From contig JAFGTA010000101.1 in the NCBI GenBank assembly GCA_016934355.1, positions 1-64,000 of the forward strand: a stretch of 64,000 nt of DNA, given 5' to 3'. Below the pieces are notes generated by a model. It searched no databases, was not told where the DNA came from, and saw nothing but the letters and a program-made list of their open reading frames with translations. Below, in pieces: positions 1-64,000 of the stretch (the first letter of the stretch is position 1; the number at the start of each line of letters is the position of its first letter). A program made the translations under genes and the position numbers. Origin of the DNA: Candidatus Bathyarchaeota archaeon. Its GTDB lineage: Archaea; Thermoproteota; Bathyarchaeia; TCS64.

Positions 1-399
1 GAAGCCCAGTTCGACATACGCCTCACCCCCGGAAGCCACCCCCTCAAGGTGGTGAACCGGATAAAGGAGCTCGTGAAGGAGTCCGGCGTAAAGGGCCTCG
101 ACGTAGAGCACAGGCCACACAAACCCGAAGACACCGCCGGCTTCTGCGAGGCGCCCAACACCAGCTTCGCCCACCAGTTCACAGACACAATCGCGAAGAT
201 CACAGGCAAACCCGTCAACATGAAGATACTCACAGGGGGCACAGACGGCATCAGCACGAGCAGGATCGCAGGCATACCCAGCCTCGGCTACGGCACAAGT
301 CTCACAGGCCAAGCCCACCAACCAAACGAACGAATAACCATAGAAAACCTCGTCCTAGGCGTCAAGATATACACCGCGTTCCCACTAATCTACAAATAA
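1..399 (+). CDS. M20-family metallopeptidase, C-terminal part (cut by window edge)
   Basis: The reading frame is open from base 1, so the gene begins before the window. The visible part starts with FDIRLTPGSHP, which matches the metal-ligand and dimerization-domain border of M20 amidohydrolases (ArgE/DapE/LysK group). It ends with a GGTDG segment and a late H (GQAHQPNE), the usual C-terminal metal-site region where M20 enzymes carry a GHxPNE-like motif. These enzymes remove acyl groups from amino acids or cut peptides using two zinc or cobalt ions. Substrate cannot be told: acetylornithine, succinyl-diaminopimelate or LysW-lysine are all possible. A T-run follows the stop, then a strong inverted repeat. 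Confidence 0.8.
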   Translation, partial: EAQFDIRLTPGSHPLKVVNRIKELVKESGVKGLDVEHRPHKPEDTAGFCEAPNTSFAHQFTDTIAKITGKPVNMKILTGGTDGISTSRIAGIPSLGYGTSLTGQAHQPNERITIENLVLGVKIYTAFPLIYK

Positions 400-411
400 T
401 TTTTTCCGATA

Positions 412-432
412 TATGACCTGTAGCAGGTCATA
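412..432. promoter_or_regulatory. 9-bp perfect inverted repeat (terminator or operator)
   Basis: TATGACCTG and CAGGTCATA are separated by TAG. It lies 13 nt after the peptidase stop codon, just past a run of six T. It could be an RNA hairpin at the transcript end or a protein-binding dyad upstream of the pilin-like gene at 532. A TATA-like stretch (TTATATTATTT) lies near 498-508, between the repeat and that gene. Confidence 0.5.
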
Positions 433-531
433 ACATCTATTTTTGAAGATCGGTTTTACATCTCCATGTCCGGGATCGTTACCCCGGTTCCAGCAATTAT
501 ATTATTTCATGTCCATATTTAGCGTGATTTA

Positions 532-1263
532 ATGATACGCTTCAGGAAAAAACGTGGGGTTTCAACTATCCTAGGAACCCTGATGTTCATCGGTATCATG
601 TTCTCCGCGGTAATCCCCATGCAGCTCGTCATGCAGCAGGCCGACAACTTTAAAATACAGAGACTGAAAGAGCTGGAGAAAACCGACAACGAACGCTACA
701 ACGAGCAGCTCACCGTAACCTACTACCCGCTCACCCAGACCTCAGACCAGATCAACGTAAAACTCAGCAACAAAGGCAGCATATCCACCTACATCAAACG
801 CATATGGATACGAGACACCTACTACCTCGTCGACGAACTCCTAGAGCCCGGACAAGTCGAGATACTCGGACCCTACACAGTCACCCTCGAAGAAGGCGCC
901 ACGTACCCCGTGAAAGCGGTGACCGAGAGGGGCAGCATCTTCTCAGCCGCCATGATATCCCTCATCTACACAGACGGCCAATGGTACACGCCTTCACTGG
1001 GAATCAACGTATACATCGCAAACGACAAAGGAAAATACTACATCAAGGTGAACAACTCGACGTGGAGCAGCGTCTACCAGACACAGGGAATGGATCACGG
1101 AGACCTTACAAAGTACTTCGAGATAGACTCACCCGGCGTCTATACCGTCACATGCCGAAAAAACAATGAAAACGGCCAGAACCTACCCGGAACGCCTGTC
1201 AACGTCGACATCACCTGGCCGGCTGGGCCCCCGATAATATACGTGTACACGAGCGGAGAGTAA
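532..1263 (+). CDS. archaeal type IV pilin-like secreted protein
   Basis: 243 residues. The N-terminus is a class III (type IV pilin) signal: a basic stretch RFRKKRG, a likely PibD/FlaK cleavage site after the Gly at residue 9, then a hydrophobic helix (STILGTLMFIGIMFSAVIPM) that would form the filament core. After it comes a polar stretch (about 35-55) and a beta-rich C-terminal region with repeated aromatic and Thr residues, typical of surface pilins. The family is archaeal pilin N-terminal-domain proteins, and the C-terminal domain is not one I recognise. It stands alone, with no secretion ATPase or membrane platform gene beside it, so assembly genes must be elsewhere. Adhesion or surface filament use is inferred. 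Confidence 0.7.
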   Translation: MIRFRKKRGVSTILGTLMFIGIMFSAVIPMQLVMQQADNFKIQRLKELEKTDNERYNEQLTVTYYPLTQTSDQINVKLSNKGSISTYIKRIWIRDTYYLVDELLEPGQVEILGPYTVTLEEGATYPVKAVTERGSIFSAAMISLIYTDGQWYTPSLGINVYIANDKGKYYIKVNNSTWSSVYQTQGMDHGDLTKYFEIDSPGVYTVTCRKNNENGQNLPGTPVNVDITWPAGPPIIYVYTSGE

Positions 1264-1343
1264 CCCGCCCAGAAAACAATTACACATTATATCCACTGGA
1301 CACGAAAGTAACTAGTATAAGAGAGACGCCCTACACAATAACC

Positions 1344-1637
1344 ATGTTCGAAATAGACAAGTTCCTGATAGACGGAAAAGCGTTCCAGGGGGTGAAGTCA
1401 ACCCTACCCGAGCTACCCCCCCTCCTTCTCATAAAAGGAGACAAAGGCTTCGTGATGTGCGGCTACCTCAACATCGAGGTAGCCGAGAAGCTGGGCGCAG
1501 CAGCCGCCATCGTCAGCGGAGTCAAGACCTTCGAAGACGTCCTCAACGCCGAGATTAAGGCGGCGACAAGTAAAGCCAAGAAGCTGGGCGTGGAACCGGG
1601 AAAAGTAGTTAAGGACGTTATCTCGAAACTCGGCTAG
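1344..1637 (+). CDS. DUF1805 (YunC-like) domain protein
   Basis: 97 residues and small globular. The pattern of a short N-terminal strand, LLIKGDKGFVMCGYLNIEVAEKLG, then AAIVSGVKTFEDVLNAEI is characteristic of DUF1805 proteins, found in archaea and Bacillus (YunC). The central Cys in MCGYLN is conserved in that family. The biochemical role is not established. The C-terminal 20 residues (AKKLGVEPGKVVKDVISKL) form an extra helix. The end overlaps the convergent metallo-beta-lactamase gene by 4 nt. Family call is fairly sure; function is unknown. Confidence 0.75.
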   Translation: MFEIDKFLIDGKAFQGVKSTLPELPPLLLIKGDKGFVMCGYLNIEVAEKLGAAAAIVSGVKTFEDVLNAEIKAATSKAKKLGVEPGKVVKDVISKLG

Positions 1638-2272
1638 GCGCAGGTCTCGATGAGCCTCAGAACCTTCTCCTTCGCCCCGCTCATCGTGTTCAAGCCGTGG
1701 CTCAGCAGAAGCGCGTCGAAGTCGTAGTCTCCCAATATCTTCAGGTTCTTGGCAGCCATAACCACGTCCTCGCAGTACTTCTCGGGCGGAGCCTCCAAGT
1801 TTCCGTCGCTGTCCCCGAAGATAGTATCGCCTGCGATGATCGCCTTGTGCCCTCTCAGGTACAGGCACAGGTTTCCGTCGCTGTGCCCCGGAACGTGCAC
1901 GATCTCGACTCCGCCGCAGGCGCCTATGATGTCGCCGTGGCCCAGTATCACGTCGGCCTCGACGCCGGTGTCCATGTAGAGCTTCTCCTCGTCGCCTTCC
2001 CCTATGATGACCTCGGCGCCTGTCAGCTCCCATACCTTGGGGAGGTTGGCCATGTGGTCGCCGTGGGCGTGGGTGATGATGATCATCTTGATGTCTTGCC
2101 AGGTTTTACCCATCGCGTCGAGCTCGGCCCCGATGTTTATGTGGCACTGCGGCGTGAAACCAGTGTCCACAAGGATGAGGCCACCGTCGCACTCAAGAAT
2201 GTACACCTCTGTGTCGAGTCCGTCGGCCTTCGCCACCTCGACGGCTCTGAGCCCCTTCATTACCTCAACCAA
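1634..2272 (-). CDS. metallo-beta-lactamase fold hydrolase
   Basis: 212 residues, close to the usual length of single-domain MBL hydrolases. The metal-binding HxHxDH motif is present as THAHGDHMANLP. A second-metal region (HVPGHSDGNLCLYL), an Asp ligand in IIAGDTIFGDSDG and a last His in LLLSHGL complete the set, so the binuclear site looks intact. Such proteins hydrolyse glutathione thioesters, lactones or related esters, and the substrate cannot be read from sequence. It is in a leftward cluster with the DUF167 and winged-helix genes. Confidence 0.85.
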   Translation of the reverse strand: MVEVMKGLRAVEVAKADGLDTEVYILECDGGLILVDTGFTPQCHINIGAELDAMGKTWQDIKMIIITHAHGDHMANLPKVWELTGAEVIIGEGDEEKLYMDTGVEADVILGHGDIIGACGGVEIVHVPGHSDGNLCLYLRGHKAIIAGDTIFGDSDGNLEAPPEKYCEDVVMAAKNLKILGDYDFDALLLSHGLNTMSGAKEKVLRLIETCA

Positions 2273-2315
2273 ACCGAATCACAACTATCACATAAGGCGT
2301 AGCTTTAAAACCCAA

Positions 2316-2528
2316 CTACTCGACTACTTCGAAGACCTTCCTGCTACTGGTATGTCCCGAGACGAGGAACACCTGACCCCCGAACCGCTTCCTCAGCAGC
2401 TTGATTATGGCGGTGTTCGCCTTACCCTTACGCGGCGGAGCCTTCACGTGAACCATGTAGTGATTCTCCCCTGTCTCCTCGACGGACTCCCTGTTCGAGC
2501 CGGCCTTGACGTCGACCGTGATCAGCAT
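2316..2528 (-). CDS. DUF167 / YggU-family protein
   Basis: 70 residues. The order ITVDVKAGSNRESVEE, then VHVKAPPRKGKANTAIIKLLRKRFG, then VFLVSGHTSSRKVFEV is the full-length signature of the UPF0235/YggU family, including the PPxxGKAN motif. Members are small alpha/beta proteins found in all domains, with no settled function. It is separated by 43 nt from the MBL gene downstream and by 41 nt from the winged-helix gene upstream, all on the same strand, so one leftward transcript is plausible. Confidence 0.85.
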   Translation of the reverse strand: MLITVDVKAGSNRESVEETGENHYMVHVKAPPRKGKANTAIIKLLRKRFGGQVFLVSGHTSSRKVFEVVE

Positions 2529-2569
2529 AGCAGAAAGAAATGGAAATAAAACTAGATAAACCTTTGAAA

Positions 2570-2974
2570 TCAGTTGTGGAGCTTCTTAAGCGACTGGCTG
2601 TCGAGGGTCGTCTTTATCGCCTCGACGGTCTGCTCGGGGAAGTCCTTCATCAAGCTCTTGAGCACCGTGGAAGCGACGTATGTCTTGAACGCCGCCTCGT
2701 CCATGCCCTTCTTATACTTCCTCCGCATGCCGCCCTTGCACGTCTCCTCCTCGTAGTCGAGTACGCTGTCGTCACACATGGCGTTAAGGAAGTTGATTAT
2801 GGAGGCCCGTGAAACGCTTCTGCCTCCGTTAAGCCTCTCGTTAACTGCCTCGTACACCTCTCGGGAGGTCAAGCCGTTGCCGTTATGCCTCCAGACGAGC
2901 TTCAAGGCTTCGATCTGGTAGTCTCTAAGAACCTTTTCCAAACCATTCTTTGATGGGTCGATTACTATAGGCAC
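2570..2974 (-). CDS. winged-helix transcriptional regulator (BlaI/MecI-like)
   Basis: 134 residues. The middle contains a winged helix: ALKLVWRHNGNGLTSREVYEAVNERL as helices 1-2, SVSRASIINFLNAM as the recognition helix, and a basic wing with CKGGMRRKYKKGM. This order resembles penicillinase repressor-type (BlaI/MecI/CopY) regulators, and the C-terminal helices (about 90-134) could dimerize. It is first in the leftward cluster with the DUF167 and MBL genes, so local autoregulation is possible. The family assignment is by pattern only; a generic archaeal wHTH is the fallback. Confidence 0.6.
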   Translation of the reverse strand: MPIVIDPSKNGLEKVLRDYQIEALKLVWRHNGNGLTSREVYEAVNERLNGGRSVSRASIINFLNAMCDDSVLDYEEETCKGGMRRKYKKGMDEAAFKTYVASTVLKSLMKDFPEQTVEAIKTTLDSQSLKKLHN

Positions 2975-3054
2975 GTTATCACCATGACTTCCCAGTATTC
3001 AGTACCGAACGTATAAAAGTCTTAGCGAAAAGGTTTTTCTACGGTAAAAGAAGG

Positions 3055-3453
3055 CTAAGGGTCCAGCACGTGCTTCGGTAACACAAAACAAGCCAGCGTA
3101 CCCTTCAGCACCTTCTTATCGCCTACAGAGACTTCCACAGAGACGTCGCGCCGCCTCTTCTCAAAGTCCACAACCTCGGCCGACGCCGTCATCTTGTCAC
3201 CCACCTTCACCGGCGCGGTGAACCTCACGTCCGCTGAGCCCAGCACAACGAGGGGGTCGTTCACCGCCAACATAGCCGCGTAGTCAGCCAACCCGAAGGT
3301 GAATCCCCCATGAACCAAGCCCCTGTCATCCACAGCCATCTCCTCAGTCGCCACGAGCTCAACAACCGCCTTTCCCTCTCCCAGCGAGACAGGTGTCCCC
3401 AGAAGAGCCCTGTTTGCCTTCTTATGTGTCCGTGTGTCCATGACCCAATACAT
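3055..3453 (-). CDS. hotdog-fold thioesterase (PaaI-like)
   Basis: 132 residues, the usual length for a single hotdog domain. HGGFTFGLADYAAMLAVN matches the PaaI/4HBT HGG motif and central hot-dog helix, and SADVRFTAPVKVGDKMTASAEV is the typical following strand pair. The enzyme likely hydrolyses acyl-CoA thioesters. Two in-frame starts exist: ATG at 3453, preceded by a GAGGCG ribosome-binding-like stretch, and ATG at 3441 (MDTRTHKK). It is divergent from the FAH-family gene, so the two may share a promoter region. Confidence 0.8.
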   Translation of the reverse strand: MYWVMDTRTHKKANRALLGTPVSLGEGKAVVELVATEEMAVDDRGLVHGGFTFGLADYAAMLAVNDPLVVLGSADVRFTAPVKVGDKMTASAEVVDFEKRRRDVSVEVSVGDKKVLKGTLACFVLPKHVLDP

Positions 3454-3527
3454 GCGCCTCGGCGATTTCTCGTTTACCCTCGGAGGTGAATACTGTTAAA
3501 TCCATGATCTCTGCCTCAATACCTGAA

Positions 3528-4415
3528 ATGAGACTACTCACATACAGGAAACAGAAAGGCTACGGCCTCGGAGCAGCCGTTGGCGAGCACATGCTAGACC
3601 TCAACAAGGCCATGGGCACAGACCTCGACATGCTCGGCCTCCTAGACAAGGGCGAAAAGGGGTTGTCAAAGACAAGGGAAGCAGTCAGCCAAGCCGAGAA
3701 GAGAGTCGCCTCCGGCAACACAGATGGCCTGGCAAAGCTCAAAGACATCAGCCTGGCGGCCCCCATCCCGAAGACTAGAAAAAACATAGTGTGCCTCGGA
3801 CTCAACTACGCCGAACACGTCAAAGAGGGTGGAAGCGAGAGGCCGCTGCCACCTCACCCAGTGTTCTTCACGAAGCCGCCCACCTCCATCACGGGTCCCT
3901 ACGATCCCGTCATCTACAACAAGGCCGTGGAGAGGCTGGACTACGAGGTGGAGCTAGCCTTCGTCATTGGAAAGGCGGGCAAGTACATCTCAAAGGAAGA
4001 CGCGCTCGATTACATAGCCGGCTACATGGTGTTCCAGGACATCTCTGCTAGGACCCTCCAAAGGCAGCACAGCCAGTGGTACAGGGGCAAGAGCCAGGAC
4101 ACCTTCGCCCCCATGGGCCCCTACCTTGTGACGAGAGACGAGGTAGATGACCCACAGAAGCTGGACCTCTGGTGCAACGTCAACGGCAAACCCCGGCAGA
4201 AGGCAAACACAGAGGACATGATCTTCGACGTGAAGACAATCATAAGCACCCTCAGCGACGGCATCACGCTGGAGGTAGGCGATGTCTTCGCGACAGGGAC
4301 GCCGTCAGGTGTCGGCGCCGCCCATCCGCTGGGGCTCCTCAAGGTGGGGGACGTCATCGAGTCTGGCGTCGAGAAGCTGGGTTCCATGAGGAACGAGGTA
4401 GTATCCGAGAAATAG
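3528..4415 (+). CDS. fumarylacetoacetate hydrolase (FAH) family protein
   Basis: 295 residues from ATG 3528 (MRLLTYR), which matches the usual N-terminus of archaeal FAH proteins. A GTG at 3486 would add 14 residues. Metal-binding residues are visible: E in RLDYEVELAFVIG and D in GYMVFQDISARTLQ. The loop FATGTPSGVGAAHP closes the active site. Members act as 2-keto-4-pentenoate hydratases, acylpyruvases or oxaloacetate decarboxylases in C-C bond cleavage. The exact substrate is open. Divergent from the thioesterase gene. Confidence 0.85.
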   Translation: MRLLTYRKQKGYGLGAAVGEHMLDLNKAMGTDLDMLGLLDKGEKGLSKTREAVSQAEKRVASGNTDGLAKLKDISLAAPIPKTRKNIVCLGLNYAEHVKEGGSERPLPPHPVFFTKPPTSITGPYDPVIYNKAVERLDYEVELAFVIGKAGKYISKEDALDYIAGYMVFQDISARTLQRQHSQWYRGKSQDTFAPMGPYLVTRDEVDDPQKLDLWCNVNGKPRQKANTEDMIFDVKTIISTLSDGITLEVGDVFATGTPSGVGAAHPLGLLKVGDVIESGVEKLGSMRNEVVSEK

Positions 4416-4483
4416 GGCGGAACACCTCCTTTCACTCGTAATCTTTTCTTGTCAATTCCCAATAAAAAATGATTAGAATAACC

Positions 4484-4517
4484 TGATTAACGGGGTTAAT
4501 CAAGAAATGTTTATATC
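4484..4517 (+). promoter_or_regulatory. inverted repeat and TATA box upstream of rpoK
   Basis: TGATTAAC-GGG-GTTAATCA is a perfect 8-bp dyad at 4484-4502. It sits immediately before a TATA-like element (TTTATAT at about 4510-4516). The arrangement suggests an operator or strong upstream element for the promoter of rpoK. The predicted start site near 4540 gives a leader of about 110 nt. The leader has complementary ends (CGAGGT at 4545 and ACCTCG at 4644) and may be structured. Confidence 0.5.
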
Positions 4518-4652
4518 TGGTACATCTGGTTTGGGTTAGTGTTTCGAGGTAAAGGTTCAATTGGTCGTCCGCCAAAACCGAGGCGGGATCGAATCAATTA
4601 ACAGTCACCGCGAATATGATACCTGTGTTCGAGCCCTCCGCGAACCTCGTAC

Positions 4653-4928
4653 ATGGATCAAGCTGATGCGATCAAATTGAGTGAAAACGTAAGGATTGGA
4701 CCTCCGAAGCTGACCCGCTTCGAGAGAGCGAGAATAGTCGGCGCCAGGGCGCTTCAGGTGTCCCTCGGAGCGCCAATACTGGTTCAGCTTGCCATAGGCG
4801 TAAGCGACCCTATCGACATCGCATTAGAGGAGCTGAACCAACACGTTCTCCCCATGACTGTAAGAAGGACTCTTCCCGAGGGCACGTTCCAAGACATTCC
4901 TCTGATCGATCTCATGATATTTAGGTAG
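4653..4928 (+). CDS. rpoK: DNA-directed RNA polymerase subunit K (Rpb6 homologue)
   Basis: 91 residues. [25 protein letters not shown] is the diagnostic RpoK/Rpb6/omega core that clamps the largest subunit. [17 protein letters not shown] text (here [18 protein letters not shown]) is the conserved C-terminal half. Role: assembly and stability of archaeal RNA polymerase. In many archaea rpoK is beside rpoN and S9/L13; here it stands alone, with a small membrane protein gene after it. The ATG at 4653 gives a normal-length protein. Confidence 0.93.
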
Positions 4929-4944
4929 GATCGAGTAGACCAAG

Positions 4945-5121
4945 ATGCTAGGCGAGAAGGAGTCATGGAGGCTGACCGTGATTGTCCTCGTGGTGATATC
5001 TCTTATCATTGGGTTGATTCAGAGGACTGGATTACAGTTTCTTGACCCCAAGTTCGAGTTAGCGGTCTTCCACATTCCAACAATATTCTCCATGATAATC
5101 TACTCGCAAATCCGTGAATAG
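4945..5121 (+). CDS. small membrane protein (58 aa), unknown function
   Basis: A short frame starts at ATG 4945, 16 nt after rpoK. Residues 10-25 (LTVIVLVVISLIIGLI) form one clear membrane helix, preceded by charged residues (GEKESWR). A second, weaker hydrophobic stretch (LAVFHIPTIFSMIIY) is near the C-terminus. I recognise no family. The position directly after rpoK on the same strand suggests co-transcription. The ribosome-binding site is weak, so it is supported mainly by composition and placement. Confidence 0.45.
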   Translation: MLGEKESWRLTVIVLVVISLIIGLIQRTGLQFLDPKFELAVFHIPTIFSMIIYSQIRE

Positions 5122-5188
5122 CATGATGAAACCGTGATCCATAGTTTAGGATCGTTGGTTTATATTCTGTAACTGTGTTTGTCTTTCC

Positions 5189-5321
5189 TTTTATACTCAC
5201 ATACTTGGGGGTACGTTGAGGGACTCACCGAAAACGGGGTTCATGGAACCACGCTACAGAGCCATCTGTTGTGTGTCCGATTGCCGAACAAACAATCGGA
5301 CAAGTACGACAGAGGCCTGTC
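5189..5321 (+). promoter_or_regulatory. promoter and structured leader before archaellin
   Basis: A TATA-like CTTTTATAC lies near 5189-5198, which would give an untranslated leader of about 135 nt before the archaellin gene at 5358. Two hairpins lie in it. TGTCCGATTG/CAATCGGACA is a perfect 10-bp stem with a 9-nt loop at 5274-5302. GACAG-AGGC-CTGTC is at 5308-5321. A leader this long is unusual in archaea, so the hairpins may control expression of the filament protein. Confidence 0.5.
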
Positions 5322-5357
5322 ACTTCGAGAGTCTAACTTAAGGGGACGAGAAAGACC

Positions 5358-5996
5358 ATGGGGATAAAAGACCACATGAATGCCAGACGAGGAATAACAG
5401 GTATTGAGACTGCTATAATCTTGGTAGCCTTCGTTATCACTGCGTCGGCCTTCAGCTTCGTCATACTCAACGTAGGGTTCCTTACGTCGGACAAAGCGCA
5501 GACCACTGTAATCACCGGAATGGCGGAGACTAGCAGCAGCCTCCAAGCCGACAGCGGCGTCACCGGATACTTCAGCAACACCACCGCGGGCGACCAGGAC
5601 GAGGTGTACCTTGAAGAGCTGATCTTCTACATCAAGCTGGCTCAGGGACACGAGCCGGTTGACTGCGGCGACAGCAAGCTCATCATCACCTACACCAACC
5701 TCAGGGGCCACACCATCTTATACAGTAACTCCTACCGCAACGGGACGATCACTACACTCAAAACCATCACCGGTGACGGCGACTCCCTGCTAGAGACTGG
5801 TGAGAAAATGCAGGTAGCCATCGACTTCACAAACGTCCACGGCGACGACGTCAAACCGATGCTTTCGAGCCACAAGGACATCTACGGGAAACCTTACGAA
5901 TTAATAAGATTAGAGCTGAGGCCAATAGTGGGGGCGATCCTTTCTATCGAGAAAGAGATTCCCGCAGTGAACGCGCCCGTTATGACTCTGAAGTAG
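5358..5996 (+). CDS. archaellin (archaeal flagellin) family protein
   Basis: 212 residues. The N-terminus ARRGITGIETAIILVAFVI, continuing into TASAFSFVILNVG, is the near-invariant archaellin core. A PibD/FlaK cleavage site follows RRG, and the long hydrophobic helix packs in the filament. The rest is a beta-rich outer domain (YLEELIFYIKLAQG onward, ending IVGAILSIEKEIP). A downstream ATG at 5376 (MNARRG) is an alternative start giving a shorter prepeptide. No arl motor genes (arlC-J) are beside it, so this is an orphan archaellin locus. A decayed second archaellin follows at 6073. Confidence 0.88.
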   Translation: MGIKDHMNARRGITGIETAIILVAFVITASAFSFVILNVGFLTSDKAQTTVITGMAETSSSLQADSGVTGYFSNTTAGDQDEVYLEELIFYIKLAQGHEPVDCGDSKLIITYTNLRGHTILYSNSYRNGTITTLKTITGDGDSLLETGEKMQVAIDFTNVHGDDVKPMLSSHKDIYGKPYELIRLELRPIVGAILSIEKEIPAVNAPVMTLK

Positions 5997-6072
5997 TCGT
6001 AGCGCCACTTTTCTTTCCTATACTATATACAAGAACCCGAGTGTATCCTAGGGAAATGAGCGGAAAAAAAGA

Positions 6073-6215
6073 ATGAGGCTAAGACATAGAATAACTGGGT
6101 TAGAGACCGCCCAAGTCATAGACTCATTCATCATCGACGCTTCCTGGTTCGCACCATGATCATCAACTTAGGGATATATGAGCCGAGAAAAAGCTCCTGC
6201 TTGGAGCCACTTTAA
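6073..6215 (+). pseudogene. archaellin pseudogene (N-terminal remnant)
   Basis: ATG 6073 opens a frame reading MRLRHRITGLETA, exactly the start of a mature archaellin after a short prepeptide. The core then degrades (QVIDSFIIDASWFAP) and stops at 6157. In another frame, from 6156, the text IINLGIYEPRKSS continues what an archaellin has next (typically I-L-N-L-G-x-Y-x-x-x-K-S). It ends at a stop at 6213. So one archaellin N-terminus is split by at least one frameshift and the C-terminal domain is lost. A TATA-like TACTATATAC remains at about 6019. Confidence 0.7.
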
Positions 6216-6271
6216 TAATATAGAGGGGTACCTGCAGTCTCTGGGCCCGTCAAAGAGTTAGTATAGAGGTG

Positions 6272-7441
6272 CTAGACCTCTCTGGTCGTGGTCACGGTCT
6301 CGGTCACCACGACGCCACGCTCCCTCAGGCTGCCCAGGAGCTCCTCACATAGATCGCCGTGGATCACACGTACAGGCCACTGGATTCCCTTCTCCTTGAT
6401 GGCTCCACGCCCAAGCATGCGTGCGATTATTGCGGCGGAGTAGCCTGTCGTCTTCGCCATGGATGTGATCTGGTTCTCCTCGTCGTAGAAGTCCACCATG
6501 TCGTAGCTGACTTTCACTTCTTTGCCGTTCTTGACGCCCGAGACCCTGACCAGAAGGACCGTGATGTCTCTGTCCCCTTTGGAGGTGTCGAACTTAACGA
6601 GAGGGTATATGACCTTGTGGAACAGTTCACGCGGCACCACGTCCTTTCCCTCATAGTCCACCGGCTCCTCACTGATGAGCCCCAGGTCATTCAGGAACAT
6701 GATCTTGTCGACGAAACTCGAGTACCTGATCGTCTTGCCCCTGAAGTTCTTGACGCCCTTCTCAACGCAGAGCTTCAGCAGCGATGATGGGTAGCCATCC
6801 ACGAAAGCCTCCATGGGCTCCAAGCCCTCGACGAAGATGGACTCCACCTCCGAGTACCGGTCCATCTCAACTTGCCCACCGTCCACGATCATGGGCACCT
6901 TACCAGGCCGTACAGGCATCCTGGTACCGCCAAACACGATCTTGTAGTCAAGTGGCGGCTCAGGGTTCTTGGGAAGTCCACCGCAGGCGAACATCACCTC
7001 TTCGGCCTGATCCATCATCTTGATGGCTTGCCCCGAGAGGATATCTATGAGGCCCGGGTCCACGCCGCAGCCCGGCATGGCTGTGATCCCGGATTTCCTC
7101 ACCTTTTCGTACATCTCTCCCTCTTGGGGGTAGCCGCCGCCGGCCAGGTCCACTATGTTGACCTTCGCCTGCATCGCGGCCTCGAGAACGTTCATGCTAA
7201 ACCTTGAGGCAGTTCCGTTGATGATGAGGTCGTAATCTTTCATCTTCTTAACGAGTGTTTCATGGTCTGTGACGCTCAGGACAGCGGTGTCGAACTTAGC
7301 ATCGCCGACATACGCCTCGGCCTCCTTAAGCTTCTTTGCGTCGATGTCGCACCCGGTAACCTTGGTGACCTCGGGATCACCACAGCAGTCCTTCGCCACC
7401 GTGGGCCCCATGAGCCCCATCCCTAGAACGAGAACCTTCAT
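6272..7441 (-). CDS. saccharopine dehydrogenase-like NAD(P)-binding oxidoreductase
   Basis: 389 residues from ATG 7441. Upstream in-frame codons exist, but MKVLVLGMGLMGPTVAKD is the natural start of a Rossmann fold. GxGxxG (GMGLMG) binds the dinucleotide, and the Asp in VTGCDIDAKKL suggests NAD preference. The middle part (PGCGVDPGLIDILSGQAI) is the family's conserved GxDPG segment, followed by the C-terminal domain of saccharopine dehydrogenase/Lys9-like proteins. These act in lysine degradation or synthesis or polyamine metabolism, and the substrate here is unknown. Divergent from the acyl-CoA dehydrogenase gene. Confidence 0.85.
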   Translation of the reverse strand: MKVLVLGMGLMGPTVAKDCCGDPEVTKVTGCDIDAKKLKEAEAYVGDAKFDTAVLSVTDHETLVKKMKDYDLIINGTASRFSMNVLEAAMQAKVNIVDLAGGGYPQEGEMYEKVRKSGITAMPGCGVDPGLIDILSGQAIKMMDQAEEVMFACGGLPKNPEPPLDYKIVFGGTRMPVRPGKVPMIVDGGQVEMDRYSEVESIFVEGLEPMEAFVDGYPSSLLKLCVEKGVKNFRGKTIRYSSFVDKIMFLNDLGLISEEPVDYEGKDVVPRELFHKVIYPLVKFDTSKGDRDITVLLVRVSGVKNGKEVKVSYDMVDFYDEENQITSMAKTTGYSAAIIARMLGRGAIKEKGIQWPVRVIHGDLCEELLGSLRERGVVVTETVTTTREV

Positions 7442-7581
7442 CTGAATCATCATAGAGGTGCACGCGGGATATTTAGAGCCCTCGATTAAGAGTCGGCTGC
7501 AGTCGTACTCGGGTTCTCCGGATGTCGAAGTGCTTAAATACGCTGCGGTTAAATCCAATCGAATTATCTGGTGAGAAAAAA

Positions 7582-8790
7582 TTGATAGATTTCTCATTCA
7601 CAGAGGAACAGGACCTTTTCCGTGAAGCGGTAAGGGAATGGCTCTCTAAGAACATGACACTAGAGCAGGTCAGAGAGAACGACACGAAGCACGAGCTCCC
7701 AAAGAGCTTTATCAAGGGAATGGGCGACATGGGTCTCCTACTTCTTACATTGCCTGAAGAGGATGGCGGCTCCGACGCAGACTGGGTTACTGCCACCATA
7801 GCCGCAGAGGAGATGGGCTACGCCGACATATCAGTCGCTTCCGCCGTTTTCTACCTCGTTCAGGCGAGCTGGGGCTACGTCATCAATAGGCTTGCCTCTG
7901 ATGTGGTTAAGGAGAACTACATCAAGAGGGCGACCCGCGGCGACGGATTCATCGGCATAGGCGTCACCGAGCCTGGTGGAGGCAGCGACGTGGCGGGCTT
8001 CAAGACCAATCTCAAACCCGACGGCTCTGGCTGGCTGGTAAATGGTGAAAAGTGCTACATCAGCGGCACAGCCGAGGCTGCAGAGATGGATGGCGGATAC
8101 TTCGTCTCCGGGTTCAACGACAGGGCTAAGGGCCACAGAGGTATGACCTCCTTCTTCCTGCCGATAAACCAGGAAGGCGTCGAGATAACCAAACGCTTCG
8201 ACAACATGGGGAGGATGGCCATCAGCACGGGCGGATTCAAGATGACCGACGTCAAGGTGCCCAAGGAGTACCAGCTCGGAGAGACCAACAGAGCCTTCTA
8301 CTACACCATGGAGGGCTTCGACGCAGCGCGTCTCCTCGTGTCAGCTAGCTGCATCGGCGCAGCCCAGAGATGCCTAGAGATAGGCATGGAGTACACAAAG
8401 GAGCGAATGGCGTTCGGTCAGCCCATAGCTAAGTACCAAGGAATACAGTTCGATCTCGCGGACATGGTCGCCCACGGCGAAGCCATCAAGACACTGATCT
8501 ACAAGACCTCGTGGATGCTGGACCAGAAGTACAAGCACGGGACCTTCTCGGCGCTTGAGTGCTCAAAGTACCTGTCCATGGTTAAGTATCTGGCTCCCCA
8601 CCACGCCCTCGACACGTTCAGGCGGGTAATGTACTGGTTGGGAGCGTACGGCTACACCAAGGAGTGCCCGCTGGAGATGGGCATGAGGGGTCTTATGAGC
8701 TACTGCATCGGCGCAGAAGGAGCGGCTAACATCCAGAAGATAGTCATTGCCCGCGAGACTATGGGCAGAGATTGGACAAAAACCCGTTAA
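7582..8790 (+). CDS. acyl-CoA dehydrogenase
   Basis: 402 residues if translation starts at TTG 7582, which has a GGTGAG ribosome-binding site 6 nt upstream and gives LIDFSFTEEQDLFREAV, the standard ACAD N-terminus. A longer frame from ATG 7522 would place the TATA-like element (CTTAAATAC, near 7531) inside the gene. FAD/substrate motifs IGIGVTEPGGGSDV and CYISGTAE are present. The C-terminus GAEGAANIQ aligns with the usual Y-E-G-T-x-x-I-Q that carries the catalytic Glu. Role: alpha,beta-dehydrogenation of acyl-CoA in fatty, amino or aromatic acid breakdown. Confidence 0.9.
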   Translation: MIDFSFTEEQDLFREAVREWLSKNMTLEQVRENDTKHELPKSFIKGMGDMGLLLLTLPEEDGGSDADWVTATIAAEEMGYADISVASAVFYLVQASWGYVINRLASDVVKENYIKRATRGDGFIGIGVTEPGGGSDVAGFKTNLKPDGSGWLVNGEKCYISGTAEAAEMDGGYFVSGFNDRAKGHRGMTSFFLPINQEGVEITKRFDNMGRMAISTGGFKMTDVKVPKEYQLGETNRAFYYTMEGFDAARLLVSASCIGAAQRCLEIGMEYTKERMAFGQPIAKYQGIQFDLADMVAHGEAIKTLIYKTSWMLDQKYKHGTFSALECSKYLSMVKYLAPHHALDTFRRVMYWLGAYGYTKECPLEMGMRGLMSYCIGAEGAANIQKIVIARETMGRDWTKTR

Positions 8791-8853
8791 CCCTCTTTTT
8801 CCCTTTTTTAGATAACTATAAAGCGTACCTGCATGGTTTTATCTGCGATAAGT

Positions 8854-9213
8854 ATGTCAGGAATGGCTCAGCTTCCACCACAGGTTCAGGAGCGCCTACA
8901 GCGGCTGCAGCAACTGCAGAACACCATGCAGCAGCTTCTCTCCCAGAAGCAGCGCATCGAGATGGAGATGATGGAGTCCGACAAGGCGCTGGAGGCCCTC
9001 GGGGAGGTGCCAGACGACGCAAAGGTCTACAAGAGCGTCGGCGCAGTGCTCGTACAGAGAGACAGGGACCGCGTCGTCAAGGAGCTGAATGAGAGGAAGG
9101 AGTTCCTGGACATGCGCGCCAAGGTACTTCAGAAGCAGGAGGACAAGACCAAGGAGAAGCTCACCGGTCTTCAGGAGACCCTCCAGAAGGAGCTCGGTAT
9201 CACCCCCTCGTAG
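8854..9213 (+). CDS. pfdB: prefoldin beta subunit
   Basis: About 119 residues from ATG 8854. Two coiled coils (LPPQVQERLQRLQQLQNTMQ onward, and RKEFLDMRAKVLQKQEDK onward) flank a beta hairpin region containing KVYKSVGAVLVQ, the prefoldin beta signature. The hexameric chaperone captures unfolded proteins for the thermosome. The TATA-like AACTATAAAG at about 8813 would place the transcript start after the ATG at 8833, so 8854 or 8863 is favoured. A DHH phosphoesterase gene follows, a neighbourhood common in archaea. Confidence 0.9.
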   Translation: MSGMAQLPPQVQERLQRLQQLQNTMQQLLSQKQRIEMEMMESDKALEALGEVPDDAKVYKSVGAVLVQRDRDRVVKELNERKEFLDMRAKVLQKQEDKTKEKLTGLQETLQKELGITPS

Positions 9214-9268
9214 CCCTGCACACAACTCTTAACTTCCTTCCACCAAGGAATATTGATTCTATACGCAG

Positions 9269-10258
9269 GTGTCCCGTTTGCAGCCAGAGATGGAAAGGTT
9301 CCTCGGCTTATTAGGAGATAGAGTAATCATACTCTGTCACCACAACGCCGACCCCGACGCGTTAGGCGCAGCGCAGGGAGTAAAGGAGCTCGTCACTGAA
9401 CTGGTCGGCGCTGAGACGGAGATAGTTCTACCCGACGACGCGAGCACGCTGGCGAGGTACATCGCGTCCAGCTTGGACATCTCTTTGAAGGAAGAGGCCG
9501 AGTTCTCTCCCGACACGATCATCGTCGTCGACTCGGGGAGCCTGAACCAGCTCGGCGAATGGGAGAAAAAGGTGAAGAAGACATCAGCCAAGCTCATCTT
9601 CATAGACCATCACCTCCCTGACAGCGAGATGTATGAGCTGTCCAGCCTGTACCTGGTCGACGCAGACGCCTCATCTGCCTCAGAGATCGTTTACAGGCTC
9701 TACGAATACCATGACGTATCCCCCTCCGAGAAAACGTCTACAGCCTTACTCGCTGGCATCGCCTACGATACGAAGCACTTCTCCCTCGGAGGCTCAGACA
9801 CGTTCAGGATCATATCGAGACTACTCGAACCCATAGGAGACGTGTTACGCGTCAAAGATATTCTAAGCATACCTCCCCGGCAGTCGGAAAAGATAGCGAG
9901 ATTAAAGGCTGGGCAGCGAGCCGAGGTCATGGTCATAGGCGAATGGGTTCTAGCGTTCAGCCGCCTGGGGTCGTTCCAGTCGTCAGGAGCGAGGGCTCTC
10001 GTCTCCCTCGGCGCTGACCTGTCGGTCGTAGCGGGAGAGGAGGGAGGCGCCCTCAGAGCGAGCCTGAGATCCACAAACAGGTTCTATCAAGGAACCCGTC
10101 TTCACCTCGGCGAGACGGTGAACACATTGGCTCAGAGCTTCAACGGCTCAGGCAGCGGACACCCCACCGCGGCTGGCTTCAACGGAGAGGGAAACCTAGA
10201 CGAGTTCATGGATGCTGTTAAACGGCTGCTCCGGGAAGAGCTTGAGGCCCGGTCTTAA
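9269..10258 (+). CDS. DHH/DHHA1 family phosphoesterase (NrnA/RecJ-like)
   Basis: 329 residues. DHH motifs in order: HHNADPDALGAAQG (motif I), IIVVDSGS (motif II), FIDHHLPDSE (motif III, giving the family name) and a later acidic segment near AGIAYDTKHF (motif IV). The DHHA1 substrate-binding motif is GSGSGHPTAAG near the C-terminus. Together these indicate a Mn-dependent phosphodiesterase that degrades short oligonucleotides or cyclic dinucleotides. GTG start at 9269. It follows prefoldin beta on the same strand. Confidence 0.88.
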   Translation: MSRLQPEMERFLGLLGDRVIILCHHNADPDALGAAQGVKELVTELVGAETEIVLPDDASTLARYIASSLDISLKEEAEFSPDTIIVVDSGSLNQLGEWEKKVKKTSAKLIFIDHHLPDSEMYELSSLYLVDADASSASEIVYRLYEYHDVSPSEKTSTALLAGIAYDTKHFSLGGSDTFRIISRLLEPIGDVLRVKDILSIPPRQSEKIARLKAGQRAEVMVIGEWVLAFSRLGSFQSSGARALVSLGADLSVVAGEEGGALRASLRSTNRFYQGTRLHLGETVNTLAQSFNGSGSGHPTAAGFNGEGNLDEFMDAVKRLLREELEARS

Positions 10259-10270
10259 TTCGGCAATTAC

Positions 10271-10286
10271 TATAGGTTAAACTATT
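10271..10286 (+). promoter_or_regulatory. predicted operator (variant) before ecfA-ecfT
   Basis: TATAGGTTAAACTATT lies 54 nt upstream of the EcfA ATG. It matches 13 of 16 positions of TATAGTTGTAACTATA, found before the ECF S-component gene at 59.4 kb. It overlaps or abuts the likely TATA region (ACTATTATAT). Inferred to bind the same regulator as the sites at 14165, 59368 and 59393. Confidence 0.5.
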
Positions 10287-10339
10287 ATATCAGGCGCTGC
10301 GTTCAATACTGAAAACTCAGTCTGGTGAGGGCCTAAGAG

Positions 10340-12076
10340 TTGGGACTGATAGAGGTAAAGAATCTATGGTATACATACCCCCACTCGGAGGAGCCCGCCC
10401 TCAGAGACATCAGCCTCACAATAGACCCCGGCGAATTCATTCTCCTCACAGGGCCGAGCGGCTGCGGTAAGACAACGTTCTGCAGATGCCTCAACGGCCT
10501 AGTCCCAAGGTTCTACAACGGTGTCATGGAAGGAACCGTGGAGGTGGCTGGACTCGACACCAGAGAAAACCCTACCATGAGACTCGCCGAGCATGTAGGC
10601 CTCATCTTCCAGAACCCGGACAACCAGATATTCGCCCTCACAGTAGAGAAGGACATCGCGTTCGGCCTAGAGAACCAGGGCGTGCCCAAAGACCTGATGG
10701 TCAAAGATATCCAGTGGGCTGCAGAGACCACAGGTATACAGCAGCTTAGGCAGCGGGCTACCCACGAGCTCTCCGGAGGGCAGAAGCAGAGGCTCACCAT
10801 TGCCTCTGTCCTCGCTATGAAGCCTAAGATCATCGTCATGGACGAGCCGACGGCTTTCCTTGACCCCGTCGGCGCCGAGCACATCTTCTCTGTGCTTGAC
10901 TACCTCAACAAGGAGCTCGGCATAACCATCATCCTCATCGAGCACAGGATGGATCTGGCCGTCAAGCATGTGGACCGGATAATAGTGTTCAACGACGGCG
11001 GAGTCATGCACGACGGAAAGCCAGCCGCCGTGCTATCAGACGACTCCACACGGCTACTAGGCGTAGGGATACCACGCGTCTTCGAACTCGCCCGTAGACT
11101 CAACTCCAGAGGGATCAGATTTAACAGTCTCCCTATCTCTGCCCTCCAGTTCTACGAGATGTTCAAGGACAGGCTCACCAACAAGACGCCGCAGATGAAC
11201 CCTGAGCTCAACGATTTAACAGAGTTCACAGGAGAGTTCCACCACCAGCCCGTTATAGATGCTCGGAACCTAAACTTCTCGTACCCCGGCGGAGTAAACG
11301 CCCTCAAAGACCTTTCCCTCACGATACACCATGGCGACTACGTAGCCATTATGGGGGAGAACGGAGCAGGGAAGACGACGCTGGTGAAGCACTTCAACGG
11401 GCTCCTCAAGCCTTCAAGCGGCTCGGTAACCGTGGACGGCGTGGACGTCTCGACGCTGAGCGTCGCGCAGCTCTCAAGAAAGGTTGGCCTCGTTTTCCAG
11501 AACCCCGACGACCAGCTCTTCGAGGAGACCGTGGAGAAGGAGATCAGCTTCGCCCTCAGGAACTTCGGGTTCAAGGAGTCGGTCATCGAGCAGAGGGTGA
11601 CGTGGGCCCTCAACCTCCTCGACATCGAGCAGTACCGGGAGAAGAGCCCCTTCACGCTGAGCGGAGGCGAAAGGAAACGCGTAGCCCTCGCATCAGTCCT
11701 AGCGTGGGACCCCGAGATACTCGTCCTCGACGAGCCGACCATCGGACAGGACTATGGTCAGAAGGAGAAACTAAGACACTTCCTCGTGCAGCTCAGATCT
11801 CAGGGCAAGACCGTGGTCATCGTGACGCATGACGTGGAGTTTGTGGCCGAGAGCCAGCCTAAAATCGTCCTAATGGCCGATGGGCAAGTAATCAGTGAAG
11901 GACCCGCGAAACAGGTGATGACTGACCCAGACACGCTGCATAGGTGTAGTGTATCTCAGCCAGAGATCACTCGCCTGTTCGCCAAGCTGTCTGATCACGG
12001 GATGCCGAGAGATGTGCTGGACATCGACGAGGCGTTCGACATACTGTCGAGGAACCTTAAGGAGGCGCCGCGTTGA
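10340..12076 (+). CDS. ecfA: ECF transporter fused dual ATPase (EcfA1-EcfA2)
   Basis: 578 residues with two ABC ATPase domains in one chain. Domain 1: Walker A GPSGCGKTT, signature LSGGQKQR, Walker B IIVMDEPTAFLDP. Domain 2: Walker A GENGAGKTT, signature LSGGERKR, Walker B ILVLDEPTIGQD. It energizes an energy-coupling-factor vitamin or metal importer at the membrane. The fusion replaces the usual separate EcfA1/EcfA2 pair. It overlaps ecfT by 4 nt, so translation is likely coupled. The S component is not here; a candidate with a matching operator is at 59416. GTG/TTG-type start near 10340. Confidence 0.92.
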   Translation: MGLIEVKNLWYTYPHSEEPALRDISLTIDPGEFILLTGPSGCGKTTFCRCLNGLVPRFYNGVMEGTVEVAGLDTRENPTMRLAEHVGLIFQNPDNQIFALTVEKDIAFGLENQGVPKDLMVKDIQWAAETTGIQQLRQRATHELSGGQKQRLTIASVLAMKPKIIVMDEPTAFLDPVGAEHIFSVLDYLNKELGITIILIEHRMDLAVKHVDRIIVFNDGGVMHDGKPAAVLSDDSTRLLGVGIPRVFELARRLNSRGIRFNSLPISALQFYEMFKDRLTNKTPQMNPELNDLTEFTGEFHHQPVIDARNLNFSYPGGVNALKDLSLTIHHGDYVAIMGENGAGKTTLVKHFNGLLKPSSGSVTVDGVDVSTLSVAQLSRKVGLVFQNPDDQLFEETVEKEISFALRNFGFKESVIEQRVTWALNLLDIEQYREKSPFTLSGGERKRVALASVLAWDPEILVLDEPTIGQDYGQKEKLRHFLVQLRSQGKTVVIVTHDVEFVAESQPKIVLMADGQVISEGPAKQVMTDPDTLHRCSVSQPEITRLFAKLSDHGMPRDVLDIDEAFDILSRNLKEAPR

Positions 12077-12867
12077 GCCTTCTGGAGAGCCTCCGATTCA
12101 CCCGGGGCGATACCTTCATACACAATATGGATCCGCGGGTTAAGTTCCTGCTGACCATGGTCGCCTTCTCTGCCTCCGTGATGTTCCTAGATTTGCTGCC
12201 TCTGATCGTCATCTTCCTTGTCCAGATGCCCCTGATCTTCGCGGCAAAGGTGGTCCGCGAGTGGTACAAGAGCGTCAAAGGTGCGTCCGTCATCGCCGTC
12301 ATAATCTTCGTGTCCAACATGCTGAGCTTCTACTATTTCCGGGGAGGACAGCTAACGTGGGGACTCGTCGAGTACAGCCTCGCGTTGACGGTTCGCTTCA
12401 TCGTGCTGGTCACCTCGTTCTCAGTCTTCTTCCTAACGACCTCGCCCGACAAACTCAGCTTGGCGCTGGAGAAGGCGCGGATTCCCTACGAGTTCAACTT
12501 CGCGTTTATAACCGCCATCAGGTTCGTCCCGGTATTGGCTGACGAAGCGCAGACAATAATGGACGCCCAGAGGTCGAGGGGCCTCGAGCTTGACAAGGGC
12601 AACTTCATCACGAGGATCAGAAACTACATCCCAATATTACTGCCGCTGATAATCAACTCCATCCGCAGGAGCCTAGAGCTCGCGGAGGCCATGGAGTCAC
12701 GGGCGTTCGGGGCCACCGAGAACCGGACAAACCTGTATGAGCTAAAGATGACTGGAACTGATTATATGGTATTGGCTGTCGTATTACTGTGCTTATGCAT
12801 CATGGTTTACGCGAAGCTCTACCTTCCTCCGTTTCAAGGTCTGTTGGGAGATGAGCTCATTTTCTAG
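12073..12867 (+). CDS. ecfT: ECF transporter transmembrane subunit EcfT
   Basis: 264 residues with about five to six membrane helices. The two coupling helices characteristic of EcfT end in DAQRSRGLELDKG and EAMESRAFGATE, which carry the conserved A/S-R-G and S-R-x-x-G motifs that contact the ATPases. TTG start at 12073 overlaps the ecfA stop. Role: membrane scaffold coupling ATP hydrolysis to the substrate-binding S component. With ecfA it forms a shared energizing module able to serve several S components. Confidence 0.9.
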   Translation: MSLLESLRFTRGDTFIHNMDPRVKFLLTMVAFSASVMFLDLLPLIVIFLVQMPLIFAAKVVREWYKSVKGASVIAVIIFVSNMLSFYYFRGGQLTWGLVEYSLALTVRFIVLVTSFSVFFLTTSPDKLSLALEKARIPYEFNFAFITAIRFVPVLADEAQTIMDAQRSRGLELDKGNFITRIRNYIPILLPLIINSIRRSLELAEAMESRAFGATENRTNLYELKMTGTDYMVLAVVLLCLCIMVYAKLYLPPFQGLLGDELIF

Positions 12868-13039
12868 GTTGACCGTATCCTTCTATATACAGATACTGTG
12901 AGAATTTACGAAAAGAATGGTTTATATATTATCTATTCGCCACCATAGGCAAATAATGACCATAATTACAGACGCCCCGAGTAAATGCTATAATGACGTA
13001 CTTCTGAGCAGTCGACGGGTGCCCGTGATTATACATTAG

Positions 13040-14104
13040 GTGAAACACTTGGAGCCTAGAAAGATACAGAAAGTCGGGTACTCGACCCTCTCCGTTTCCA
13101 TTCCCATGAACTGGGCCAAGAAACAGGGAGTGCAAAAAGGAGACATCGTATTCATCTCAGAGGAGAACGACGGCGCCCTCAGGATAACGCCGGAGCCGAC
13201 GAGGGCAGAGGACAGCAGCGTCTACGTAGTGCACGTGGACAACTGTGACAACACGAAGGTGCTGGCGAGGGTTATCGTCGGCAACTACGTACTTGGCAGG
13301 AACCTGATAAGGGTAGAAAGCAGCAGAAGGCTGATGAGGGAGCAGATAGAGAGCATCCGCGAGGTAACTCAGAGGCTGCTCGGAATCGGCATCATCGAGG
13401 AGAGCGACAGACACCTGCTACTGCAGTGCAGCATCGACCCAAAGAACTTCCCGCTGGAGACCGTCATCAAGAGGCTATACATGATAACGAGCATCATGTT
13501 CAAGGAGAGCATCGACGCCCTTATCGACAGGGACATGGAGTTGGCGAAGGACGCCATCGCCCGCGAACACGAGGCGGATACCATCTTCTGGCTTCTCGCT
13601 CGCCTCTTGGCGAGCGCCCAGCAGTCGAGGCTCATCTCAGAGGCAATCGGCATTGTCGACCCGATGGAGATAGTCGAGCATAACCTCATCGCGTGGTACA
13701 TGGAAATGATCGGCGACAGGCTAAACGCCATAGCGAAGAACATCATCTTATTGGAGGATCGTAGGGAGGAGAGCGACGAGGAGCTAATCGAGAGGCTGAG
13801 CCAGATCGGTCTCATATGCTTCACCATGTTCGACCAAGCTATGAAGAGCATGTTCGAGGGCGACCTGAAGCTGGCCAGCGACGCCGTGGACCTCTACGAG
13901 GCGGTGGGTCACGAGGAGGATTCACTGCTCAAAGAGTTCCAGGAGACACACGATCCTGAGCTATCCGCCCACATCAACGAGATCGCGTGGGAGCTGAGGA
14001 TCATCTCGGAGTACGCGACCACAATTGCTACGATAAGCATCGACAACGTACTGAAAAGCGAAAACGAGATCTGCACAATCGAGGAAAAAGAGCCCGCGAA
14101 GTAG
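13040..14104 (+). CDS. AbrB/SpoVT and PhoU domain phosphate-uptake-type regulator
   Basis: 354 residues. Residues 1-55 form a SpoVT/AbrB swapped-hairpin DNA-binding domain (RKIQKVGYSTLSVSIPMNWA, then GVQKGDIVFI). Residues about 110-340 form two PhoU helical-bundle repeats with the acidic metal-binding text AREHEADTIFW and YEAVGHEEDSLL. Such archaeal proteins are thought to regulate phosphate uptake. No pst or pit transporter genes are adjacent. A strong TATA-like TTTATATATTAT lies near 12930-12941. Confidence 0.85.
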   Translation: MKHLEPRKIQKVGYSTLSVSIPMNWAKKQGVQKGDIVFISEENDGALRITPEPTRAEDSSVYVVHVDNCDNTKVLARVIVGNYVLGRNLIRVESSRRLMREQIESIREVTQRLLGIGIIEESDRHLLLQCSIDPKNFPLETVIKRLYMITSIMFKESIDALIDRDMELAKDAIAREHEADTIFWLLARLLASAQQSRLISEAIGIVDPMEIVEHNLIAWYMEMIGDRLNAIAKNIILLEDRREESDEELIERLSQIGLICFTMFDQAMKSMFEGDLKLASDAVDLYEAVGHEEDSLLKEFQETHDPELSAHINEIAWELRIISEYATTIATISIDNVLKSENEICTIEEKEPAK

Positions 14105-14164
14105 GTCTCAATACCCTTTTCCGTTTCCCTTTGCTTAATATTTCATTTTTTCCTGAAGCGTAAA

Positions 14165-14176
14165 TAGTTTTAACTA
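14165..14176 (+). promoter_or_regulatory. predicted operator TAGTTTTAACTA before hxlB
   Basis: A perfect palindrome TAGTT-TT-AACTA ends 25 nt before the hexuloisomerase ATG, close to the expected transcript start (TAAATAG is TATA-like). It has the same arms and the same 2-nt spacer as the two sites before the ECF S-component gene. Inferred as a binding site for a shared regulator. Confidence 0.5.
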
Positions 14177-14201
14177 AGTAGCCGTCTATGTTCGGATCGT
14201 C

Positions 14202-14792
14202 ATGAGCTTCGTCAAGGAAGTCTCGTCTTGGATTCTCAAAGGTATAAACAGCATCATACTAGACGCTGAAGACGAAGAGATCGAGGGCATGATCCAGCAA
14301 ATCCTCGATGCATACTCTAAAAGGATACTAGTAATAGGCAGTGGGAGAAGTGGGTTCGTAGGCAGAGCCTTCGCGTTACGGCTCATGCAGAGCGGCTTCA
14401 ACGTATATGTCAGCGGAGAGACCATCGCCCCAGCTCTCAGCCCCGGTGATTTGGTTCTAGCTATATCTGGTTCAGGCACAACGAAGATCGTTGTGGCGCA
14501 GGCAGAGATAGCGAAGGAGATCGGCGCCAGGGTTATCGCTTTGACGTCTCACCCGGACAGTAGGCTGGGTGAGCTCTCTGACCATATAGTGGTCATCAAG
14601 GGCAGGACGAAGGATGAAGTCGATATAGACTACACCCGCCGCCAGATCACTGGAGAGTACGACATGGCGCCGCTTGGCACCATGTTCGAGCTGAGTGCGC
14701 TCGTGTTCCTCGATGGCGTGATCGCGGATATCATGAAGCGGCTCGGCAGGAATGAGATAGACCTCAAGAGGCGCCACGCACACACCCAGTAA
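14202..14792 (+). CDS. hxlB: 6-phospho-3-hexuloisomerase (SIS domain)
   Basis: 196 residues, the normal PHI length. The SIS core is clear: ILVIGSGRSGFVGRAFALRL, GDLVLAISGSGTTKIVVAQA and ARVIALTSHPDS. PLGTMFELSALVFLDGVI is the PHI-type C-terminal part. It interconverts 3-hexulose-6-phosphate and fructose-6-phosphate in the ribulose monophosphate pathway, used by archaea in reverse to make ribulose-5-phosphate for nucleotides and riboflavin. The partner hexulose-phosphate synthase is not in the window. The upstream palindrome suggests co-regulation with the ECF transporter genes. Confidence 0.9.
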   Translation: MSFVKEVSSWILKGINSIILDAEDEEIEGMIQQILDAYSKRILVIGSGRSGFVGRAFALRLMQSGFNVYVSGETIAPALSPGDLVLAISGSGTTKIVVAQAEIAKEIGARVIALTSHPDSRLGELSDHIVVIKGRTKDEVDIDYTRRQITGEYDMAPLGTMFELSALVFLDGVIADIMKRLGRNEIDLKRRHAHTQ

Positions 14793-14856
14793 CGGCGTAG
14801 CACGACTATGTCTCAGCTACCTGTAATTATCTCAAATCACTGTAAGTATTTCTCCG

Positions 14857-14919
14857 TCTATACTATATAGAGCAAGGATTGACCAGAACCTGAAATTACA
14901 GATCGAAAGGGTTTAAAAG
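14857..14919 (+). promoter_or_regulatory. promoter region of EF-2 gene
   Basis: GAAAGGGTTTAAAAG at 14905-14919 looks like a BRE plus TATA box about 55 nt before the fusA ATG. Upstream, TCTATA-CTA-TATAGA at 14857-14871 is a 6-bp dyad and a second AT-rich candidate element. Both are consistent with a strong promoter for a translation factor gene. Confidence 0.5.
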
Positions 14920-14970
14920 ACCCCTATCTGTGACTATAGTCAACTTACGGTAAAAAGGATAAGATCATTA

Positions 14971-17178
14971 ATGCCGCGATTCAAGCAAACAGACGAGATC
15001 CTCAAGCTCATGCATAACCAGGAGCAGGTCAGGAACATCGGTATCATCGCTCACATCGACCACGGAAAGACCACGATGAGCGACAGCCTGCTGGCTATGG
15101 CTGGTCTGATGGCACCCAACCGCGCCGGTGAGGCGCGAGCCCTCGACTTCCTCGAAGAGGAGCAGAGAAGGGGTATCACAATAAAGACGGCCAACATAAG
15201 CCTACTCTACGAGGAGGGCGATGAGCAGTACGTCATCAACCTCATTGACACCCCCGGCCACGTAGACTTCTCGGGAAAGGTGACCAGGGCCATGAGGGCA
15301 CTGGACGGCTGCGTCCTCCTGGTGGACGCCGTCGAGGAGTTCCAGATAATGACCGAGGTCAGGCTCAGGGTGTCTCTCGACGAGTTCGTGAAGCCCGTCT
15401 GCTACATCAACAAGTTCGACAGGCTCATCAAGGAGCTGAAGATGGATCCTGATGCCATAATGAAGAAGCTCCTCAGGATCATCAACAAGTTCAACGAGAT
15501 CGTTCAGACTTACGGTCCAGACGAGATCAAGAACGAGTGGACCATCAACGCAGGTGGAGGCGAGGTAGCATTCGGCTCTGCTCTTGACCGGTGGGGCTTC
15601 ACGTTGCCCATGCTCAAGAACAAGGGGCTCACGCTCCCCGATATCATACAGATGTACAAGGACGGGAAGCTTGAAGAGCTGCAGGAGAAGCTGCCTCTCA
15701 GCGAGGCCATCCTAGGCATGGCTGTGCATAAGCTGCCTAATCCCAAGGTTCACCAGCCCAGACGTATCAAGCACATCTGGAAGGGCGACCCGGAGTCCGT
15801 CATGGGTAAGAGTATGCTTAAGGTCGACCCCAACGGCCCGCTAGTCATCTGCATCTCGAACGTAATCATCGACCCGCAGGCGGGCGTCATCAGCACGGGC
15901 AGGGTGTTCAGCGGCACAATCAGGAAGGGCGACAGCCTAAACCTGGTGGGCATCGAAAAGTCGGCGAAAGCTCAGCAGGTCAGCATCTACATGGGCGCCT
16001 ATAGGGAGATAGTCGACGAGATTCCCGCAGGGAACATAGTGGCCCTCCTAGGACTGGGCGAGGGCAGGGCGGGTGAGACCATAGTCTCCGACGACATCAG
16101 GGAGACAGCCACCCCCTTCGAGTCAATAAAATACGTATCCGACCCGGTGCTGACCATCGCCGTCGAGCCAAAGAAGCCGACGGATCTACCCCGCCTCATC
16201 GACGCGCTCCAGAAGATGAGCATCCAGGACCCCAACCTGGTGACGACCATCAATCAGGAGACTGGCGAGTACCTGATGGCTGGCATGGGCGAGCTTCACT
16301 TGGAGATCGCGGTCAAGGATTTGAAGAGCCAGCACAACCTTGACATCATCCAGACCGAGCCCACAGTAGTGTACCGTGAGGCGATTAGGCATGAAGCAGG
16401 CCCCTTCATGGGAAAGAGCCCTAACAAGCACAACAGGATCTTCTTCAACTTCAAACCGCTGGACGAGAAGATCATGCAGCTCATCCGCGACGGCGAGCTC
16501 AGCGAGATACTGAGCAGCAGCCGCAGAGAGGAAGTGCTGAAGGAGCAAGCAGGCTGGACCACGAAGGAGGCGAGGCAGGTCTTCGCCATCAACGAGAACG
16601 CCAACCTCATGATAGACACCACCGTCGGCATCCAGGGACTCAGGGAAGTCAAACAGCACATCAGCGGCGGCTTCCAGTGGGCCCTCGCAAACGGGCCACT
16701 CGCAGGCGAGACCGTCCGCGGCATCCTCGTCGACATGGTGGACATCAAGCTACACGAAGACCCTGTTCACAGAGGGCCTGCCCAGATGATGCCCGCCGTA
16801 CGGCAGGCGCTGTTCGCAGGCATACTGAGCGCGGACCCCACCCTGCTGGAGCCAATCTATAAGATACAGGTACGCGTACCCGCCGAGGAGATGGGCAACG
16901 TCACAGGGCTACTCAGCAGGAAACGCGGCAGCATCCACAACGTGGAGCAGGACGGCCCAATCGTCAACGTCACGGGCATGGTTCCCGTCAGCGAGACCCT
17001 CGGCCTAAGCCAGGAGATGAGGGCAGCGACGAGCGGTAAAGCGTTCTGGCAGATGACCTTCGACCACTGGGCTCCCGTGCCGGACAGCATGCTCCCCGAA
17101 GTCGTTAAGAAGATCAGGACACGGAAGGGCATGAGCCCCGACCCGCCGAGGGCCAGCGAGTACATCATCCGCGAGTAG
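14971..17178 (+). CDS. fusA: translation elongation factor EF-2
   Basis: 735 residues, the usual archaeal EF-2 length. GTPase motifs: AHIDHGKTT (G1), RRGITIK (G2), DTPGHVDF (G3), INKFD (G4). Domains II-V follow. The diphthamide histidine is kept in PVHRGPAQMMPAVRQALF, so modification and sensitivity to ADP-ribosylation are possible; some Korarchaeota and Asgard archaea are reported to lack diphthamide genes. Drives ribosomal translocation. It has its own promoter and is followed by glycerate kinase 64 nt later. Confidence 0.96.
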   Translation: MPRFKQTDEILKLMHNQEQVRNIGIIAHIDHGKTTMSDSLLAMAGLMAPNRAGEARALDFLEEEQRRGITIKTANISLLYEEGDEQYVINLIDTPGHVDFSGKVTRAMRALDGCVLLVDAVEEFQIMTEVRLRVSLDEFVKPVCYINKFDRLIKELKMDPDAIMKKLLRIINKFNEIVQTYGPDEIKNEWTINAGGGEVAFGSALDRWGFTLPMLKNKGLTLPDIIQMYKDGKLEELQEKLPLSEAILGMAVHKLPNPKVHQPRRIKHIWKGDPESVMGKSMLKVDPNGPLVICISNVIIDPQAGVISTGRVFSGTIRKGDSLNLVGIEKSAKAQQVSIYMGAYREIVDEIPAGNIVALLGLGEGRAGETIVSDDIRETATPFESIKYVSDPVLTIAVEPKKPTDLPRLIDALQKMSIQDPNLVTTINQETGEYLMAGMGELHLEIAVKDLKSQHNLDIIQTEPTVVYREAIRHEAGPFMGKSPNKHNRIFFNFKPLDEKIMQLIRDGELSEILSSSRREEVLKEQAGWTTKEARQVFAINENANLMIDTTVGIQGLREVKQHISGGFQWALANGPLAGETVRGILVDMVDIKLHEDPVHRGPAQMMPAVRQALFAGILSADPTLLEPIYKIQVRVPAEEMGNVTGLLSRKRGSIHNVEQDGPIVNVTGMVPVSETLGLSQEMRAATSGKAFWQMTFDHWAPVPDSMLPEVVKKIRTRKGMSPDPPRASEYIIRE

Positions 17179-17242
17179 TCTCCCAAACTTTTTCACTTCT
17201 TTCTACATACCTCATCCAACGCAGAGGATAGAGTGCCCATAC

Positions 17243-18616
17243 ATGTTCAGGAACAAGAGGCAGCTACTAGATAACGCCGCAAACGACAAGCTCCACAGGC
17301 TCAGGGCGGATGCCCTCACGATAATGGAGGCGGCGCTTAAGGCAGTAGACCCTTGGCAAGCCGTGGCCAGAAAACTGAAGCTGCTCGAAGATGGCCTTGT
17401 CGTGGATGGATTGAAGCTTCCGCTGAGTAAAGACTCAAAGATAATCGTGGTCGGCGGGGGGAAGGCGGGTGGTCTCATGGCTGAGGCAGTCGAAGCAGAG
17501 TTGGGGGACCGTATATCCGGGGGGCTTGTTAACGTTCTCAGGGGAACCGAGGGAGGATTCAACCTAAAGAAAATACGGTTGAACCCAGCCTCTCACCCAG
17601 TGCCCGACGGGGCTGGGGTGAATGGCGTCCGGGAGATGCTGAGGCTCGTCCAAGGTCTATCCAGTGAGGACGTTGTTATATCGCTAATATCCGGCGGGGG
17701 CTCAGCCCTCATGCCCATGCCTGCTAACGGTATATCTCTTGATGATCTGCAACATGTTACCGAGCGGCTTCTTAAGGCGGGGGCCACCATCAACGAGCTC
17801 AACGCCGTGAGGAAACATCTGTCCGCTTTCAAAGGGGGGCAGCTTGCCAGAGAATGCCTTCCCGCAAACGTTGTGAGCCTCATCCTGTCCGACGTCGTGG
17901 GTGATCCTCTCGACACAATAGCCTCAGGGCCTACGGCACCAGATATCACCACATTCGAAACAGCCCGAAAAATCCTTCACAGATACCATCTATGGACCTC
18001 CCTTAAACCCCGGGTTAGAGAAAGAATAGAATTAGGCGTGAAAGGCGAAGTACCAGAGACGCCTAAGCAGGGCGATCCCTTGTTCAGTAGAGTCCACAAC
18101 GTCGTTGTCGCAAACAACTTGGAAGCAGCCAGTGCTGCGTCGCTAAAGGCGGCGGAGCTGAAATATAACTCGGCCGTACTGAGCACCTATGTCGAGGGGG
18201 AGGCGAGGCACGTCGGAACCGTCTACTCCAGCTTCGCGAGAGATCTATGTTTCAACAACATCCCTATTGATCGACCCGCCGCTGTCCTCCTCGGAGGAGA
18301 GACCACGGTGACCGTGAAGGGATCAGGGTTGGGGGGCCGAAATCAGGAGGTTGCCCTGAGTGCATCAAGGAAGATCGGAGACCTTGACTGCGTTATCCTC
18401 GCCCTGGGGACCGACGGTATCGACGGACCGACGGAGGCGGCGGGGGCGTTGGTGGATGGCGCGACTCTCAACCGCTCAGAAAATCTGGGGCTTAACATAG
18501 ACCGCTTCCTCGACGAGAACGACTCTTACACCTTCTTTACAGCACTGGAGGACTGCGTGGTAACTGGGCCGACCGGCACGAACGTAAATGACCTTACACT
18601 AATACTTGTCTTATAG
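17243..18616 (+). CDS. gckA: glycerate 2-kinase (MOFRL family)
   Basis: 457 residues. N-terminal GckA/TtuD domain: IIVVGGGKAGGLMAEAVE, NPASHPVPD, VISLISGGGSALMPMP, and NAVRKHLSAFKGGQLA. The C-terminal MOFRL domain ends with LALGTDGIDGPTEAAGALVDG. It phosphorylates D-glycerate to 2-phosphoglycerate, linking non-phosphorylated Entner-Doudoroff or serine metabolism to glycolysis. The Toprim gene starts 8 nt after it, so the two are likely in one transcript. Confidence 0.9.
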   Translation: MFRNKRQLLDNAANDKLHRLRADALTIMEAALKAVDPWQAVARKLKLLEDGLVVDGLKLPLSKDSKIIVVGGGKAGGLMAEAVEAELGDRISGGLVNVLRGTEGGFNLKKIRLNPASHPVPDGAGVNGVREMLRLVQGLSSEDVVISLISGGGSALMPMPANGISLDDLQHVTERLLKAGATINELNAVRKHLSAFKGGQLARECLPANVVSLILSDVVGDPLDTIASGPTAPDITTFETARKILHRYHLWTSLKPRVRERIELGVKGEVPETPKQGDPLFSRVHNVVVANNLEAASAASLKAAELKYNSAVLSTYVEGEARHVGTVYSSFARDLCFNNIPIDRPAAVLLGGETTVTVKGSGLGGRNQEVALSASRKIGDLDCVILALGTDGIDGPTEAAGALVDGATLNRSENLGLNIDRFLDENDSYTFFTALEDCVVTGPTGTNVNDLTLILVL

Positions 18617-18624
18617 GTGAAAAT

Positions 18625-19029
18625 ATGCGTTCAAGCAGCCGAAGGAGAGATTCCGTCGAGGATATGCGGAAGCTGTTCAAAGAGCTGAACACACTTGTGG
18701 ACGTGGTTCTAGTAGAGGGAGCGAGAGACGTTAAGTCACTGAGACGTCTAGGGTACAGGGGAGAGATCGTGTCATGTGGCGTCCCTAACATGGGCGACTT
18801 CGACTTGATGACCGCGTTATCACGTAGATACTGCAGCGTTTTGATCCTCACGGACTTTGATCGCGAGGGGCAGTCGCTGAACCAGCGGTTCACCGAGATC
18901 CTCGAACATGAGGGCGTCAAGGTCGAGCAGGGGCTTAGAGACGAGGTCGGTAGAATAACGGCGGCCCTCGGCGTCTACGCCATCGAGTCCTTGGACAACA
19001 TGATGGACGCCGTCGACCGCGGCGTATAG
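18625..19029 (+). CDS. small archaeal Toprim-domain protein
   Basis: 134 residues. Toprim motifs are intact: the Glu in VDVVLVEGARDVKSLRRLG, then the DxDxE-type motif in VLILTDFDREGQSLNQRF. The fold is shared with RNase M5, primases and topoisomerases and indicates Mg-dependent phosphodiester chemistry, possibly in RNA processing. It corresponds to the short stand-alone archaeal Toprim proteins (UPF0292-like). The next gene is the HflX-Nth fusion, which has its own TATA box (CTTATAAAG at about 19034). Confidence 0.8.
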   Translation: MRSSSRRRDSVEDMRKLFKELNTLVDVVLVEGARDVKSLRRLGYRGEIVSCGVPNMGDFDLMTALSRRYCSVLILTDFDREGQSLNQRFTEILEHEGVKVEQGLRDEVGRITAALGVYAIESLDNMMDAVDRGV

Positions 19030-19073
19030 CGTGCTCTTATAAAGACCGCTGCACTCACAGTCATGTCGATTCG

Positions 19074-20924
19074 ATGACAGAGCAGGAGACCCTTAAGGGC
19101 CAGACGAAGAAGTCTAAGGCTTTTCTTTGCATGTTGAAGACCAACGTGCACGACCATACGATATACAAGATCAGGATGAACGAGCTGCAGAGTCTGGTGG
19201 AGGCCCTGGGCATCGAGATCGCCGGCGAGTTGATACAGAGCAGATACCGTCCCTTCTCAAAGTTCCTTATCGGCAGCGGAAAGGTCAAGGAGCTGGGCAA
19301 AAAGGTGAAGCGCCAAGGCGTCGACCTCGTCATCTTCTATAACATCCTGAGGAGCAGCCAGAAGCTCAACCTGATAAGGGCGCTTGGCTGCGACGTCATC
19401 GACAGGTACGAGCTCACCCTTGAGATATTTGACAGCATGGCCTCTGACACACTCAGCAAGCTCCAGATACAGGCCGCTCGCTTGGAGAAGCAGGCCCCTT
19501 TCTACAAGCTGCAGGCGTCGATTAACTACCGCTACGACCGCCCGTTCTTCAGGGCAGGAGGCGAGTACGGGTTCCACGGCCAGATGAGGGAGATGAGTAG
19601 GAACCGGGCCCGGGTCCGCGAAGAGATCGATAAGCTGATGGAGGACAAGAGCAAACGCATCTGGAACAGGCGAAAGCTCGGCTACCCCGTGGTCTGCATA
19701 GCCGGCTTCTATAACGCGGGGAAAACTAGCCTGTTCAACGTGGTGACCGGCGATAACAAGCCAGTGAGTGATCGACCTTTCACCACCTTGACGAGCAAGT
19801 ACCAGCGTAGGTTCATCGACCATGAGACGACCGTCCTGTTCATCGATACCATCGGCTTCGTTCTGGACCTTGACCCACGGCTAATCCAGAGCTTCAAGCT
19901 CAACCTGCTCGACATAAGGAGCTCTGACATAGTTATTCTGTTGCTGGAAATAACTGACCCACCCTTGACCCTGCAGATGAAGCTCGATGAGGGTATTAGG
20001 CTCCTCAAGGAGATAGGTGTATCACACGATCGCATAGTAGTCGTTTTTAATAAGCTGGACAAGGACCCCGAGCTTGAGAAGACCATTGGCGTCGAGCTTA
20101 ACGTTGACCGTTACAACCTGCCATGGATAGCCGTGTCGGCTAAGGAACGCAAGAACCTGCAGGGCCTACTCTACCTGATAGCTGAGAGGCTCAGGCACCT
20201 CCGGGACAACCCGCCTGAACCGCAAGACCTTTCGCCGTTCCAGAGGAGCGAGACTGCGATCAACAGGCTACTGCAGCACTACCCAGTGGACTATCACCCT
20301 CGTGACCTCGATCCTTTCCGCGGCCTGGTTTCGACCATCCTCAGCCAGAACACTAACAGTAAGAACCAGATGACGGCCTACACTAGGCTGGAGGAGATGG
20401 TGGGGATCACGCCTCAGAGAATTATTGAGGCTTCAGATGACTTGATCAGTGAAGCCATCAAGCCAGCCGGCATGTACAACCAGCGGACAAGGACTCTGAA
20501 AGCCGTGAGCAGGGAGGTCATGGAACGGTACGGCGGCGACCTCGGCGTAGTCTTCGAGATGTCGTTCCCAGAGGCGCGTGAGACGCTGGTTGAGCTCCCT
20601 GGGGTGGGGCCCAAGACTGCTGACGTTGCGCTGATGTTCGTGGCGGACCGCCAGGTGGTTCCTGTAGATCGCCACGTCGAGCGTGTCTCCAAACGCCTTG
20701 AAGCCGTGCCACAGAACGCCGGCTACGAGGATGTGCGTAGAGCCCTGGAGGACGCCTCTACTCCTGACAGGTTCAGAGAGGTGCATCTATCCATGATCAG
20801 GTTCGGACGCGAGGTATGCCGCTCACAGAAGCCTCTCTGCGGCGAATGTTTGCTAAACGACCTGTGTCCCTATCCCAAAAAACATGTGCTACCTTTATCA
20901 GAAACCGAGCACTCCCTCCACTGA
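19074..20924 (+). CDS. HflX-type GTPase fused to endonuclease III
   Basis: 616 residues in one uninterrupted frame. Residues 1-380 are HflX: N-terminal domain with FLIGSGKVKEL, a coiled-coil linker (about 125-200), then a GTPase with G1 GFYNAGKT (211-218), G3 DTIG (258-261) and G4 NKLD (326-329). Residues 388-616 are a complete endonuclease III: LVSTILSQNTNSKN, the helix-hairpin-helix LPGVGPKTADV with catalytic Lys514, catalytic Asp532 in VDRHV, and a [4Fe-4S] ligand set C582-x6-C589-x2-C592-x5-C598. Both halves look active. HflX acts on stalled ribosomes and Nth removes oxidized pyrimidines. I know of no standard protein joining them. Confidence 0.9.
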   Translation: MTEQETLKGQTKKSKAFLCMLKTNVHDHTIYKIRMNELQSLVEALGIEIAGELIQSRYRPFSKFLIGSGKVKELGKKVKRQGVDLVIFYNILRSSQKLNLIRALGCDVIDRYELTLEIFDSMASDTLSKLQIQAARLEKQAPFYKLQASINYRYDRPFFRAGGEYGFHGQMREMSRNRARVREEIDKLMEDKSKRIWNRRKLGYPVVCIAGFYNAGKTSLFNVVTGDNKPVSDRPFTTLTSKYQRRFIDHETTVLFIDTIGFVLDLDPRLIQSFKLNLLDIRSSDIVILLLEITDPPLTLQMKLDEGIRLLKEIGVSHDRIVVVFNKLDKDPELEKTIGVELNVDRYNLPWIAVSAKERKNLQGLLYLIAERLRHLRDNPPEPQDLSPFQRSETAINRLLQHYPVDYHPRDLDPFRGLVSTILSQNTNSKNQMTAYTRLEEMVGITPQRIIEASDDLISEAIKPAGMYNQRTRTLKAVSREVMERYGGDLGVVFEMSFPEARETLVELPGVGPKTADVALMFVADRQVVPVDRHVERVSKRLEAVPQNAGYEDVRRALEDASTPDRFREVHLSMIRFGREVCRSQKPLCGECLLNDLCPYPKKHVLPLSETEHSLH

Positions 20925-20927
20925 TAT

Positions 20928-22103
20928 TTGATGTTCAGAAACGTAGAGCGTAACCTTGTCTATCTCTTTGCACTGAACATCGCTTTCGGCTTAGCTTCAC
21001 AACTCATCAACCCGTTGTTCCCGCTTTTCCTAGAGGGACTGGGAGCATCCGAGGTGCAGAACGCCATGGTTATTTCCGCAGGTAACCTCGCCGCGACTCT
21101 GCTAATGCTGCCGAGCGGCCTTCTCATAGACAGGGTGGGAAGGAAGACGCTGCTCCTCACTGGGGCGGCTCTTTCCACTGTCTCCGTTTTGCTGCTTTCC
21201 ATAGCCGGCAACTGGGAGGTCGTTTTACCGATCTACGTATTGTTCAGCGTGGCGGGGGCGTTCTTCCTGCCCGCTAGGATGGCAATGATAGCCGACACCG
21301 CCAACTCATCCAACAGGGCTTCACTCTTCGGTGTAATGAACCTCGCCTGGCCAATCACCGGGATAATAAGCCCCGTGTTAAGCGGCTACTTGGTAGAGTT
21401 CTTCAGCTGGCGAATCGTGTTTCTCATCGCCGGGGCCATAAACGCGCTGAGCCTCATTCCCGCATTCCTGATAAAGAGGAAAGGGACCTACCTTAAGAAG
21501 ACCGAGAAAGCGTCCATTAGAGACATCTTCAAGCCGACCGTGTTCCCCATCCTAGCTGCGTTCTTCCTGTTTCACTTCCTAATGACTACAGGTCTCGGAG
21601 GCGTGAACCAGATACTGCCCCTGTTCCTGAAGGAGGTTCACGGACTCACGCCCTCGATGATAGGGCTGTTCTTCACGGCGCCCAGCTTTGTCACCCTCTT
21701 AACACAGGTTCCCAGCGGGAAGCTGGCCGACAGGTTCGGGAAGAAACGCTTGCTGATCTCATGCGTAACGTTCATCCCGTTCCTCTACGCCTCCTGGTTC
21801 TTCATAGATAACTGGCTTATCCTATTGGTCGTGAACTCCGTGTCTTTTGGGCTGTGGAGCATGACATGGCCTGCTACTCTGGCGCTTCTCTCTGACGGGG
21901 TCCCGGATGACCTGCGCGGCGCCGCCTTCGGGGTCCGGATGACGGGCGTCAGGCTCGGCTTCACAGTAGGGCCAATCATAGGCAGCTACTTCTACAGCAG
22001 CTACTTCTCTACCTCGCCTTTCCTCGCAGCGGCGGGCTTCACGCTACTGGGCCTAGTGGTTGCCTTCACGTTGAAGGACAAGGTCCCAGAGAAGAGAAAC
22101 TGA
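20928..22103 (+). CDS. MFS transporter
   Basis: 391 residues with about 12 hydrophobic helices. The loop between helices 2 and 3 reads GLLIDRVGRKTLLL, the MFS signature, and a related one (GKLADRFGKKRLLI) is in the second half. It starts 3 nt after the HflX-Nth stop, so it is probably co-transcribed. Start is ATG 20928 or the adjacent ATG 20931. Substrate is unknown; the family includes drug and metabolite exporters. A distant paralogue is at 41156. Confidence 0.88.
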   Translation: MMFRNVERNLVYLFALNIAFGLASQLINPLFPLFLEGLGASEVQNAMVISAGNLAATLLMLPSGLLIDRVGRKTLLLTGAALSTVSVLLLSIAGNWEVVLPIYVLFSVAGAFFLPARMAMIADTANSSNRASLFGVMNLAWPITGIISPVLSGYLVEFFSWRIVFLIAGAINALSLIPAFLIKRKGTYLKKTEKASIRDIFKPTVFPILAAFFLFHFLMTTGLGGVNQILPLFLKEVHGLTPSMIGLFFTAPSFVTLLTQVPSGKLADRFGKKRLLISCVTFIPFLYASWFFIDNWLILLVVNSVSFGLWSMTWPATLALLSDGVPDDLRGAAFGVRMTGVRLGFTVGPIIGSYFYSSYFSTSPFLAAAGFTLLGLVVAFTLKDKVPEKRN

Positions 22104-22233
22104 TGTTTTTGCACAATCCACTGTTCACAAAAACGATGCATCCTACGAAATACTTTGTTTTCATCTTTTACGAATCCTTTAAATCTGAGCCATGTTGATT
22201 CTTTACAGCCTATAAAAATAGGAGTGTCTAAAC

Positions 22234-23244
22234 ATGCCAAGAACAAGATCACCAAAGCGAGGGTCGCGGTCATACTCGCCCAGAAAAAGGGCGAGTAACG
22301 CAAACGGCCGCGTCACCTACTGGCCAACCTTGGGCACAGAGCCCGGGCTGGTCGGCTTCGCTGGCTACAAAGCAGGCATGACCCACCTGTTCTACATAGA
22401 AGACCAACAACGAGTTCCTGAGTTCGGTAAGGAGGTGAAAGCCCCCGCAACCGTTATCGACACTCCACCCATGCTGGTAGTCGCCGTGAGGGCCTACAAG
22501 AAGACCTACGACGGGCTTCAGGCGCTGTCTGAGGCCTGGATGGCGAACCAGCCTAAAGACCTGTACAGGAGAATCAACTTCGCTACAGATCCCCAGCCAG
22601 ACGAAAAACTGGCAGAGATCGAAAAAGTCCTAGACAAGGTTGCCCAGATAAGGGTCATAGGGGCAACTCAGCCTAGGGAATCATCGGTCTCGAAGAAGGT
22701 ACCCGACCTAATGGAGATACCGGTAAGCGGCGGCTCCGTCGAGGAGCAGTTCGCCTACGCTAAAGGTCTCCTAGGAAAAACGGTCACAGTCCAAGACGTT
22801 TTTGGCCTCGGCGAGGGCATCGACGTCGTTGCCGTGACCAAAGGTAAAGGGTTCCAAGGGCCTGTGAAACGCTGGGGAATCAGGATTCTCTCGAGGAAGT
22901 CCCGTAAGCAGAAGAGAGCGGTAGCCTCCATCGGCCCATGGGTGCCGAGGGGTGTCATGCCTCAGGTGCCGAGAGCCGGCCAGATGGGCTTCCACAACAG
23001 GACCGAGTACAACAAGCGGATAATGCTCATGGGCGAGGACGTAGACCGCGTCAACCCCAAGAGCGGCTTCAAAAACTATGGCTTCGTGAAGGGAGACTAC
23101 TTGCTCCTTAAGGGAAGCGTCATGGGACCAGCCAAGAGGCTTATCAAGCTGAGGAAGACGGTCCGCGACGCGGAGTACCCTGAGGATGCACCGCAGATCA
23201 CCTACCTTCACAGCGAATGGAAGAAGGAGAACGGTAAGCAATGA
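22234..23244 (+). CDS. rpl3: 50S ribosomal protein L3 (uL3)
   Basis: 336 residues, archaeal/eukaryotic type length. GFAGYKAGMTHL near the N-terminus and the central GKGFQGPVKRWG and GQMGFHNRTEYNK segments are the L3 signatures near the peptidyl transferase center. An AGGAGTG ribosome-binding site precedes ATG 22234. It is the first gene of the ribosomal cluster, with a TATA-like CTTTAAATC near 22177. It overlaps L4 by 4 nt (ATGA). Confidence 0.96.
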   Translation: MPRTRSPKRGSRSYSPRKRASNANGRVTYWPTLGTEPGLVGFAGYKAGMTHLFYIEDQQRVPEFGKEVKAPATVIDTPPMLVVAVRAYKKTYDGLQALSEAWMANQPKDLYRRINFATDPQPDEKLAEIEKVLDKVAQIRVIGATQPRESSVSKKVPDLMEIPVSGGSVEEQFAYAKGLLGKTVTVQDVFGLGEGIDVVAVTKGKGFQGPVKRWGIRILSRKSRKQKRAVASIGPWVPRGVMPQVPRAGQMGFHNRTEYNKRIMLMGEDVDRVNPKSGFKNYGFVKGDYLLLKGSVMGPAKRLIKLRKTVRDAEYPEDAPQITYLHSEWKKENGKQ

Positions 23245-24005
23245 AGGTTCCAGTACTCAACCTGAAGAAAGAGAAAGTCGAAGAAGTCGAAGTACCCAAA
23301 GTCTTCGAGACACCTGTACGACACGATGTGATTAAGCGAGCCGTCATAGCTCTCCAGAGCACAAGGTTCCAGCCCCAGGGCAGGGACCCAATGGCTGGGA
23401 AACGGACGACGGCAGAGTCGATGGGAACAGGCCGAGGCATAGCCCGAGTCCCTCGTCTCAAGAGTGGAAATCGAGCCGCCTTTGGAGTAAGCATAGTGGG
23501 CGGCCACCAAGCGTTCCCTCCGCTCTCAGAAAAAGTCATCGTGAAGCGGATCAACAAAAAAGAAAAGAGATTCGCCATAAGGTCGGGTATCGCAGCGACA
23601 GCTGTGAAGGAACTCGTGGAAAAGAGAGGTCACAGAGTAGCCGAAGTAGAGCAACTCCCACTCGTCCTAGAGGACGAGGTGGAAAACCTATCCAAAACGA
23701 AGGATGTGCAGGAGCTATTCCAGTCCCTAGGCATCTGGTCAGACGTCGAGAGAGCTAATCGGGGAAAGATTAGAGCCGGAAGAGGCACGATGAGAGGCAG
23801 AAAGAAAAAGATCGGTAAAGGCCCGCTCATCGTCATCTCAGAGGACAAAGGGATCGGCAAGGCGGCGAGGAACCTCCCCGGAGTCGAAATAGTTGACGTG
23901 TACAGCCTTAATGCAGAGCTGCTTGCACCGGGAGCCCATCCAGGCAGACTGGTGCTGTGGGGAAAGACCGCGTTCCAGAGCCTAGACGAGGTGTGGGAGG
24001 CCTAA
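23241..24005 (+). CDS. rpl4: 50S ribosomal protein L4 (uL4)
   Basis: 254 residues. The exit-tunnel loop (STRFQPQGRDPMAGKRTTAE through RVPRLKSGNRAAFGVSIVGG) is the diagnostic L4 extension. VFETPVRHDVIKRAV and GKAARNLPGVEIVDVYSLNA are the usual globular core. Archaeal L4 is about this long. Translation is coupled to L3 by a 4-nt overlap. L23 starts 2 nt after its stop. Confidence 0.95.
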   Translation: MKVPVLNLKKEKVEEVEVPKVFETPVRHDVIKRAVIALQSTRFQPQGRDPMAGKRTTAESMGTGRGIARVPRLKSGNRAAFGVSIVGGHQAFPPLSEKVIVKRINKKEKRFAIRSGIAATAVKELVEKRGHRVAEVEQLPLVLEDEVENLSKTKDVQELFQSLGIWSDVERANRGKIRAGRGTMRGRKKKIGKGPLIVISEDKGIGKAARNLPGVEIVDVYSLNAELLAPGAHPGRLVLWGKTAFQSLDEVWEA

Positions 24006-24007
24006 AA

Positions 24008-24268
24008 ATGGAAGCCACGAAGATAATCCAGTACCCCCTGATGACTGAGCGCAGCGTCAACATGATCGAGAACGAGAACAAGCTCGTCTTCATGGTAGAC
24101 AGGAAAGCCACAAAGCTCATGATCGCCAAAGCGGTGCAGGAGCTCTACGAGGTAGAGGCCGAGACGGTGAACACCCTCATAACAAGGAAAGGTGAGAAGA
24201 AAGCCTTCATAAAACTCAAAGACGGTTTCAACGCGTCGGACGTCGCCATCCGTCTGGGAATACTGTAG
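24008..24268 (+). CDS. rpl23: 50S ribosomal protein L23 (uL23)
   Basis: 86 residues from ATG 24008, 2 nt after L4; a longer upstream frame overlaps L4 and is not used. IIQYPLMTERSVNMIENENKL is the L23 N-terminus, and LYEVEAETVNTLITRKGEKKA is the central strand pair. It sits at the tunnel exit and docks SRP and other nascent-chain factors. Normal archaeal length. Confidence 0.95.
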   Translation: MEATKIIQYPLMTERSVNMIENENKLVFMVDRKATKLMIAKAVQELYEVEAETVNTLITRKGEKKAFIKLKDGFNASDVAIRLGIL

Positions 24269-24277
24269 GTGTGAACG

Positions 24278-25003
24278 ATGGGTAAGAAAATAAAGGTACA
24301 GAGGAGAGGCCGCGGCGGACACCAGTTCAAGGCCGCGAAGATGAACAAGATCGCACCCACAAAGTACCCGGGTATAACAGATGAAAATCTGACGGGATAC
24401 GTCAAGGAACTGCACCACGAGCCAGGCAGAGGAGCGGCCCTAGCCTACATCGAGTTCGACCAAGGCAAAGGATTCTATGCTTCAGCCATCGAAGGAACCT
24501 ACATAAACCAAGAGATCACAGTGGGTACTGAGGCACCCCTACAGGTAGGGAACGTTCTTCCCCTCGATAAAATACCTGAGGGAACAATGGTCAGCAACAT
24601 CGAGCTGAGGCCGGGAGACGGAGGCAAGATCGCCAAGAGCTCAGGCAGCTTCGGTACAGTGATCGCTCACACTAAGACGCACACCACAATACGACTACCA
24701 TCAAAGAGGACAGTCTCTATCCACAACAACTCACGAGCCACCATCGGCATCGTCTCAGGCGCGGGACGCAAGGAGAAGCCGTACATGACGGCAGGCGACA
24801 GGTTCCACGCCAAGAGGGCTAAAGGGCATAAGTACCCCGTCGCCCACGGCGTGAAGATGCCAGCAGCCATGCACCCCCACGGCGGAGGGCGCCACAGGAG
24901 ACCCGGTAAATCAACCACGGTCTCTAGGCACGCGCCTCCGGGCGCCAAAGTCGGCCTCATCGCAGCAAGGAACAGTGGCAAACGCCAGAGGAGGAGAAAC
25001 TAA
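24278..25003 (+). CDS. rpl2: 50S ribosomal protein L2 (uL2)
   Basis: 241 residues. The C-terminal GVKMPAAMHPHGGGRHRR segment contains the conserved His required for peptidyl transferase function. SGSFGTVIAHTKTHTTIRLPS is the SH3-like middle. The N-terminus MGKKIKVQRRGRGGHQFK is basic and binds 23S rRNA. A GTGTGAACG stretch precedes the ATG. Normal length for archaea. Confidence 0.96.
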   Translation: MGKKIKVQRRGRGGHQFKAAKMNKIAPTKYPGITDENLTGYVKELHHEPGRGAALAYIEFDQGKGFYASAIEGTYINQEITVGTEAPLQVGNVLPLDKIPEGTMVSNIELRPGDGGKIAKSSGSFGTVIAHTKTHTTIRLPSKRTVSIHNNSRATIGIVSGAGRKEKPYMTAGDRFHAKRAKGHKYPVAHGVKMPAAMHPHGGGRHRRPGKSTTVSRHAPPGAKVGLIAARNSGKRQRRRN

Positions 25004-25040
25004 GGGGTTAAATAACCCCTGTCTGTAAAGGTGAATGAAA

Positions 25041-25424
25041 ATGCCCAAAGACTTCAATTATCGCGGAAAGACAGTCGAGGAGCTTCAAGCCATGTCCATG
25101 GACGAGTTTATACAGCTACTCCCGTCGAGGATGCGGAGGAGCCTACGCCGTGGACTCAGCCCCGGGCAGAGGATAATCCTCGAAAAGCTTCGCAGGGAAA
25201 CGGGAAAGCCACTGAGGACCCACGCTAGAGACATGATCATACTGCCCGAGATGATCGGGAAATCGATCCATGTGTACACCGGCAAGGAGTTCAAAGAGGT
25301 AAGAGTCACCGAGAAGATGCTCGGTCACTACCTCGGTGAGTACGCCATACCCATGTCAACTGTACGGCACGGCCGTCCAGGGATAGGCGCCTCCAGAAGC
25401 AGCATGTACATACCCTTGAAGTAG
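25041..25424 (+). CDS. rps19: 30S ribosomal protein S19 (uS19)
   Basis: 127 residues from ATG 25041. The earlier ATG at 25035 is only 1 nt from the GGTGA site, while 25041 has proper 7-nt spacing. [25 protein letters not shown] and [22 protein letters not shown] are S19 signatures in the 30S head. It is followed by a T-rich stretch and a 218-nt gap before L22, where transcription appears to end and restart. Confidence 0.95.
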
Positions 25425-25642
25425 TCTTTTTTATTCTACTTCTTATACACAGATATTCTGTATACAATCTTAGTTCACAGAAAGCGTTCAGGAAAAAATG
25501 CACTGTCCGCATAGCAGAACGTGGTTCTAGTATCTTCTTAACCGAATTGTAACGACGTTGTAAATAGTATCTTCCTCTGAAATATACCATTGATAACGTT
25601 TTTATATCAAGCCTCGATTCAATGTAGGCGAACGGTGCGTAT
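25425..25642 (+). promoter_or_regulatory. terminator and new promoter inside the ribosomal cluster
   Basis: No gene fits in these 218 nt. Just after the S19 stop is CTTTTTTATT, a T-rich archaeal-type terminator. At 25598-25613 the string GTTTTTATATCAAGCC carries a TATA box about 40 nt before the L22 ATG. The same 16 bases occur upstream of the LSm gene at 56046, which supports a real promoter. The L3-S19 and L22-SecY groups are therefore probably separate transcripts. Confidence 0.65.
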
Positions 25643-26104
25643 ATGCCATCCTGGAAATACTCAGTGCAAGGGCTAGACCCAGACAAGACTGCTTTAGCCA
25701 GCGGCAGGGATCTAAGGATCAAGCCGAAGACTGCAAGAGAGATCTGTCACAGCCTGAACGGAATGAAGCTAGAGGACGCTAAGGACTACCTAGGGGACGT
25801 CATCGAACAGAAGAGGGCGGTGCCCTACTACAGATATCGAGGTAAGGTCCCGCACAGAAAGCAGCTTCAGGGACACGACGCCGGAAGATACCCGGAGAAG
25901 GCTGCGAAAGAGATCCTCAGGATACTCGAGTCTGTGGAGGCCAACGCCGAGTTCAAGGGGCTATACGCGGAAAAGCTCAGGATAATCCACATGGCTGCCC
26001 ATCATGGCAGAGTGATAAGAAAGTTCATCCCTAGGGCATTTGGCCGGGCCTCTCCATACTACAAGCACCTGACCCATATCGAGGTCGCAGTCGAGGAATA
26101 CTAA
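25643..26104 (+). CDS. rpl22: 50S ribosomal protein L22 (uL22)
   Basis: 153 residues. ASGRDLRIKPKTAREICHSL is the archaeal L22 N-terminal motif, and HMAAHHGRVIRKFIPRAFGRA with SPYYKHLTHIEVAVEE is the long beta-hairpin that lines the exit tunnel. It is the first gene after the internal promoter. The stop codon overlaps the S3 start by 1 nt (TAATG). Confidence 0.95.
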   Translation: MPSWKYSVQGLDPDKTALASGRDLRIKPKTAREICHSLNGMKLEDAKDYLGDVIEQKRAVPYYRYRGKVPHRKQLQGHDAGRYPEKAAKEILRILESVEANAEFKGLYAEKLRIIHMAAHHGRVIRKFIPRAFGRASPYYKHLTHIEVAVEEY

Positions 26105-27105
26105 TGTCAGTTGTCAAGCGTATTATTCAGGATAGCATCGAACGCGTCAAGGTCGACGAGCTTTTACTTGACGAGTATGAGCAGGCCGGCTACGGTGGCA
26201 TTCAGCTTACTAAGACGCCTTTGGGCGCCCAGATAAACCTATTCGCTATGAGGCCTGGAAGGGTCATCGGGAAGAGGGGCAGGGCCATCAAGAAGGCGTC
26301 GGAGCGTCTCGAGTTCGAGCTCGGGCTCCCCAACCCCCAGATAACTGTGGTCGAGATCGAGGTGCCTGAGATGAATCCTCAGATCATGGCTTCTAGGGTC
26401 GCTAACGCCCTTGAGCGTGGCGTCCACTTCAGGAGAGCCATCTTCTGGAGCCTCCGCAGGATAATGGACAGCGGCGCACTGGGATGCGAGGTTATACTAA
26501 AGGGCCCACTCAGGAGCGCCAGGTCTAGGTTCGAGAAGGTCGTCGAGGGGTACGTCCCCAAATCCGGTGACCCCGCGCTCACCTATGTTCGCTCCGCCAC
26601 AATGCACGTTAAGATGAAGCGTGGCGTTCTCGGAGTAACAGTCAGAATAGTGCCCCCTGACGCAAAGTTCCCAGACAAGGTTAACCTAGACAACCTGCCC
26701 GAGATCGAGTACCAGCTCCCAATTCCGGAGCCGGTAGCCGAGCCGGAGATGGTTGAAGAAGCTCCGGAGGAGCTGGTAACAGAGGAGTCGGTGACTGAAT
26801 CCGCAGTGGAGGCGGCTGAACCGGCTGAGCCTGTCGCTGAACCCGAGCCGCTGCTTGAAGAAGAGGCTCCTGTGATTGAAGAGGAAATCATCGAAGAGCC
26901 GGAGGCACTCGTAAAGTTAGAGGAGCCGGCTTCGGAAGCAGAGAAAACAAAGCCAGTACCAGCGGAAGAACCTGTTAAGGCAGAGGCGAAGCCTGCTGAG
27001 GAAAAGCCTTCGGAGCCATCCGAGGAACCTATAGAGGCTGAAGCGAAGCCTACTGAGGAAAAACCTTCAGAGTCTTCCGAGGAACATGAGGAGAAGGAGG
27101 AGTAA
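26104..27105 (+). CDS. rps3: 30S ribosomal protein S3 (uS3) with long acidic tail
   Basis: 333 residues, over 100 longer than typical archaeal S3. Residues 1-205 are canonical: KH-domain NLFAMRPGRVIGKRGRAIKK and the C-terminal domain with GCEVILKGPL and ATMHVKMKRGVLGVTVRI. Residues about 207-333 are a low-complexity Glu/Pro/Ala tail with two near repeats of EAKPxEEKPSExSEE (around 293-328). The tail should be disordered and strongly negative, on the mRNA-entry side of the 30S. The frame is intact to the stop, 3 nt before L29. Confidence 0.95.
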   Translation: MSVVKRIIQDSIERVKVDELLLDEYEQAGYGGIQLTKTPLGAQINLFAMRPGRVIGKRGRAIKKASERLEFELGLPNPQITVVEIEVPEMNPQIMASRVANALERGVHFRRAIFWSLRRIMDSGALGCEVILKGPLRSARSRFEKVVEGYVPKSGDPALTYVRSATMHVKMKRGVLGVTVRIVPPDAKFPDKVNLDNLPEIEYQLPIPEPVAEPEMVEEAPEELVTEESVTESAVEAAEPAEPVAEPEPLLEEEAPVIEEEIIEEPEALVKLEEPASEAEKTKPVPAEEPVKAEAKPAEEKPSEPSEEPIEAEAKPTEEKPSESSEEHEEKEE

Positions 27106-27108
27106 TAG

Positions 27109-27309
27109 TTGCCCATTCTCCGCATGAAGGAAATCCGCGAAATGGACTCCGACGAGAAGGAAGAGAAACTCCAGGAGTACAGAACCGAGTTGACCAAGAT
27201 GAAGACCATGGTCAAGGCTGGCGGCTCCGTGGAGAACCCCGGAAGAGCAAAGGCTCTACGGAAGACTATAGCTAGGATACTCACTGTTATTAACGAGGAG
27301 GAGCAGTAG
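27109..27309 (+). CDS. rpl29: 50S ribosomal protein L29 (uL29)
   Basis: 66 residues from TTG 27109; ATG 27124 is a shorter option. MKEIREMDSDEKEEKLQEYR and NPGRAKALRKTIARILTVINE form the two-helix L29 hairpin with the conserved arginine-rich turn. L29 binds near the tunnel exit and the SRP site. The eIF1/SUI1 gene, often placed after L29 in Euryarchaeota, is absent here; rnp1 follows directly. Confidence 0.92.
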   Translation: MPILRMKEIREMDSDEKEEKLQEYRTELTKMKTMVKAGGSVENPGRAKALRKTIARILTVINEEEQ

Positions 27310-27591
27310 TTGGCTCTCCGTACCCCGCAGAACATCCTCCGGCATGAACTCATAGGCTTGGAGGCAGAGGTCTTGGATTACAGTAACCACTGTAACACAA
27401 AGATAAGGGGTACAGTGATCGACGAGACCATGAACACCCTCGTCATCGGTGGCGACGGCGCAAAACGTGTCGCCAAGAAAAACGCTGTGTTCAAATTCAA
27501 ACTCAACGGTAAATCCGTGAAAGTCGAGGGCAGAGCCCTCGCAGGAAGACCCGAGGACCGGGTCAAGAAAACAATAAAGAGAAGATGGTAG
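27310..27591 (+). CDS. rnp1: ribonuclease P protein component 1 (Rpp29 homologue)
   Basis: 93 residues from a TTG start directly abutting the L29 stop. ILRHELIGLEAEVLDYSNHC starts the Sm-like barrel, followed by GTVIDETMNTLVIGGDGAKR and NAVFKFKL. This is the Rnp1/Rpp29 family, which with Rpp21 binds the specificity domain of RNase P RNA for tRNA 5' maturation. Its placement between L29 and S17 is the standard archaeal order. Confidence 0.92.
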   Translation: MALRTPQNILRHELIGLEAEVLDYSNHCNTKIRGTVIDETMNTLVIGGDGAKRVAKKNAVFKFKLNGKSVKVEGRALAGRPEDRVKKTIKRRW

Positions 27592-27607
27592 GGCGAGACT
27601 ATATTTG

Positions 27608-27919
27608 ATGACCCTTAAGAAACCTGAACTAGAATGCGACGAAATCGACTGCCCGTTCCACGGCAGCCTAGCAGTGAGAGGCAGAACCCTAGAAGGAACC
27701 GTGGTAAGCACGCGGATGCACAAGAGCGTCGTAGTCCAGATGTCATACACTAGATACGACAAGAAGTACGAGCGGTACGCCCGAATGAGAAGCAGGATCA
27801 CCGCTCATAGCACGCCCTGCCTGCCTATCAAGCTAGGAGACATAGTTAAGATCGCCGAGTGCAGGCCACTGAGTAAGACAAAGAACTTCGTAGTTGTCGA
27901 GATAGTCAAGGAGGCGTAA
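27608..27919 (+). CDS. rps17: 30S ribosomal protein S17 (uS17)
   Basis: 103 residues from ATG 27608, with a TTG 3 nt earlier as an alternative. CPFHGSLAVRGRTLEGTVVS and RMHKSVVVQMSYTRYDKKYERY are archaeal S17 motifs, and PCLPIKLGDIVKIAECRPLSK is the conserved OB-fold end that contacts 16S rRNA helix 11. The 5' part includes the archaea-specific Cys residues (C12, C17 region). L14 begins 4 nt after its stop. Confidence 0.95.
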   Translation: MTLKKPELECDEIDCPFHGSLAVRGRTLEGTVVSTRMHKSVVVQMSYTRYDKKYERYARMRSRITAHSTPCLPIKLGDIVKIAECRPLSKTKNFVVVEIVKEA

Positions 27920-27923
27920 CCGG

Positions 27924-28343
27924 GTGTCGAAGAGGATAAAGCGTAGGATTCTACCGAGGCGCGGAATCTCTGGCGGTCTAACCATCGGTAGCGTGATCAA
28001 CTGCGCCGACAACACTGGCGCGAGGCGTCTCAAGATAATCCAGATGATCGGCTACAAGGGCAGGAGGAGAAGGCTGCCCACAATCGGTGTAGGCGACCTA
28101 GTCACCGTGTCCTGCCGCGAAGGCACACCAGAGATGAGGAAGCAGCTGTTCAACGCCGTTATAGTAAGACAGAAGCGTCACTACCAGAGAGTCGACGGCA
28201 CAAGGATACAGTTCGAGGACAACGCCGCAGTGATACTCACACCCGAAGGCACCATGAGGGGTTCAGACATCAAGGGACCCGTGGCGCGGGAGGCTGTGGA
28301 CCGCTGGGGCAGGCTCGGAAACATCGCGAGGATGGTTGTCTAG
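27924..28343 (+). CDS. rpl14: 50S ribosomal protein L14 (uL14)
   Basis: 139 residues from GTG 27924. NCADNTGARRLKIIQMIGYKGR is the L14 signature, and VIVRQKRHYQRVDGTRIQFEDNAAVIL is the core barrel. GPVARE and the final region are the L19-contact end. It lies at the subunit interface. The next gene, L24, begins immediately at the base after the stop codon. Confidence 0.96.
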   Translation: MSKRIKRRILPRRGISGGLTIGSVINCADNTGARRLKIIQMIGYKGRRRRLPTIGVGDLVTVSCREGTPEMRKQLFNAVIVRQKRHYQRVDGTRIQFEDNAAVILTPEGTMRGSDIKGPVAREAVDRWGRLGNIARMVV

Positions 28344-28724
28344 ATGAGCAAGATAGTCACTAAGCCATCCACGGCAAGGCGTAACATGTACAACGCCCCT
28401 AACCACAAGAAGAGGAGATTCATCTCGGCCCCGCTCTCACCGAGTCTGAGGGCTGAGCACGGCACCAGATCAATGCCTGTCGTGGTCGATGACACCGTCA
28501 CGATCACAAAGGGAGACAGAAAGCTAGCCGAGGGACGCGTACTCAGGGTAGATACCAAGGACGGTAAAATATACGTCGAGGGCGTCACAAGGACAAGGCA
28601 GGACGGCTCGACGGTGCAGATTCCTTTGAGGGCAGAGAACGTCATGATCACGAGGCTCCACCTGGATGATCAGTGGAGGAGAGCCATGCTGGAGCGCAAG
28701 AGCTTCAGCGCTGAGGAGGATTAA
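28344..28724 (+). CDS. rpl24: 50S ribosomal protein L24 (uL24)
   Basis: 126 residues. The N-terminus ARRNMYNAPNHKKRRFISAP is the archaeal/eukaryotic L26e-type extension. The KOW motif region reads SMPVVVDDTVTITKGDRKLAEGRVLRVD. RENVMITRLHLDD-like text (AENVMITRLHLDDQWR) ends the core. One of the first proteins in 50S assembly. It abuts L14 and lies 2 nt before S4e. Confidence 0.95.
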   Translation: MSKIVTKPSTARRNMYNAPNHKKRRFISAPLSPSLRAEHGTRSMPVVVDDTVTITKGDRKLAEGRVLRVDTKDGKIYVEGVTRTRQDGSTVQIPLRAENVMITRLHLDDQWRRAMLERKSFSAEED

Positions 28725-28726
28725 AC

Positions 28727-29464
28727 ATGGGAAACAAAGGACCGACGAGGCATCTCAAGCGACATAACAGTCCGTCTTACTGGCCCATTCACCGGAAGAG
28801 TGGCGCCTGGTCTGTGCGCACGAGCTCTGGGCCGCATACACTTCACACTTCGATGCCTATCAACGTCGTCATACGAGACCAGCTGAAATACGCTAAGACG
28901 GCTAAGGAGGCCAAGATTCTGATTAAAGGGGGAAAGATGACTGTTGACGGCAAGCCTCGGGAAGACGAGAGGTTCCCCGTTGGGCTTATGGATGTAGTCA
29001 CTTTCCCCGAAACAGGTGAGAGCTTTAGAGTTCTCCCTGACCATGGTGGGAAGCTCAGGCTTCTACTTATTACCGCGGACGAGGCAAAGTTCAAGCTTGT
29101 GAGGATTACAGGGAAGACGACGCAGCCAGGCAGAAAGACGCAGCTAAATCTCCACGACGGGCAGAACATCGTTGTCTCGGCGGAGGCAGACAACTTCAAG
29201 GTCGGCGATGTCCTCAAGATAAAGATCCCAGAGAAGGATGTCGTGGATCACATAGAGTTCAAGGAGATGCAGCAGAGCATTGTCACAGGCGGCCGCAGCC
29301 AGGGCACGCAGGGAATGATCATTGGCTTGGGGCCTGAGCCAGGCTGGAAGAAGACCTGTAGCATAAGAACCCTTGAAGGTGAGGATATCAGAACCCTCTC
29401 TCAGTACGTTTTCGTCGTAGGCTCAAAGGAGCCCGTTATCACGCTTAACGCTGGTGAAGAGTAG
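28727..29464 (+). CDS. rps4e: 30S ribosomal protein S4e
   Basis: 245 residues. GPTRHLKRHNSPSYWPIHRK is the S4e N-terminus, followed by an S4 RNA-binding domain (IKGGKMTVDGKPREDERFPVG) and a KOW-containing C-terminal half (LNLHDGQNIVV). This protein is found only in archaea and eukaryotes and supports the archaeal assignment. The stop overlaps the L5 GTG start by 1 nt. Confidence 0.95.
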   Translation: MGNKGPTRHLKRHNSPSYWPIHRKSGAWSVRTSSGPHTLHTSMPINVVIRDQLKYAKTAKEAKILIKGGKMTVDGKPREDERFPVGLMDVVTFPETGESFRVLPDHGGKLRLLLITADEAKFKLVRITGKTTQPGRKTQLNLHDGQNIVVSAEADNFKVGDVLKIKIPEKDVVDHIEFKEMQQSIVTGGRSQGTQGMIIGLGPEPGWKKTCSIRTLEGEDIRTLSQYVFVVGSKEPVITLNAGEE

Positions 29465-29985
29465 TGTCTGAAAATCCCATGAAACAGATGAAGATCGGTA
29501 AGGTCGTCGTCAACATCTCAGTAGGCGCATCCGGCGAACCTCTGGACAACGCCATGACTATACTACGGCAGATAACCGAACAAGAACCATGCCAGCGGAC
29601 AGCGAAGCAGACAATCAGGCAGTGGGGTATACGAAAGGGAGAACCCGTGGCCTGCCTGGTTACGCTACGAGGAGAGAAGGCCGACGAGTTCATCCGGAAG
29701 GCGTTCCGCGCTGTGAGGAACACTGTGAACCCCCGCAGCTTCGATAATGACGGAAACTTCGCTTTCGGTATCAAGGAGCACATCGATATACCTGGAACCA
29801 GGTACGACCCTAAGCTTGGCATCATAGGGATGGATGTAATGGTTACCGTCGAGAGGCCAGGTTACAGGGTCAGCAGGAGGAAGAGGGCTGGGTCCAAGGT
29901 AGGGAGCAGCCACAGAGTGACCCCAGATGAGTCTATCAAGTACATCGAGAAGACGTACGGGGTTAAGGTAGGTCAAGATCAATGA
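29464..29985 (+). CDS. rpl5: 50S ribosomal protein L5 (uL5)
   Basis: 173 residues from GTG 29464. [42 protein letters not shown] and [21 protein letters not shown] are L5 motifs. It binds 5S rRNA in the central protuberance with L18. Basic C-terminus. The end overlaps the S14 start by 4 nt (ATGA). Confidence 0.95.
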
Positions 29986-30146
29986 GCAACCAAATCCAAC
30001 CCAAGGAAAGGCACTACGGCAAGGGTAGCCGCGGGTGCGTCAGGTGCGGCACCAGACAGGGCCTCGTCAGACGCTACGGCATCAACCTGTGCCGTCAGTG
30101 CTTCCGCGAAGTAGCGGAGAAGATGGGTTTCAAGAAGTATAGGTGA
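29982..30146 (+). CDS. rps14: 30S ribosomal protein S14 (uS14), zinc type
   Basis: 54 residues. The text [20 protein letters not shown] followed by [21 protein letters not shown] contains a four-cysteine zinc site, CxxC (CVRC) and CxxC (CRQC). It is the short zinc-binding archaeal S14 of the 30S head. It overlaps L5 upstream and the S8 GTG start downstream by 4 nt each. Confidence 0.95.
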
Positions 30147-30535
30147 ATGTATTGGATCCCCTAGTTAACGCGCTTGACACCATCATGTCCCACGAGGGAA
30201 GGCGGAGGAACGAGTGCATCATCACTCCCGCCTCTGGCCTTGTGGGCCATGTGCTCCGTCTCATCCAGAGCAAGGGCTACGTGGGTGAGATCGAGTATAT
30301 CGATGATGGTCGTCAGGGAAAGTTCAGGGTCCAGCTGTTCGGCAGGATAAACGAGTGCCGCGCGGTTACTCCCCGGTTCAAGACCAGGGTCTCCGAGATG
30401 GAGAAATGGGAGAAGCGGTACCTGCCAAGCAGGAACCTTGGAACCGTGATCCTCAGCACCCCTAAGGGCGTCATGGATCACAACCAGGCTAAAGAAGAGA
30501 ACGTGGGCGGCGTACTGCTGGCCTACGTCTATTAG
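30143..30535 (+). CDS. rps8: 30S ribosomal protein S8 (uS8)
   Basis: 130 residues from GTG 30143, which gives [20 protein letters not shown], matching archaeal S8 N-termini. TTG 30152 is a shorter option. [25 protein letters not shown] text ([18 protein letters not shown]) and the final [21 protein letters not shown] are the S8 core and C-terminal motifs. Central organizer of the 30S platform. Confidence 0.95.
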
Positions 30536-30545
30536 GTGAAAAGAT

Positions 30546-31079
30546 GTGACTGTTCAGATAGTAGAAAACACTGTAACGGTACCCGATGATGTAGACCTGA
30601 CCCTTGATGGATATAAGGTCGCAGTCACAGGAACCAACGGGAAGATAGAGCGAGACTTTGCGCACGCGAACCTGAAGCTCGCCTATCAGGACAAGGTCCT
30701 CCGCGTGTATGCCGAGAACCCCCGGAAGAAGCAGGCATCCCTAGTCAACACAATATCGAGTCATGTGAAGAACATGATCAAGGGCGTGACCGTGGGCTTC
30801 ACGTACAGGCTCAAGATAGTGTTCATCCACTTCCCCATGAACATCCAGATTCGGGGAAACAAGGTTGTGATAAACAACTTCGTGGGCGAGCAGAGAGCCA
30901 GGGAAGCTAAGATAATCGAAGGGGTAACGGTTCAGGTCGACGGGGACGACATCATAGTCACGGGCTCGGACATAGAGAAAGTAGCCCAGACGGCGGCTAA
31001 CATCCAGCAGTCCACGAGTATCCGTAACAAGGACCTACGCAAGTTCTTGGACGGGTTATACGTGTACAGGAAGGAGTGA
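30546..31079 (+). CDS. rpl6: 50S ribosomal protein L6 (uL6)
   Basis: 177 residues from GTG 30546. It has two duplicated L6 domains. MIKGVTVGFTYRLKIVFIHF starts the first conserved core, and VNNFVGEQRAREAKI-like text (VINNFVGEQRAREAKIIEG) is the second. IVTGSDIEKVAQTAANIQQS is the archaeal C-terminal motif near the sarcin-ricin loop. The GTGA at its end may couple to L32e. Confidence 0.95.
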   Translation: MTVQIVENTVTVPDDVDLTLDGYKVAVTGTNGKIERDFAHANLKLAYQDKVLRVYAENPRKKQASLVNTISSHVKNMIKGVTVGFTYRLKIVFIHFPMNIQIRGNKVVINNFVGEQRAREAKIIEGVTVQVDGDDIIVTGSDIEKVAQTAANIQQSTSIRNKDLRKFLDGLYVYRKE

Positions 31080-31084
31080 GGCGA

Positions 31085-31528
31085 ATGAGCGAAGATAAAA
31101 AGAGGTTAATGAGGCTTAGGAAGAGGATGAGCCAGAAGCGGCCTCACTTCAAACGGTTCGAGTCATGGAGATTCGTAAGGATCAAGGATCAGTGGCGTAA
31201 ACCCACGGGCATAGACAACAAGATGCGCACCGAGGAGCAGGGTTGGCCAAAGTCTGTGAAGATCGGATACCGTGGGCCGGCCGCGGTTCGAGGCCTCCAC
31301 CCTTCAGGGAAGGAGGAAGTAACCGTGTGGAACCCAGCTGACGTGGAGAAGGTCGACGCCGAGACGCAGGCCGCCAGGATCGGTGGCACAGTCGGCGGAA
31401 AGAAAAGGGAAGCCATAAAAGAGAAGGCTGAGGAGCTTAACGTCCATATACTCAACCCCGGCGTAGTGGAGACCGAGGACGAGTTCGAGGAGCTAGTCGA
31501 CGAGGAAGAGGAGGAAGAAGAGGAATGA
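31085..31528 (+). CDS. rpl32e: 50S ribosomal protein L32e
   Basis: 147 residues from ATG 31085, preceded by a GGAGTGAGG ribosome-binding stretch. A GTG at 31076 would add three residues. KRPHFKRFESWRFVRIKDQW and WPKSVKIGYRGPAAVRGLHP are L32e signatures. The C-terminus ends in an acidic run of Asp and Glu (about 136-147), longer than many homologues. Archaeal/eukaryotic-specific protein. It overlaps L19e by 4 nt. Confidence 0.94.
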   Translation: MSEDKKRLMRLRKRMSQKRPHFKRFESWRFVRIKDQWRKPTGIDNKMRTEEQGWPKSVKIGYRGPAAVRGLHPSGKEEVTVWNPADVEKVDAETQAARIGGTVGGKKREAIKEKAEELNVHILNPGVVETEDEFEELVDEEEEEEEE

Positions 31529-31983
31529 ACCTACGAAGCCAGCGGAGACTAGCGGCGGATGTTCTTGGATGCGGCGTCCACAGGGTTTGGATCAACCCTG
31601 AGAAGGCGGACGAGGTGAGCATGGCTATCACCCGCGAGGAGATAAAGAAGCTCGTCAACGAGAAATCCATAAAGGCTCTCCCCGAGAACAGCCAGAGCAG
31701 AGGAAGGGCTCGCGTCCTCGCCGCGAAGAAGAAGAAAGGCAGGCGCATCGGCCAGGGCTCCAAGAAGGGAAAGAAGTTCAGCGTGGTGCCCCGGAAGACC
31801 CGGTGGATGAACCGGATAAGGGCGCAGCGCAGGAAGCTCATGGAGCTGAGGGAGAAGAGGATAATCGCGGTGAACACGTACCGCAGTCTCTACAGGAAGG
31901 CGAAGGGCGGAGAGTTCAGGAGCATCGCCGAGCTGGAGCGGTATATAAACGACAACAACCTGAGGAGGCGTACCTTTGGCTAA
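31525..31983 (+). CDS. rpl19e: 50S ribosomal protein L19e
   Basis: 152 residues. NLRSQRRLAADVLGCGVHRVW is the L19e N-terminus, and WMNRIRAQRRKLMELREKRI with YRSLYRKAKGGEFRSIAELE is the long-helix half that makes an intersubunit bridge. Very basic centre (KKKGRRIGQGSKKGKKFS). Archaeal/eukaryotic-specific. The end overlaps the L18 TTG start by 8 nt. Confidence 0.95.
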   Translation: MNLRSQRRLAADVLGCGVHRVWINPEKADEVSMAITREEIKKLVNEKSIKALPENSQSRGRARVLAAKKKKGRRIGQGSKKGKKFSVVPRKTRWMNRIRAQRRKLMELREKRIIAVNTYRSLYRKAKGGEFRSIAELERYINDNNLRRRTFG

Positions 31984-32566
31984 AGGGCCAAACTACCGCG
32001 TCCCCTACAGGCGCAGGAGGCAGAAGAAGACTGACTACGCCGCCAGGAGGGTGCTGGCAACATCTGAGCACCCGAGGTTTGTCGTGAGGGTCTCGGACAG
32101 TAGCATCATCGTTCAGGTGGTGAAGTCCGAGATAGAGGGAGACTATGTTCTAGCCCAGGCGAGCAGCAGCGAGCTGAAGAAGGGCTACGGCTGGATGGCT
32201 AGCGGGAAGAACGCCCCGGCGGCGTACCTCCTAGGGCTGCTGGCCGGTAAGAAGGCTCTCGCGGCAGGCGTAGAGCACGTAAACCTAGACATGGGGCTCA
32301 AAAAGGCAACCACGGGCAACAAGGTGTTCGCGGTGGCGAAGGGAGCCATAGACGCCGGGCTTGACATTCCATGCGACAGCGATATCATTCCGCCGCCGGA
32401 GAGGATAAACGGCAGCATAATCGCAGAGTACGCTGAGAATATGGAAGACCCCCTAGAGTATGAGAGAAGGTTCTCGGTTTATCTCCGTCGTGGACTGAGA
32501 CCTGAGGCCCTCACAGGCCACTTCGAGGAGGTCAAAGCACGCATAGAGGAGAACAAATTTGAGTAG
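31976..32566 (+). CDS. rpl18: 50S ribosomal protein L18 (uL18)
   Basis: 196 residues from TTG 31976. AKGPNYRVPYRRRRQKKTDY is the archaeal L18/eukaryotic L5 N-terminus that binds 5S rRNA. GLLAGKKALAAGVEHVNLDMG and FAVAKGAIDAGLDIPCDSDI are its conserved core. The C-terminal extension (YERRFSVYLRRGLRPEALTG onward) is typical of archaea. It overlaps S5 by 8 nt. Confidence 0.95.
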   Translation: MAKGPNYRVPYRRRRQKKTDYAARRVLATSEHPRFVVRVSDSSIIVQVVKSEIEGDYVLAQASSSELKKGYGWMASGKNAPAAYLLGLLAGKKALAAGVEHVNLDMGLKKATTGNKVFAVAKGAIDAGLDIPCDSDIIPPPERINGSIIAEYAENMEDPLEYERRFSVYLRRGLRPEALTGHFEEVKARIEENKFE

Positions 32567-33191
32567 AAGACGGGAGAACCCGCTGGACAACTGGGTCCCT
32601 AAGACCCAGCTAGGTAAACAGGTGTACGAGGGGCAGGTCTCCTCGATATACGAGATCTTCGAGGAAGGCCTAAGGATCAAGGAAGTCGAGATCGTGGACG
32701 TGCTCGTGCCCGACCTCAGAGACGAGGTTATTAATATCAACCTCGTCCAGAAGCAGACCGACGCAGGCGAGTCAAGCAGGTTCACGGCGCTCGTCGCCGT
32801 GGGCAACAGCGCAGGCCTGATCGGAGTCGGACTGGGGAAGGCGCGAAGAGTGCGGAACGCCATCGAGAAAGGCATCCGGCTAGCCAAGCTCGGCCTACAC
32901 CCGATAAAGATGGGGTGCGGAAGCTGGGAGTGCGACTGCGGCGAAGGCCATACTCTGCCTTTCAAGGTGGTGGGTAAGGCCGGTAGCGTGATTGTTACTC
33001 TGCTGCCGGGGCCGCAGGGCCTCGGGCTCGTCGCCGGAGACACCGCCAAGGTGGTGCTCAAGATGGCCGGGGTAAAGGACTGCTGGAGCAAGAGCATCGG
33101 CAAGACCACGACCACGAACAGCTTCGCTTTCGCCACACTAGAGGCGCTCAAGCAGACCATGAGCATAATGACTCCAAGGGACTGGACGTGA
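32559..33191 (+). CDS. rps5: 30S ribosomal protein S5 (uS5)
   Basis: 210 residues from TTG 32559. DNWVPKTQLGKQVYEGQV is the archaeal N-terminus. FTALVAVGNSAGLIGVGLGK is the double-stranded RNA-binding region. GPQGLGLVAGDTAKVVLKMAG and DCWSKSIGKTTTTNSFAFAT form the C-terminal domain. Role: decoding accuracy and mRNA unwinding at the entry site, next to S3. Confidence 0.95.
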   Translation: MSRRRENPLDNWVPKTQLGKQVYEGQVSSIYEIFEEGLRIKEVEIVDVLVPDLRDEVININLVQKQTDAGESSRFTALVAVGNSAGLIGVGLGKARRVRNAIEKGIRLAKLGLHPIKMGCGSWECDCGEGHTLPFKVVGKAGSVIVTLLPGPQGLGLVAGDTAKVVLKMAGVKDCWSKSIGKTTTTNSFAFATLEALKQTMSIMTPRDWT

Positions 33192-33196
33192 TATAG

Positions 33197-33670
33197 ATGG
33201 AGAAGAAGAGCCTACTAGCCATCAGGATTAGAGGCACCATCAACGTCACCCAAAGGGTCAAGGACACGCTCAGGATGCTAAGGATAGACCGCAACAACTA
33301 CGCTACGCTGCTGGACGACAGGGCCGACTACCAGGGAATGCTTCAGAAGGCGAAGGACTATATCACCTGGGGAGAGCCCGACCTGGAAACCATCAAGGTC
33401 ATGCTGGAGAAGCGCGGAGAGGCGCCGGGCGGGGCGAGGCTCACTGACGAGTACGTCAAAGAGGTCGGGTACGAGAGTATCGAAGCTCTAGCCGAGAAGC
33501 TCCTAACATGCGAGGCTGACATCAACAAGCTCGAAGGCATAAAGCCGTTCTTCAGGATGCACCCCCCAAAGAAGGGGTTCAGGAAAAGCGTTAAGCGTCC
33601 CTACAGGAGCAAGGGCGAGCTCGGTTACAGAGGCGAAGCCATAAACGAGCTGGCCAGGAGAATGTGCTAG
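33197..33670 (+). CDS. rpl30: 50S ribosomal protein L30 (uL30)
   Basis: 157 residues, the long archaeal form. LLAIRIRGTINVTQRVKDTL and LRMLRIDRNNYATLLDDRAD are the conserved L30 core. The C-terminal extension reads FRMHPPKKGFRKSVKRPYRS and GELGYRGEAINELARRM. Normal position between S5 and L15. L15 begins 2 nt after its stop. Confidence 0.95.
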   Translation: MEKKSLLAIRIRGTINVTQRVKDTLRMLRIDRNNYATLLDDRADYQGMLQKAKDYITWGEPDLETIKVMLEKRGEAPGGARLTDEYVKEVGYESIEALAEKLLTCEADINKLEGIKPFFRMHPPKKGFRKSVKRPYRSKGELGYRGEAINELARRMC

Positions 33671-33672
33671 AG

Positions 33673-34101
33673 ATGCCCCATAAACTACGTAAGGTCAGGA
33701 AGCAGCGCGGCAGCCGGTACATGGGCTGGGGCCAGGTTGGCCAGCACAGGAAGTCCGGCGCACGTGGCGGTAAAGGCAAGGCGGGCGGACGGAAACACTT
33801 CTGGATCAGGACCGTCAAGTACGAGAAGGAACGCTACCGTAAGGTGGGGTTCCTGCCGCCGTCTGCCAAGGTGCCTAGAGACGCCACCGTGAACGTGGGT
33901 GAGCTCAAGGACCTCGCCATGAAGGTGATAGGCGAATACGGCATCAAGGGCGGTAACGAGCTTGACCTGTCTGCCCTCGGAATCGGCAAGCTCCTGGGGA
34001 GAGGAAGCGTCGGCGTGCCGCTAAAGGTGAAGGTGGCTTACGCGACGATGAGCGCCCAGGAGAAGATTGAAGAAGCCGGCGGCTCTATCATAGAGCCGTA
34101 G
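33673..34101 (+). CDS. rpl15: 50S ribosomal protein L15 (uL15)
   Basis: 142 residues from ATG 33673. KLRKVRKQRGSRYMGWGQVG and HRKSGARGGKGKAGGRKHFW are the Gly/Arg-rich L15 N-terminus that threads into 23S rRNA. LDLSALGIGKLLGRGSVGVP is the globular core. A GTG at 33664 overlapping L30 is a less likely start. SecY follows 11 nt later. Confidence 0.95.
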   Translation: MPHKLRKVRKQRGSRYMGWGQVGQHRKSGARGGKGKAGGRKHFWIRTVKYEKERYRKVGFLPPSAKVPRDATVNVGELKDLAMKVIGEYGIKGGNELDLSALGIGKLLGRGSVGVPLKVKVAYATMSAQEKIEEAGGSIIEP

Positions 34102-34112
34102 AGGGACGACAA

Positions 34113-35525
34113 TTGCGGTTCCTTGACCTGTTTAAACCGATTTCGCCGTTAATCCCAGAGGTTAAGCCGCCGCAGAAAAAGGTCGCATTCAACACACGGC
34201 TGATGTGGACACTAGCGGCGCTTGTCATCTACCTTGTGATGTCTGAGACGCCTCTATACGGCGTCACCCAGGAGGGCGTAGACCCGTTCTCCACGTTGAG
34301 GATAATCTTCGCGTCTAACCGAGGCACCCTCATGGAGCTGGGCATCGGCCCTATAGTCACTGCGGGCCTGATCATACAGCTGCTGGCGGGCTCTGATATA
34401 ATCAGCTTCGACAGGTCGAGCCCGGAAGACAGAGGGCTGTTCACGACCGCGAGCAAGTTCTTCTCTTTCATAATGGTCATAATGCAGGCCGGCCTCTACA
34501 TCATTGGAGGCGTCTACGGCGACATCTCCACAAAGCAGGCTGTACTGATATTTGTTCAGCTACTGGCGTCGGGCCTCGTATTAATGATGCTCGACGAGCT
34601 TGTGCAGAAGGGCTGGGGCATCGGCAGCGGAATCAGCCTGTTCATCGTGGCGGGCATCACCCAGAACATCTGGTGGATGAGTTTCAGCATTGCGCCGTCG
34701 CCTTATGACGCCTATGGCAGGGCGTATGGGGCTATCGTGGCGTTCGTGCAGAGCATTCTGCAGCGTCTGCCTCTGCAGGACTGGTTCTACCGCGTGAGTT
34801 CCCCTGACATGGTAGGGTTCTTCACGACTCTGGTAGTCTTCGCGTTCGTCGTGTACGTGGAGGGAATGAGGGTCGAGATACCAATCAGTCATAGTAGCTA
34901 CAGGGGCTACAGGAGTAAGATGCCGATTAAGCTGCTTTACGTCAGCAACATCCCGGTTATATTGGCTTACGCGATGTTCGCGAACTTTCAGCTGATAGGC
35001 CAGTTCACGTGGACTCGGTGGAACCAGGATAACAGTAACTTCTTCCTGAACATGCTGGGAATGTACAACAAGACACAGGGAGGTACCACCCCCATCGGAG
35101 GGCTGGCGTATTACACTACTTCGCCTGGGAGTCTCAGCGGCGTCGTAGCTGACCCTGTGAAGGCTTTTCTGTACCTGTTGATAGTGGTTGGGTTCTGTGT
35201 GCTTTTCAGCGTCACGTGGCTGGAGATAGGCGGGCTCGGCGCGGACCAGATGGCGGATCAGCTGCTTCAGTCTGGGATGCAGGTCTCGGGTTTCAGGAGG
35301 AGTAAGAGGCCGCTTGAGAGGCTGCTGAACAGGTATATCCCGACGATCACGGTGATAGGTGGTATGATCATAGGTGCTCTCGCGGCTTTCAGCGAGTTCT
35401 TCGGAGTCTTCGGCTCGGGGATGGGCGCGCTGCTGGCTGTGAGCATACTGTACCAGTACTACCAGACGATGGTGCAGGAGCAGGTGGAGGATCTGTACCC
35501 GTTCCTGCGTGGCGCCTTCGGGTAG
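34113..35525 (+). CDS. secY: protein translocase subunit SecY (Sec61 alpha)
   Basis: 470 residues with ten membrane helices. TTG start at 34113 gives MRFLDLFKPISPLIPEVKPP, the archaeal SecY N-terminus. MELGIGPIVTAGLIIQLLAG is the plug/TM2 region, and VEIPISHSSYRGYRSKMPIK is the cytosolic loop that meets SRP receptor and ribosome. It forms the pore for secreted and membrane proteins such as the archaellin and TasA-like proteins here. It ends the ribosomal cluster; the usual adenylate kinase gene is not next. Confidence 0.95.
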   Translation: MRFLDLFKPISPLIPEVKPPQKKVAFNTRLMWTLAALVIYLVMSETPLYGVTQEGVDPFSTLRIIFASNRGTLMELGIGPIVTAGLIIQLLAGSDIISFDRSSPEDRGLFTTASKFFSFIMVIMQAGLYIIGGVYGDISTKQAVLIFVQLLASGLVLMMLDELVQKGWGIGSGISLFIVAGITQNIWWMSFSIAPSPYDAYGRAYGAIVAFVQSILQRLPLQDWFYRVSSPDMVGFFTTLVVFAFVVYVEGMRVEIPISHSSYRGYRSKMPIKLLYVSNIPVILAYAMFANFQLIGQFTWTRWNQDNSNFFLNMLGMYNKTQGGTTPIGGLAYYTTSPGSLSGVVADPVKAFLYLLIVVGFCVLFSVTWLEIGGLGADQMADQLLQSGMQVSGFRRSKRPLERLLNRYIPTITVIGGMIIGALAAFSEFFGVFGSGMGALLAVSILYQYYQTMVQEQVEDLYPFLRGAFG

Positions 35526-35865
35526 CCTCCTTTCCCTTTTTAGCAGGTAACCCAAAGCAAGCATTTTCCGGGTTTTTTCCCTTACTTAGGATCATTACTT
35601 GATTTACTGTATGAAGGCGCCCAAAATGTGTCATGATTCCCCGGTTATTACGTACGTTTTTGCGTAGATCAGGATCGGAAATAGCTGTTTTTCAGGCTTA
35701 TTTTCTGGCTGGAGCCTGTTTCCTCGCTTATCGGGGGTACCCCCTCCCCCCCGGTAATCATCGGCGACACTAGGGAACTTTTTAAGTAGTTGATGCAACC
35801 CACATGCAATATTGGGAAAAAATTTTTAGATACTTTTTATGCGGCTGACGGTGTAATCCTATGCC
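35526..35865. other. 340-nt intergenic region after secY
   Basis: No convincing gene. T-rich runs just after secY (TTTCCCTTTTTAG) fit a terminator. GGGGGTACCCCC at 35733-35744 is a perfect 12-bp palindrome followed by a C-rich run. TTTTTAGATACTTTTTATG near 35822-35841 is the likely promoter for alaX (TATA box CTTTTTATG). ACGTACGT is near 35651. Confidence 0.5.
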
Positions 35866-36504
35866 ATGAGGACTGTGAAGCTCTACGACGGTGACCATTA
35901 TCTCAGAGAGTTCGAGGCGGTTGTCGTGTCTGTCGATGAAAATGGGGTTGAGCTGGATAGGACCTGTTTCTACGCTGAGGCGGGTGGGCAGGCGGGGGAC
36001 TCCGGGGCGCTGAACGGATTGAGGGTGGTGGACACGCAGATGGTGGGTGACCGCATCGTGCATGTCATGGAAGATGCGTCTGCTTTGAATCCAGGTGACT
36101 CGGTGGTGGGCGCAATAGACTGGGATCGGCGTTTCAGGATTATGCGGCTTCATACCGCGTCTCATATCATGGAGTATTTTCTCTGGCGTCGTTTTGGCTT
36201 TATGAAACGCACAGGCTCCTTCGTCGACGAAAAGAAGGACAGGGCCGACTACGTCCACGAGGACAGGCTGGACCCGGATACCTTGAAGCAGGTGGAGTCG
36301 GACACCAACGAGTTCCTCGCGGAGGGCCACCCTGTTAAGATAGAAGTCGACGACGAGGGCATGCGTCACTGGAGCTGCGGGCCTGTGGAGATGCTTTGCG
36401 CGGGAGCCCATGTGAGGAACACAAGTGAGATAGGGGCCGTCAAGCTGAAGCGTAGGAATCCGGGCCGCGGCGAGGAGCGGGTGGAGACAAGCCTCGCGGA
36501 ATAG
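35866..36504 (+). CDS. alaX: alanyl-tRNA editing protein AlaX
   Basis: 212 residues, matching AlaX-M size. FYAEAGGQAGDSGAL is the N-terminal glycine-rich motif shared with AlaRS. Zinc ligands are present: HTASH in the core (RLHTASHIMEYFLW) and CxxxH in MLCAGAHVRNTSEIG. It hydrolyses Ser- or Gly-mischarged tRNA-Ala in trans. ATG 35866 has a TATA box 30-40 nt upstream. HisS follows, forming a tRNA-charging pair. Confidence 0.93.
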   Translation: MRTVKLYDGDHYLREFEAVVVSVDENGVELDRTCFYAEAGGQAGDSGALNGLRVVDTQMVGDRIVHVMEDASALNPGDSVVGAIDWDRRFRIMRLHTASHIMEYFLWRRFGFMKRTGSFVDEKKDRADYVHEDRLDPDTLKQVESDTNEFLAEGHPVKIEVDDEGMRHWSCGPVEMLCAGAHVRNTSEIGAVKLKRRNPGRGEERVETSLAE

Positions 36505-36541
36505 CAATATTTTATTATAGCTTCAATCCGTTATCAGCCTC

Positions 36542-37834
36542 ATGTTCCAGCCACCACGCGGAACTAGAGATTACCTCCCCGAGGACCAGTTGAAGAAGAA
36601 CTGGGTAATGGATAAGGTGCGGGAGGTCTACGAGTCCTACGGCTACGAGCCGCTGGACACGCCGGCCTTCGAGTACCTTGAGATGTTACAGATCAAGAGC
36701 GGGGAGGACATACTGAACCAGGTGTACGCCTTCAAGGACAAGTCAGACAGGGAGCTGGCTCTACGCTTCGAGCATACAGCCAGCACAGTCCGCGTGGTGT
36801 CCTCGCATCGCGACCTCCAGATGCCTTTCAAACGCTACATAATAGGCCCCACTTGGAGGTACGAGAGGCCAACCGAGACTCGTTTCAGGGAGTTCTTGCA
36901 GGCGGACGTGGACATCTTCGGCGTCGAGAGCAGCATCGCTGACGCCGAGGTGATATCCGCCGTCGTCGAGGCGTTCAGCAGGCTTGGCTTCGAGGGCTTC
37001 ACCATCTATCTCAACGATAGAAGGGTCCTCAGGGCGATCGTGGAGTTGGCTGGCATCTCCCCCGAGAACAGTACGGATGCTATACGTGCCGTTGACAAGA
37101 TCAAGAAGATTGGAAGAGACGGAGTCATCGAGGAGCTCAGAGGGGTGTCGCCCTACGAGGAGGCTTCGATAAAGCTGTTAGACCTGGCTAGTCTGAAGGG
37201 AGAGCCTCTGGAAGTCATAGCCTCAGCTAAACAGATGCTGAATGAGTACCCCGAGGGGGTCAAGGGCTGTGAGGCGCTGGAAGACCTGATTAAGTATGCT
37301 GAGGGGTTCGGCTTCGCTGAGTACATCGAGGTTGACCTCAGCCTAGCCAGGGGCCTCGACTACTACACTGGACCCATCTTCGAGGTCTTCGCCAAGGGAT
37401 ACGAGGAGTACAGCAGCCTCGCGGGCGGCGGCAGATACGACGAGATAGTCGAGCTCTTCGGCGGCGAGCCGACGCCTGCGACCGGAATCTCATTCGGCGT
37501 GGACAGAGTAACCATGATCCTTGAGGAGAAGGGGGCGTTCAAGGGCTTGTCATTGGGCGCGGATGTCTATGTTGCGCCTGTCAACGAGGGAGTCGTCCTG
37601 AAGGCAATAGAGATAACTCAGTCACTTAGAAAGGCCGGCGTCTCCACCATCGTCGATCTGATGAGTCGCCGCCTCGGCAAGCAGTTCGAGTACGCCAACA
37701 AGAAAGACATCCCAACAGTGGTGGTTGTAGGCGAGAAGGACCTCGCGGAGGGTACCGTCACCGTCAGGGACATGAAGACGGGTGAACAGACGAAGGTGGC
37801 TCTAGGCGAGCTGGTGTCCCATCTGTGCGGCTAG
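36542..37834 (+). CDS. hisS: histidyl-tRNA synthetase
   Basis: 430 residues, class II. Motif 1 region: PPRGTRDYLPEDQLKK; motif 2: FKRYIIGPTWRYERPTETRFR followed by EFLQADVDIFG; HisA motif: ARGLDYYTGPIFEVF; motif 3: GISFGVDRVTMIL. The C-terminal anticodon domain starts at VYVAPVNEGVVLKAIEITQ. All catalytic segments are present. The stop overlaps the convergent EndA-like gene by 4 nt. Confidence 0.96.
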   Translation: MFQPPRGTRDYLPEDQLKKNWVMDKVREVYESYGYEPLDTPAFEYLEMLQIKSGEDILNQVYAFKDKSDRELALRFEHTASTVRVVSSHRDLQMPFKRYIIGPTWRYERPTETRFREFLQADVDIFGVESSIADAEVISAVVEAFSRLGFEGFTIYLNDRRVLRAIVELAGISPENSTDAIRAVDKIKKIGRDGVIEELRGVSPYEEASIKLLDLASLKGEPLEVIASAKQMLNEYPEGVKGCEALEDLIKYAEGFGFAEYIEVDLSLARGLDYYTGPIFEVFAKGYEEYSSLAGGGRYDEIVELFGGEPTPATGISFGVDRVTMILEEKGAFKGLSLGADVYVAPVNEGVVLKAIEITQSLRKAGVSTIVDLMSRRLGKQFEYANKKDIPTVVVVGEKDLAEGTVTVRDMKTGEQTKVALGELVSHLCG

Positions 37835-38352
37835 AACCTTCTCTCAGATAACCCGTAGTAGAGTATCTCTCCACGGCGGTCCACGACCGCCAGCTTCAAC
37901 TCTTTTTCACAGCTCTCAGACTCCTTCAATGCATCCAGCATGTCTTTGACGTCCTCGGGCTGACCCTCTGAGATGATCTTCACTAGGTACTTCGGCGGCT
38001 CCTTCCGGTACATCCCTCTCTCGTAGACGATGAAGTCTGTTTCTCCTTTCACCGCCTGTGCCACGAACCCCCTGAGCCTGAGGTCTCTGTAAACGATGAA
38101 GCGGGTCCAGACGTGGGTGTCCAGCGCCGTGTAGTGTACAAGGAGATCCTGGAAGGTCTGTTTCTCGTTGGACGCCTCGTCCACGACGCTGAGCTTCCCT
38201 CTCTCGACGTTGAACAGGGTCTCGCAGGGCTTTAGCCTGAGGGGGGCGTTCTTCTCTCTTTCGCCGTAGCCGTCATTATACATGCTGTCCGCCTCGCTCT
38301 GGGCGGGCACCACCACCTCTCCGTGGCTGAGGACGGCTACGAAGGGCTGCAT
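37831..38352 (-). CDS. tRNA-splicing endonuclease EndA-like subunit, probably non-catalytic
   Basis: 173 residues, the one-unit size. The C-terminal nuclease fold is clear: FIVYRDLRLRGFVAQAVKGE, TDFIVYERG, KYLVKIISEG, KLAVVDRRGEILYYGL. In the catalytic triad Tyr-His-Lys, the Tyr is present (Y110 in FIVYERG) and a Lys is plausible (K150 or K153). At the His position, usually in an E-H-S-x-Y-L-V stretch, the sequence is KEPPKYLV, with Pro. A catalytic subunit encoded elsewhere would then be needed, as in (alpha-beta)2 enzymes. Divergent from topA, with starts about 30 nt overlapping or near. Confidence 0.8.
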   Translation of the reverse strand: MQPFVAVLSHGEVVVPAQSEADSMYNDGYGEREKNAPLRLKPCETLFNVERGKLSVVDEASNEKQTFQDLLVHYTALDTHVWTRFIVYRDLRLRGFVAQAVKGETDFIVYERGMYRKEPPKYLVKIISEGQPEDVKDMLDALKESESCEKELKLAVVDRRGEILYYGLSERRF

Positions 38353-38439
38353 CAGAGGAATGGGTGGGGGAGCCCCTCAAATAGGTTGCGTGAGGTAACC
38401 CAAAGAATTATTCCCGTATCGGCGAGCAGTAACCTTAGA

Positions 38440-40503
38440 TTGCCTGAACGCCTGCTCGTCATAACGGAGAAGCCCAGCTCGGCTAGACACATATCCCAGG
38501 CGCTGGACGACTCAGGGAAGCCGATGACACTCAGCGAGAGAACCGTGCAGTACCACGTCGCCCACAGAGGCGGCGACGAGCTGATAGTCGTGTCGGCTCT
38601 AGGCCACCTCTACGCGCTGGCTCAGACGGGACGCGGCTGGAGCTACCCCGTCTACGATATGAAGTGGGTGCCAGCCGACCAAGCTCAGAGGGCGAACCCA
38701 AGGACCAAGGCACACATAGACGCGATCTCATCCATAGCTCAAGGCGTGGACCGCTACGTCAGCGCATGCGACTACGACATAGAGGGCAGCCTCATCGCCT
38801 ACAACGTCCTAAAGTACGCGGTTGGTGAGCACAGCCTCGGCAGGTCGCGCAGGATGCTGTACAGCACCCTGACAGTGCAGGAACTTGTGAAGGCTTGGGA
38901 CAGCATGCAGCCCACCCTAGACTACCCCGTGATAGCGGCGGGCAAGGCGAGGCACGAGACAGACTGGCTGTTCGGCATCAACCTGAGCAGGGCGCTCACA
39001 CTCTCCGTGCGGAAAGCCACGGGCAGCCACAAGACGCTGAGCATCGGCAGGGTCCAGGGCCCCACACTGGGCTTCATCAAGGACCGGGAGGCGGCGATCC
39101 AGAGCTTCGTACCAGTCCCCTACTGGAAGGTAGACGCATCGACCGAGATCGACGGCGAGGCTTATCCGCTGGAGTACGAGAAGCCGCGGCTTGAGAGGGA
39201 GGTACACGCCAAGGAGCTGGCTGCGGCGTGCCGAGGAAAGCAGGGGACGGTGAAGGCGCTGGAGTCGAGCGAGGAGAGGCAGCCTCCCCCGCCCCCCTTC
39301 AACCTGGGCGACCTGCAGAGGGAGGCGTACCGGGTGTTCAAGATGAGCCCCAGCACAACGCTGAAGGTAGCCGAGAAGCTCTACCTCGGAGCCCACCTGA
39401 GCTACCCGAGGACGAGCAGCCAGAAGCTCCCCCCCACGATAGACTTCAAGGAAATACTCAAAGGTTTAGCACGGAACCCGAGCTACGCGAAGCAGGCTGA
39501 GACCATCCTGCAGCAGGGAACACCGGAGCCGAGGCAGGGTAAGAAGGACGACCCCGCCCACCCGGCGATCCACCCGACGGGCTCTCACCCTAGACGGCTC
39601 GGCGACGCCGAGAAAAAAGTGTATGATCTCGTGGTGAAGCGTTTCCTCGCCTGCCTCAGCGCCCCTGCTTTCAGGAAGAAGATGCAAGCCTCCGTGGACG
39701 TGAACGGCTACCTCTTCTACATGAAAGGCTCAAGGACAGTCGAAAGAGGCTGGATAGACGTCTACGCACCGTACCACGAGGACAAGGAGCTCATCCTCCC
39801 AGAGCTACACGTCGGCATGACGTTGCCCGTGTCCAAACTGTCAACTAGGCGCAGCTACACCAACCCGCCTCCGAGGTACAACGCAAGCAGCCTGCTGAGG
39901 CAGATGGAGACCAAGGAGATCGGCACCAAGGCGACCAGGACAAACATCATCGAGACCCTGCATAAACGGGGCTATGTCGAGGGCAGCACCCTGAAGATAA
40001 CCGACCTCGGCTACTCGATAGCCGAGACCCTAGAGGAGTACTGCCCGGAGATCATGGGCGTCGAGATGACTCGCAGGCTTGAGGAGGAGCTCGACGAGGT
40101 TCAGCGCGGCGGCAGGAACCCGGAGGAGGTTGTGGAATCAGCCGTCAAGACGCTGGACCCCGTACTCAGGCGGTTCAAGGAGATGGAGAAGGAGATCGGC
40201 GCGTCCATCAGCGAGACCCTCACCGAGATACTGCGGAAAGAAAACTACCTAGGAAGATGCCCCAGCTGCGGCGACGGGGAGATACATATCCGCCGAAACC
40301 CCCGCACCGGGAAGCCGTACGCATCATGCACCAACGAGAGATGCAGCCAGAGCTACTCGCTGCCCCAGCGAAAGAAGGTGTACCCCACGGGCAGGCGTTG
40401 CCCTTCATGCGGAGCCCCCGTGATCCGGATGTACTACCACCGCAAACCATGGGACCTGTGCCTTAACCCCGAGTGCCCGACGAAGAAGGAGGGGCAGCGG
40501 TGA
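38440..40503 (+). CDS. topA: DNA topoisomerase I (type IA)
   Basis: 687 residues if TTG 38440 is used (LPERLLVITEKPSSARHISQ); the frame is open upstream to ATG 38323, but that would overlap the divergent EndA-like gene. The Toprim domain has E in ITEKPSSAR and DxDxE in ACDYDIEGSLIAYN. The catalytic Tyr is in HLSYPRTSSQKLP. The C-terminus has two four-cysteine zinc ribbons (CPSCGDGE... and CPSCGAPV...). It relaxes negative supercoils. There is no helicase domain, so it is not a reverse gyrase. The next small zinc gene overlaps by GTGA. Confidence 0.93.
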   Translation: MPERLLVITEKPSSARHISQALDDSGKPMTLSERTVQYHVAHRGGDELIVVSALGHLYALAQTGRGWSYPVYDMKWVPADQAQRANPRTKAHIDAISSIAQGVDRYVSACDYDIEGSLIAYNVLKYAVGEHSLGRSRRMLYSTLTVQELVKAWDSMQPTLDYPVIAAGKARHETDWLFGINLSRALTLSVRKATGSHKTLSIGRVQGPTLGFIKDREAAIQSFVPVPYWKVDASTEIDGEAYPLEYEKPRLEREVHAKELAAACRGKQGTVKALESSEERQPPPPPFNLGDLQREAYRVFKMSPSTTLKVAEKLYLGAHLSYPRTSSQKLPPTIDFKEILKGLARNPSYAKQAETILQQGTPEPRQGKKDDPAHPAIHPTGSHPRRLGDAEKKVYDLVVKRFLACLSAPAFRKKMQASVDVNGYLFYMKGSRTVERGWIDVYAPYHEDKELILPELHVGMTLPVSKLSTRRSYTNPPPRYNASSLLRQMETKEIGTKATRTNIIETLHKRGYVEGSTLKITDLGYSIAETLEEYCPEIMGVEMTRRLEEELDEVQRGGRNPEEVVESAVKTLDPVLRRFKEMEKEIGASISETLTEILRKENYLGRCPSCGDGEIHIRRNPRTGKPYASCTNERCSQSYSLPQRKKVYPTGRRCPSCGAPVIRMYYHRKPWDLCLNPECPTKKEGQR

Positions 40504-40712
40504 AGGGGTGCAGGGTCTGCGGAAAGGAAACAGTGGAAGGCTCGGTCTACTGCGACCGCCACATGGCTGCCTACGATAACCTAGAGAAAGCATACGCGAA
40601 GTGGAGGGTAGCCCTGGAAGTGAACTGGGAGGAATACCTTGAGAAGGTCCAGAAACTACCGGGAACAGGGAAATGGGTGAAAGAGGTAGCCCAAGACGTC
40701 CTCTCGGGCTAG
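40500..40712 (+). CDS. small zinc-ribbon-like protein (70 aa)
   Basis: GTG 40500 overlaps the topA stop (GTGA), so translation is coupled. CRVCGKETVEGSVYCDRH gives a CxxC...CxxH metal site. The remainder is a charged helix (NLEKAYAKWRVALEVNWEEY). I recognise no family. The coupling to topA suggests a role near DNA or RNA, but this is inference. It ends convergent with the next gene, overlapping it by 4 nt. Confidence 0.65.
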   Translation: MKGCRVCGKETVEGSVYCDRHMAAYDNLEKAYAKWRVALEVNWEEYLEKVQKLPGTGKWVKEVAQDVLSG

Positions 40713-41065
40713 CCCTCAGTCTCCTCGAAGCTGATCTCCCAGCGGCTGTTCCTGCCGTCCCTGATCCACGTGCCACCGAGCGTCTTCATCGCGTCGTTGA
40801 TGGGGCCCCACAGGTCGCCTAGGAACTTCTTCGGGCTCACAGAGACCATGCCCTCGTTCTCCTCGACGTCAACGAGCGCGAGATCAACTCCCGCAGCCTC
40901 GAGTCTAGCCCGGCTGTCCTGTTGCTGCGGCGGCCAGTCCTCTTCCTCGGCTTGAACCACCGTGGGCGCGGCGCCCGCCGTCCTGCCTACAGAAAGCACG
41001 ATGCCTATCTTTGAGCCGCAATCAGGGCACGTTATCCACGTGATCTTGTTGTTTTTCGCGCTCAT
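40709..41065 (-). CDS. zinc-ribbon hypothetical protein (118 aa)
   Basis: ATG 41065 gives MSAKNNKITWITCPDCGSKI, with a CxxC motif at the N-terminus but no clear second pair, so it may bind zinc as a dimer or not at all. A Gln/Ala/Glu-rich linker (about 30-55) leads to a small C-terminal domain with KKFLGDLWGPINDAMKTLGG and NSRWEISFEE. No family is recognised. It is convergent with the topA group. The adjacent MFS gene starts 91 nt away on the other strand. Confidence 0.6.
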   Translation of the reverse strand: MSAKNNKITWITCPDCGSKIGIVLSVGRTAGAAPTVVQAEEEDWPPQQQDSRARLEAAGVDLALVDVEENEGMVSVSPKKFLGDLWGPINDAMKTLGGTWIRDGRNSRWEISFEETEG

Positions 41066-41155
41066 GCCTGTAATCACTATCGCTGGGTAACTAAAAAAAT
41101 ACGCGCCCGTGGTTAACTTTATAGCCGCTAACACGGCTAGGGGTGTATTTCGTCG

Positions 41156-42442
41156 GTGGATTTGATGGAGTCACTGCGGGAGATATTCAGCTTCATGAAG
41201 GGCAACGTCCTCGTGATGACTGCCTGCGAATGCGTCTGGAGGTCCACCATCGACATCATATGGCCGTTCCTCCCCCTCTACGTGCTCAGCCTCGGAGGCA
41301 GCTACGAGACCATAGGCGTCATCACAGCCATAGGGAACCTGGCGAGCCTCATACTTTACCCCCTGGGAGGATACATCGCGGACTACCAGGGCAGGATCAA
41401 GCTGATAGGCTACATGACCTTCGCCTACGGCGCGGCGTTCCTGGTCAACGCTTTCACCGACACTTGGCAGTGGCTCGCCGTGGGCATGTTCCTGCAGAGC
41501 CTCGTGACGTTTTACTTCCCCGCGAGGCAGGCACTCATAGCCGACAGCATACCGCCCAAGAAGAGGGGCATCGGCTTCGCGGCAACGGTGGCTATTCCGA
41601 GTGCCTTCGGCATCGCGGCGCCTGTGCTTGGTGGCTGGCTCATCGAGACCTACGGCATCGGCAGGGCGATGAAGGGTCTCTACTTCAGCGGCTTCTGGAT
41701 AGCCTCAGCCATTGCGCTCTTCAGGCTCAGGTACCTCAGGGAGACAGTCGAGAACCCACGGAAGCTTGAGCTCAGCGTGTCGAGGATACCGGGGCTCATC
41801 GCGGAGTCGTATCGAAGCGTCTTCGACGTTCTAGGCGATATACCGCGGAGGCTCTACACACTGTCCTTTCTTGTGTCCATCAGCGTCTTCTTCGCCAGCC
41901 TAACAAGCTCTTTCTGGGTGGTAAGGGCCACCGAGATTATAGGGCTCAGCATACAGCAGTGGGGCACCGTGATGCTGGTATCGGGGCTCGTGAGCGTCGT
42001 CCTCGGCATACCCGCGGGCATCGTCGTGGACAGGCTCAGCAAGAAGTGGATAGCGGGGCTGTGCCTTATACTCGGCTCCGCCCAGTGCATCCTCTTCCTG
42101 CAGTGCCAGACATACCTCCACGTCGTCGCCCTCGCCGCGTTCACGACCCTCACCAACGCCTTCATGAACCCGTCGTTCCAGAGCCTCTTCGCAGACATGA
42201 CTCCCCGCGAAAAGAGAGGCAGGGTACTCGCCTCCATCGGCGGAGGCGGCGTCTGGCTGATGAAAGGCGCCTACGGGAGCGGAATCCTCGGCAGGACCAT
42301 GCAGACCGTCGGCTCCTTCCTCAGCGGCTACCTCTACAACTATAACAGCTCATATCCATGGATATTACTGTCCGCTGCCCTGCTAGTCTTGGGCGTCCTG
42401 TTCATCGCCTTGGTTGAGGAGCCCAAGGTCGCCGAGATATAG
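41156..42442 (+). CDS. MFS transporter
   Basis: 428 residues with about 12 membrane helices. GGYIADYQGRIKLIGYMTF and GIVVDRLSKKWIAGLC are the two MFS loop motifs (G-x-x-x-D-x-x-x-R-K/R type). FTDTWQWLAVGMFLQSLVTF is a typical mid-half helix pair. GTG start at 41156, with ATG 41165 as an alternative. Substrate unknown. It is like the MFS at 20928 in being a stand-alone transporter gene. Confidence 0.85.
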   Translation: MDLMESLREIFSFMKGNVLVMTACECVWRSTIDIIWPFLPLYVLSLGGSYETIGVITAIGNLASLILYPLGGYIADYQGRIKLIGYMTFAYGAAFLVNAFTDTWQWLAVGMFLQSLVTFYFPARQALIADSIPPKKRGIGFAATVAIPSAFGIAAPVLGGWLIETYGIGRAMKGLYFSGFWIASAIALFRLRYLRETVENPRKLELSVSRIPGLIAESYRSVFDVLGDIPRRLYTLSFLVSISVFFASLTSSFWVVRATEIIGLSIQQWGTVMLVSGLVSVVLGIPAGIVVDRLSKKWIAGLCLILGSAQCILFLQCQTYLHVVALAAFTTLTNAFMNPSFQSLFADMTPREKRGRVLASIGGGGVWLMKGAYGSGILGRTMQTVGSFLSGYLYNYNSSYPWILLSAALLVLGVLFIALVEEPKVAEI

Positions 42443-42582
42443 CGAATCCAATAATTTTTACGTTGTTTCAATCGAATACTAGCGTTTTAACAGAGGAAAC
42501 ATCGTAAAACCCGCTTACTCTGTATATACTGTAAAGACTATTATAGCCATTGAGCCGTTTATTAGTTCGAGTGGTGGCCCGC

Positions 42583-42753
42583 ATGAGTGCACAGATAACA
42601 GAGTACAAGTGCCCGTACTGTGAACGGAAGTCGGCCAGCCCAGGCGGAGTGCGTTTCCATGTAAAGCTGACGCACCCCGACAAGCTGGAAGAGTTCAACG
42701 CGAGGTACTACCCTGACATGGAGGCAAGGTTCAAGGCGTCCTTCTCGGAGTAG
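42583..42753 (+). CDS. C2H2 zinc-finger small protein (56 aa)
   Basis: Starting at ATG 42583, the text YKCPYCERKSASPGGVRFHV then KLTHPDK fits one classical finger, C-x2-C-x12-H-x4-H. The rest is a charged tail (YYPDMEARFKASFSE). Single-finger proteins of this size are common in TACK archaea and may bind DNA or act in small complexes. TTG 42550 would add 11 residues. A TATA-like CTGTATATAC lies near 42520. Confidence 0.7.
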   Translation: MSAQITEYKCPYCERKSASPGGVRFHVKLTHPDKLEEFNARYYPDMEARFKASFSE

Positions 42754-42856
42754 CCAAGATAAACCCCATTTTTATGGAAAACCGGCTGCACCTTCTACAT
42801 CTACGGAGACCACCCGCTGAATATTATAAAAAAAAGGTATGGAATCGGCTTACAAT

Positions 42857-43324
42857 CTACCCTGTTCCTTCTATGACGATCTGGAACGAAAAGTCCTCGA
42901 TACCTGTTATGCCGCTCGACACGTCAAGCGTTATGACTGCCTCCACCGCCTCGCCCATCGACAGCGCGTACCCTTCACGGCTCCACGAGACTGTGAGGTA
43001 GCCAGCCGCCTCAGGGGGAGCCCAGCCGTACACGGACATGCTTAAACCCATCTCCGCGTTTCCCTCGTTCTTAACGTACACCGTCTTTGTCACGGTGTCC
43101 CCCGGCTCCGGCGTCCCCCAGTCCAGCGAGGACACCTGCTGCGTGCACCCCTGATCAGAGTACACGCCTACATCCACCACCTTGATGGAGCCAGAGTTGT
43201 CCAGAGTCTTCGAGGACGTCAGCAGACCATGCACCCCCAGGCTCGCCGCCAGCGACGCGATTAAAACAGCAAAGGCAAGGGGCTTCTTTAATCCACTTTT
43301 AAGCACGCCCGCTATCTCTGTCAC
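42857..43324 (-). CDS. TasA/AbpA-like secreted filament protein, copy 2
   Basis: 155 residues from GTG 43324, chosen because it aligns with the ATG of the neighbouring paralogue (both begin M-T, followed by a basic stretch) and both share CTATCG then GTGAC upstream. Signal or anchor helix: KKPLAFAVLIASLAASLG. The mature part has VGVYSDQGCTQQVSSLDWGT, PGDTVTKTVYVKNEGNAEM and DFSFQIVIEGTG at the end. This resembles the camelysin/TasA group and archaeal bundling pilin AbpA, a beta-sandwich that polymerizes by donor strand. Function is inferred. About 60% identical to the upstream copy by eye. Confidence 0.6.
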   Translation of the reverse strand: MTEIAGVLKSGLKKPLAFAVLIASLAASLGVHGLLTSSKTLDNSGSIKVVDVGVYSDQGCTQQVSSLDWGTPEPGDTVTKTVYVKNEGNAEMGLSMSVYGWAPPEAAGYLTVSWSREGYALSMGEAVEAVITLDVSSGITGIEDFSFQIVIEGTG

Positions 43325-43432
43325 CCATCTGCGATAGATTCGGTGAAAACTAAATTGATGCTGTCCCCCGGTGATCACTGGACCCGGTGAAAGACCAAAG
43401 AGGTCTCAGGCTGATCAATGAGCGGTTGAAGG

Positions 43433-43897
43433 TTAACCAGTTCCCTCGACTACGATCTGGAACGAGAAGTCGTTCACACCGGTGATGCCGCTAGAGACCT
43501 CCAACGTGACGGTGGCTCCAACCACCTCATCCTCAGATAGAACCGTGCTCTCCTGGTCCCACGAGACCGTGAGGTAGGCATCCACACCCGAAGGAACCCA
43601 GGTGTTAGCTGACATGCTTAAGGTCATCTCCGCGTTGCCCTCGTTTTTAACGTATATCGTCCTTATCACTGTGTCCCCCGGATCTGGTGTGCCCCAGTCC
43701 AGTGACGATATAGGCGTCGTACACGCCAGATCAGAGTAAACCCCGACATTTATCCCCATAATAGAGCCAGAGCTGCTGAGGGTCTTCGAGGCAGTCAACA
43801 CTCCGAAGACTCCCATCCCCATGCCCGCGAAAAGCGAGGCGATGATCACTCCAAAAGTCAGTATCTTTTTTGATTCTCCCCTTATCATGCTGGTCAT
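43433..43897 (-). CDS. TasA/AbpA-like secreted filament protein, copy 1
   Basis: 154 residues. N-terminus MTSMIRGESKKILTFGVIIA then a hydrophobic helix and ASKTLSSSGSI. The mature domain repeats the copy 2 pattern: VGVYSDLACTTPISSLDWGT, PGDTVIRTIYVKNEGNAEMT, VSSGITGVNDFSFQIVVEGTG. Both copies keep one Cys after YSD. A promoter motif TCCATAATCGCTTTTA (minus strand; 43934-43949) lies about 40 nt upstream and recurs before the next gene at 44316. Tandem duplication is clear. Matrix or pilus role is inferred. Confidence 0.6.
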   Translation of the reverse strand: MTSMIRGESKKILTFGVIIASLFAGMGMGVFGVLTASKTLSSSGSIMGINVGVYSDLACTTPISSLDWGTPDPGDTVIRTIYVKNEGNAEMTLSMSANTWVPSGVDAYLTVSWDQESTVLSEDEVVGATVTLEVSSGITGVNDFSFQIVVEGTG

Positions 43898-44013
43898 TCC
43901 CGTCCCCCAGTCACCGATAGTACGGGCAATCGCTAAAAGCGATTATGGATAACGGTTCGTGGCGCATCGTTTTTTTTAGCTAATAACAAATTTTTTTTAG
44001 TTTTAGTGTATTT

Positions 44014-44316
44014 CTAGGGCGCTTTTTGTGTTAGTTTCCTTTGATTTTGATGGTATTTCCACAAATATATGGAAAAACCCAAGTTCGCCACAGATGTTAT
44101 TAATCCTCCTATGTAAAGTAGGCGCGCCATCCCAGTGTTGTCCGAGTTAGCCCTGAAGAAGGACTGGATGCCACTCACGAGGGCCTGTACATAGTCGCCA
44201 GAGAACAGCGTGCCCGCTAGATATACTATGACTACGCTTGCGATCAACGCGTGGAGGGTCATCTTCTCCTTCAAGTCACGCCGCCTTCGGAGAGGGCGGA
44301 GGCTCCGGGAAAGCAT
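44014..44316 (-). CDS. small two-helix membrane protein (100 aa)
   Basis: N-terminus is very basic (MLSRSLRPLRRRRDLKEKMT), followed by helix 1 (LHALIASVVIVYLAGTLFSG) and helix 2 (LLYIGGLITSVANLGFSIYLW). The C-terminus is charged (KYHQNQRKLTQKAP). No family recognised. It shares the 16-bp promoter motif with the adjacent TasA-like copy 1, so it may be expressed together with it, possibly helping export or anchoring. This link is an inference from position and promoter only. Confidence 0.55.
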   Translation of the reverse strand: MLSRSLRPLRRRRDLKEKMTLHALIASVVIVYLAGTLFSGDYVQALVSGIQSFFRANSDNTGMARLLYIGGLITSVANLGFSIYLWKYHQNQRKLTQKAP

Positions 44317-44377
44317 GATCTATGGTCGATGGTTTGCTGTAAGCTGAGTCCCCGTTTTCCGGGTACCTGCCTATGAT

Positions 44378-44393
44378 TAAAAGCGATTATGGA
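44378..44393 (-). promoter_or_regulatory. 16-bp promoter motif shared by two adjacent genes
   Basis: On the minus strand TCCATAATCGCTTTTA occurs here (62 nt before the start at 44316) and at 43934-43949 (37 nt before the start at 43897). It contains a TATA-like CTTTTA. An exact 16-base match before two neighbouring co-oriented genes suggests a common promoter or regulator. Confidence 0.55.
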
Positions 44394-44468
44394 CCATGGC
44401 TGGGCAATTTCTCTCGGCGTTGAAGGAGAATCTTATAAAACCTTGGCGAGTAAAGCCATGTTGATTGT

Positions 44469-45191
44469 ATGAAGATAACTGACCGCGTCTATCTCGCCGG
44501 CGGAGCCGGCTTCGGGTACTCGGCGCCGGGGGACTGCAACGTCTACCTTATCGACGGCGGTGATGAGCTCGCCCTCGTGGACACTGGCGGAGGCAACGGC
44601 GTAGAGGACATCTTGAGAAACGTGAGGGGCATGGGCTTCGACCCGGGAAAGATCAGTGTAGTGTTCAGCACACACTGCCACTTCGACCACATCGGAGGCA
44701 ACCACGCCGTGAAGGAGGCCACAGGCTGCAGAATCGTGGCCCACGAGGCGGATAAGGAGAGCATCGAGGCACGTGGTGAGCTGGCTCTCTACGATATGGC
44801 TCTAATACGTGGTCTGAGGTTCGAGGCGGAGAAGGTGGACGAGGTGTTGAATGACGGCGACACGTACCTTGTTGGCGATGTGTCTCTTGATGTGATCCAC
44901 ACCCCGGGGCACACCCCCGGCTGCATGTCTCTCCTCATGAAGGAGAACGAGAAGAGGAGCATCTTCTGCGGCGACGTTGCGGGCGCCAACGGGAGGCTCG
45001 GCTTCATCAACGGCCCGGGTTTCAACCTCGGCGACTGGAAGAGGTCCATACGTAAGCTCGTCTCACTCAGGCCTGACAGGCTGTACCCGGGGCACAACAC
45101 GTTCCTGCTAGACCAGGCTACGGATCACCTGAAGGTCTACGACCAGAAGATGAACGCTGCCTGGACGACGATAGTGACGGAAGTAGGCTAG
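44469..45191 (+). CDS. metallo-beta-lactamase fold hydrolase
   Basis: 240 residues. HxHxDH motif: FSTHCHFDHIGGNH (H-C-H-F-D-H). Other ligands: His in TPGHTPGCMSLLM, Asp in IFCGDVAGANG, and His in LYPGHNTFLL. This is the glyoxalase II-like group, and a substrate cannot be assigned. NucS follows after 3 nt on the same strand, so they are probably co-transcribed. The first MBL protein at 1634 is only distantly similar. Confidence 0.88.
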   Translation: MKITDRVYLAGGAGFGYSAPGDCNVYLIDGGDELALVDTGGGNGVEDILRNVRGMGFDPGKISVVFSTHCHFDHIGGNHAVKEATGCRIVAHEADKESIEARGELALYDMALIRGLRFEAEKVDEVLNDGDTYLVGDVSLDVIHTPGHTPGCMSLLMKENEKRSIFCGDVAGANGRLGFINGPGFNLGDWKRSIRKLVSLRPDRLYPGHNTFLLDQATDHLKVYDQKMNAAWTTIVTEVG

Positions 45192-45194
45192 GCA

Positions 45195-45974
45195 GTGGAG
45201 CAACCCAGCAGGCAGACGGTTCTAGAGAACCCCTCGCTTAAGGACGCCGCGCAGGCCGTGAAGGCGGGTGTGGCGAGGCACCGGACGGTAATCATCGCTG
45301 GGATGTGCAGCGTCGAGTACGAGGGCAGAGCCAGCTCGAAGCTTGAGCCCGGTGAACGGGTGGTGATGTTCAAGCCTGACGGCTCGGCTCTGGTTCACCG
45401 GCCGAAGGACTATTCGCCTGTGAACTGGCAGCCCTCGGGCTCTCTCTTCAGGACGAGGCTCGACGAGAAGGGCCTCGTGGTCAGAGTCTACAGGCGGAAG
45501 GAGCACGAGACCATGGAGATCGTATTCACGGAGCTGACGCTCGTCGCTGTGCTGGACCTCGTCGACGCGGGTGAGTTCAGCCTCTACGCTTCCGAGAGCG
45601 ACATGCAGGAGGCCATCCTGTTCAAGCCGGAGATTCTTGAGGAGGGGTTCAGGCCGATAACAAAGGAGATGCCTGTGGACCCGGGCTTCATCGACATCAT
45701 CGGCGTGGATACGGAGAACAACCTCACTGTGGTGGAGATTAAGCGGGTGAAGGCGTCCAAGGACGCCGTGAACCAGCTTAAGAAGTACATGGACGTCATC
45801 GACCTCGACGAGGGGCGGCCCGTGAGAGCCATCCTCGTTGCACCGGATCTGGCGAAAGGGGCAGAGAAGCTGCTCAAGGAGTACGGCTACGAGTTCAAGC
45901 AGTTATCGCCTCAGCGGTGCTCAGAGGTGCTTAAAGAGAAAAAAGGCAAGCCATTAACCGCTTTCTTCGGCTAA
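45195..45974 (+). CDS. nucS: endonuclease NucS (EndoMS mismatch endonuclease)
   Basis: 259 residues from GTG 45195. N-terminal domain has GRASSKLEPGERVVMFKPDG and LVHRPKDYSPVNWQPSGSLF, the NucS signature. The RecB-like C-terminal nuclease has GFIDIIGVDTENNLTVVEIKR (D...E-x-K catalytic set), then the QLKKYMD helix. The final residues KPLTAFFG fit a PCNA-interaction motif ending in FF. In Thermococcales NucS/EndoMS cuts both strands at mismatches. MutS/MutL are not visible here. Confidence 0.93.
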   Translation: MEQPSRQTVLENPSLKDAAQAVKAGVARHRTVIIAGMCSVEYEGRASSKLEPGERVVMFKPDGSALVHRPKDYSPVNWQPSGSLFRTRLDEKGLVVRVYRRKEHETMEIVFTELTLVAVLDLVDAGEFSLYASESDMQEAILFKPEILEEGFRPITKEMPVDPGFIDIIGVDTENNLTVVEIKRVKASKDAVNQLKKYMDVIDLDEGRPVRAILVAPDLAKGAEKLLKEYGYEFKQLSPQRCSEVLKEKKGKPLTAFFG

Positions 45975-46002
45975 ATTTCATAAAAAGAAGGGGATAAATC
46001 CC

Positions 46003-47196
46003 CTAGATGATGTCCAGATCCTTACCTATTGTCTCGATCTTACCGATGACCGAGTCAAGCTGCTCCCTCGTGAGCTTGGCGTGCATCTGAACCCTTATCC
46101 TCGAAAGGTCGCGGGCGACCATCGGGAACACTATAGGGACGACGAAGACCCCAGCCTCGTAGAGCCTGTCCGACAGCGCCTTGGCCTTGTGGCTCTCGCC
46201 GACGATTATCGGTATGATGGGCGTCTGACTGTTCCCAGTGTTGAAGCCTAGGTCCTGCACCGCCTTCTTGAAGTAGTTGGTGTTCTTCCAGAGGTTCTTC
46301 ACGTGCTGGGGCTCGTTCTCCAGTACGTCGATGGCGGCGATGGTGGCTGCCACGACGGCGGGCGGGTGGCTGCTGCTGAGAAGCCATGTCCGGCTCTTGT
46401 TCCAGGCGAACTTGGCCAGCGCGTCGCTGCCCGAGATATGGCCGCCGATGGTGCCGTAAGCCTTGCTGAATGTGCCCATCTCGACGTGCACCTCCTTGTG
46501 GGTGAGCCCGAAGTGGCTGACGATACCTCTACCGCCTTTCCCCAGTACACCCTCGCCGTGAGCATCATCGACGTAGATCATTGCACCGTGCTCGGCGCCG
46601 ATCCTCGCAACCTCGTCCAGAGGCGCCATGTCGCCGTCCATGCTGAAGACGCCGTCTGTGATGATCAGAATCCTGCGGTAGCTTGGGCTATGCTTCTCGG
46701 CCTCGTCGAGGACCTCCGCTAGGTGAGCCGTGTCGTTGTGCCTGTAGACGGCGCGTTCGGCCCTGGAGAGCCTGACTCCGTCTATTATGCTGCCGTGGTT
46801 GAGCTCGTCGCTGACTATGATGTCCTCCTTACCAACTAGCTGGGGTATCAGACCGCTGTTCGCCATGAACCCCGTGGGGTAGGTGAGTGACGCTTCGGCG
46901 TCCTTGAACTTGGCGAGGCGTCGCTCCAGCTCCATGTGGATGTCCATGGTTCCTGAGATTGCTCTCACGGCGCCTGAGCCTACGCCGTACTTCTCGACTG
47001 CGTCGATGGCGGCCTTCTTTAATTTGGGGTGAGTCGCAAGCCCCAGGTAGTTGTTCGCGCATAGGATTAGCACCTCGCGGCCGTCCACCATGCTAACGGG
47101 TTCGCTGGGTCCCTGCAACTCTTTGAGCCTCCAGTCGAGGGCTTTTTCGACTAGCTCGTTGTACTCTTTCTGAAGAAATCCGGTTGGGTCTCTCAT
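46003..47196 (-). CDS. kbl: glycine C-acetyltransferase (2-amino-3-ketobutyrate CoA ligase)
   Basis: 397 residues, alpha-oxoamine synthase fold. The PLP Lys is in VEMGTFSKAYGTIGGHISG. Asp in YVDDAHGEGVLGKGGRGIV and His in DELNHGSIIDG are cofactor ligands. It converts 2-amino-3-ketobutyrate plus CoA to glycine and acetyl-CoA. The divergent neighbour tdh makes its substrate from threonine, which supports the Kbl call over other family members. The shared intergenic region holds an 18-bp palindrome. Confidence 0.9.
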   Translation of the reverse strand: MRDPTGFLQKEYNELVEKALDWRLKELQGPSEPVSMVDGREVLILCANNYLGLATHPKLKKAAIDAVEKYGVGSGAVRAISGTMDIHMELERRLAKFKDAEASLTYPTGFMANSGLIPQLVGKEDIIVSDELNHGSIIDGVRLSRAERAVYRHNDTAHLAEVLDEAEKHSPSYRRILIITDGVFSMDGDMAPLDEVARIGAEHGAMIYVDDAHGEGVLGKGGRGIVSHFGLTHKEVHVEMGTFSKAYGTIGGHISGSDALAKFAWNKSRTWLLSSSHPPAVVAATIAAIDVLENEPQHVKNLWKNTNYFKKAVQDLGFNTGNSQTPIIPIIVGESHKAKALSDRLYEAGVFVVPIVFPMVARDLSRIRVQMHAKLTREQLDSVIGKIETIGKDLDII

Positions 47197-47263
47197 CTTT
47201 GAACCTTCAATGAGACGAAAGGCGTTTTACGCATTAACGGTTTTCGATCACACAGGCGGTTTT

Positions 47264-47281
47264 GTCCCAGAAATCTGGGAC
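47264..47281. promoter_or_regulatory. 18-bp palindrome GTCCCAGA-AA-TCTGGGAC between kbl and tdh
   Basis: Perfect 8-bp arms with a 2-nt spacer, within the 155-nt divergent region of kbl and tdh. Related palindromes are at 48331 (after tdh) and 51119 (gene-poor region). The short spacer fits a protein-binding dyad better than an RNA hairpin. Predicted operator of a threonine-catabolism regulator; this function is inferred. Confidence 0.6.
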
Positions 47282-47351
47282 GATGGCGGTGGCTGGGTAA
47301 GTTAACTAGAAGAAATTAAAAACTCGTGCAGCGATCCTCATTGAGTGCTCA

Positions 47352-48314
47352 ATGGGAGACATTAACCGTATACTCATAACCGGCGCCCTCGGGCAGATCG
47401 GCTCCGAGTTGACGCCAAAGCTCCGCGAGAAGTTTGGTAAGGAGAACGTCATAGCCACAGACGTCAGGGAGCCGAAGGCGCCGCAGGATGGCCCGTTCGA
47501 CAAGCTGGATGTTCTGAAGCTGGATGAGATGAAGCGGCTGGTCAAGGAGTACGACGTAGACACCGTTTACCACCTAGCGGCCATCCTTTCGGCGACTGGT
47601 GAGCAGAAGCCTGACCTAGCCTGGAGGATCAACATCGAGGGCCTGATCAACGTGCTGAACACCGCCAGGGACCTCAAGCTGACCAGGGTGTTCCACCCGA
47701 GCTCGATAGCTGCGTTCGGCCCCGAGACGCCGAGGGTGTTGACGCCTCAGGAGACCATCCTGAAGCCGAGGACCATGTACGGCGTGACGAAGGTGGCGGG
47801 TGAGCTTCTGGACAACTACTACTTCGAGAAGTTTGGAGTGGATGTGAGGGGCGCGAGGCTTCCCGGGATAATAAGCAACGTGGCGCCGCCTGGTGGAGGC
47901 ACAACAGACTACGCCGTTGAGATATTCTATGAGGCTATAAAGCAGAAGAGTTACACTTGTTTCCTCAGCGAGGACACGGTTCTACCCATGATGTACATGC
48001 CTGACTGTCTTAAGGCGTTCATCACGTTGATGGACGCCGAGCCGTCAAGCCTTAACCACCATGGCGACTACAACTTGGCTTCCCTAAGCTTCAACCCGAG
48101 GGAGCTGGCGGCAGAGATCAGGAGGCACATCCCCGAGTTCACGGTTAAGTACAAGCCCGACTACAGGCAGGCGATAGCCGACTCGTGGCCTAAGAGCATC
48201 GACGACTCGGCTTCGAGGGAGGAATGGGGCTGGCGGCCCGACTACGACCTTCCAATGATGGTTGAGGACATGCTGAGGGTCCTCGGGGAGAGGCATGAGA
48301 GGGGCGATCTCTAG
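47352..48314 (+). CDS. tdh: L-threonine 3-dehydrogenase, short-chain (SDR) type
   Basis: 320 residues, extended SDR. NAD site: ILITGALGQIGSELTPKL (GxxGxxG). Catalytic YxxxK: TMYGVTKVAGELLDNYY. FHPSSIAAFGPETPR supplies the catalytic Ser. The ending RPDYDLPMMVEDMLRVL is typical of the SDR threonine dehydrogenases rather than UDP-glucose epimerases. It oxidizes threonine to 2-amino-3-ketobutyrate, used by divergent Kbl. This pair gives a complete threonine-to-glycine pathway. Confidence 0.88.
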   Translation: MGDINRILITGALGQIGSELTPKLREKFGKENVIATDVREPKAPQDGPFDKLDVLKLDEMKRLVKEYDVDTVYHLAAILSATGEQKPDLAWRINIEGLINVLNTARDLKLTRVFHPSSIAAFGPETPRVLTPQETILKPRTMYGVTKVAGELLDNYYFEKFGVDVRGARLPGIISNVAPPGGGTTDYAVEIFYEAIKQKSYTCFLSEDTVLPMMYMPDCLKAFITLMDAEPSSLNHHGDYNLASLSFNPRELAAEIRRHIPEFTVKYKPDYRQAIADSWPKSIDDSASREEWGWRPDYDLPMMVEDMLRVLGERHERGDL

Positions 48315-48330
48315 CCCCTTAAGCATCTTA

Positions 48331-48348
48331 GTCTCAGATTTCTGAGAC
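48331..48348. promoter_or_regulatory. 18-bp palindrome GTCTCAGA-TT-TCTGAGAC after tdh
   Basis: Perfect 8-bp arms, 2-nt spacer, 17 nt after the tdh stop, in the convergent gap between tdh and the 2-hydroxyacid dehydrogenase gene. Arms match the 47264 site except C/T at the fourth base and its partner. Being downstream of both genes, it may act by looping, mark the end of a transferred segment, or be a different kind of site. Confidence 0.55.
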
Positions 48349-48484
48349 AATAACGGGGTATCCTTGGCGTGAACTCCGTTTTTTCGATTGATTTGTTTTA
48401 GCTGAAAAACGACGTAAATCTGATGTATTTTCCCGCTTGTTTCCCCTAGGGGTATTGAAGAAATATTATCTCGAAAGAAGGTGT

Positions 48485-49471
48485 TTACCCGGATAAGACG
48501 TCGGGGTTGACTAGGTTCGGCGGCTTTTCGCCCTTTAGTGCCGCGGCGCAGTTCGTCGCCGCTATCACAGCCATCTTCGTCCTGGTCTCGACGCTCGCAC
48601 TGGCTGTGTGTGGCGTCACGATTATGTTGTCCAGCTCTAGCAGCGGGCTCTTCGGGTCCATGGGCTCCTTCTCGTGGACGTCGAGCGCGGCTCCAGCGAT
48701 CCAGCCCTCCTTCAGCGCCTTATACAGCGCCTTCTCGTCTATGACGGGTCCGCGGGACGTGTTGACCAGATAGGCGGTGGGCTTCATCTTCCTGAGCTGT
48801 TCCTCGCCTATCATGTGGTGGGTCTCAGGTGTCAGCGGTACGTGCATGGATATGAAGTCTGATTCCTCCAGCACCTCGTCTAGGGTCTTACACTCGATTT
48901 TGAGCTCCTTCTCCTTATCGGGATGGCGTATGCAGTCGTAGTAGGCGACGCCCATGTTGAACCCTCGTGCCCGGGGTACCATCGCCGACCCTATCCTGCC
49001 CATCCCGACTATGCCGAGGGTCTTGCCGTACACGTCGCCGCCGATGAACATCTTGGGGCCCCAGGCGTGTACCCATTCGCCGTTTCGAATATACTTGTCC
49101 GCCTCGACTATCCTCCTAGCTATGGACATCATCAAGGCGAAGGCGCAGTCTGCGGTGGTGTCTGTGAGGACGCCGGGGGTGTTCGTCACCATGATACCGC
49201 GTCTGGTGGCCTCGTCCACGTCTATGTTGTTGTAGCCTACGGCGTAGTTGCTCACGACTTTGAGGTTCTCGGCTACGTCCATTAACTCGGTGTCGATCTT
49301 GTCCGTTAGGAGAGAGATTATGCCGTCAATTACCCTTACCTTTTTGAGTAAAAGATCGCGTGGGACTGGGTTGTTTTCTCCTTCGAATACTTCCACATCT
49401 GCGACTTTGTCGATTATCGTGATGGCTTCAGGGAATAGCTGTCTTGTCACGTATACCTTGGGCTTGGCCAA
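48485..49471 (-). CDS. gyaR: D-2-hydroxyacid dehydrogenase (glyoxylate reductase-like)
   Basis: 328 residues from TTG 49471 (LAKPKVYVTRQLFPEA), which matches the start of archaeal glyoxylate reductases. Open codons continue upstream to 49552. NAD site: LGIVGMGRIGSAMVPRARGF. Catalytic Arg: YLVNTSRGPVIDE; Glu: ALDVHEKEP; His: IVTPHTASASVETR. It reduces glyoxylate or hydroxypyruvate; 3-phosphoglycerate dehydrogenase is less likely as no ACT domain is present. Divergent from the regulator gene at 49591. Confidence 0.87.
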   Translation of the reverse strand: MAKPKVYVTRQLFPEAITIIDKVADVEVFEGENNPVPRDLLLKKVRVIDGIISLLTDKIDTELMDVAENLKVVSNYAVGYNNIDVDEATRRGIMVTNTPGVLTDTTADCAFALMMSIARRIVEADKYIRNGEWVHAWGPKMFIGGDVYGKTLGIVGMGRIGSAMVPRARGFNMGVAYYDCIRHPDKEKELKIECKTLDEVLEESDFISMHVPLTPETHHMIGEEQLRKMKPTAYLVNTSRGPVIDEKALYKALKEGWIAGAALDVHEKEPMDPKSPLLELDNIIVTPHTASASVETRTKMAVIAATNCAAALKGEKPPNLVNPDVLSG

Positions 49472-49559
49472 AACTATCACTGTTTTACCTATTTTGTGTA
49501 GGCGGGTAAATATGGCTTTCCGAAAAACCGGGTTTTTGGCTTCTGTAAACACAAAACAT

Positions 49560-49582
49560 ATATTCAGGAATATCCTGAATAT
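49560..49582. promoter_or_regulatory. inverted repeat ATATTCAGG-AATAT-CCTGAATAT (predicted operator)
   Basis: A perfect 9-bp dyad with a 5-nt spacer ends 8 nt before the ATG of the regulator gene, in the divergent region with gyaR. Such placement typically means autoregulation by the adjacent DNA-binding protein. Confidence 0.6.
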
Positions 49583-49590
49583 TAAATATC

Positions 49591-50340
49591 ATGAATAAAA
49601 TAGTTAAAAACTCTGAAAAACAGGGCCTGACTGCCCAAAACTTGGACGAATTGTTCGACGGGCCCCTAAAACCTATGAACAGCGGCAACGCGAGACTAGT
49701 CTACAAGCTATTCTACGACGCAAGAGATCAAGGACTGACCACCATAGACATACAGCACCTGCTCGAAGACTATGATAGAAAGTACAGCAAGAAGGACCTA
49801 CACAACTGGCTAAACGACCTCATGGCATCAAATCTGATAACCAAGGAAAGCCAACGCGGGAAACCCACAATTGTGCCATATAATGGCCGTTACACCTATG
49901 ATATATGGCGTTTAACGCCCCACGGATACCAGATCGGGCGAAAAATCGAGGGTTTCATAGGCAAATACCCTAACCTAATTGAAGAAAAAATCATCGAGAA
50001 AACACGTCTTCCCACCCTACACGAGTTAAAGTCCAGCGACTTGGACACAATCCAGGCACTATACATGAACTCTGCGATCCTAACGACAATACACGAGTCG
50101 GGTGGCTCCACAGACCTGAAGAGCCTATCAGAGAAAACAATGGTCAAGCCCGAGCCCCTCGGCAGGTTCCTGCAGACCCAGCAAAAAAACGGTTCACCCC
50201 CCCTATACCATTTAAGCGAGAAACCTATGGGGATCGCCGAGAGGATACTACAGACACTTGGCCTATCCTCCTTCAAGAACCTCGTCGTCTCCCTGAGTTC
50301 CGAGGGTAAGAAAATCGTCGAAGGGCTACTGAGTGCCTGA
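49591..50340 (+). CDS. predicted DNA-binding regulator (winged-helix-like), unknown family
   Basis: 249 residues. Residues about 35-95 look like a winged helix: ARLVYKLFYDARDQGLTTID, IQHLLEDYDRKYSKKDLHNW, LNDLMASNLITKESQRGKPT. A second helical region (about 165-235) holds SLSEKTMVKPEPLGRFLQTQ and ends LVVSLSSEGKKIVEGLLSA, again wHTH-like. No enzyme motifs. The perfect inverted repeat at its start codon suggests it controls itself and perhaps the divergent gyaR. I do not recognise a named family. Confidence 0.55.
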   Translation: MNKIVKNSEKQGLTAQNLDELFDGPLKPMNSGNARLVYKLFYDARDQGLTTIDIQHLLEDYDRKYSKKDLHNWLNDLMASNLITKESQRGKPTIVPYNGRYTYDIWRLTPHGYQIGRKIEGFIGKYPNLIEEKIIEKTRLPTLHELKSSDLDTIQALYMNSAILTTIHESGGSTDLKSLSEKTMVKPEPLGRFLQTQQKNGSPPLYHLSEKPMGIAERILQTLGLSSFKNLVVSLSSEGKKIVEGLLSA

Positions 50341-50737
50341 GACCATGTCTGGAGACCAAGAAACCGCCGGACACAGTTTGTATCCATAATCTTGAAGGTA
50401 CTTTATCTATAAGGCGTAAAACAAGCGATCGGAGAAATGATGTAAAAGTGTTAAAACAAGGCCCTATCTATACGTGTTTTTTACTATTTTCATCCGAGCA
50501 CACCTCCGAGATATAAAAGCATGAAAAACGTTTGGACATAAAACCTATCCATGAGAAAAATGGCCTGTTTTTGGGGTAAAAATGCCTAAAGTCGCGCCTC
50601 CGGCGAAGCACACCTGAAGGGAGGGGGATGATAATCCCGGCACGCTATGAGTCAAACACGAAAATTTCGACACCAAGGGGAGAAGCTGGACGATGAGGCT
50701 CTGTCCGGACATATGGGGACCATCATAAAACACAAAA

Positions 50738-50831
50738 GCCTGGGAGGGGGAGCGCCTATGCTCCCCCGGGTTTGCTGGCGTAGCTGAAAGGAGATGAGGC
50801 GTTTCAGAAACCTAGTGAGATTCCCCCAGGC
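50738..50831 (+). ncRNA. candidate structured RNA (three-way junction)
   Basis: GCCTGGG (50738-50744) pairs with CCCAGGC (50825-50831) and encloses two hairpins: GGGGGAGC-GCCTAT-GCTCCCCC (50746-50767, perfect 8 bp) and CTGAAA/TTTCAG (50784-50807). A further GGGAT-GATA-ATCCC stem is at about 50624-50637. It shows no RNase P or SRP RNA signature that I can see. Short reading frames run through it (50647-50787 and 50838-50933), so coding or mixed function is possible. Confidence 0.3.
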
Positions 50832-50837
50832 AAAAAC

Positions 50838-50933
50838 ATGAAGCTCGGACAAATGCTTAACGAAGCACCGAAGAGCCGCATAAAGTGGATACGCGAAACC
50901 CGGGGACACACCCGAAAAAACTACCTGTGCTAA
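50838..50933 (+). CDS. possible 31-aa basic small protein
   Basis: From ATG 50838: MKLGQMLNEAPKSRIKWIRE continues to TRGHTRKNYLC. The same frame is open upstream to 50784 (KGDEAFQKPSEIPPGKN), which reads like natural protein text. No family recognised. It may be a real small gene or the tail of a decayed one. Confidence 0.25.
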   Translation: MKLGQMLNEAPKSRIKWIRETRGHTRKNYLC

Positions 50934-51118
50934 AGACCAAGACAGACATGAGATAGATGGTCTCACTGCATCGAGTAAAGAACGCCTTTTCGACACATTT
51001 TCTATTCATTTACCCTACGGGGTTTCTATGCAGAAAACATTCATAGGATTGACGCTGATCCGTTTCCCGGCGCAAGCCTATCTAGGTATACTGAGCTCAT
51101 ACCCAGAGACGCCGTTTC

Positions 51119-51136
51119 GTCCCAGAATTCTGAGAC
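51119..51136. promoter_or_regulatory. 18-bp palindrome GTCCCAGA-AT-TCTGAGAC
   Basis: Arms match 7 of 8 positions with each other and the same 2-nt spacing is kept. Flanks resemble the 47264 site (GCCGTTTC before, AAAAGCCG after, against GCGGTTTT and GATGGCGG). Third member of this motif family in 4 kb. Confidence 0.5.
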
Positions 51137-51198
51137 AAAAGCCGTCTATAAGAGCCCATTGAAGCATCTGGACTTTGTCCTAGCCGTGTTGTAAATAG

Positions 51199-51660
51199 AT
51201 CGACGCTAAGCGAGTCCTGTGTCTCTTGTTCAACCATGGCGAAGCCGTCGCCTATTCTTCGCCGGAGGACGAGATAACACCTAAAGCTAGGCACATCAAC
51301 TTAGAGAAAAAGATGCTGCAAGATTTCACGAACATCAAAAGAAAGTTCGCCTACGGAGCGCCTGAGGACGAGGTTCGAGTTCGTTTCGGACCTTGTCAGG
51401 AACTCAGCTTCTAGAAGCTCTCAATATACCTGAACGAACGTGGTGCTCCACAGCGAGCAACCTGAGCCATAACATGATGCACCCTAAGATGAATGCTCTG
51501 ACAAGCGCCTTGCGCTCAGGGACCCCCCTACAACTTCGACCTGAAGCGGGTGCAGAAATTCATCACCTAGTACGCGGCGTCAGGCGACAGGATAATCCTC
51601 TTCATGTAATAAACATCACCCTATATCGAAAAGAATTCGCGCAGCCACTGAAAGCTTGAA
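51199..51660 (+). pseudogene. degenerate coding remnant, possibly restriction-enzyme-like
   Basis: One frame reads FNHGEAVAYSSPEDEITPKA then LEKKMLQDFTNIKRKFAYGA and PEDEVRVRF, with natural-looking residue use, and stops at 51412. In another frame the text from 51393 continues (LLEALNIPERTWCST) to 51657. The PEDEVRxxF phrase recalls the N-terminal domain of type I restriction HsdR-like proteins, but this is weak. I see an interrupted gene rather than an intact one. Confidence 0.35.
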
Positions 51661-51866
51661 GAGGCGACGTCGCTCAACGACGACCAGTGTCGGGTACACT
51701 GATACGCTAAGATGAGAGGCTGAGGGAGGGCTTCGCCGATGCTGGAAAGCCTCGGAGCGAACGCGGGTGAAGCAGGTTCTGTGCAGGTGTCTCTGATAAC
51801 ACGTCGCCGAGGACATATTTTCAAGCAAATAGGTTAGGGTAAATGGATGGAAAAGTGTGGTAAAGA

Positions 51867-53552
51867 CTAGGATTCGAGGATGGCTCCCCTGTCTGCGCTG
51901 GTAACCTGTTTGGCGTACCGTGCAAGATAGCCTTTTGTCACGTTGGGAGGTCTGGGTTTCCAGTTCTCCTTACGCTTCTTCAACACATCCTCAGACACAT
52001 CAAGTGATAGAGATCGCTCAGGGATATTCACTGTAATCTTATCCCCGTTCTCAACCAACGCTATGGGGCCACCAACCGCAGCCTCAGGCGCTATATGCCC
52101 TATACATGGTCCTCTGCTTGCACCGCTGAACCTGCCATCAGTCAACAGATAGACGCGGTCTAAACCATAACCCACAACAGCGCTCGTGGACGCAAGCATC
52201 TCCCTCATGCCTGGACCGCCTTTTGGTCCCTCATACCTGATAACCAAAACGTCGCCGTTCTCGACTTTTCCACCGTGAATCGCCTCGATGGCGTCCTCTT
52301 CACGTTCAAACACCTTTGCTGTGCCCGTGAACTTCCACATCTTTGGGTCAATGGCAGCCATCTTAGCGACAGCTCTCTTTGGTGCTAGGTTGCCTTTCAG
52401 GATAGCCATACCGCCTGTCTCGTGCATCGGGTTATCCAATGGTCGAATAATTTCCCTATCGTAAACCTCGACGCCTTTCAGGTTCTCCTTTATGGTTTTA
52501 CCTGTAGCTGTGATCAAGCTGGTGTCCAGTCTCTTCTCTAAGGTTTTCATCACACCGGGAATACCCCCTGCGTTGTGCAGTTCCTCGATGATGATCCTAC
52601 CAGCTGGAGCCATGTTAACCAGATGAGGTGTTATCTTGCTTATCTCGTCAAACAACTCTAATGGAAGGCCTATGCCTCGTTCCTCAGCAACGGCTTTCAG
52701 GTGGAGCACCGTGTTTGTGCTTCCCCCTAACGCCATATCAACAGTTATCGCGTTCTTGAAGGCTTTCTCGGTTAATATCTTGCTTGGGGTTAAGCCCATT
52801 TTGAGTAGTTCAACGATCTTTTTCCCTGACTCGTACGCAAGCTCCTCCCTGTGTTTTCCCATACTTTCAGTGGTAGCCATATAGGGCAAGGTCATCCCAA
52901 TGGCTTCAATCAGACACTGCATAGTCATCGCCGTGAACATACCTGCACAGGCACCGGGGCTCGCACAACATAATCCTTCAAGATATGCCCCTTCTTTCTC
53001 GCTGATCTCTCCCTTCATGAGGAGTCCTCGTACCTCGAAGAGGTCCATGACCGTGATCTTCTTTCCTTTGTATTTTCCCCACTCTGGGCAGCCTGCAGCC
53101 ATGGGTCCACCTAGCACGAATATTGTCGGTATGTCCAGTCTGGCTGTAGCCATAAGCATACCGGGATCGATCTTGTCACATGTGGTAAGACATACCATGG
53201 CGTCGAATCCGTGGCTTCCTATCATGATTTCGAGGCTGTCTGCGATGATTTCCCTGCTTGGGAGGCTGAGCTTCATTCCGTCGTGTCCCATGGCGATGCC
53301 GTCGCATACGCTGATGGTGTTGAATTCTCTGGGTACTCCTCCTGCGTCTCTTACTCCTTTCTTTACTATCTCCGCGAGCCTGTTCAGGTGAACGTGGCCG
53401 GGGTTTATCTCGGTGAAGCTGTTGGCGATTGCTATGAGGGGTTTCCTAATGTCCTCTTCTGATACGCCGGTGCCTTTCAGCAGCGAGCGTTGACTTATCC
53501 GGTCGGGGCCGTCGAAGACGCTACTTGATCTATGGCGGGGGTTAGCACTCAT
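51867..53552 (-). CDS. ilvD: dihydroxy-acid dehydratase
   Basis: 561 residues. Fe-S Cys in [16 protein letters not shown] and in [19 protein letters not shown], plus an early Cys in [25 protein letters not shown] text and [20 protein letters not shown] complete the IlvD/Edd signature. It makes 2-keto acids for valine, isoleucine and leucine (and pantothenate). IlvD is favoured over phosphogluconate dehydratase by overall form. It stands alone, with no other ilv genes adjacent. Confidence 0.94.
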
Positions 53553-53919
53553 AACGTGGAAGCCGCTTTCTACCCATATATTTCTTACCTGACCTATACT
53601 AAATGGCTAAAAAAGTCCGGGGAATTGAACTAAAGATGCGAATGAATCCTTTGCATGGCAGAGGTTAAAGCTAGGCTTGATATCCTAGATGAAACGCTGT
53701 AATTTGGGTTAAAATCTCTGAGGTTGTTGTCGATTTCTTATTAATTTCTACATCTTGCCCTATCTTTCTCTAAAATTATACGTGGATGATGTGCTGAACT
53801 GTTAATAAGTTGAGCCGTTCACATCCTGTTTTAAGCTGTTTCTGCATATTCATCGAGCGAGAAAAGAGTAGTATATGAAGGAACTCCTCCGAAAAGTCTA
53901 CACTAAATACCTTTTTGGT
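53553..53919. other. 367-nt AT-rich intergenic region
   Basis: Between the starts of ilvD and the end of argH. No gene is visible. It contains CTAGG-CTTGATAT-CCTAG (about 53674-53692), and AT-rich stretches that likely include the ilvD promoter (TTAGTATAGG read on the minus strand near 53595). Nothing else recognised. Confidence 0.4.
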
Positions 53920-55410
53920 CTAGCCCACGAGTGCCTCCTCGGCCTTAGCCAACATGGCGTTTGCCTTGACTAGCTTCTCAAGCCTGATCGTCCTTCTCTT
54001 CTCCTCTTCCAGCAGCTGCCCCCTCTGGTTCTCGATCATTTTCTTGACAGACTCCTCCGCTGGACCGCCTATGGCCTTCCTCCTCTGCACGTTCAATAGA
54101 GGGTCGACGGCTGAATGCAGCTCAGAATCAGGAACTGCTAGGGCTTTGCCCACCACCTTCATCGAAGCCTCCTCGATCATCTCAGAGGATATATTCTCGG
54201 CCTTGATCCCCTCATTTATCGCTTTGAGGGTCACCTCGACGACGACGTCGTGGGCCTGCCTGAACGAGAGACCGTGAAGCCTGACCAGCGTGTCCGCCAA
54301 GTCGGTCATGGTGCTGAACCCCTCCCTGAGCCGCCTCTCCATGTTCTCCCGCATGGGCCTCAGCGTCTCGACGACGCCTGCCATCACGTTTGTGCTCCCC
54401 ACCGCGGTGTCGATGGAAACGGGCTCCAGCATCACCCTGTCCACGATGTTCGTGTATGAGACGCCCTTCATTGAAGCGATCACGGATACCATGTTCCCTA
54501 TGGACTCGGCGGCGTAGCTCTTTACCTGCTCAAGTATCAGCGGGTTCTTCTTCTGCGGCATGATGCTGCTGGTTCCCGCGTACGCCTCGTCCAGATCCAC
54601 GAGCCGGTGCTCGTCAGAGCTCCAGATCTGCAGATCCTCGGCAAGCCTGCTCAGGTTGCTCATGTGGATAGCGAGGGCCGCGGAGAACTCCATGAAGTAG
54701 TCGATGGCCGCCACAGCGTCGTGAGAGTTCTCGATTAGCCCGTCGAAGCCCAGCAGCTCCATCGTGCGGTACCTGTTGATAGGCCAGCCTGTGCCCGCGA
54801 AGGCGGCTGAACCCATGGGGCTGAGGTTGGCCCGCCCGTATATTCCCTCCAGCCGCTGGACGGTGCGGCCCGCCGCCTCGACATGCGCCAGTATGTAGTG
54901 AGCCAGCGTTATCGGCTGAGCCTGTCTCCAGTGCGTGTATCCGGGCATGACCGCATCAGTGGTATCTACTGCCTTGTCCAGCAGCCTCCGCCTGAACTCG
55001 ATGACGACCCCGATGACGCGCTCGATCTGATCCCTGTAGTACAGCCTCCTCTGGCTGTGGCCGAGGTCGTTTCTGCTTCTGGCGATATGCATCTTGCCTC
55101 CGACACTGCCGATCTCCTTTATCAGCGCGGTCTCGGTGGACATGTAACCCGTCAACGAAGGGTCCGCCCTCGCCTGCTCAGCCACCTTCTTTACGCCGGA
55201 TATGATCGCAGCCGCCTCGCGACGTGGAATGATGCTCTCCTCGGCGAGCATCACCACGTGGGCCCTGTGGATCAAAGTCTGGCAGTAGTAGGAAGCCACG
55301 TCGAACGACGCATGGCACGCCCTCCACGCGTTCAGCTCGATTATCTCGGGGGCGCTAGCTTTGCTCGCCCTCCCAAATCGCTCCCAGTCCTCGCGACTCG
55401 AATCAACCAT
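53920..55410 (-). CDS. argH: argininosuccinate lyase
   Basis: 496 residues from ATG 55410; open codons upstream are not needed. The fumarase/aspartase superfamily signature is AGTSSIMPQKKNPLILEQVK with catalytic Ser. HIARSRNDLGHSQRRLYYRD and PGYTHWRQAQPITLAHYILA are ArgH motifs. It releases arginine and fumarate as the last arginine-synthesis step. ArgG is not in view. The methyltransferase gene is divergent, 59 nt from its start. Confidence 0.93.
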   Translation of the reverse strand: MVDSSREDWERFGRASKASAPEIIELNAWRACHASFDVASYYCQTLIHRAHVVMLAEESIIPRREAAAIISGVKKVAEQARADPSLTGYMSTETALIKEIGSVGGKMHIARSRNDLGHSQRRLYYRDQIERVIGVVIEFRRRLLDKAVDTTDAVMPGYTHWRQAQPITLAHYILAHVEAAGRTVQRLEGIYGRANLSPMGSAAFAGTGWPINRYRTMELLGFDGLIENSHDAVAAIDYFMEFSAALAIHMSNLSRLAEDLQIWSSDEHRLVDLDEAYAGTSSIMPQKKNPLILEQVKSYAAESIGNMVSVIASMKGVSYTNIVDRVMLEPVSIDTAVGSTNVMAGVVETLRPMRENMERRLREGFSTMTDLADTLVRLHGLSFRQAHDVVVEVTLKAINEGIKAENISSEMIEEASMKVVGKALAVPDSELHSAVDPLLNVQRRKAIGGPAEESVKKMIENQRGQLLEEEKRRTIRLEKLVKANAMLAKAEEALVG

Positions 55411-55469
55411 TATAAACACCGGGAAGTTATTTGGTGAATCAGTATTAATAGAATGGCACGTGTGCAACC

Positions 55470-56006
55470 ATGAGCCGGCACAAGAGAACCATAAGGGACA
55501 GGTACGACGACCTCGGCGGAAAGATATATGACCTCAGATACACCGAGGAGCAGATGCTGAAGTACCGTGCCGTGATTGACGAACTAGGGGAGGCAGATGG
55601 CGTTGTGCTGGATAATGGCTGCGGGACAGGCTTACTCTTAGAGACGATGGAAGTAGTTACTGTGGGCCTCGATCTCTCGACGCAGCTGCTCGTGAAGGCT
55701 CATGAGAGGACGAAAACCCTTCATATGATACATCTAGTAAACGGGGACTCGGAAAATCTACCGTTCAGGTCAATCATGTTTAGTGCTGTCTACTCGGTCA
55801 CCGTCATCCAGAACTCTATGAGTCCTGTTCGGATGCTTGAGGAGATGGGTCGGGTCAAGCGTGGGGCAGGTGTGATGGCGGTCACGACACTGAAAAAAGC
55901 CTTCAGTAAACAGGAGTTTATAGAGTTAATCATAAAATCTAACTTAAAAATAAAGAGATTTGTTGACTCTGAAAACACAAACGACTGGATGATCATAGCT
56001 GAATAA
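55470..56006 (+). CDS. class I SAM-dependent methyltransferase
   Basis: 178 residues. SAM-binding motif I: VVLDNGCGTGLLLETMEV; acidic motif II: TVGLDLSTQLLVKA; a motif III-like GDSENLPFRSIMFSAVYSVTV. The C-terminus is truncated compared with large family members and has no clear substrate domain. The start ISRHKRTIRDRYDDLGGKIYD resembles archaeal small-molecule methyltransferases. Substrate unknown. Confidence 0.82.
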   Translation: MSRHKRTIRDRYDDLGGKIYDLRYTEEQMLKYRAVIDELGEADGVVLDNGCGTGLLLETMEVVTVGLDLSTQLLVKAHERTKTLHMIHLVNGDSENLPFRSIMFSAVYSVTVIQNSMSPVRMLEEMGRVKRGAGVMAVTTLKKAFSKQEFIELIIKSNLKIKRFVDSENTNDWMIIAE

Positions 56007-56045
56007 TGACAGAAAAGTGTAGGGAGAAACAGGCAGTTTCAGAAG

Positions 56046-56061
56046 GTTTTTATATCAAGCC
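56046..56061 (+). promoter_or_regulatory. LSm promoter, identical to the L22 promoter string
   Basis: GTTTTTATATCAAGCC is the same 16 bases as at 25598-25613 upstream of L22. It places a TATA box about 50 nt before TTG 56101, supporting that start over the ATG at 56065. Confidence 0.6.
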
Positions 56062-56100
56062 AATATGCACTATTCAATACATAAGAAAGGTGTACACATC

Positions 56101-56355
56101 TTGGAGCCACGTAAGAAGCCACTCAACGTACTGATAAAGTCGGTAGGAAGCAATGTCGCCGTCGCCCTCAAGGGCAGAGGCGAGTACAGAGGCAAGATGA
56201 TCCGCGCAGACGGCTACATGAATATGATGCTCAAGGGAGCCAAGGAGTACGACAACACCGGCCTGGTGGCGTCCTACGGAGACGTGTTCATCAGAGGAAA
56301 CAACATACTCTACATATGCATAGACCCTCAGACGCTTCCCCCGGGCGGCAACTGA
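56101..56355 (+). CDS. LSm (Sm-like) RNA-binding protein
   Basis: 84 residues from TTG 56101, chosen because the TATA box at 56047-56055 puts the transcript start after ATG 56065, and GGTG lies 7-8 nt upstream. Sm1 motif: VGSNVAVALKGRGEYRGKMI with DGYMNMMLKGA. Sm2 motif: GDVFIRGNNILYICID. Forms heptameric rings that bind U-rich RNA. The L37e gene, its common archaeal neighbour, is not present; ubiX follows. Confidence 0.9.
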   Translation: MEPRKKPLNVLIKSVGSNVAVALKGRGEYRGKMIRADGYMNMMLKGAKEYDNTGLVASYGDVFIRGNNILYICIDPQTLPPGGN

Positions 56356-56407
56356 ATCAGTTTAAATCCCCGCTCTTCTAACTCATACCGTCGAGGTGCA
56401 TAAAACC

Positions 56408-56962
56408 ATGAAGCTAGTCGTAGCCATCACAGGCGCAAGCGGGGTACTATACGCCAAGAACTTTCTTGAGGCCGCCAAGGGTCTCGGCATAGAGACGCAC
56501 CTCATAATAACCGATTCGGGTCGAACCGTCGCCACCCACGAGCTGGGCGGCGTCGAGCAGCTAAAGTCCCTAGCCGACTACAGCTACGACCCTGAGGACC
56601 TCGAAGCCCCTATAGCGAGCGGTAGCTTCAGGGTGAACGGGATGGTCATAGTCCCGGCATCCATGAAGACCGTAGCCGCTCTCGCCCACGGCTACAACGA
56701 GAACCTCGTGACAAGGGCCGCCGACGTGCACCTAAAGGAGAGGAGGCCCCTCGTGGTCGTGCCCCGTGAGACCCCTCTTCACGCAGTGCACCTCGAGAAC
56801 ATGGCGACACTTAGCAGGCTCGGCGCCGTGATTCTGCCAGCGATGCCGGGGTTTTATCATGACCCAAAATCAATCGATGACCTTGCTACCTTCATCTCGG
56901 GGAAGATACTGGACCAGCTTGGTGTCGAGAACCACCTCTACCGCAGGTGGGGCGAGCCCTAG
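56408..56962 (+). CDS. ubiX: flavin prenyltransferase UbiX
   Basis: 184 residues from ATG 56408, giving MKLVVAITGASGVLYAKNFL, the UbiX FMN-binding N-terminus. IASGSFRVNGMVIVPASMKT and VVVPRETPLHAVHLENMATL are conserved, and PAMPGFYHDPKSIDDLATFI ends the family. It attaches dimethylallyl to FMN to make the cofactor of UbiD decarboxylases. No UbiD is in the window. Its stop overlaps the HD gene by 4 nt. Confidence 0.93.
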   Translation: MKLVVAITGASGVLYAKNFLEAAKGLGIETHLIITDSGRTVATHELGGVEQLKSLADYSYDPEDLEAPIASGSFRVNGMVIVPASMKTVAALAHGYNENLVTRAADVHLKERRPLVVVPRETPLHAVHLENMATLSRLGAVILPAMPGFYHDPKSIDDLATFISGKILDQLGVENHLYRRWGEP

Positions 56963-57528
56963 GACTCCGCCTCCAACTCGTTCATGAACTCTTCCAGGTA
57001 CCTGAGCATGAACTCGTGGCGCCTCTCGGCCATTCTCCTTGCCTCCTCAGTGTAGAGCAGCTCCCTCAGTTTGAGTAGCTTCTCGTGAAAATGCCCGACG
57101 AACCTCTCCAGCGGCCTACCGTGCTCGCCGCTGTACTGGGCCCCCCTGTAGACTCCCACGGCGCCCATGGCGTCCAGCTTGTCGGCGTCGCTGAGTATCT
57201 GGGCTTCTAATGATGTGGCGCCGAGGCTGCCGCTGAAGCTGTGGACCCTGATGGCCTCCGCGATGGCGTCTATCCGCGCCTCGTCGAGCCCGGCCTCCCT
57301 GAGTATCTCTATCGCTTTCTTGGCTCCCCTCGCGGCGTGGTCCTCGCCTCCCCTGCCGACGTCGTGAAGTATCGCGGCGGGTATGAGGACATCCATGTCT
57401 GCGCCGAGCTTCTCCCCGAGGGCGGTGCAGAGCCTTATCACCCTCTCGGTGTGCTCGTAGCCGTGGCAGCCGTTCAACTCCTGATGCCTCATAGACTCTC
57501 TGGACAGCCTATCGTACAACGAATCCAA
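56959..57528 (-). CDS. HD-domain phosphohydrolase
   Basis: 189 residues. HD motif: CHGYEHTERVIRLCTALGEK (first His), AAILHDVGRGGEDHA (H-D pair), then DADKLDAMGAVGVYR (second Asp). Such small HD proteins hydrolyse nucleotides or phosphodiesters; the substrate is unknown. The OB-fold gene ends 6 nt upstream of it on the same strand, so they form a pair. The fold call is firm and the substrate is open. Confidence 0.86.
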   Translation of the reverse strand: MDSLYDRLSRESMRHQELNGCHGYEHTERVIRLCTALGEKLGADMDVLIPAAILHDVGRGGEDHAARGAKKAIEILREAGLDEARIDAIAEAIRVHSFSGSLGATSLEAQILSDADKLDAMGAVGVYRGAQYSGEHGRPLERFVGHFHEKLLKLRELLYTEEARRMAERRHEFMLRYLEEFMNELEAES

Positions 57529-57534
57529 TTGGCG

Positions 57535-57831
57535 TCACTGCCTCTCGATGACCGAGTCCCTGCCGACGTTCACAGATAATACGCCCTTATAGGAGGTTAT
57601 GAAGCACCCAGTGATCCTCAGAGTGTCGCCGGCCTTCAAACGCTCAAGCTCCGGGATCATCTCGTTCCAGACAGTCAAAGCCATGGACCCCGAGTCATCC
57701 TTGACGACGCCCTCCACCAGGTTGTGCTTCAGGCCGCTGTAGGTGGTTACCTCTCTCTGCTCCTCAAGGCTGACGAGGTCCAAGGTGAGCTCTACCTTCT
57801 CCATGCCTGGCCTGAGTTCACTTAACTTCAT
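57535..57831 (-). CDS. OB-fold nucleic-acid-binding protein
   Basis: 98 residues from ATG 57831 (MKLSELRPGMEKVELTLDLV). The pattern VEGVVKDDSGSMALTVWNEM then LKAGDTLRITGCFITSYKGV then LSVNVGRDSVIER is an RPA/SSB-type OB fold like the SOSS-B family. Single-stranded DNA or RNA binding is likely. Five-beta-strand spacing fits. The HD gene is next on the strand. ATG 57864 is a longer alternative overlapping the thrC upstream region. Confidence 0.8.
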   Translation of the reverse strand: MKLSELRPGMEKVELTLDLVSLEEQREVTTYSGLKHNLVEGVVKDDSGSMALTVWNEMIPELERLKAGDTLRITGCFITSYKGVLSVNVGRDSVIERQ

Positions 57832-57912
57832 TTCGGGCACGTGAAGTGATGGGTTGGACCCCATAAAATGTTTGGCATAAGCATAAAACCGTGCCGAGGC
57901 AATGAATACTTG

Positions 57913-59322
57913 ATGACCGTCTCCCTCGAACTGGTGTGCCTGGAATGCGGCGAAGCGGCTGACCAGGAAGCCCCGCCCACCACATGCAGGAGCTGTGGCG
58001 GCATACTCGAGTACAGGCTGACACCGGGGGAAGAGCGGGTCAAGTTCAGCGGACCCTTCACGTTCTGGAGGTACAGGCCGGTTCTGCCGAGGGTGTCAAG
58101 GGCTGTGAGCCTCGGGGAGGGGGGGACTCCCCAGCAGAAGAGCCAGCGCCTCGCCGAGGCCCTCGGGATAGATAACCTGTACCTGAAGGACGAGAGCCAG
58201 AACCCTACGAACAGCTTCAAGGACAGGTCGGCTGCCCTCATGATCTCGGACGTCGTGAGCAGGGGATACGACTCGCTTGTGTGTGCAACTAACGGCAACC
58301 ACGGCGCGTCTATTGCGGCGTACTCCGCCAAGGTGGACGTGAGCTGCAACCTCATCGTACCACGGGCCGTGGACCTAGGCAAGCTGGCTCAGATGATGAT
58401 CTACGACGCCAAGATCGTAGAGTCCGGGGACACCATAGAGAAGGCCATCGAACGCGCGAGGAGGCTTGAGGAGGAGATGGGGTGGTACCAAGCAACAACC
58501 GAGCTAAACCCCCTCTCCGTGGAGGGGCTCAAGACGATCTCCTACGAGCTTGTGGAGCAGAACGGAGTCCCCGACTGGGTTATTCTGGCGATGGGAAGCG
58601 GCGCCACTCTGCACTCGCTGTGGAAGGGCTTCGTGGAGCAGGAGGCGCTGGGGCTCATCGACCGTAAGCCGCGTATAATAGGAGTACAAGCGAAGGGATG
58701 CGCCCCCATAACGGAGGCGTACACCAGGGGCAGTTGGTTGGTCTCGGCTGCTGGGCTAGGCGGCACAGAGGCGTCCGCGATAAGAGTTGCCGAGCCGATC
58801 TATGGCGCCTTGGCTCTTCAGGCTTTGAAGGAGTCGGATGGATACGCTATTTCGGTCTCTGACGAGGAGATGGTGGATGCGGGGAAGGAGATCGCGCGGT
58901 ACGAGGGCATATTCGCGGAGCCGGCGAGCGCCGCACCAGTCGCGTCCCTTAAGACCGACAAGGTGCGGTCACTCATAGGCAGAGGCGAGAACGTCGTGTG
59001 CCTCGTGACAAGTAGCGGCCTCAAGACCGACGATATATTGAGCAGCCTTTCGAAGCATAGGAAGGCGCCGCGGATGGGGTCAAGGCTGGCGACGAAGGAG
59101 AGGATTCTGCTGTTGATCGCTCAGCAGCCGACGTATGGCTACGCGATCTGGAAGAGTCTGGGAAGCGAGATGACGCTCGGCGCGGTGTACCAGCACCTGA
59201 CTGACCTGGAGGGCCGTGGGCTCATCTCTTCCAAGTCGTCTGGCAAGAGGAAGGTGCTTGAGGTCACCGAGAGGGGCAGGCGGGTCATCGAGGCTCTGAA
59301 CGAGCTTCAGGTGCTTCTCTGA
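57913..59322 (+). CDS. thrC: threonine synthase with C-terminal winged helix
   Basis: 469 residues from ATG 57913. N-terminal zinc ribbon CxxC pairs (CLECGEA, CRSCGG). PLP Lys in NPTNSFKDRSAALMIS, and substrate loop VCATNGNHGASIAAYSAKVD. Canonical ThrC ends near GENVVCLVTSSGLKTDDIL. Then about 79 residues follow: RLATKERILLLIAQQPTYGY, AIWKSLGSEMTLGAVYQHLT and SGKRKVLEVTERGRRVIEAL, a PadR/ArsR-like winged helix. It makes threonine from O-phosphohomoserine. The added domain suggests DNA binding or sensing; this is inferred. Confidence 0.9.
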   Translation: MTVSLELVCLECGEAADQEAPPTTCRSCGGILEYRLTPGEERVKFSGPFTFWRYRPVLPRVSRAVSLGEGGTPQQKSQRLAEALGIDNLYLKDESQNPTNSFKDRSAALMISDVVSRGYDSLVCATNGNHGASIAAYSAKVDVSCNLIVPRAVDLGKLAQMMIYDAKIVESGDTIEKAIERARRLEEEMGWYQATTELNPLSVEGLKTISYELVEQNGVPDWVILAMGSGATLHSLWKGFVEQEALGLIDRKPRIIGVQAKGCAPITEAYTRGSWLVSAAGLGGTEASAIRVAEPIYGALALQALKESDGYAISVSDEEMVDAGKEIARYEGIFAEPASAAPVASLKTDKVRSLIGRGENVVCLVTSSGLKTDDILSSLSKHRKAPRMGSRLATKERILLLIAQQPTYGYAIWKSLGSEMTLGAVYQHLTDLEGRGLISSKSSGKRKVLEVTERGRRVIEALNELQVLL

Positions 59323-59367
59323 TTGCAGGTAGGCTGTCATAGCCGGTTTTGGGCGGCAATACTATTA

Positions 59368-59408
59368 TAGTTTGAACTAGAATATTTTATATTATAGTTG
59401 TAACTATA
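59368..59408 (+). promoter_or_regulatory. two tandem operators before the ECF S-component gene
   Basis: TAGTT-TG-AACTA (59368-59379) and TATAGTT-GT-AACTATA (59393-59408, perfect 7-bp arms) have centers 27 bp apart and flank an AT-rich TATA-like stretch (AATATTTTATATTA). The second ends 7 nt before the ATG. They share arms and spacing with the site before hxlB (14165) and, less exactly, ecfA (10271). Confidence 0.65.
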
Positions 59409-59415
59409 GTAAACC

Positions 59416-59913
59416 ATGGCGATACTGAACACGCGTCAAGTCGCAGCCATAGGCGTCATGGGCGCCCTCGCGACGATAGCCACAATGATATTCACGTTTC
59501 CCATACCCGCGACCAGCGGATACTTCAACCTAGGCGACACGATAGTGATCATCACAAGCCTCACCTTCGGCCCAGTGGTAGGTGCGCTAGCGGGTGGGCT
59601 GGGGTCCGGCCTCGCCGACCTCCTCGGCGGCTGGTACAACTGGGTTATATTCACCACTCTAATCAAGGGCGCGGAGGGCGCGGTGGCTGGGTACCTAGCT
59701 GGAGACCCCGCTACCAGGACGCTCCAGAAGACCATAGTCGCGTGGCTCGTGGGCGGCGTCATGATGGTGGGCGGCTACTTCGTTGTACAGGTGTTCATGT
59801 ACGGGGTCACGGCGGCGGTGAGCGAGCTGCCGTTCAACATGCTGCAGATGACAGGCGCCGGGTTAATCGGCATCCCAATATCCAACGCGTTAAAGGACAG
59901 GCTTAAGCTCTAG
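59416..59913 (+). CDS. ECF transporter S component (substrate-binding)
   Basis: 165 residues with about five to six membrane helices. YFNLGDTIVIITSLTFGPVV, GALAGGLGSGLADLLGGWYN and TTLIKGAEGAVAGYLAGDP are typical of the ECF S-component group COG4720/Pfam ECF-ribofla_trS, whose members carry riboflavin or related vitamins. AGLIGIPISNALK-like text ends it. The EcfA-EcfT module at 10340-12867 would energize it, and both share operator motifs. Its 3' end overlaps the convergent glycosyltransferase by 24 nt. Vitamin identity is not proven. Confidence 0.85.
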   Translation: MAILNTRQVAAIGVMGALATIATMIFTFPIPATSGYFNLGDTIVIITSLTFGPVVGALAGGLGSGLADLLGGWYNWVIFTTLIKGAEGAVAGYLAGDPATRTLQKTIVAWLVGGVMMVGGYFVVQVFMYGVTAAVSELPFNMLQMTGAGLIGIPISNALKDRLKL

Positions 59914-60795
59914 CCTCTTCATGCTCCTGAGCTTGCCCCACATCTTCTCGTACTCCTTCGCCACTATCTCCCAGTCGTAGCCTAGAGCCCTCTCCCTGTT
60001 CTCGCGGCCCACCTCTCTGCGTAGGTACGGGTCTTCGTTGAGAAGCTGCAGCAGGTCCCTGTACTCGTCGAGGTGCGCCCTGGGGCTCCCCTTCACGATC
60101 CAGTCCTCGTCGAGTATCTCCCGGGCGACGCCGACGTCGGAGCTCACCACGGGCAGCCCGTGGGCCGCGGCCTCAAGAATGGGCATGCAGAACCCCTCGT
60201 GGTCGCTCATGTTCAGCAGCACGGTGATGGAGCCGTAGAACTCGGGCATCTCCTCGTGAGGAATGTACTCGTTGTACGTGGCCTTCCTGTACTCGAACCC
60301 GAGGCGTGGGAGGAGGTCGGCGTTCTTGAATCCCTTGTGGTCCCTGCCTACCCAGCCCACAGTGAACTCGTCTGGCTCGCGGTGGTTAGGCATGAAGGCG
60401 AAGGTGTCAACCCCCTCGGGTATCTCGAAGACCTGGCCGTGGAGCCTCTGAGTCTCCTCTTTAAGCCCCGGGTCGACGTTCACGGCGAGGGCGTCAAGCT
60501 CCTTGAACCTGTCCTTGTGATCCAAGCCGAAGTCGCCTCGCACCCCGGCTACGACGGCTAGGTTCTGCTCTCGGAGCTTCTTCACGAGCGCCTTTGACCT
60601 GAACCGCGAGAGGTGCTTGATTAGCTGGATGTTCTCGAAGTGGACGATGCCGCCCCTGCACTTCATCACGTCCTTGAGCTCGACGGCCTGGATGTTGAGG
60701 CCGGTGTGCCTCCTCAGCGCCTCGTAGACGAAGTTACTGCACCACTCGCGGTCAGAAGGGTAGAGCACATAGTAGATCGGTACCTCGTCGCTCAC
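59890..60795 (-). CDS. glycosyltransferase (GT4-like, GT-B fold)
   Basis: 301 residues. C-terminal Rossmann half: FTVGWVGRDHKGFKNADLLP and the EGFCMPILEAAAHGLPVVSS nucleotide-sugar binding region with conserved E-x7-E type Glu residues. VGREN-RERALGYDWEIVAKEYE closes the fold. The N-terminal half is short. It probably adds a sugar to lipid or surface protein, such as the archaellin or pilin proteins. Target is unknown. Overlaps the ECF S gene end. Confidence 0.8.
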   Translation of the reverse strand: MSDEVPIYYVLYPSDREWCSNFVYEALRRHTGLNIQAVELKDVMKCRGGIVHFENIQLIKHLSRFRSKALVKKLREQNLAVVAGVRGDFGLDHKDRFKELDALAVNVDPGLKEETQRLHGQVFEIPEGVDTFAFMPNHREPDEFTVGWVGRDHKGFKNADLLPRLGFEYRKATYNEYIPHEEMPEFYGSITVLLNMSDHEGFCMPILEAAAHGLPVVSSDVGVAREILDEDWIVKGSPRAHLDEYRDLLQLLNEDPYLRREVGRENRERALGYDWEIVAKEYEKMWGKLRSMKRLELKPVL

Positions 60796-60903
60796 GTCAG
60801 ACGCCCGGCGAAAAATGGATCTGTAATATAAAAATGGGTTCTGGAGCTAGAAACTAGTTTACCAATCCATCTTCTAATATATGGTCGCCTCACAAGATAC
60901 TTT

Positions 60904-61806
60904 GTGTCCTCAGCCGAGAAGGCAGCGTCCACCTTAACCAAGCTGGAGAACCTAGACCTACGCATGCTACAGGCGATTGAGCTGGGCATGATCAAGCACG
61001 AGGTGGTGCCCGTCGATGCGGTGCTAAGGTTCAGCGGGTTTGACGAGAGCGAGCTCGAGCACAGGGCGTCCCGGCTGGACGAGTTTGAGCTCATCTATAG
61101 GCAGCGCGACCCCTACCTCGGCTATCTGATGAACTACAACGGGTACGACCTCCTCGCTCTTAACGCCCTCGTGAAGTCCGGGGCGTTGGAGGCATTGGGG
61201 CCGTCCATAGGCATCGGTAAGGAGTCGGATGTCTTCGAGGCGGTGACCCCTGACGAGACCAAGGTAGCCGTGAAGTTCCACAGGCTTGGGCGCACCAGCT
61301 TCCGGGACACGCGGCGTAAGCGCGAGTACATTGCAGACCGGCGGCACATCTCGTGGCTCTATCAGTCGCGTCTAGCCGCGGAGGCTGAATACGGCGCACT
61401 ACAGAAGATGCATGCCGCCGGGGGCTCGGTGCCTGAGCCGCTGCACCAGAACAGGCACATAATCGTGATGCAGTACATCGAGGGGACCCCGCTCTCTGAT
61501 ATCATCAGCCTCGATGAGCCACACGAGTTCCTCGACGATATATTGAACAACGTCAGGCTCGCCTACTCCGCGGGCGTCATCCACACCGACCTCAGCGAGT
61601 ACAACATCCTAGTGGACATGGAAGGCGACGTTTGGCTGATCGACTGGCCCCAGTACATCTCCGTGGAGCACCCCAACGCAGATGAAATCCTGAGAAGAGA
61701 CGTAGGCAACGTAGTCTACTACTTCAAACGGAAATACTATCTAGACTACGGGATAGAGAAGGCGCTGGAATACGTGAAGGGAGCTAGTCCCTCAGAGTCA
61801 TCTTGA
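60904..61806 (+). CDS. rio2: serine/threonine kinase Rio2
   Basis: 300 residues. N-terminal winged helix (MLQAIELGMIKHEVVPVDAV with KHEVVP). Kinase: ATP loop GIGKESDVFEAV, catalytic Lys in TKVAVKFHRLGRTSFRDTRR, catalytic loop IHTDLSEYNILVD, metal loop LIDWPQYISVEHPNADEILR. Rio2 acts in small-subunit maturation in archaea and eukaryotes. The end overlaps the convergent acyl-CoA synthetase by 23 nt. Confidence 0.93.
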   Translation: MSSAEKAASTLTKLENLDLRMLQAIELGMIKHEVVPVDAVLRFSGFDESELEHRASRLDEFELIYRQRDPYLGYLMNYNGYDLLALNALVKSGALEALGPSIGIGKESDVFEAVTPDETKVAVKFHRLGRTSFRDTRRKREYIADRRHISWLYQSRLAAEAEYGALQKMHAAGGSVPEPLHQNRHIIVMQYIEGTPLSDIISLDEPHEFLDDILNNVRLAYSAGVIHTDLSEYNILVDMEGDVWLIDWPQYISVEHPNADEILRRDVGNVVYYFKRKYYLDYGIEKALEYVKGASPSESS

Positions 61807-63886
61807 CGTCCAGGGCGCTCACGCCCTTGCCGTCGTCGTAGACCAGAATCGGGTTAATGTCCAGCTCCGAGAGCTCGGGGAAGTCCCATACCAGCAGGCT
61901 TATCCTCTGAATTGCCTCGCGGATGGCGTCGATGTCTGCAGGAGCCTGCCCACGGACACCCTTCAACAGAGTGTAGCTACGGGTCTCCTCCATCATCTCC
62001 TGGGCCTCCCTCTCGTTCATGGGGGCAAGCCTGAAGCTCACGTCCTTAAGGAAGTTTACGTATATGCCGCCGAGGCCGAACATCACCATGGGGCCAAACT
62101 GGGGGTCCCTGCTCATCCCTACGATCATCTCCCGGCCCCTTGGCACCATCTTGTCCACGGTGATCCCGTATATCTTGGCTAGGGGCTGGGCGTTCCTGCT
62201 CTTCCTCATGATCTCCTCGAAAGCGATACGCACCATGCTTGAGTTGGTGAGGTTAAGCTCGACGCCGCCGATATCCGTCTTGTGCATGATATCCGGCGAC
62301 ACGATCTTCATGACCACAGGGTAGCCGATGTCCTCGGCAAACTCCACGGCCTCGTCGGCCGACGTAGCCAGCTTACTGGGAGGCGCGTTCACGCCGTAGG
62401 CTTGAACCACCGCGATGGCCTCGTGAGGGAACAGCACCCTGCGGCCGTCCGCCTTCACCGCGTCGTATATCTTCCTAACTTCATCCCTGTCGATGTCAGG
62501 ATAGTCCGGCGGCTTCAGCTCGGGCAGCTTCAGGTGACGCGCGTACTGGTATAGAGCGTTAAGTGTCTTGATGCCCTTCTCTGGGAAGTTGAAGCAAGGG
62601 ACGCCATTATCCTTCTGTAGCTTGGCCGCCTCCTTCACCCAGTTCCCGCCCATGAACACCGAGATGACTGGCTTCTCCGGGTACTTCTTCGAGAGCTCAA
62701 CGACGTGTTTCGCCGTAGTCAACGCATCCGTCATAGCCTGCGGCGTAAGCAGAACAACCAGCGAGTGAACGTTAGGGTCATTGAGGGCGCACTCCACAGC
62801 GACGGCGTACCTGTCCGGCAGCGCGTCGCCGAGGATGTCTATAGGGTTACCCGTGGAAGCGGCGGCGGGGAGGCTCTCCTTAAGCTTCGTGACAGTCTCC
62901 TCTGATAGAGCCGCCATCTTTAGGCCTAGCTTCTCGACAAGGTCCGTCGAGAGTATGCCAGGGCCCCCTGCGTTCGTGACTATGGCTATGCCTTCATCCG
63001 CGGGGAGGCTCTGCTCGGTGAAGGCGACGGCGTAGTTGAACAGGTCCTCCATGCTCTCACTGAGAATGACCCCTGCCTTGTCGAACGCCTTCTGGTAGGC
63101 GAGGAAGCTGCCGACAAGCGCCCCAGTGTGGCTCCCAGCAGCCTTTGCCCCTGCGCTGCTGGTGCCGCCCTTCACGACCATCAATGGCTTCTCCTTGACG
63201 ACACGCTCAGCAACCTTCAGGAACTCCCTACCTCTCTCGATGCTCTCAAGGTAGAGCAGTATTACTCTGATGTCTGGGTCCTCGGCCATAGCCTCGATGA
63301 AGTCCACCTCATCGAGATCCGCCTTGTTGCCAAGGCTGATGATACTGCCGAACCCGATCTCCTCGGCGATAATCCAGTCCAGGATAGCCGTACCTAAAGC
63401 GCCGCTCTGGGTAATGAAACCAATGCTTCCCTTCTTTGGAAGGGTAGACGCGAAGCTCAGGTCATATGGCACGTGGGTATTTATCGACCCGAGGCAGTTT
63501 GGACCCTGAATCCTCATACCGTACTTACTGGCGGCCTCCACCAGCTTCTTCTCAAGCTCGGCTCCCTCGTGGCCGGTCTCCTTGAAACCCGCCGAGACGA
63601 TTATCAGAGCCTCGACGCCTTTCTCACCGCACTCCTCGATGACCTGAAGCACAAACCTTGAAGGTATCGATATGACGGCAAGCTCAACTTTTCCAGGAAC
63701 GTCATTTATCGTCTTATACGCCTGGTGACCTAGTATCTCGTCCCCCCCGATGTTCACGAGGTAGACTTCACCGCCGTAACCGCTCTTGAGGAGGTTGTTA
63801 GTTAAGACGTACCCAACTTTTCCGGGTGTATTGGAGGCCCCGATGATAGCGACAGACTTCGGCCTGAATATAGCGTCTAGCTTCAC
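61784..63886 (-). CDS. acd: ADP-forming acetate/acyl-CoA synthetase, fused alpha-beta
   Basis: 700 residues. N-terminal alpha half: CoA-binding SVAIIGASNTPGKVGYVLTN, then AVISIPSRFVLQVIEECGEK. The succinyl-CoA ligase-like part has GPNCLGSINTHVPYDLSFAS and GSIGFITQSGALGTAILDW. The C-terminal beta half has an ATP-grasp: AIAVVQAYGVNAPPSKLATS and YPVVMKIVSPDIMHKTDIGG. It makes acetate or another acid and ATP from acyl-CoA, the normal archaeal energy step in amino acid and sugar fermentation. Acyl specificity is unknown. Confidence 0.92.
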   Translation of the reverse strand: MKLDAIFRPKSVAIIGASNTPGKVGYVLTNNLLKSGYGGEVYLVNIGGDEILGHQAYKTINDVPGKVELAVISIPSRFVLQVIEECGEKGVEALIIVSAGFKETGHEGAELEKKLVEAASKYGMRIQGPNCLGSINTHVPYDLSFASTLPKKGSIGFITQSGALGTAILDWIIAEEIGFGSIISLGNKADLDEVDFIEAMAEDPDIRVILLYLESIERGREFLKVAERVVKEKPLMVVKGGTSSAGAKAAGSHTGALVGSFLAYQKAFDKAGVILSESMEDLFNYAVAFTEQSLPADEGIAIVTNAGGPGILSTDLVEKLGLKMAALSEETVTKLKESLPAAASTGNPIDILGDALPDRYAVAVECALNDPNVHSLVVLLTPQAMTDALTTAKHVVELSKKYPEKPVISVFMGGNWVKEAAKLQKDNGVPCFNFPEKGIKTLNALYQYARHLKLPELKPPDYPDIDRDEVRKIYDAVKADGRRVLFPHEAIAVVQAYGVNAPPSKLATSADEAVEFAEDIGYPVVMKIVSPDIMHKTDIGGVELNLTNSSMVRIAFEEIMRKSRNAQPLAKIYGITVDKMVPRGREMIVGMSRDPQFGPMVMFGLGGIYVNFLKDVSFRLAPMNEREAQEMMEETRSYTLLKGVRGQAPADIDAIREAIQRISLLVWDFPELSELDINPILVYDDGKGVSALDVKMTLRD

Positions 63887-64000
63887 TTAACTGACACCTT
63901 CAAGACCTGTCAAAGATTATACCTTTACTATAAAAACCTTTGAGATATTGATAAGCCTTCGATCCATTCAGTAAATACTAAACCGCCTTGGGAAAACTTG
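63887..64000 (-). promoter_or_regulatory. promoter region of the acyl-CoA synthetase gene
   Basis: The last 114 bases hold no gene. AT-rich stretches (TTACTATAAAAACC at about 63925-63938; TTTATAGT on the coding strand) fit a TATA box 40-50 nt before the ATG at 63886. Nothing further is visible before the edge. Confidence 0.45.

Follow-up and report, generated by a model that had tools for sequence, protein, structure and literature searches.

An HflX-type GTPase fused to an endonuclease III-like glycosylase in one Bathyarchaeota lineage

Does a single archaeal gene combine a translation GTPase with a base-excision glycosylase and, if so, how did this gene originate and what does the union of the two enzymes achieve? 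HflX is a ribosome-binding, ribosome-splitting GTPase. A reading frame that apparently joins this protein to endonuclease III was spotted, in a sequence-only reading, in a 64,000-nucleotide stretch of Candidatus Bathyarchaeota DNA (hereafter, the window). The frame at 19074-20924 (+) runs from an ATG start to a TGA stop without an internal stop, and its product (616 amino acids) consists of an HflX-type GTPase, a linker of about 16 residues and an endonuclease III-like HhH-GPD glycosylase, so that the proposed single polypeptide holds. The gene includes the following parts:

19074..20924, + strand: whole fused gene (616 aa), a single open frame; the fusion recurs in homologues
19074..20189, + strand: HflX-type half (residues 1-372), with the N-terminal, helical and G domains, the latter with G1, G3 and G4
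20190..20237, + strand: linker (residues 373-388), with the lowest conservation, a fixed span and a low-confidence block in the predicted structure
20238..20888, + strand: EndoIII-like HhH-GPD glycosylase half (residues 389-605), including Lys514 and Asp532
20817..20867, + strand: iron-sulphur motif C-x6-C-x2-C-x5-C (residues 582-598); match to EndIII_4Fe-2S just under the cut-off

Three Pfam families are recognized in the fused protein above their cut-offs, namely GTP-bdg_N at residues 34-119 (PF13167, 82.7 bits versus 25.4), MMR_HSR1 at 207-327 (PF01926, 54.8 versus 21.9) and HhH-GPD at 419-560 (PF00730, 71.2 versus 26.2). The HHH (499-518) and EndIII_4Fe-2S (582-598; 19.4 bits versus 20.5) matches fall just below. 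The NCBIfam profiles align over 21-373 (HflX) and 395-589 (Nth), both under the cut-off; the GTPase HflX equivalog, TIGR03156, scores 203.2 bits against 216.75, and the N-terminal half is therefore classified only as HflX-type. The alignment with 22 fusions places the GTPase motifs at 211-218 (G1, GFYNAGKT), 258-261 (G3, DTIG) and 326-329 (G4, NKLD), and the glycosylase residues at Lys514, Asp532 and Cys582/589/592/598. The active residues of both halves are thus intact in the window protein, as initially proposed. Among the HflX proteins compared (E. coli, 5ady/7yla; Listeria HflXr, 8a57; S. solfataricus, 2qtf), only the fusion has a glycosylase after the G domain. According to an excerpt of PMC4770234, bacterial HflX carries at this point of the chain a small C-terminal domain that aids ribosome splitting, and S. 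solfataricus HflX lacks that domain.

The architecture is recurrent. Among the 120 homologues listed out of 517, 74 (query included) contain both halves in more than 560 amino acids, and the other fusions are 61–79% identical to the query. A search with the glycosylase half, limited to proteins of 0.55–1.75 times the length of the fused protein, retrieved 74 proteins, of which 69 combine the GTPase with HhH-GPD, every one already among the listed homologues; the remaining five have other architectures. Within the class, which was reached via a Candidatus Bathyarchaeota assembly (G001) whose fusion is 78% identical to that of the window, 7 of the 256 genomes encode the fusion (G001, G002, G003, G004, G005, G010 and G251). 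In a sample of 398 genomes from the phylum, G001 was the only genome with a match across both halves among the matches listed. Many other genomes of the class encode far more distant HflX proteins (31–37% identity; e.g. L086-L094), with nth located elsewhere in the genome. The existence of relatives with two genes could suggest that an assembly or sequencing error joined them in the window. This explanation is effectively ruled out, with a negligible residual probability, by the recurrence of the fusion in 74 clusters from several data sources and in seven genomes, and by its placement in a single clade in trees of both halves. Overall, the fusion is genuine, of single origin and restricted to one lineage of Bathyarchaeota.

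The designation of the C-terminal half as endonuclease III requires qualification. It belongs to the HhH-GPD superfamily, with the catalytic Asp532, and in the possession of the Lys, the Asp and the four Cys it is EndoIII-like, so this part of the original assignment stands; the more specific name does not, given that the half scores below every NCBIfam cut-off, i.e. 114.6 bits versus 211.7 for Nth (TIGR01083), 70.5 versus 286.5 for MutY (TIGR01084) and 114.4 versus 400 for the DR2438-type monofunctional glycosylase (NF053634). Judging by these scores, the fused half is not Nth proper but a divergent EndoIII-like paralogue, the catalytic residues of which are intact. In the set of endonuclease III enzymes compared, i.e. 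DrEndoIII1 and DrEndoIII3 of D. radiodurans (4unf, 4uob) and GsEndoIII (1orn), the fusion is the only one joined to HflX, and DrEndoIII1 is the best sequence match of the glycosylase half among the solved structures. An excerpt of PMC9268735 describes DrEndoIII1 as mostly monofunctional and capable of processing single-stranded DNA, and by analogy, these properties provide a lead to the activity that the fused half might possess.

The possibility that the fused half is the sole EndoIII-type enzyme of the cell is rejected for five of the seven fused genomes (G002, G004, G005, G010 and G251), each of which has a separate full-length HhH-GPD gene above the Pfam cut-off. Among the separate glycosylases scored for Nth (those of G002 and G004, and one from G010; G005 and G251 are outside this scoring), two pass the cut-off (G002, 253.5 bits; G004, 240.9 bits), and the G010 gene falls below it (176.6 bits). 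Of the two other genomes, for both of which assembly completeness is not given, G003 contains an additional HhH-GPD fragment (66.5 bits, profile positions 1-75) and G001 an additional match below the cut-off (22.1 bits).

The likely source of the fusion is apparent from relatives in which the two genes are separate. Another 17 genomes of the class contain an unfused hflX of the same type (57–67% identity), and in 14 of these, all Bathyarchaeota, a separate nth lies downstream on the same strand. These pairs share with the fusion the two families, their order and strand and, mostly, the location upstream of rpl3; they differ in encoding two polypeptides, in the +1 frame of nth and in the all-Cys iron-sulphur motif (14 of 14). 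In all 14 pairs, the open frame of nth starts before the hflX stop, although at the L037 locus, the candidate nth start comes after that stop, so that the overlap is one of open frames and not necessarily of coding parts. The hflX stop varies in both codon (TGA in 8 pairs, TAG in 4, TAA in 2) and position, and each of the 8 TGA stops falls within the codons that specify an R-x-E-E motif in the glycosylase frame.

The quick trees of the two halves (SH-aLRT support only, long branches flagged) sample 39 of the 74 fusions, every second one plus two. In each tree, one branch separates the fusions from all other rows and places them among the unfused pairs; its SH-aLRT value is 97 for the HflX half (79 rows) and 99 for the glycosylase half (81 rows). 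The single clade in both trees points to one origin. The nearest group with neighbour pairs is the same in both trees (G255, G008 and G256). One solo protein, P0079, known without its gene neighbourhood, lies nearer than this group, as sister to the fused clade, in the tree of the HflX half, which includes 14 of the 42 solo proteins. The sequence-only reading had stated beforehand that a sequencing error would betray itself by relatives in which a stop divides hflX from nth; the 14 genomes that possess such genes all lie outside the fused clade, and they therefore represent the ancestral state and are no evidence against the fusion. Taken together, the frames and the trees show that two adjacent genes, hflX and one for an EndoIII-like glycosylase, the open frames of which overlapped in the +1 relation, became one frame once. 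A net frameshift within the overlap, fixed a single time, is the simplest account.

Alternatively, the unfused relatives might already join the two parts by programmed +1 frameshifting, which the fused clade then fixed in the DNA. The +1 frame and the overlap of the open frames, both seen in every one of the 14 pairs, are compatible with this scenario, as are the L027 and L031 junctions, where the glycosylase core is not preceded by ATG, GTG or TTG. However, such a start codon is present in the 12 other pairs, the hflX stop is conserved neither in codon nor in location, and L027 and L031 carry a CTG, their only candidate start there, with a Shine-Dalgarno-like match of 5-6 bases upstream, although such matches are not decisive. 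Translation of nth from the CTG and a +1 frameshift are both conceivable at these two junctions, and across the 14 pairs, programmed frameshifting is very improbable. Within the fused genes, no common internal start is kept across the eight DNA sequences: between residues 375 and 400, ATG, GTG or TTG occurs in five (GTG at residue 384 in G010, G251 and G003, and at 378 in G004; TTG or GTG at 399 in G001, G003 and G004) and in none of the window, G005 and G002. Internal initiation yielding a free glycosylase may occur in the five sequences that contain a start codon.

The boundary between the halves is visible in both conservation and predicted structure, in agreement with the join originally located at about residues 380–388. 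The linker at 373-388 is the least conserved stretch, with a mean top-residue frequency of 0.57, compared with 0.64 in the first glycosylase helix and 0.71–0.86 elsewhere, and the AlphaFold2 confidence drops to 63 in the block 381-390. The folds of both halves are confirmed, including the fold of ribosome-bound HflX; the pTM is 0.57, and thus, no preferred arrangement of the two halves is predicted. In the 56 fusions aligned for this count, the span from A356 to S424 is 68 residues in 55 and 71 in one. Such a fixed linker length may reflect geometric coupling beyond mere tethering.

The catalytic residues are conserved on both sides of the linker. The Lys and the Asp are present in all 71 fusions scored of the 74 (the motif pattern left 3 unscored for these residues and 9 of the 74 for G1, G3 and G4), and G1, G3 and G4 as well as S424-T427, G510, G512, D532 and H534 are invariant in 22 fusions. 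In six pairs of DNA sequences, the pN/pS ratio is 0.08–0.21 for the HflX half and 0.12–0.27 for the glycosylase half, with pS of 0.66–0.83, i.e. near saturation, in three of the pairs. These values indicate that both halves are under purifying selection.

The iron-sulphur site varies. The four-Cys site claimed in the sequence-only reading is present in the window protein but not throughout the family: at the position of the second ligand (Cys589), the 74 fusions are divided equally between Cys (37) and His (37, including P0031, P0039 and P0049), and the latter have a putative Cys3His site. All 14 unfused neighbour nth genes and the 17 distant nth genes of the tree have Cys at this position, and the glycosylase tree requires only one Cys-to-His change, inside the fused clade; the replacement is younger than the fusion. 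Among the literature matches listed, no natural His ligand was seen in EndoIII or MutY; a Cys-to-Ser variant of DrEndoIII2 is unstable, according to an excerpt of PMC9268735.

In the gene neighbourhood, gene names were read from the sequences and not taken from a family search. Under these names, rpl3 lies downstream of hflX(-nth) in 19 of the 24 genomes, at a distance of 0.16–2.2 kb in the seven fused genomes. On the upstream side, five of the seven have EF-2, a glycerate-kinase-like gene and a toprim-like gene in the same order as in the window, with a gap of 2–4 kb in this set in G005 and G002; the other two fused contigs start too near the fusion to show the upstream genes. In the window, the small toprim-like frame (18625-19029) is directly 5' of the fused gene and is preceded by EF-2 and the glycerate-kinase-like frame. 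An MFS-type gene separates the fusion from rpl3 in G001 and G003; the window has an MFS-type transporter frame in this place (20928-22103), and a relative occupies it in the unfused G243 as well but is absent from the other genomes with rpl3 downstream. Three genomes, G007, G248 and G226, have this hflX without an adjoining nth; in the first two (L060 and L065), hflX directly precedes rpl3, with no nth between, and there is one HhH-GPD match per genome. Away from this locus, the window contains two adjoining frames with similar N-terminal hydrophobic stretches (42857-43378 and 43433-43897, -), perhaps encoding tandem secreted or pilin-like proteins.

What, then, does the fusion do? For this genuine two-enzyme protein of single origin, we consider it probable that the main effect of the fusion is the obligatory 1:1 production and co-localisation of independently working enzymes. 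By analogy with other HflX proteins, the N-terminal half would bind the large ribosomal subunit and use GTP; the glycosylase half would excise damaged bases from DNA via Lys514 and Asp532, and would hang from the end of the G domain, in the position of the bacterial C-terminal domain. The merged gene would supply the two activities in equal amounts and in the same place, and the fused clade keeps a tether of fixed length along with both sets of active-site residues. Because the two genes stood side by side before they merged, in most cases next to the ribosomal-protein operon, shared expression suffices to explain why they became partners.

The main rival, a ribosome-coupled form of repair in the spirit of the link between translation stalling and oxidative damage that the first reading had surmised, is unlikely. 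Here, HflX would deliver the glycosylase to ribosomes or, where transcription and translation are coupled, to DNA, with GTP or the ribosome state gating excision, or damage gating splitting. This scenario would fit the fixed length of a linker whose residues vary the most, the attachment of the glycosylase where, in the excerpt of PMC4770234, a splitting-aiding domain is found, and the location upstream of rpl3; against it, the gene neighbourhood alone explains the pairing, this hflX persists in three lineages with no nth next to it, and the structure prediction does not favour any arrangement of the halves. Conversely, the glycosylase domain could be mainly a structural add-on of HflX, comparable to the bacterial C-terminal domain, with repair left to the separate glycosylase. 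The additional full-length HhH-GPD genes in five of the seven fused genomes, with full Nth in G002 and G004, and the altered iron-sulphur ligand in half of the fusions are in line with this idea, but the retention of the Lys and the Asp in every scored fusion, the invariant glycosylase residues and the purifying selection make it quite improbable. A bolder and doubtful extension is a ribosome-tethered glycosylase, in which the linker of ruled length would hold the EndoIII-like enzyme where factors bind the large subunit, one molecule would deal with stalled translation as well as with damaged bases, whether in DNA or in RNA, and the iron-sulphur site would have been retuned later by the Cys-to-His replacement in half of the clade.

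No earlier description of an HflX-glycosylase fusion was found by title in the literature searched (subscription papers and preprints were outside this search), in accord with the initial impression that no protein with this pair had been described, and the main text of a review on the non-catalytic domains of DNA glycosylases mentions neither a GTPase nor HflX (PMC9266487). The protein has a new architecture, built from two known families, which turned up once in the searched data. It provides a natural series that leads from separate overlapping genes to one fusion and then to a change of an iron-sulphur ligand, and the His-type fusions offer a natural variant, putatively Cys3His, of the EndoIII-type motif. 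With this one gene, the idea that ribosome rescue may be linked to base repair becomes testable.
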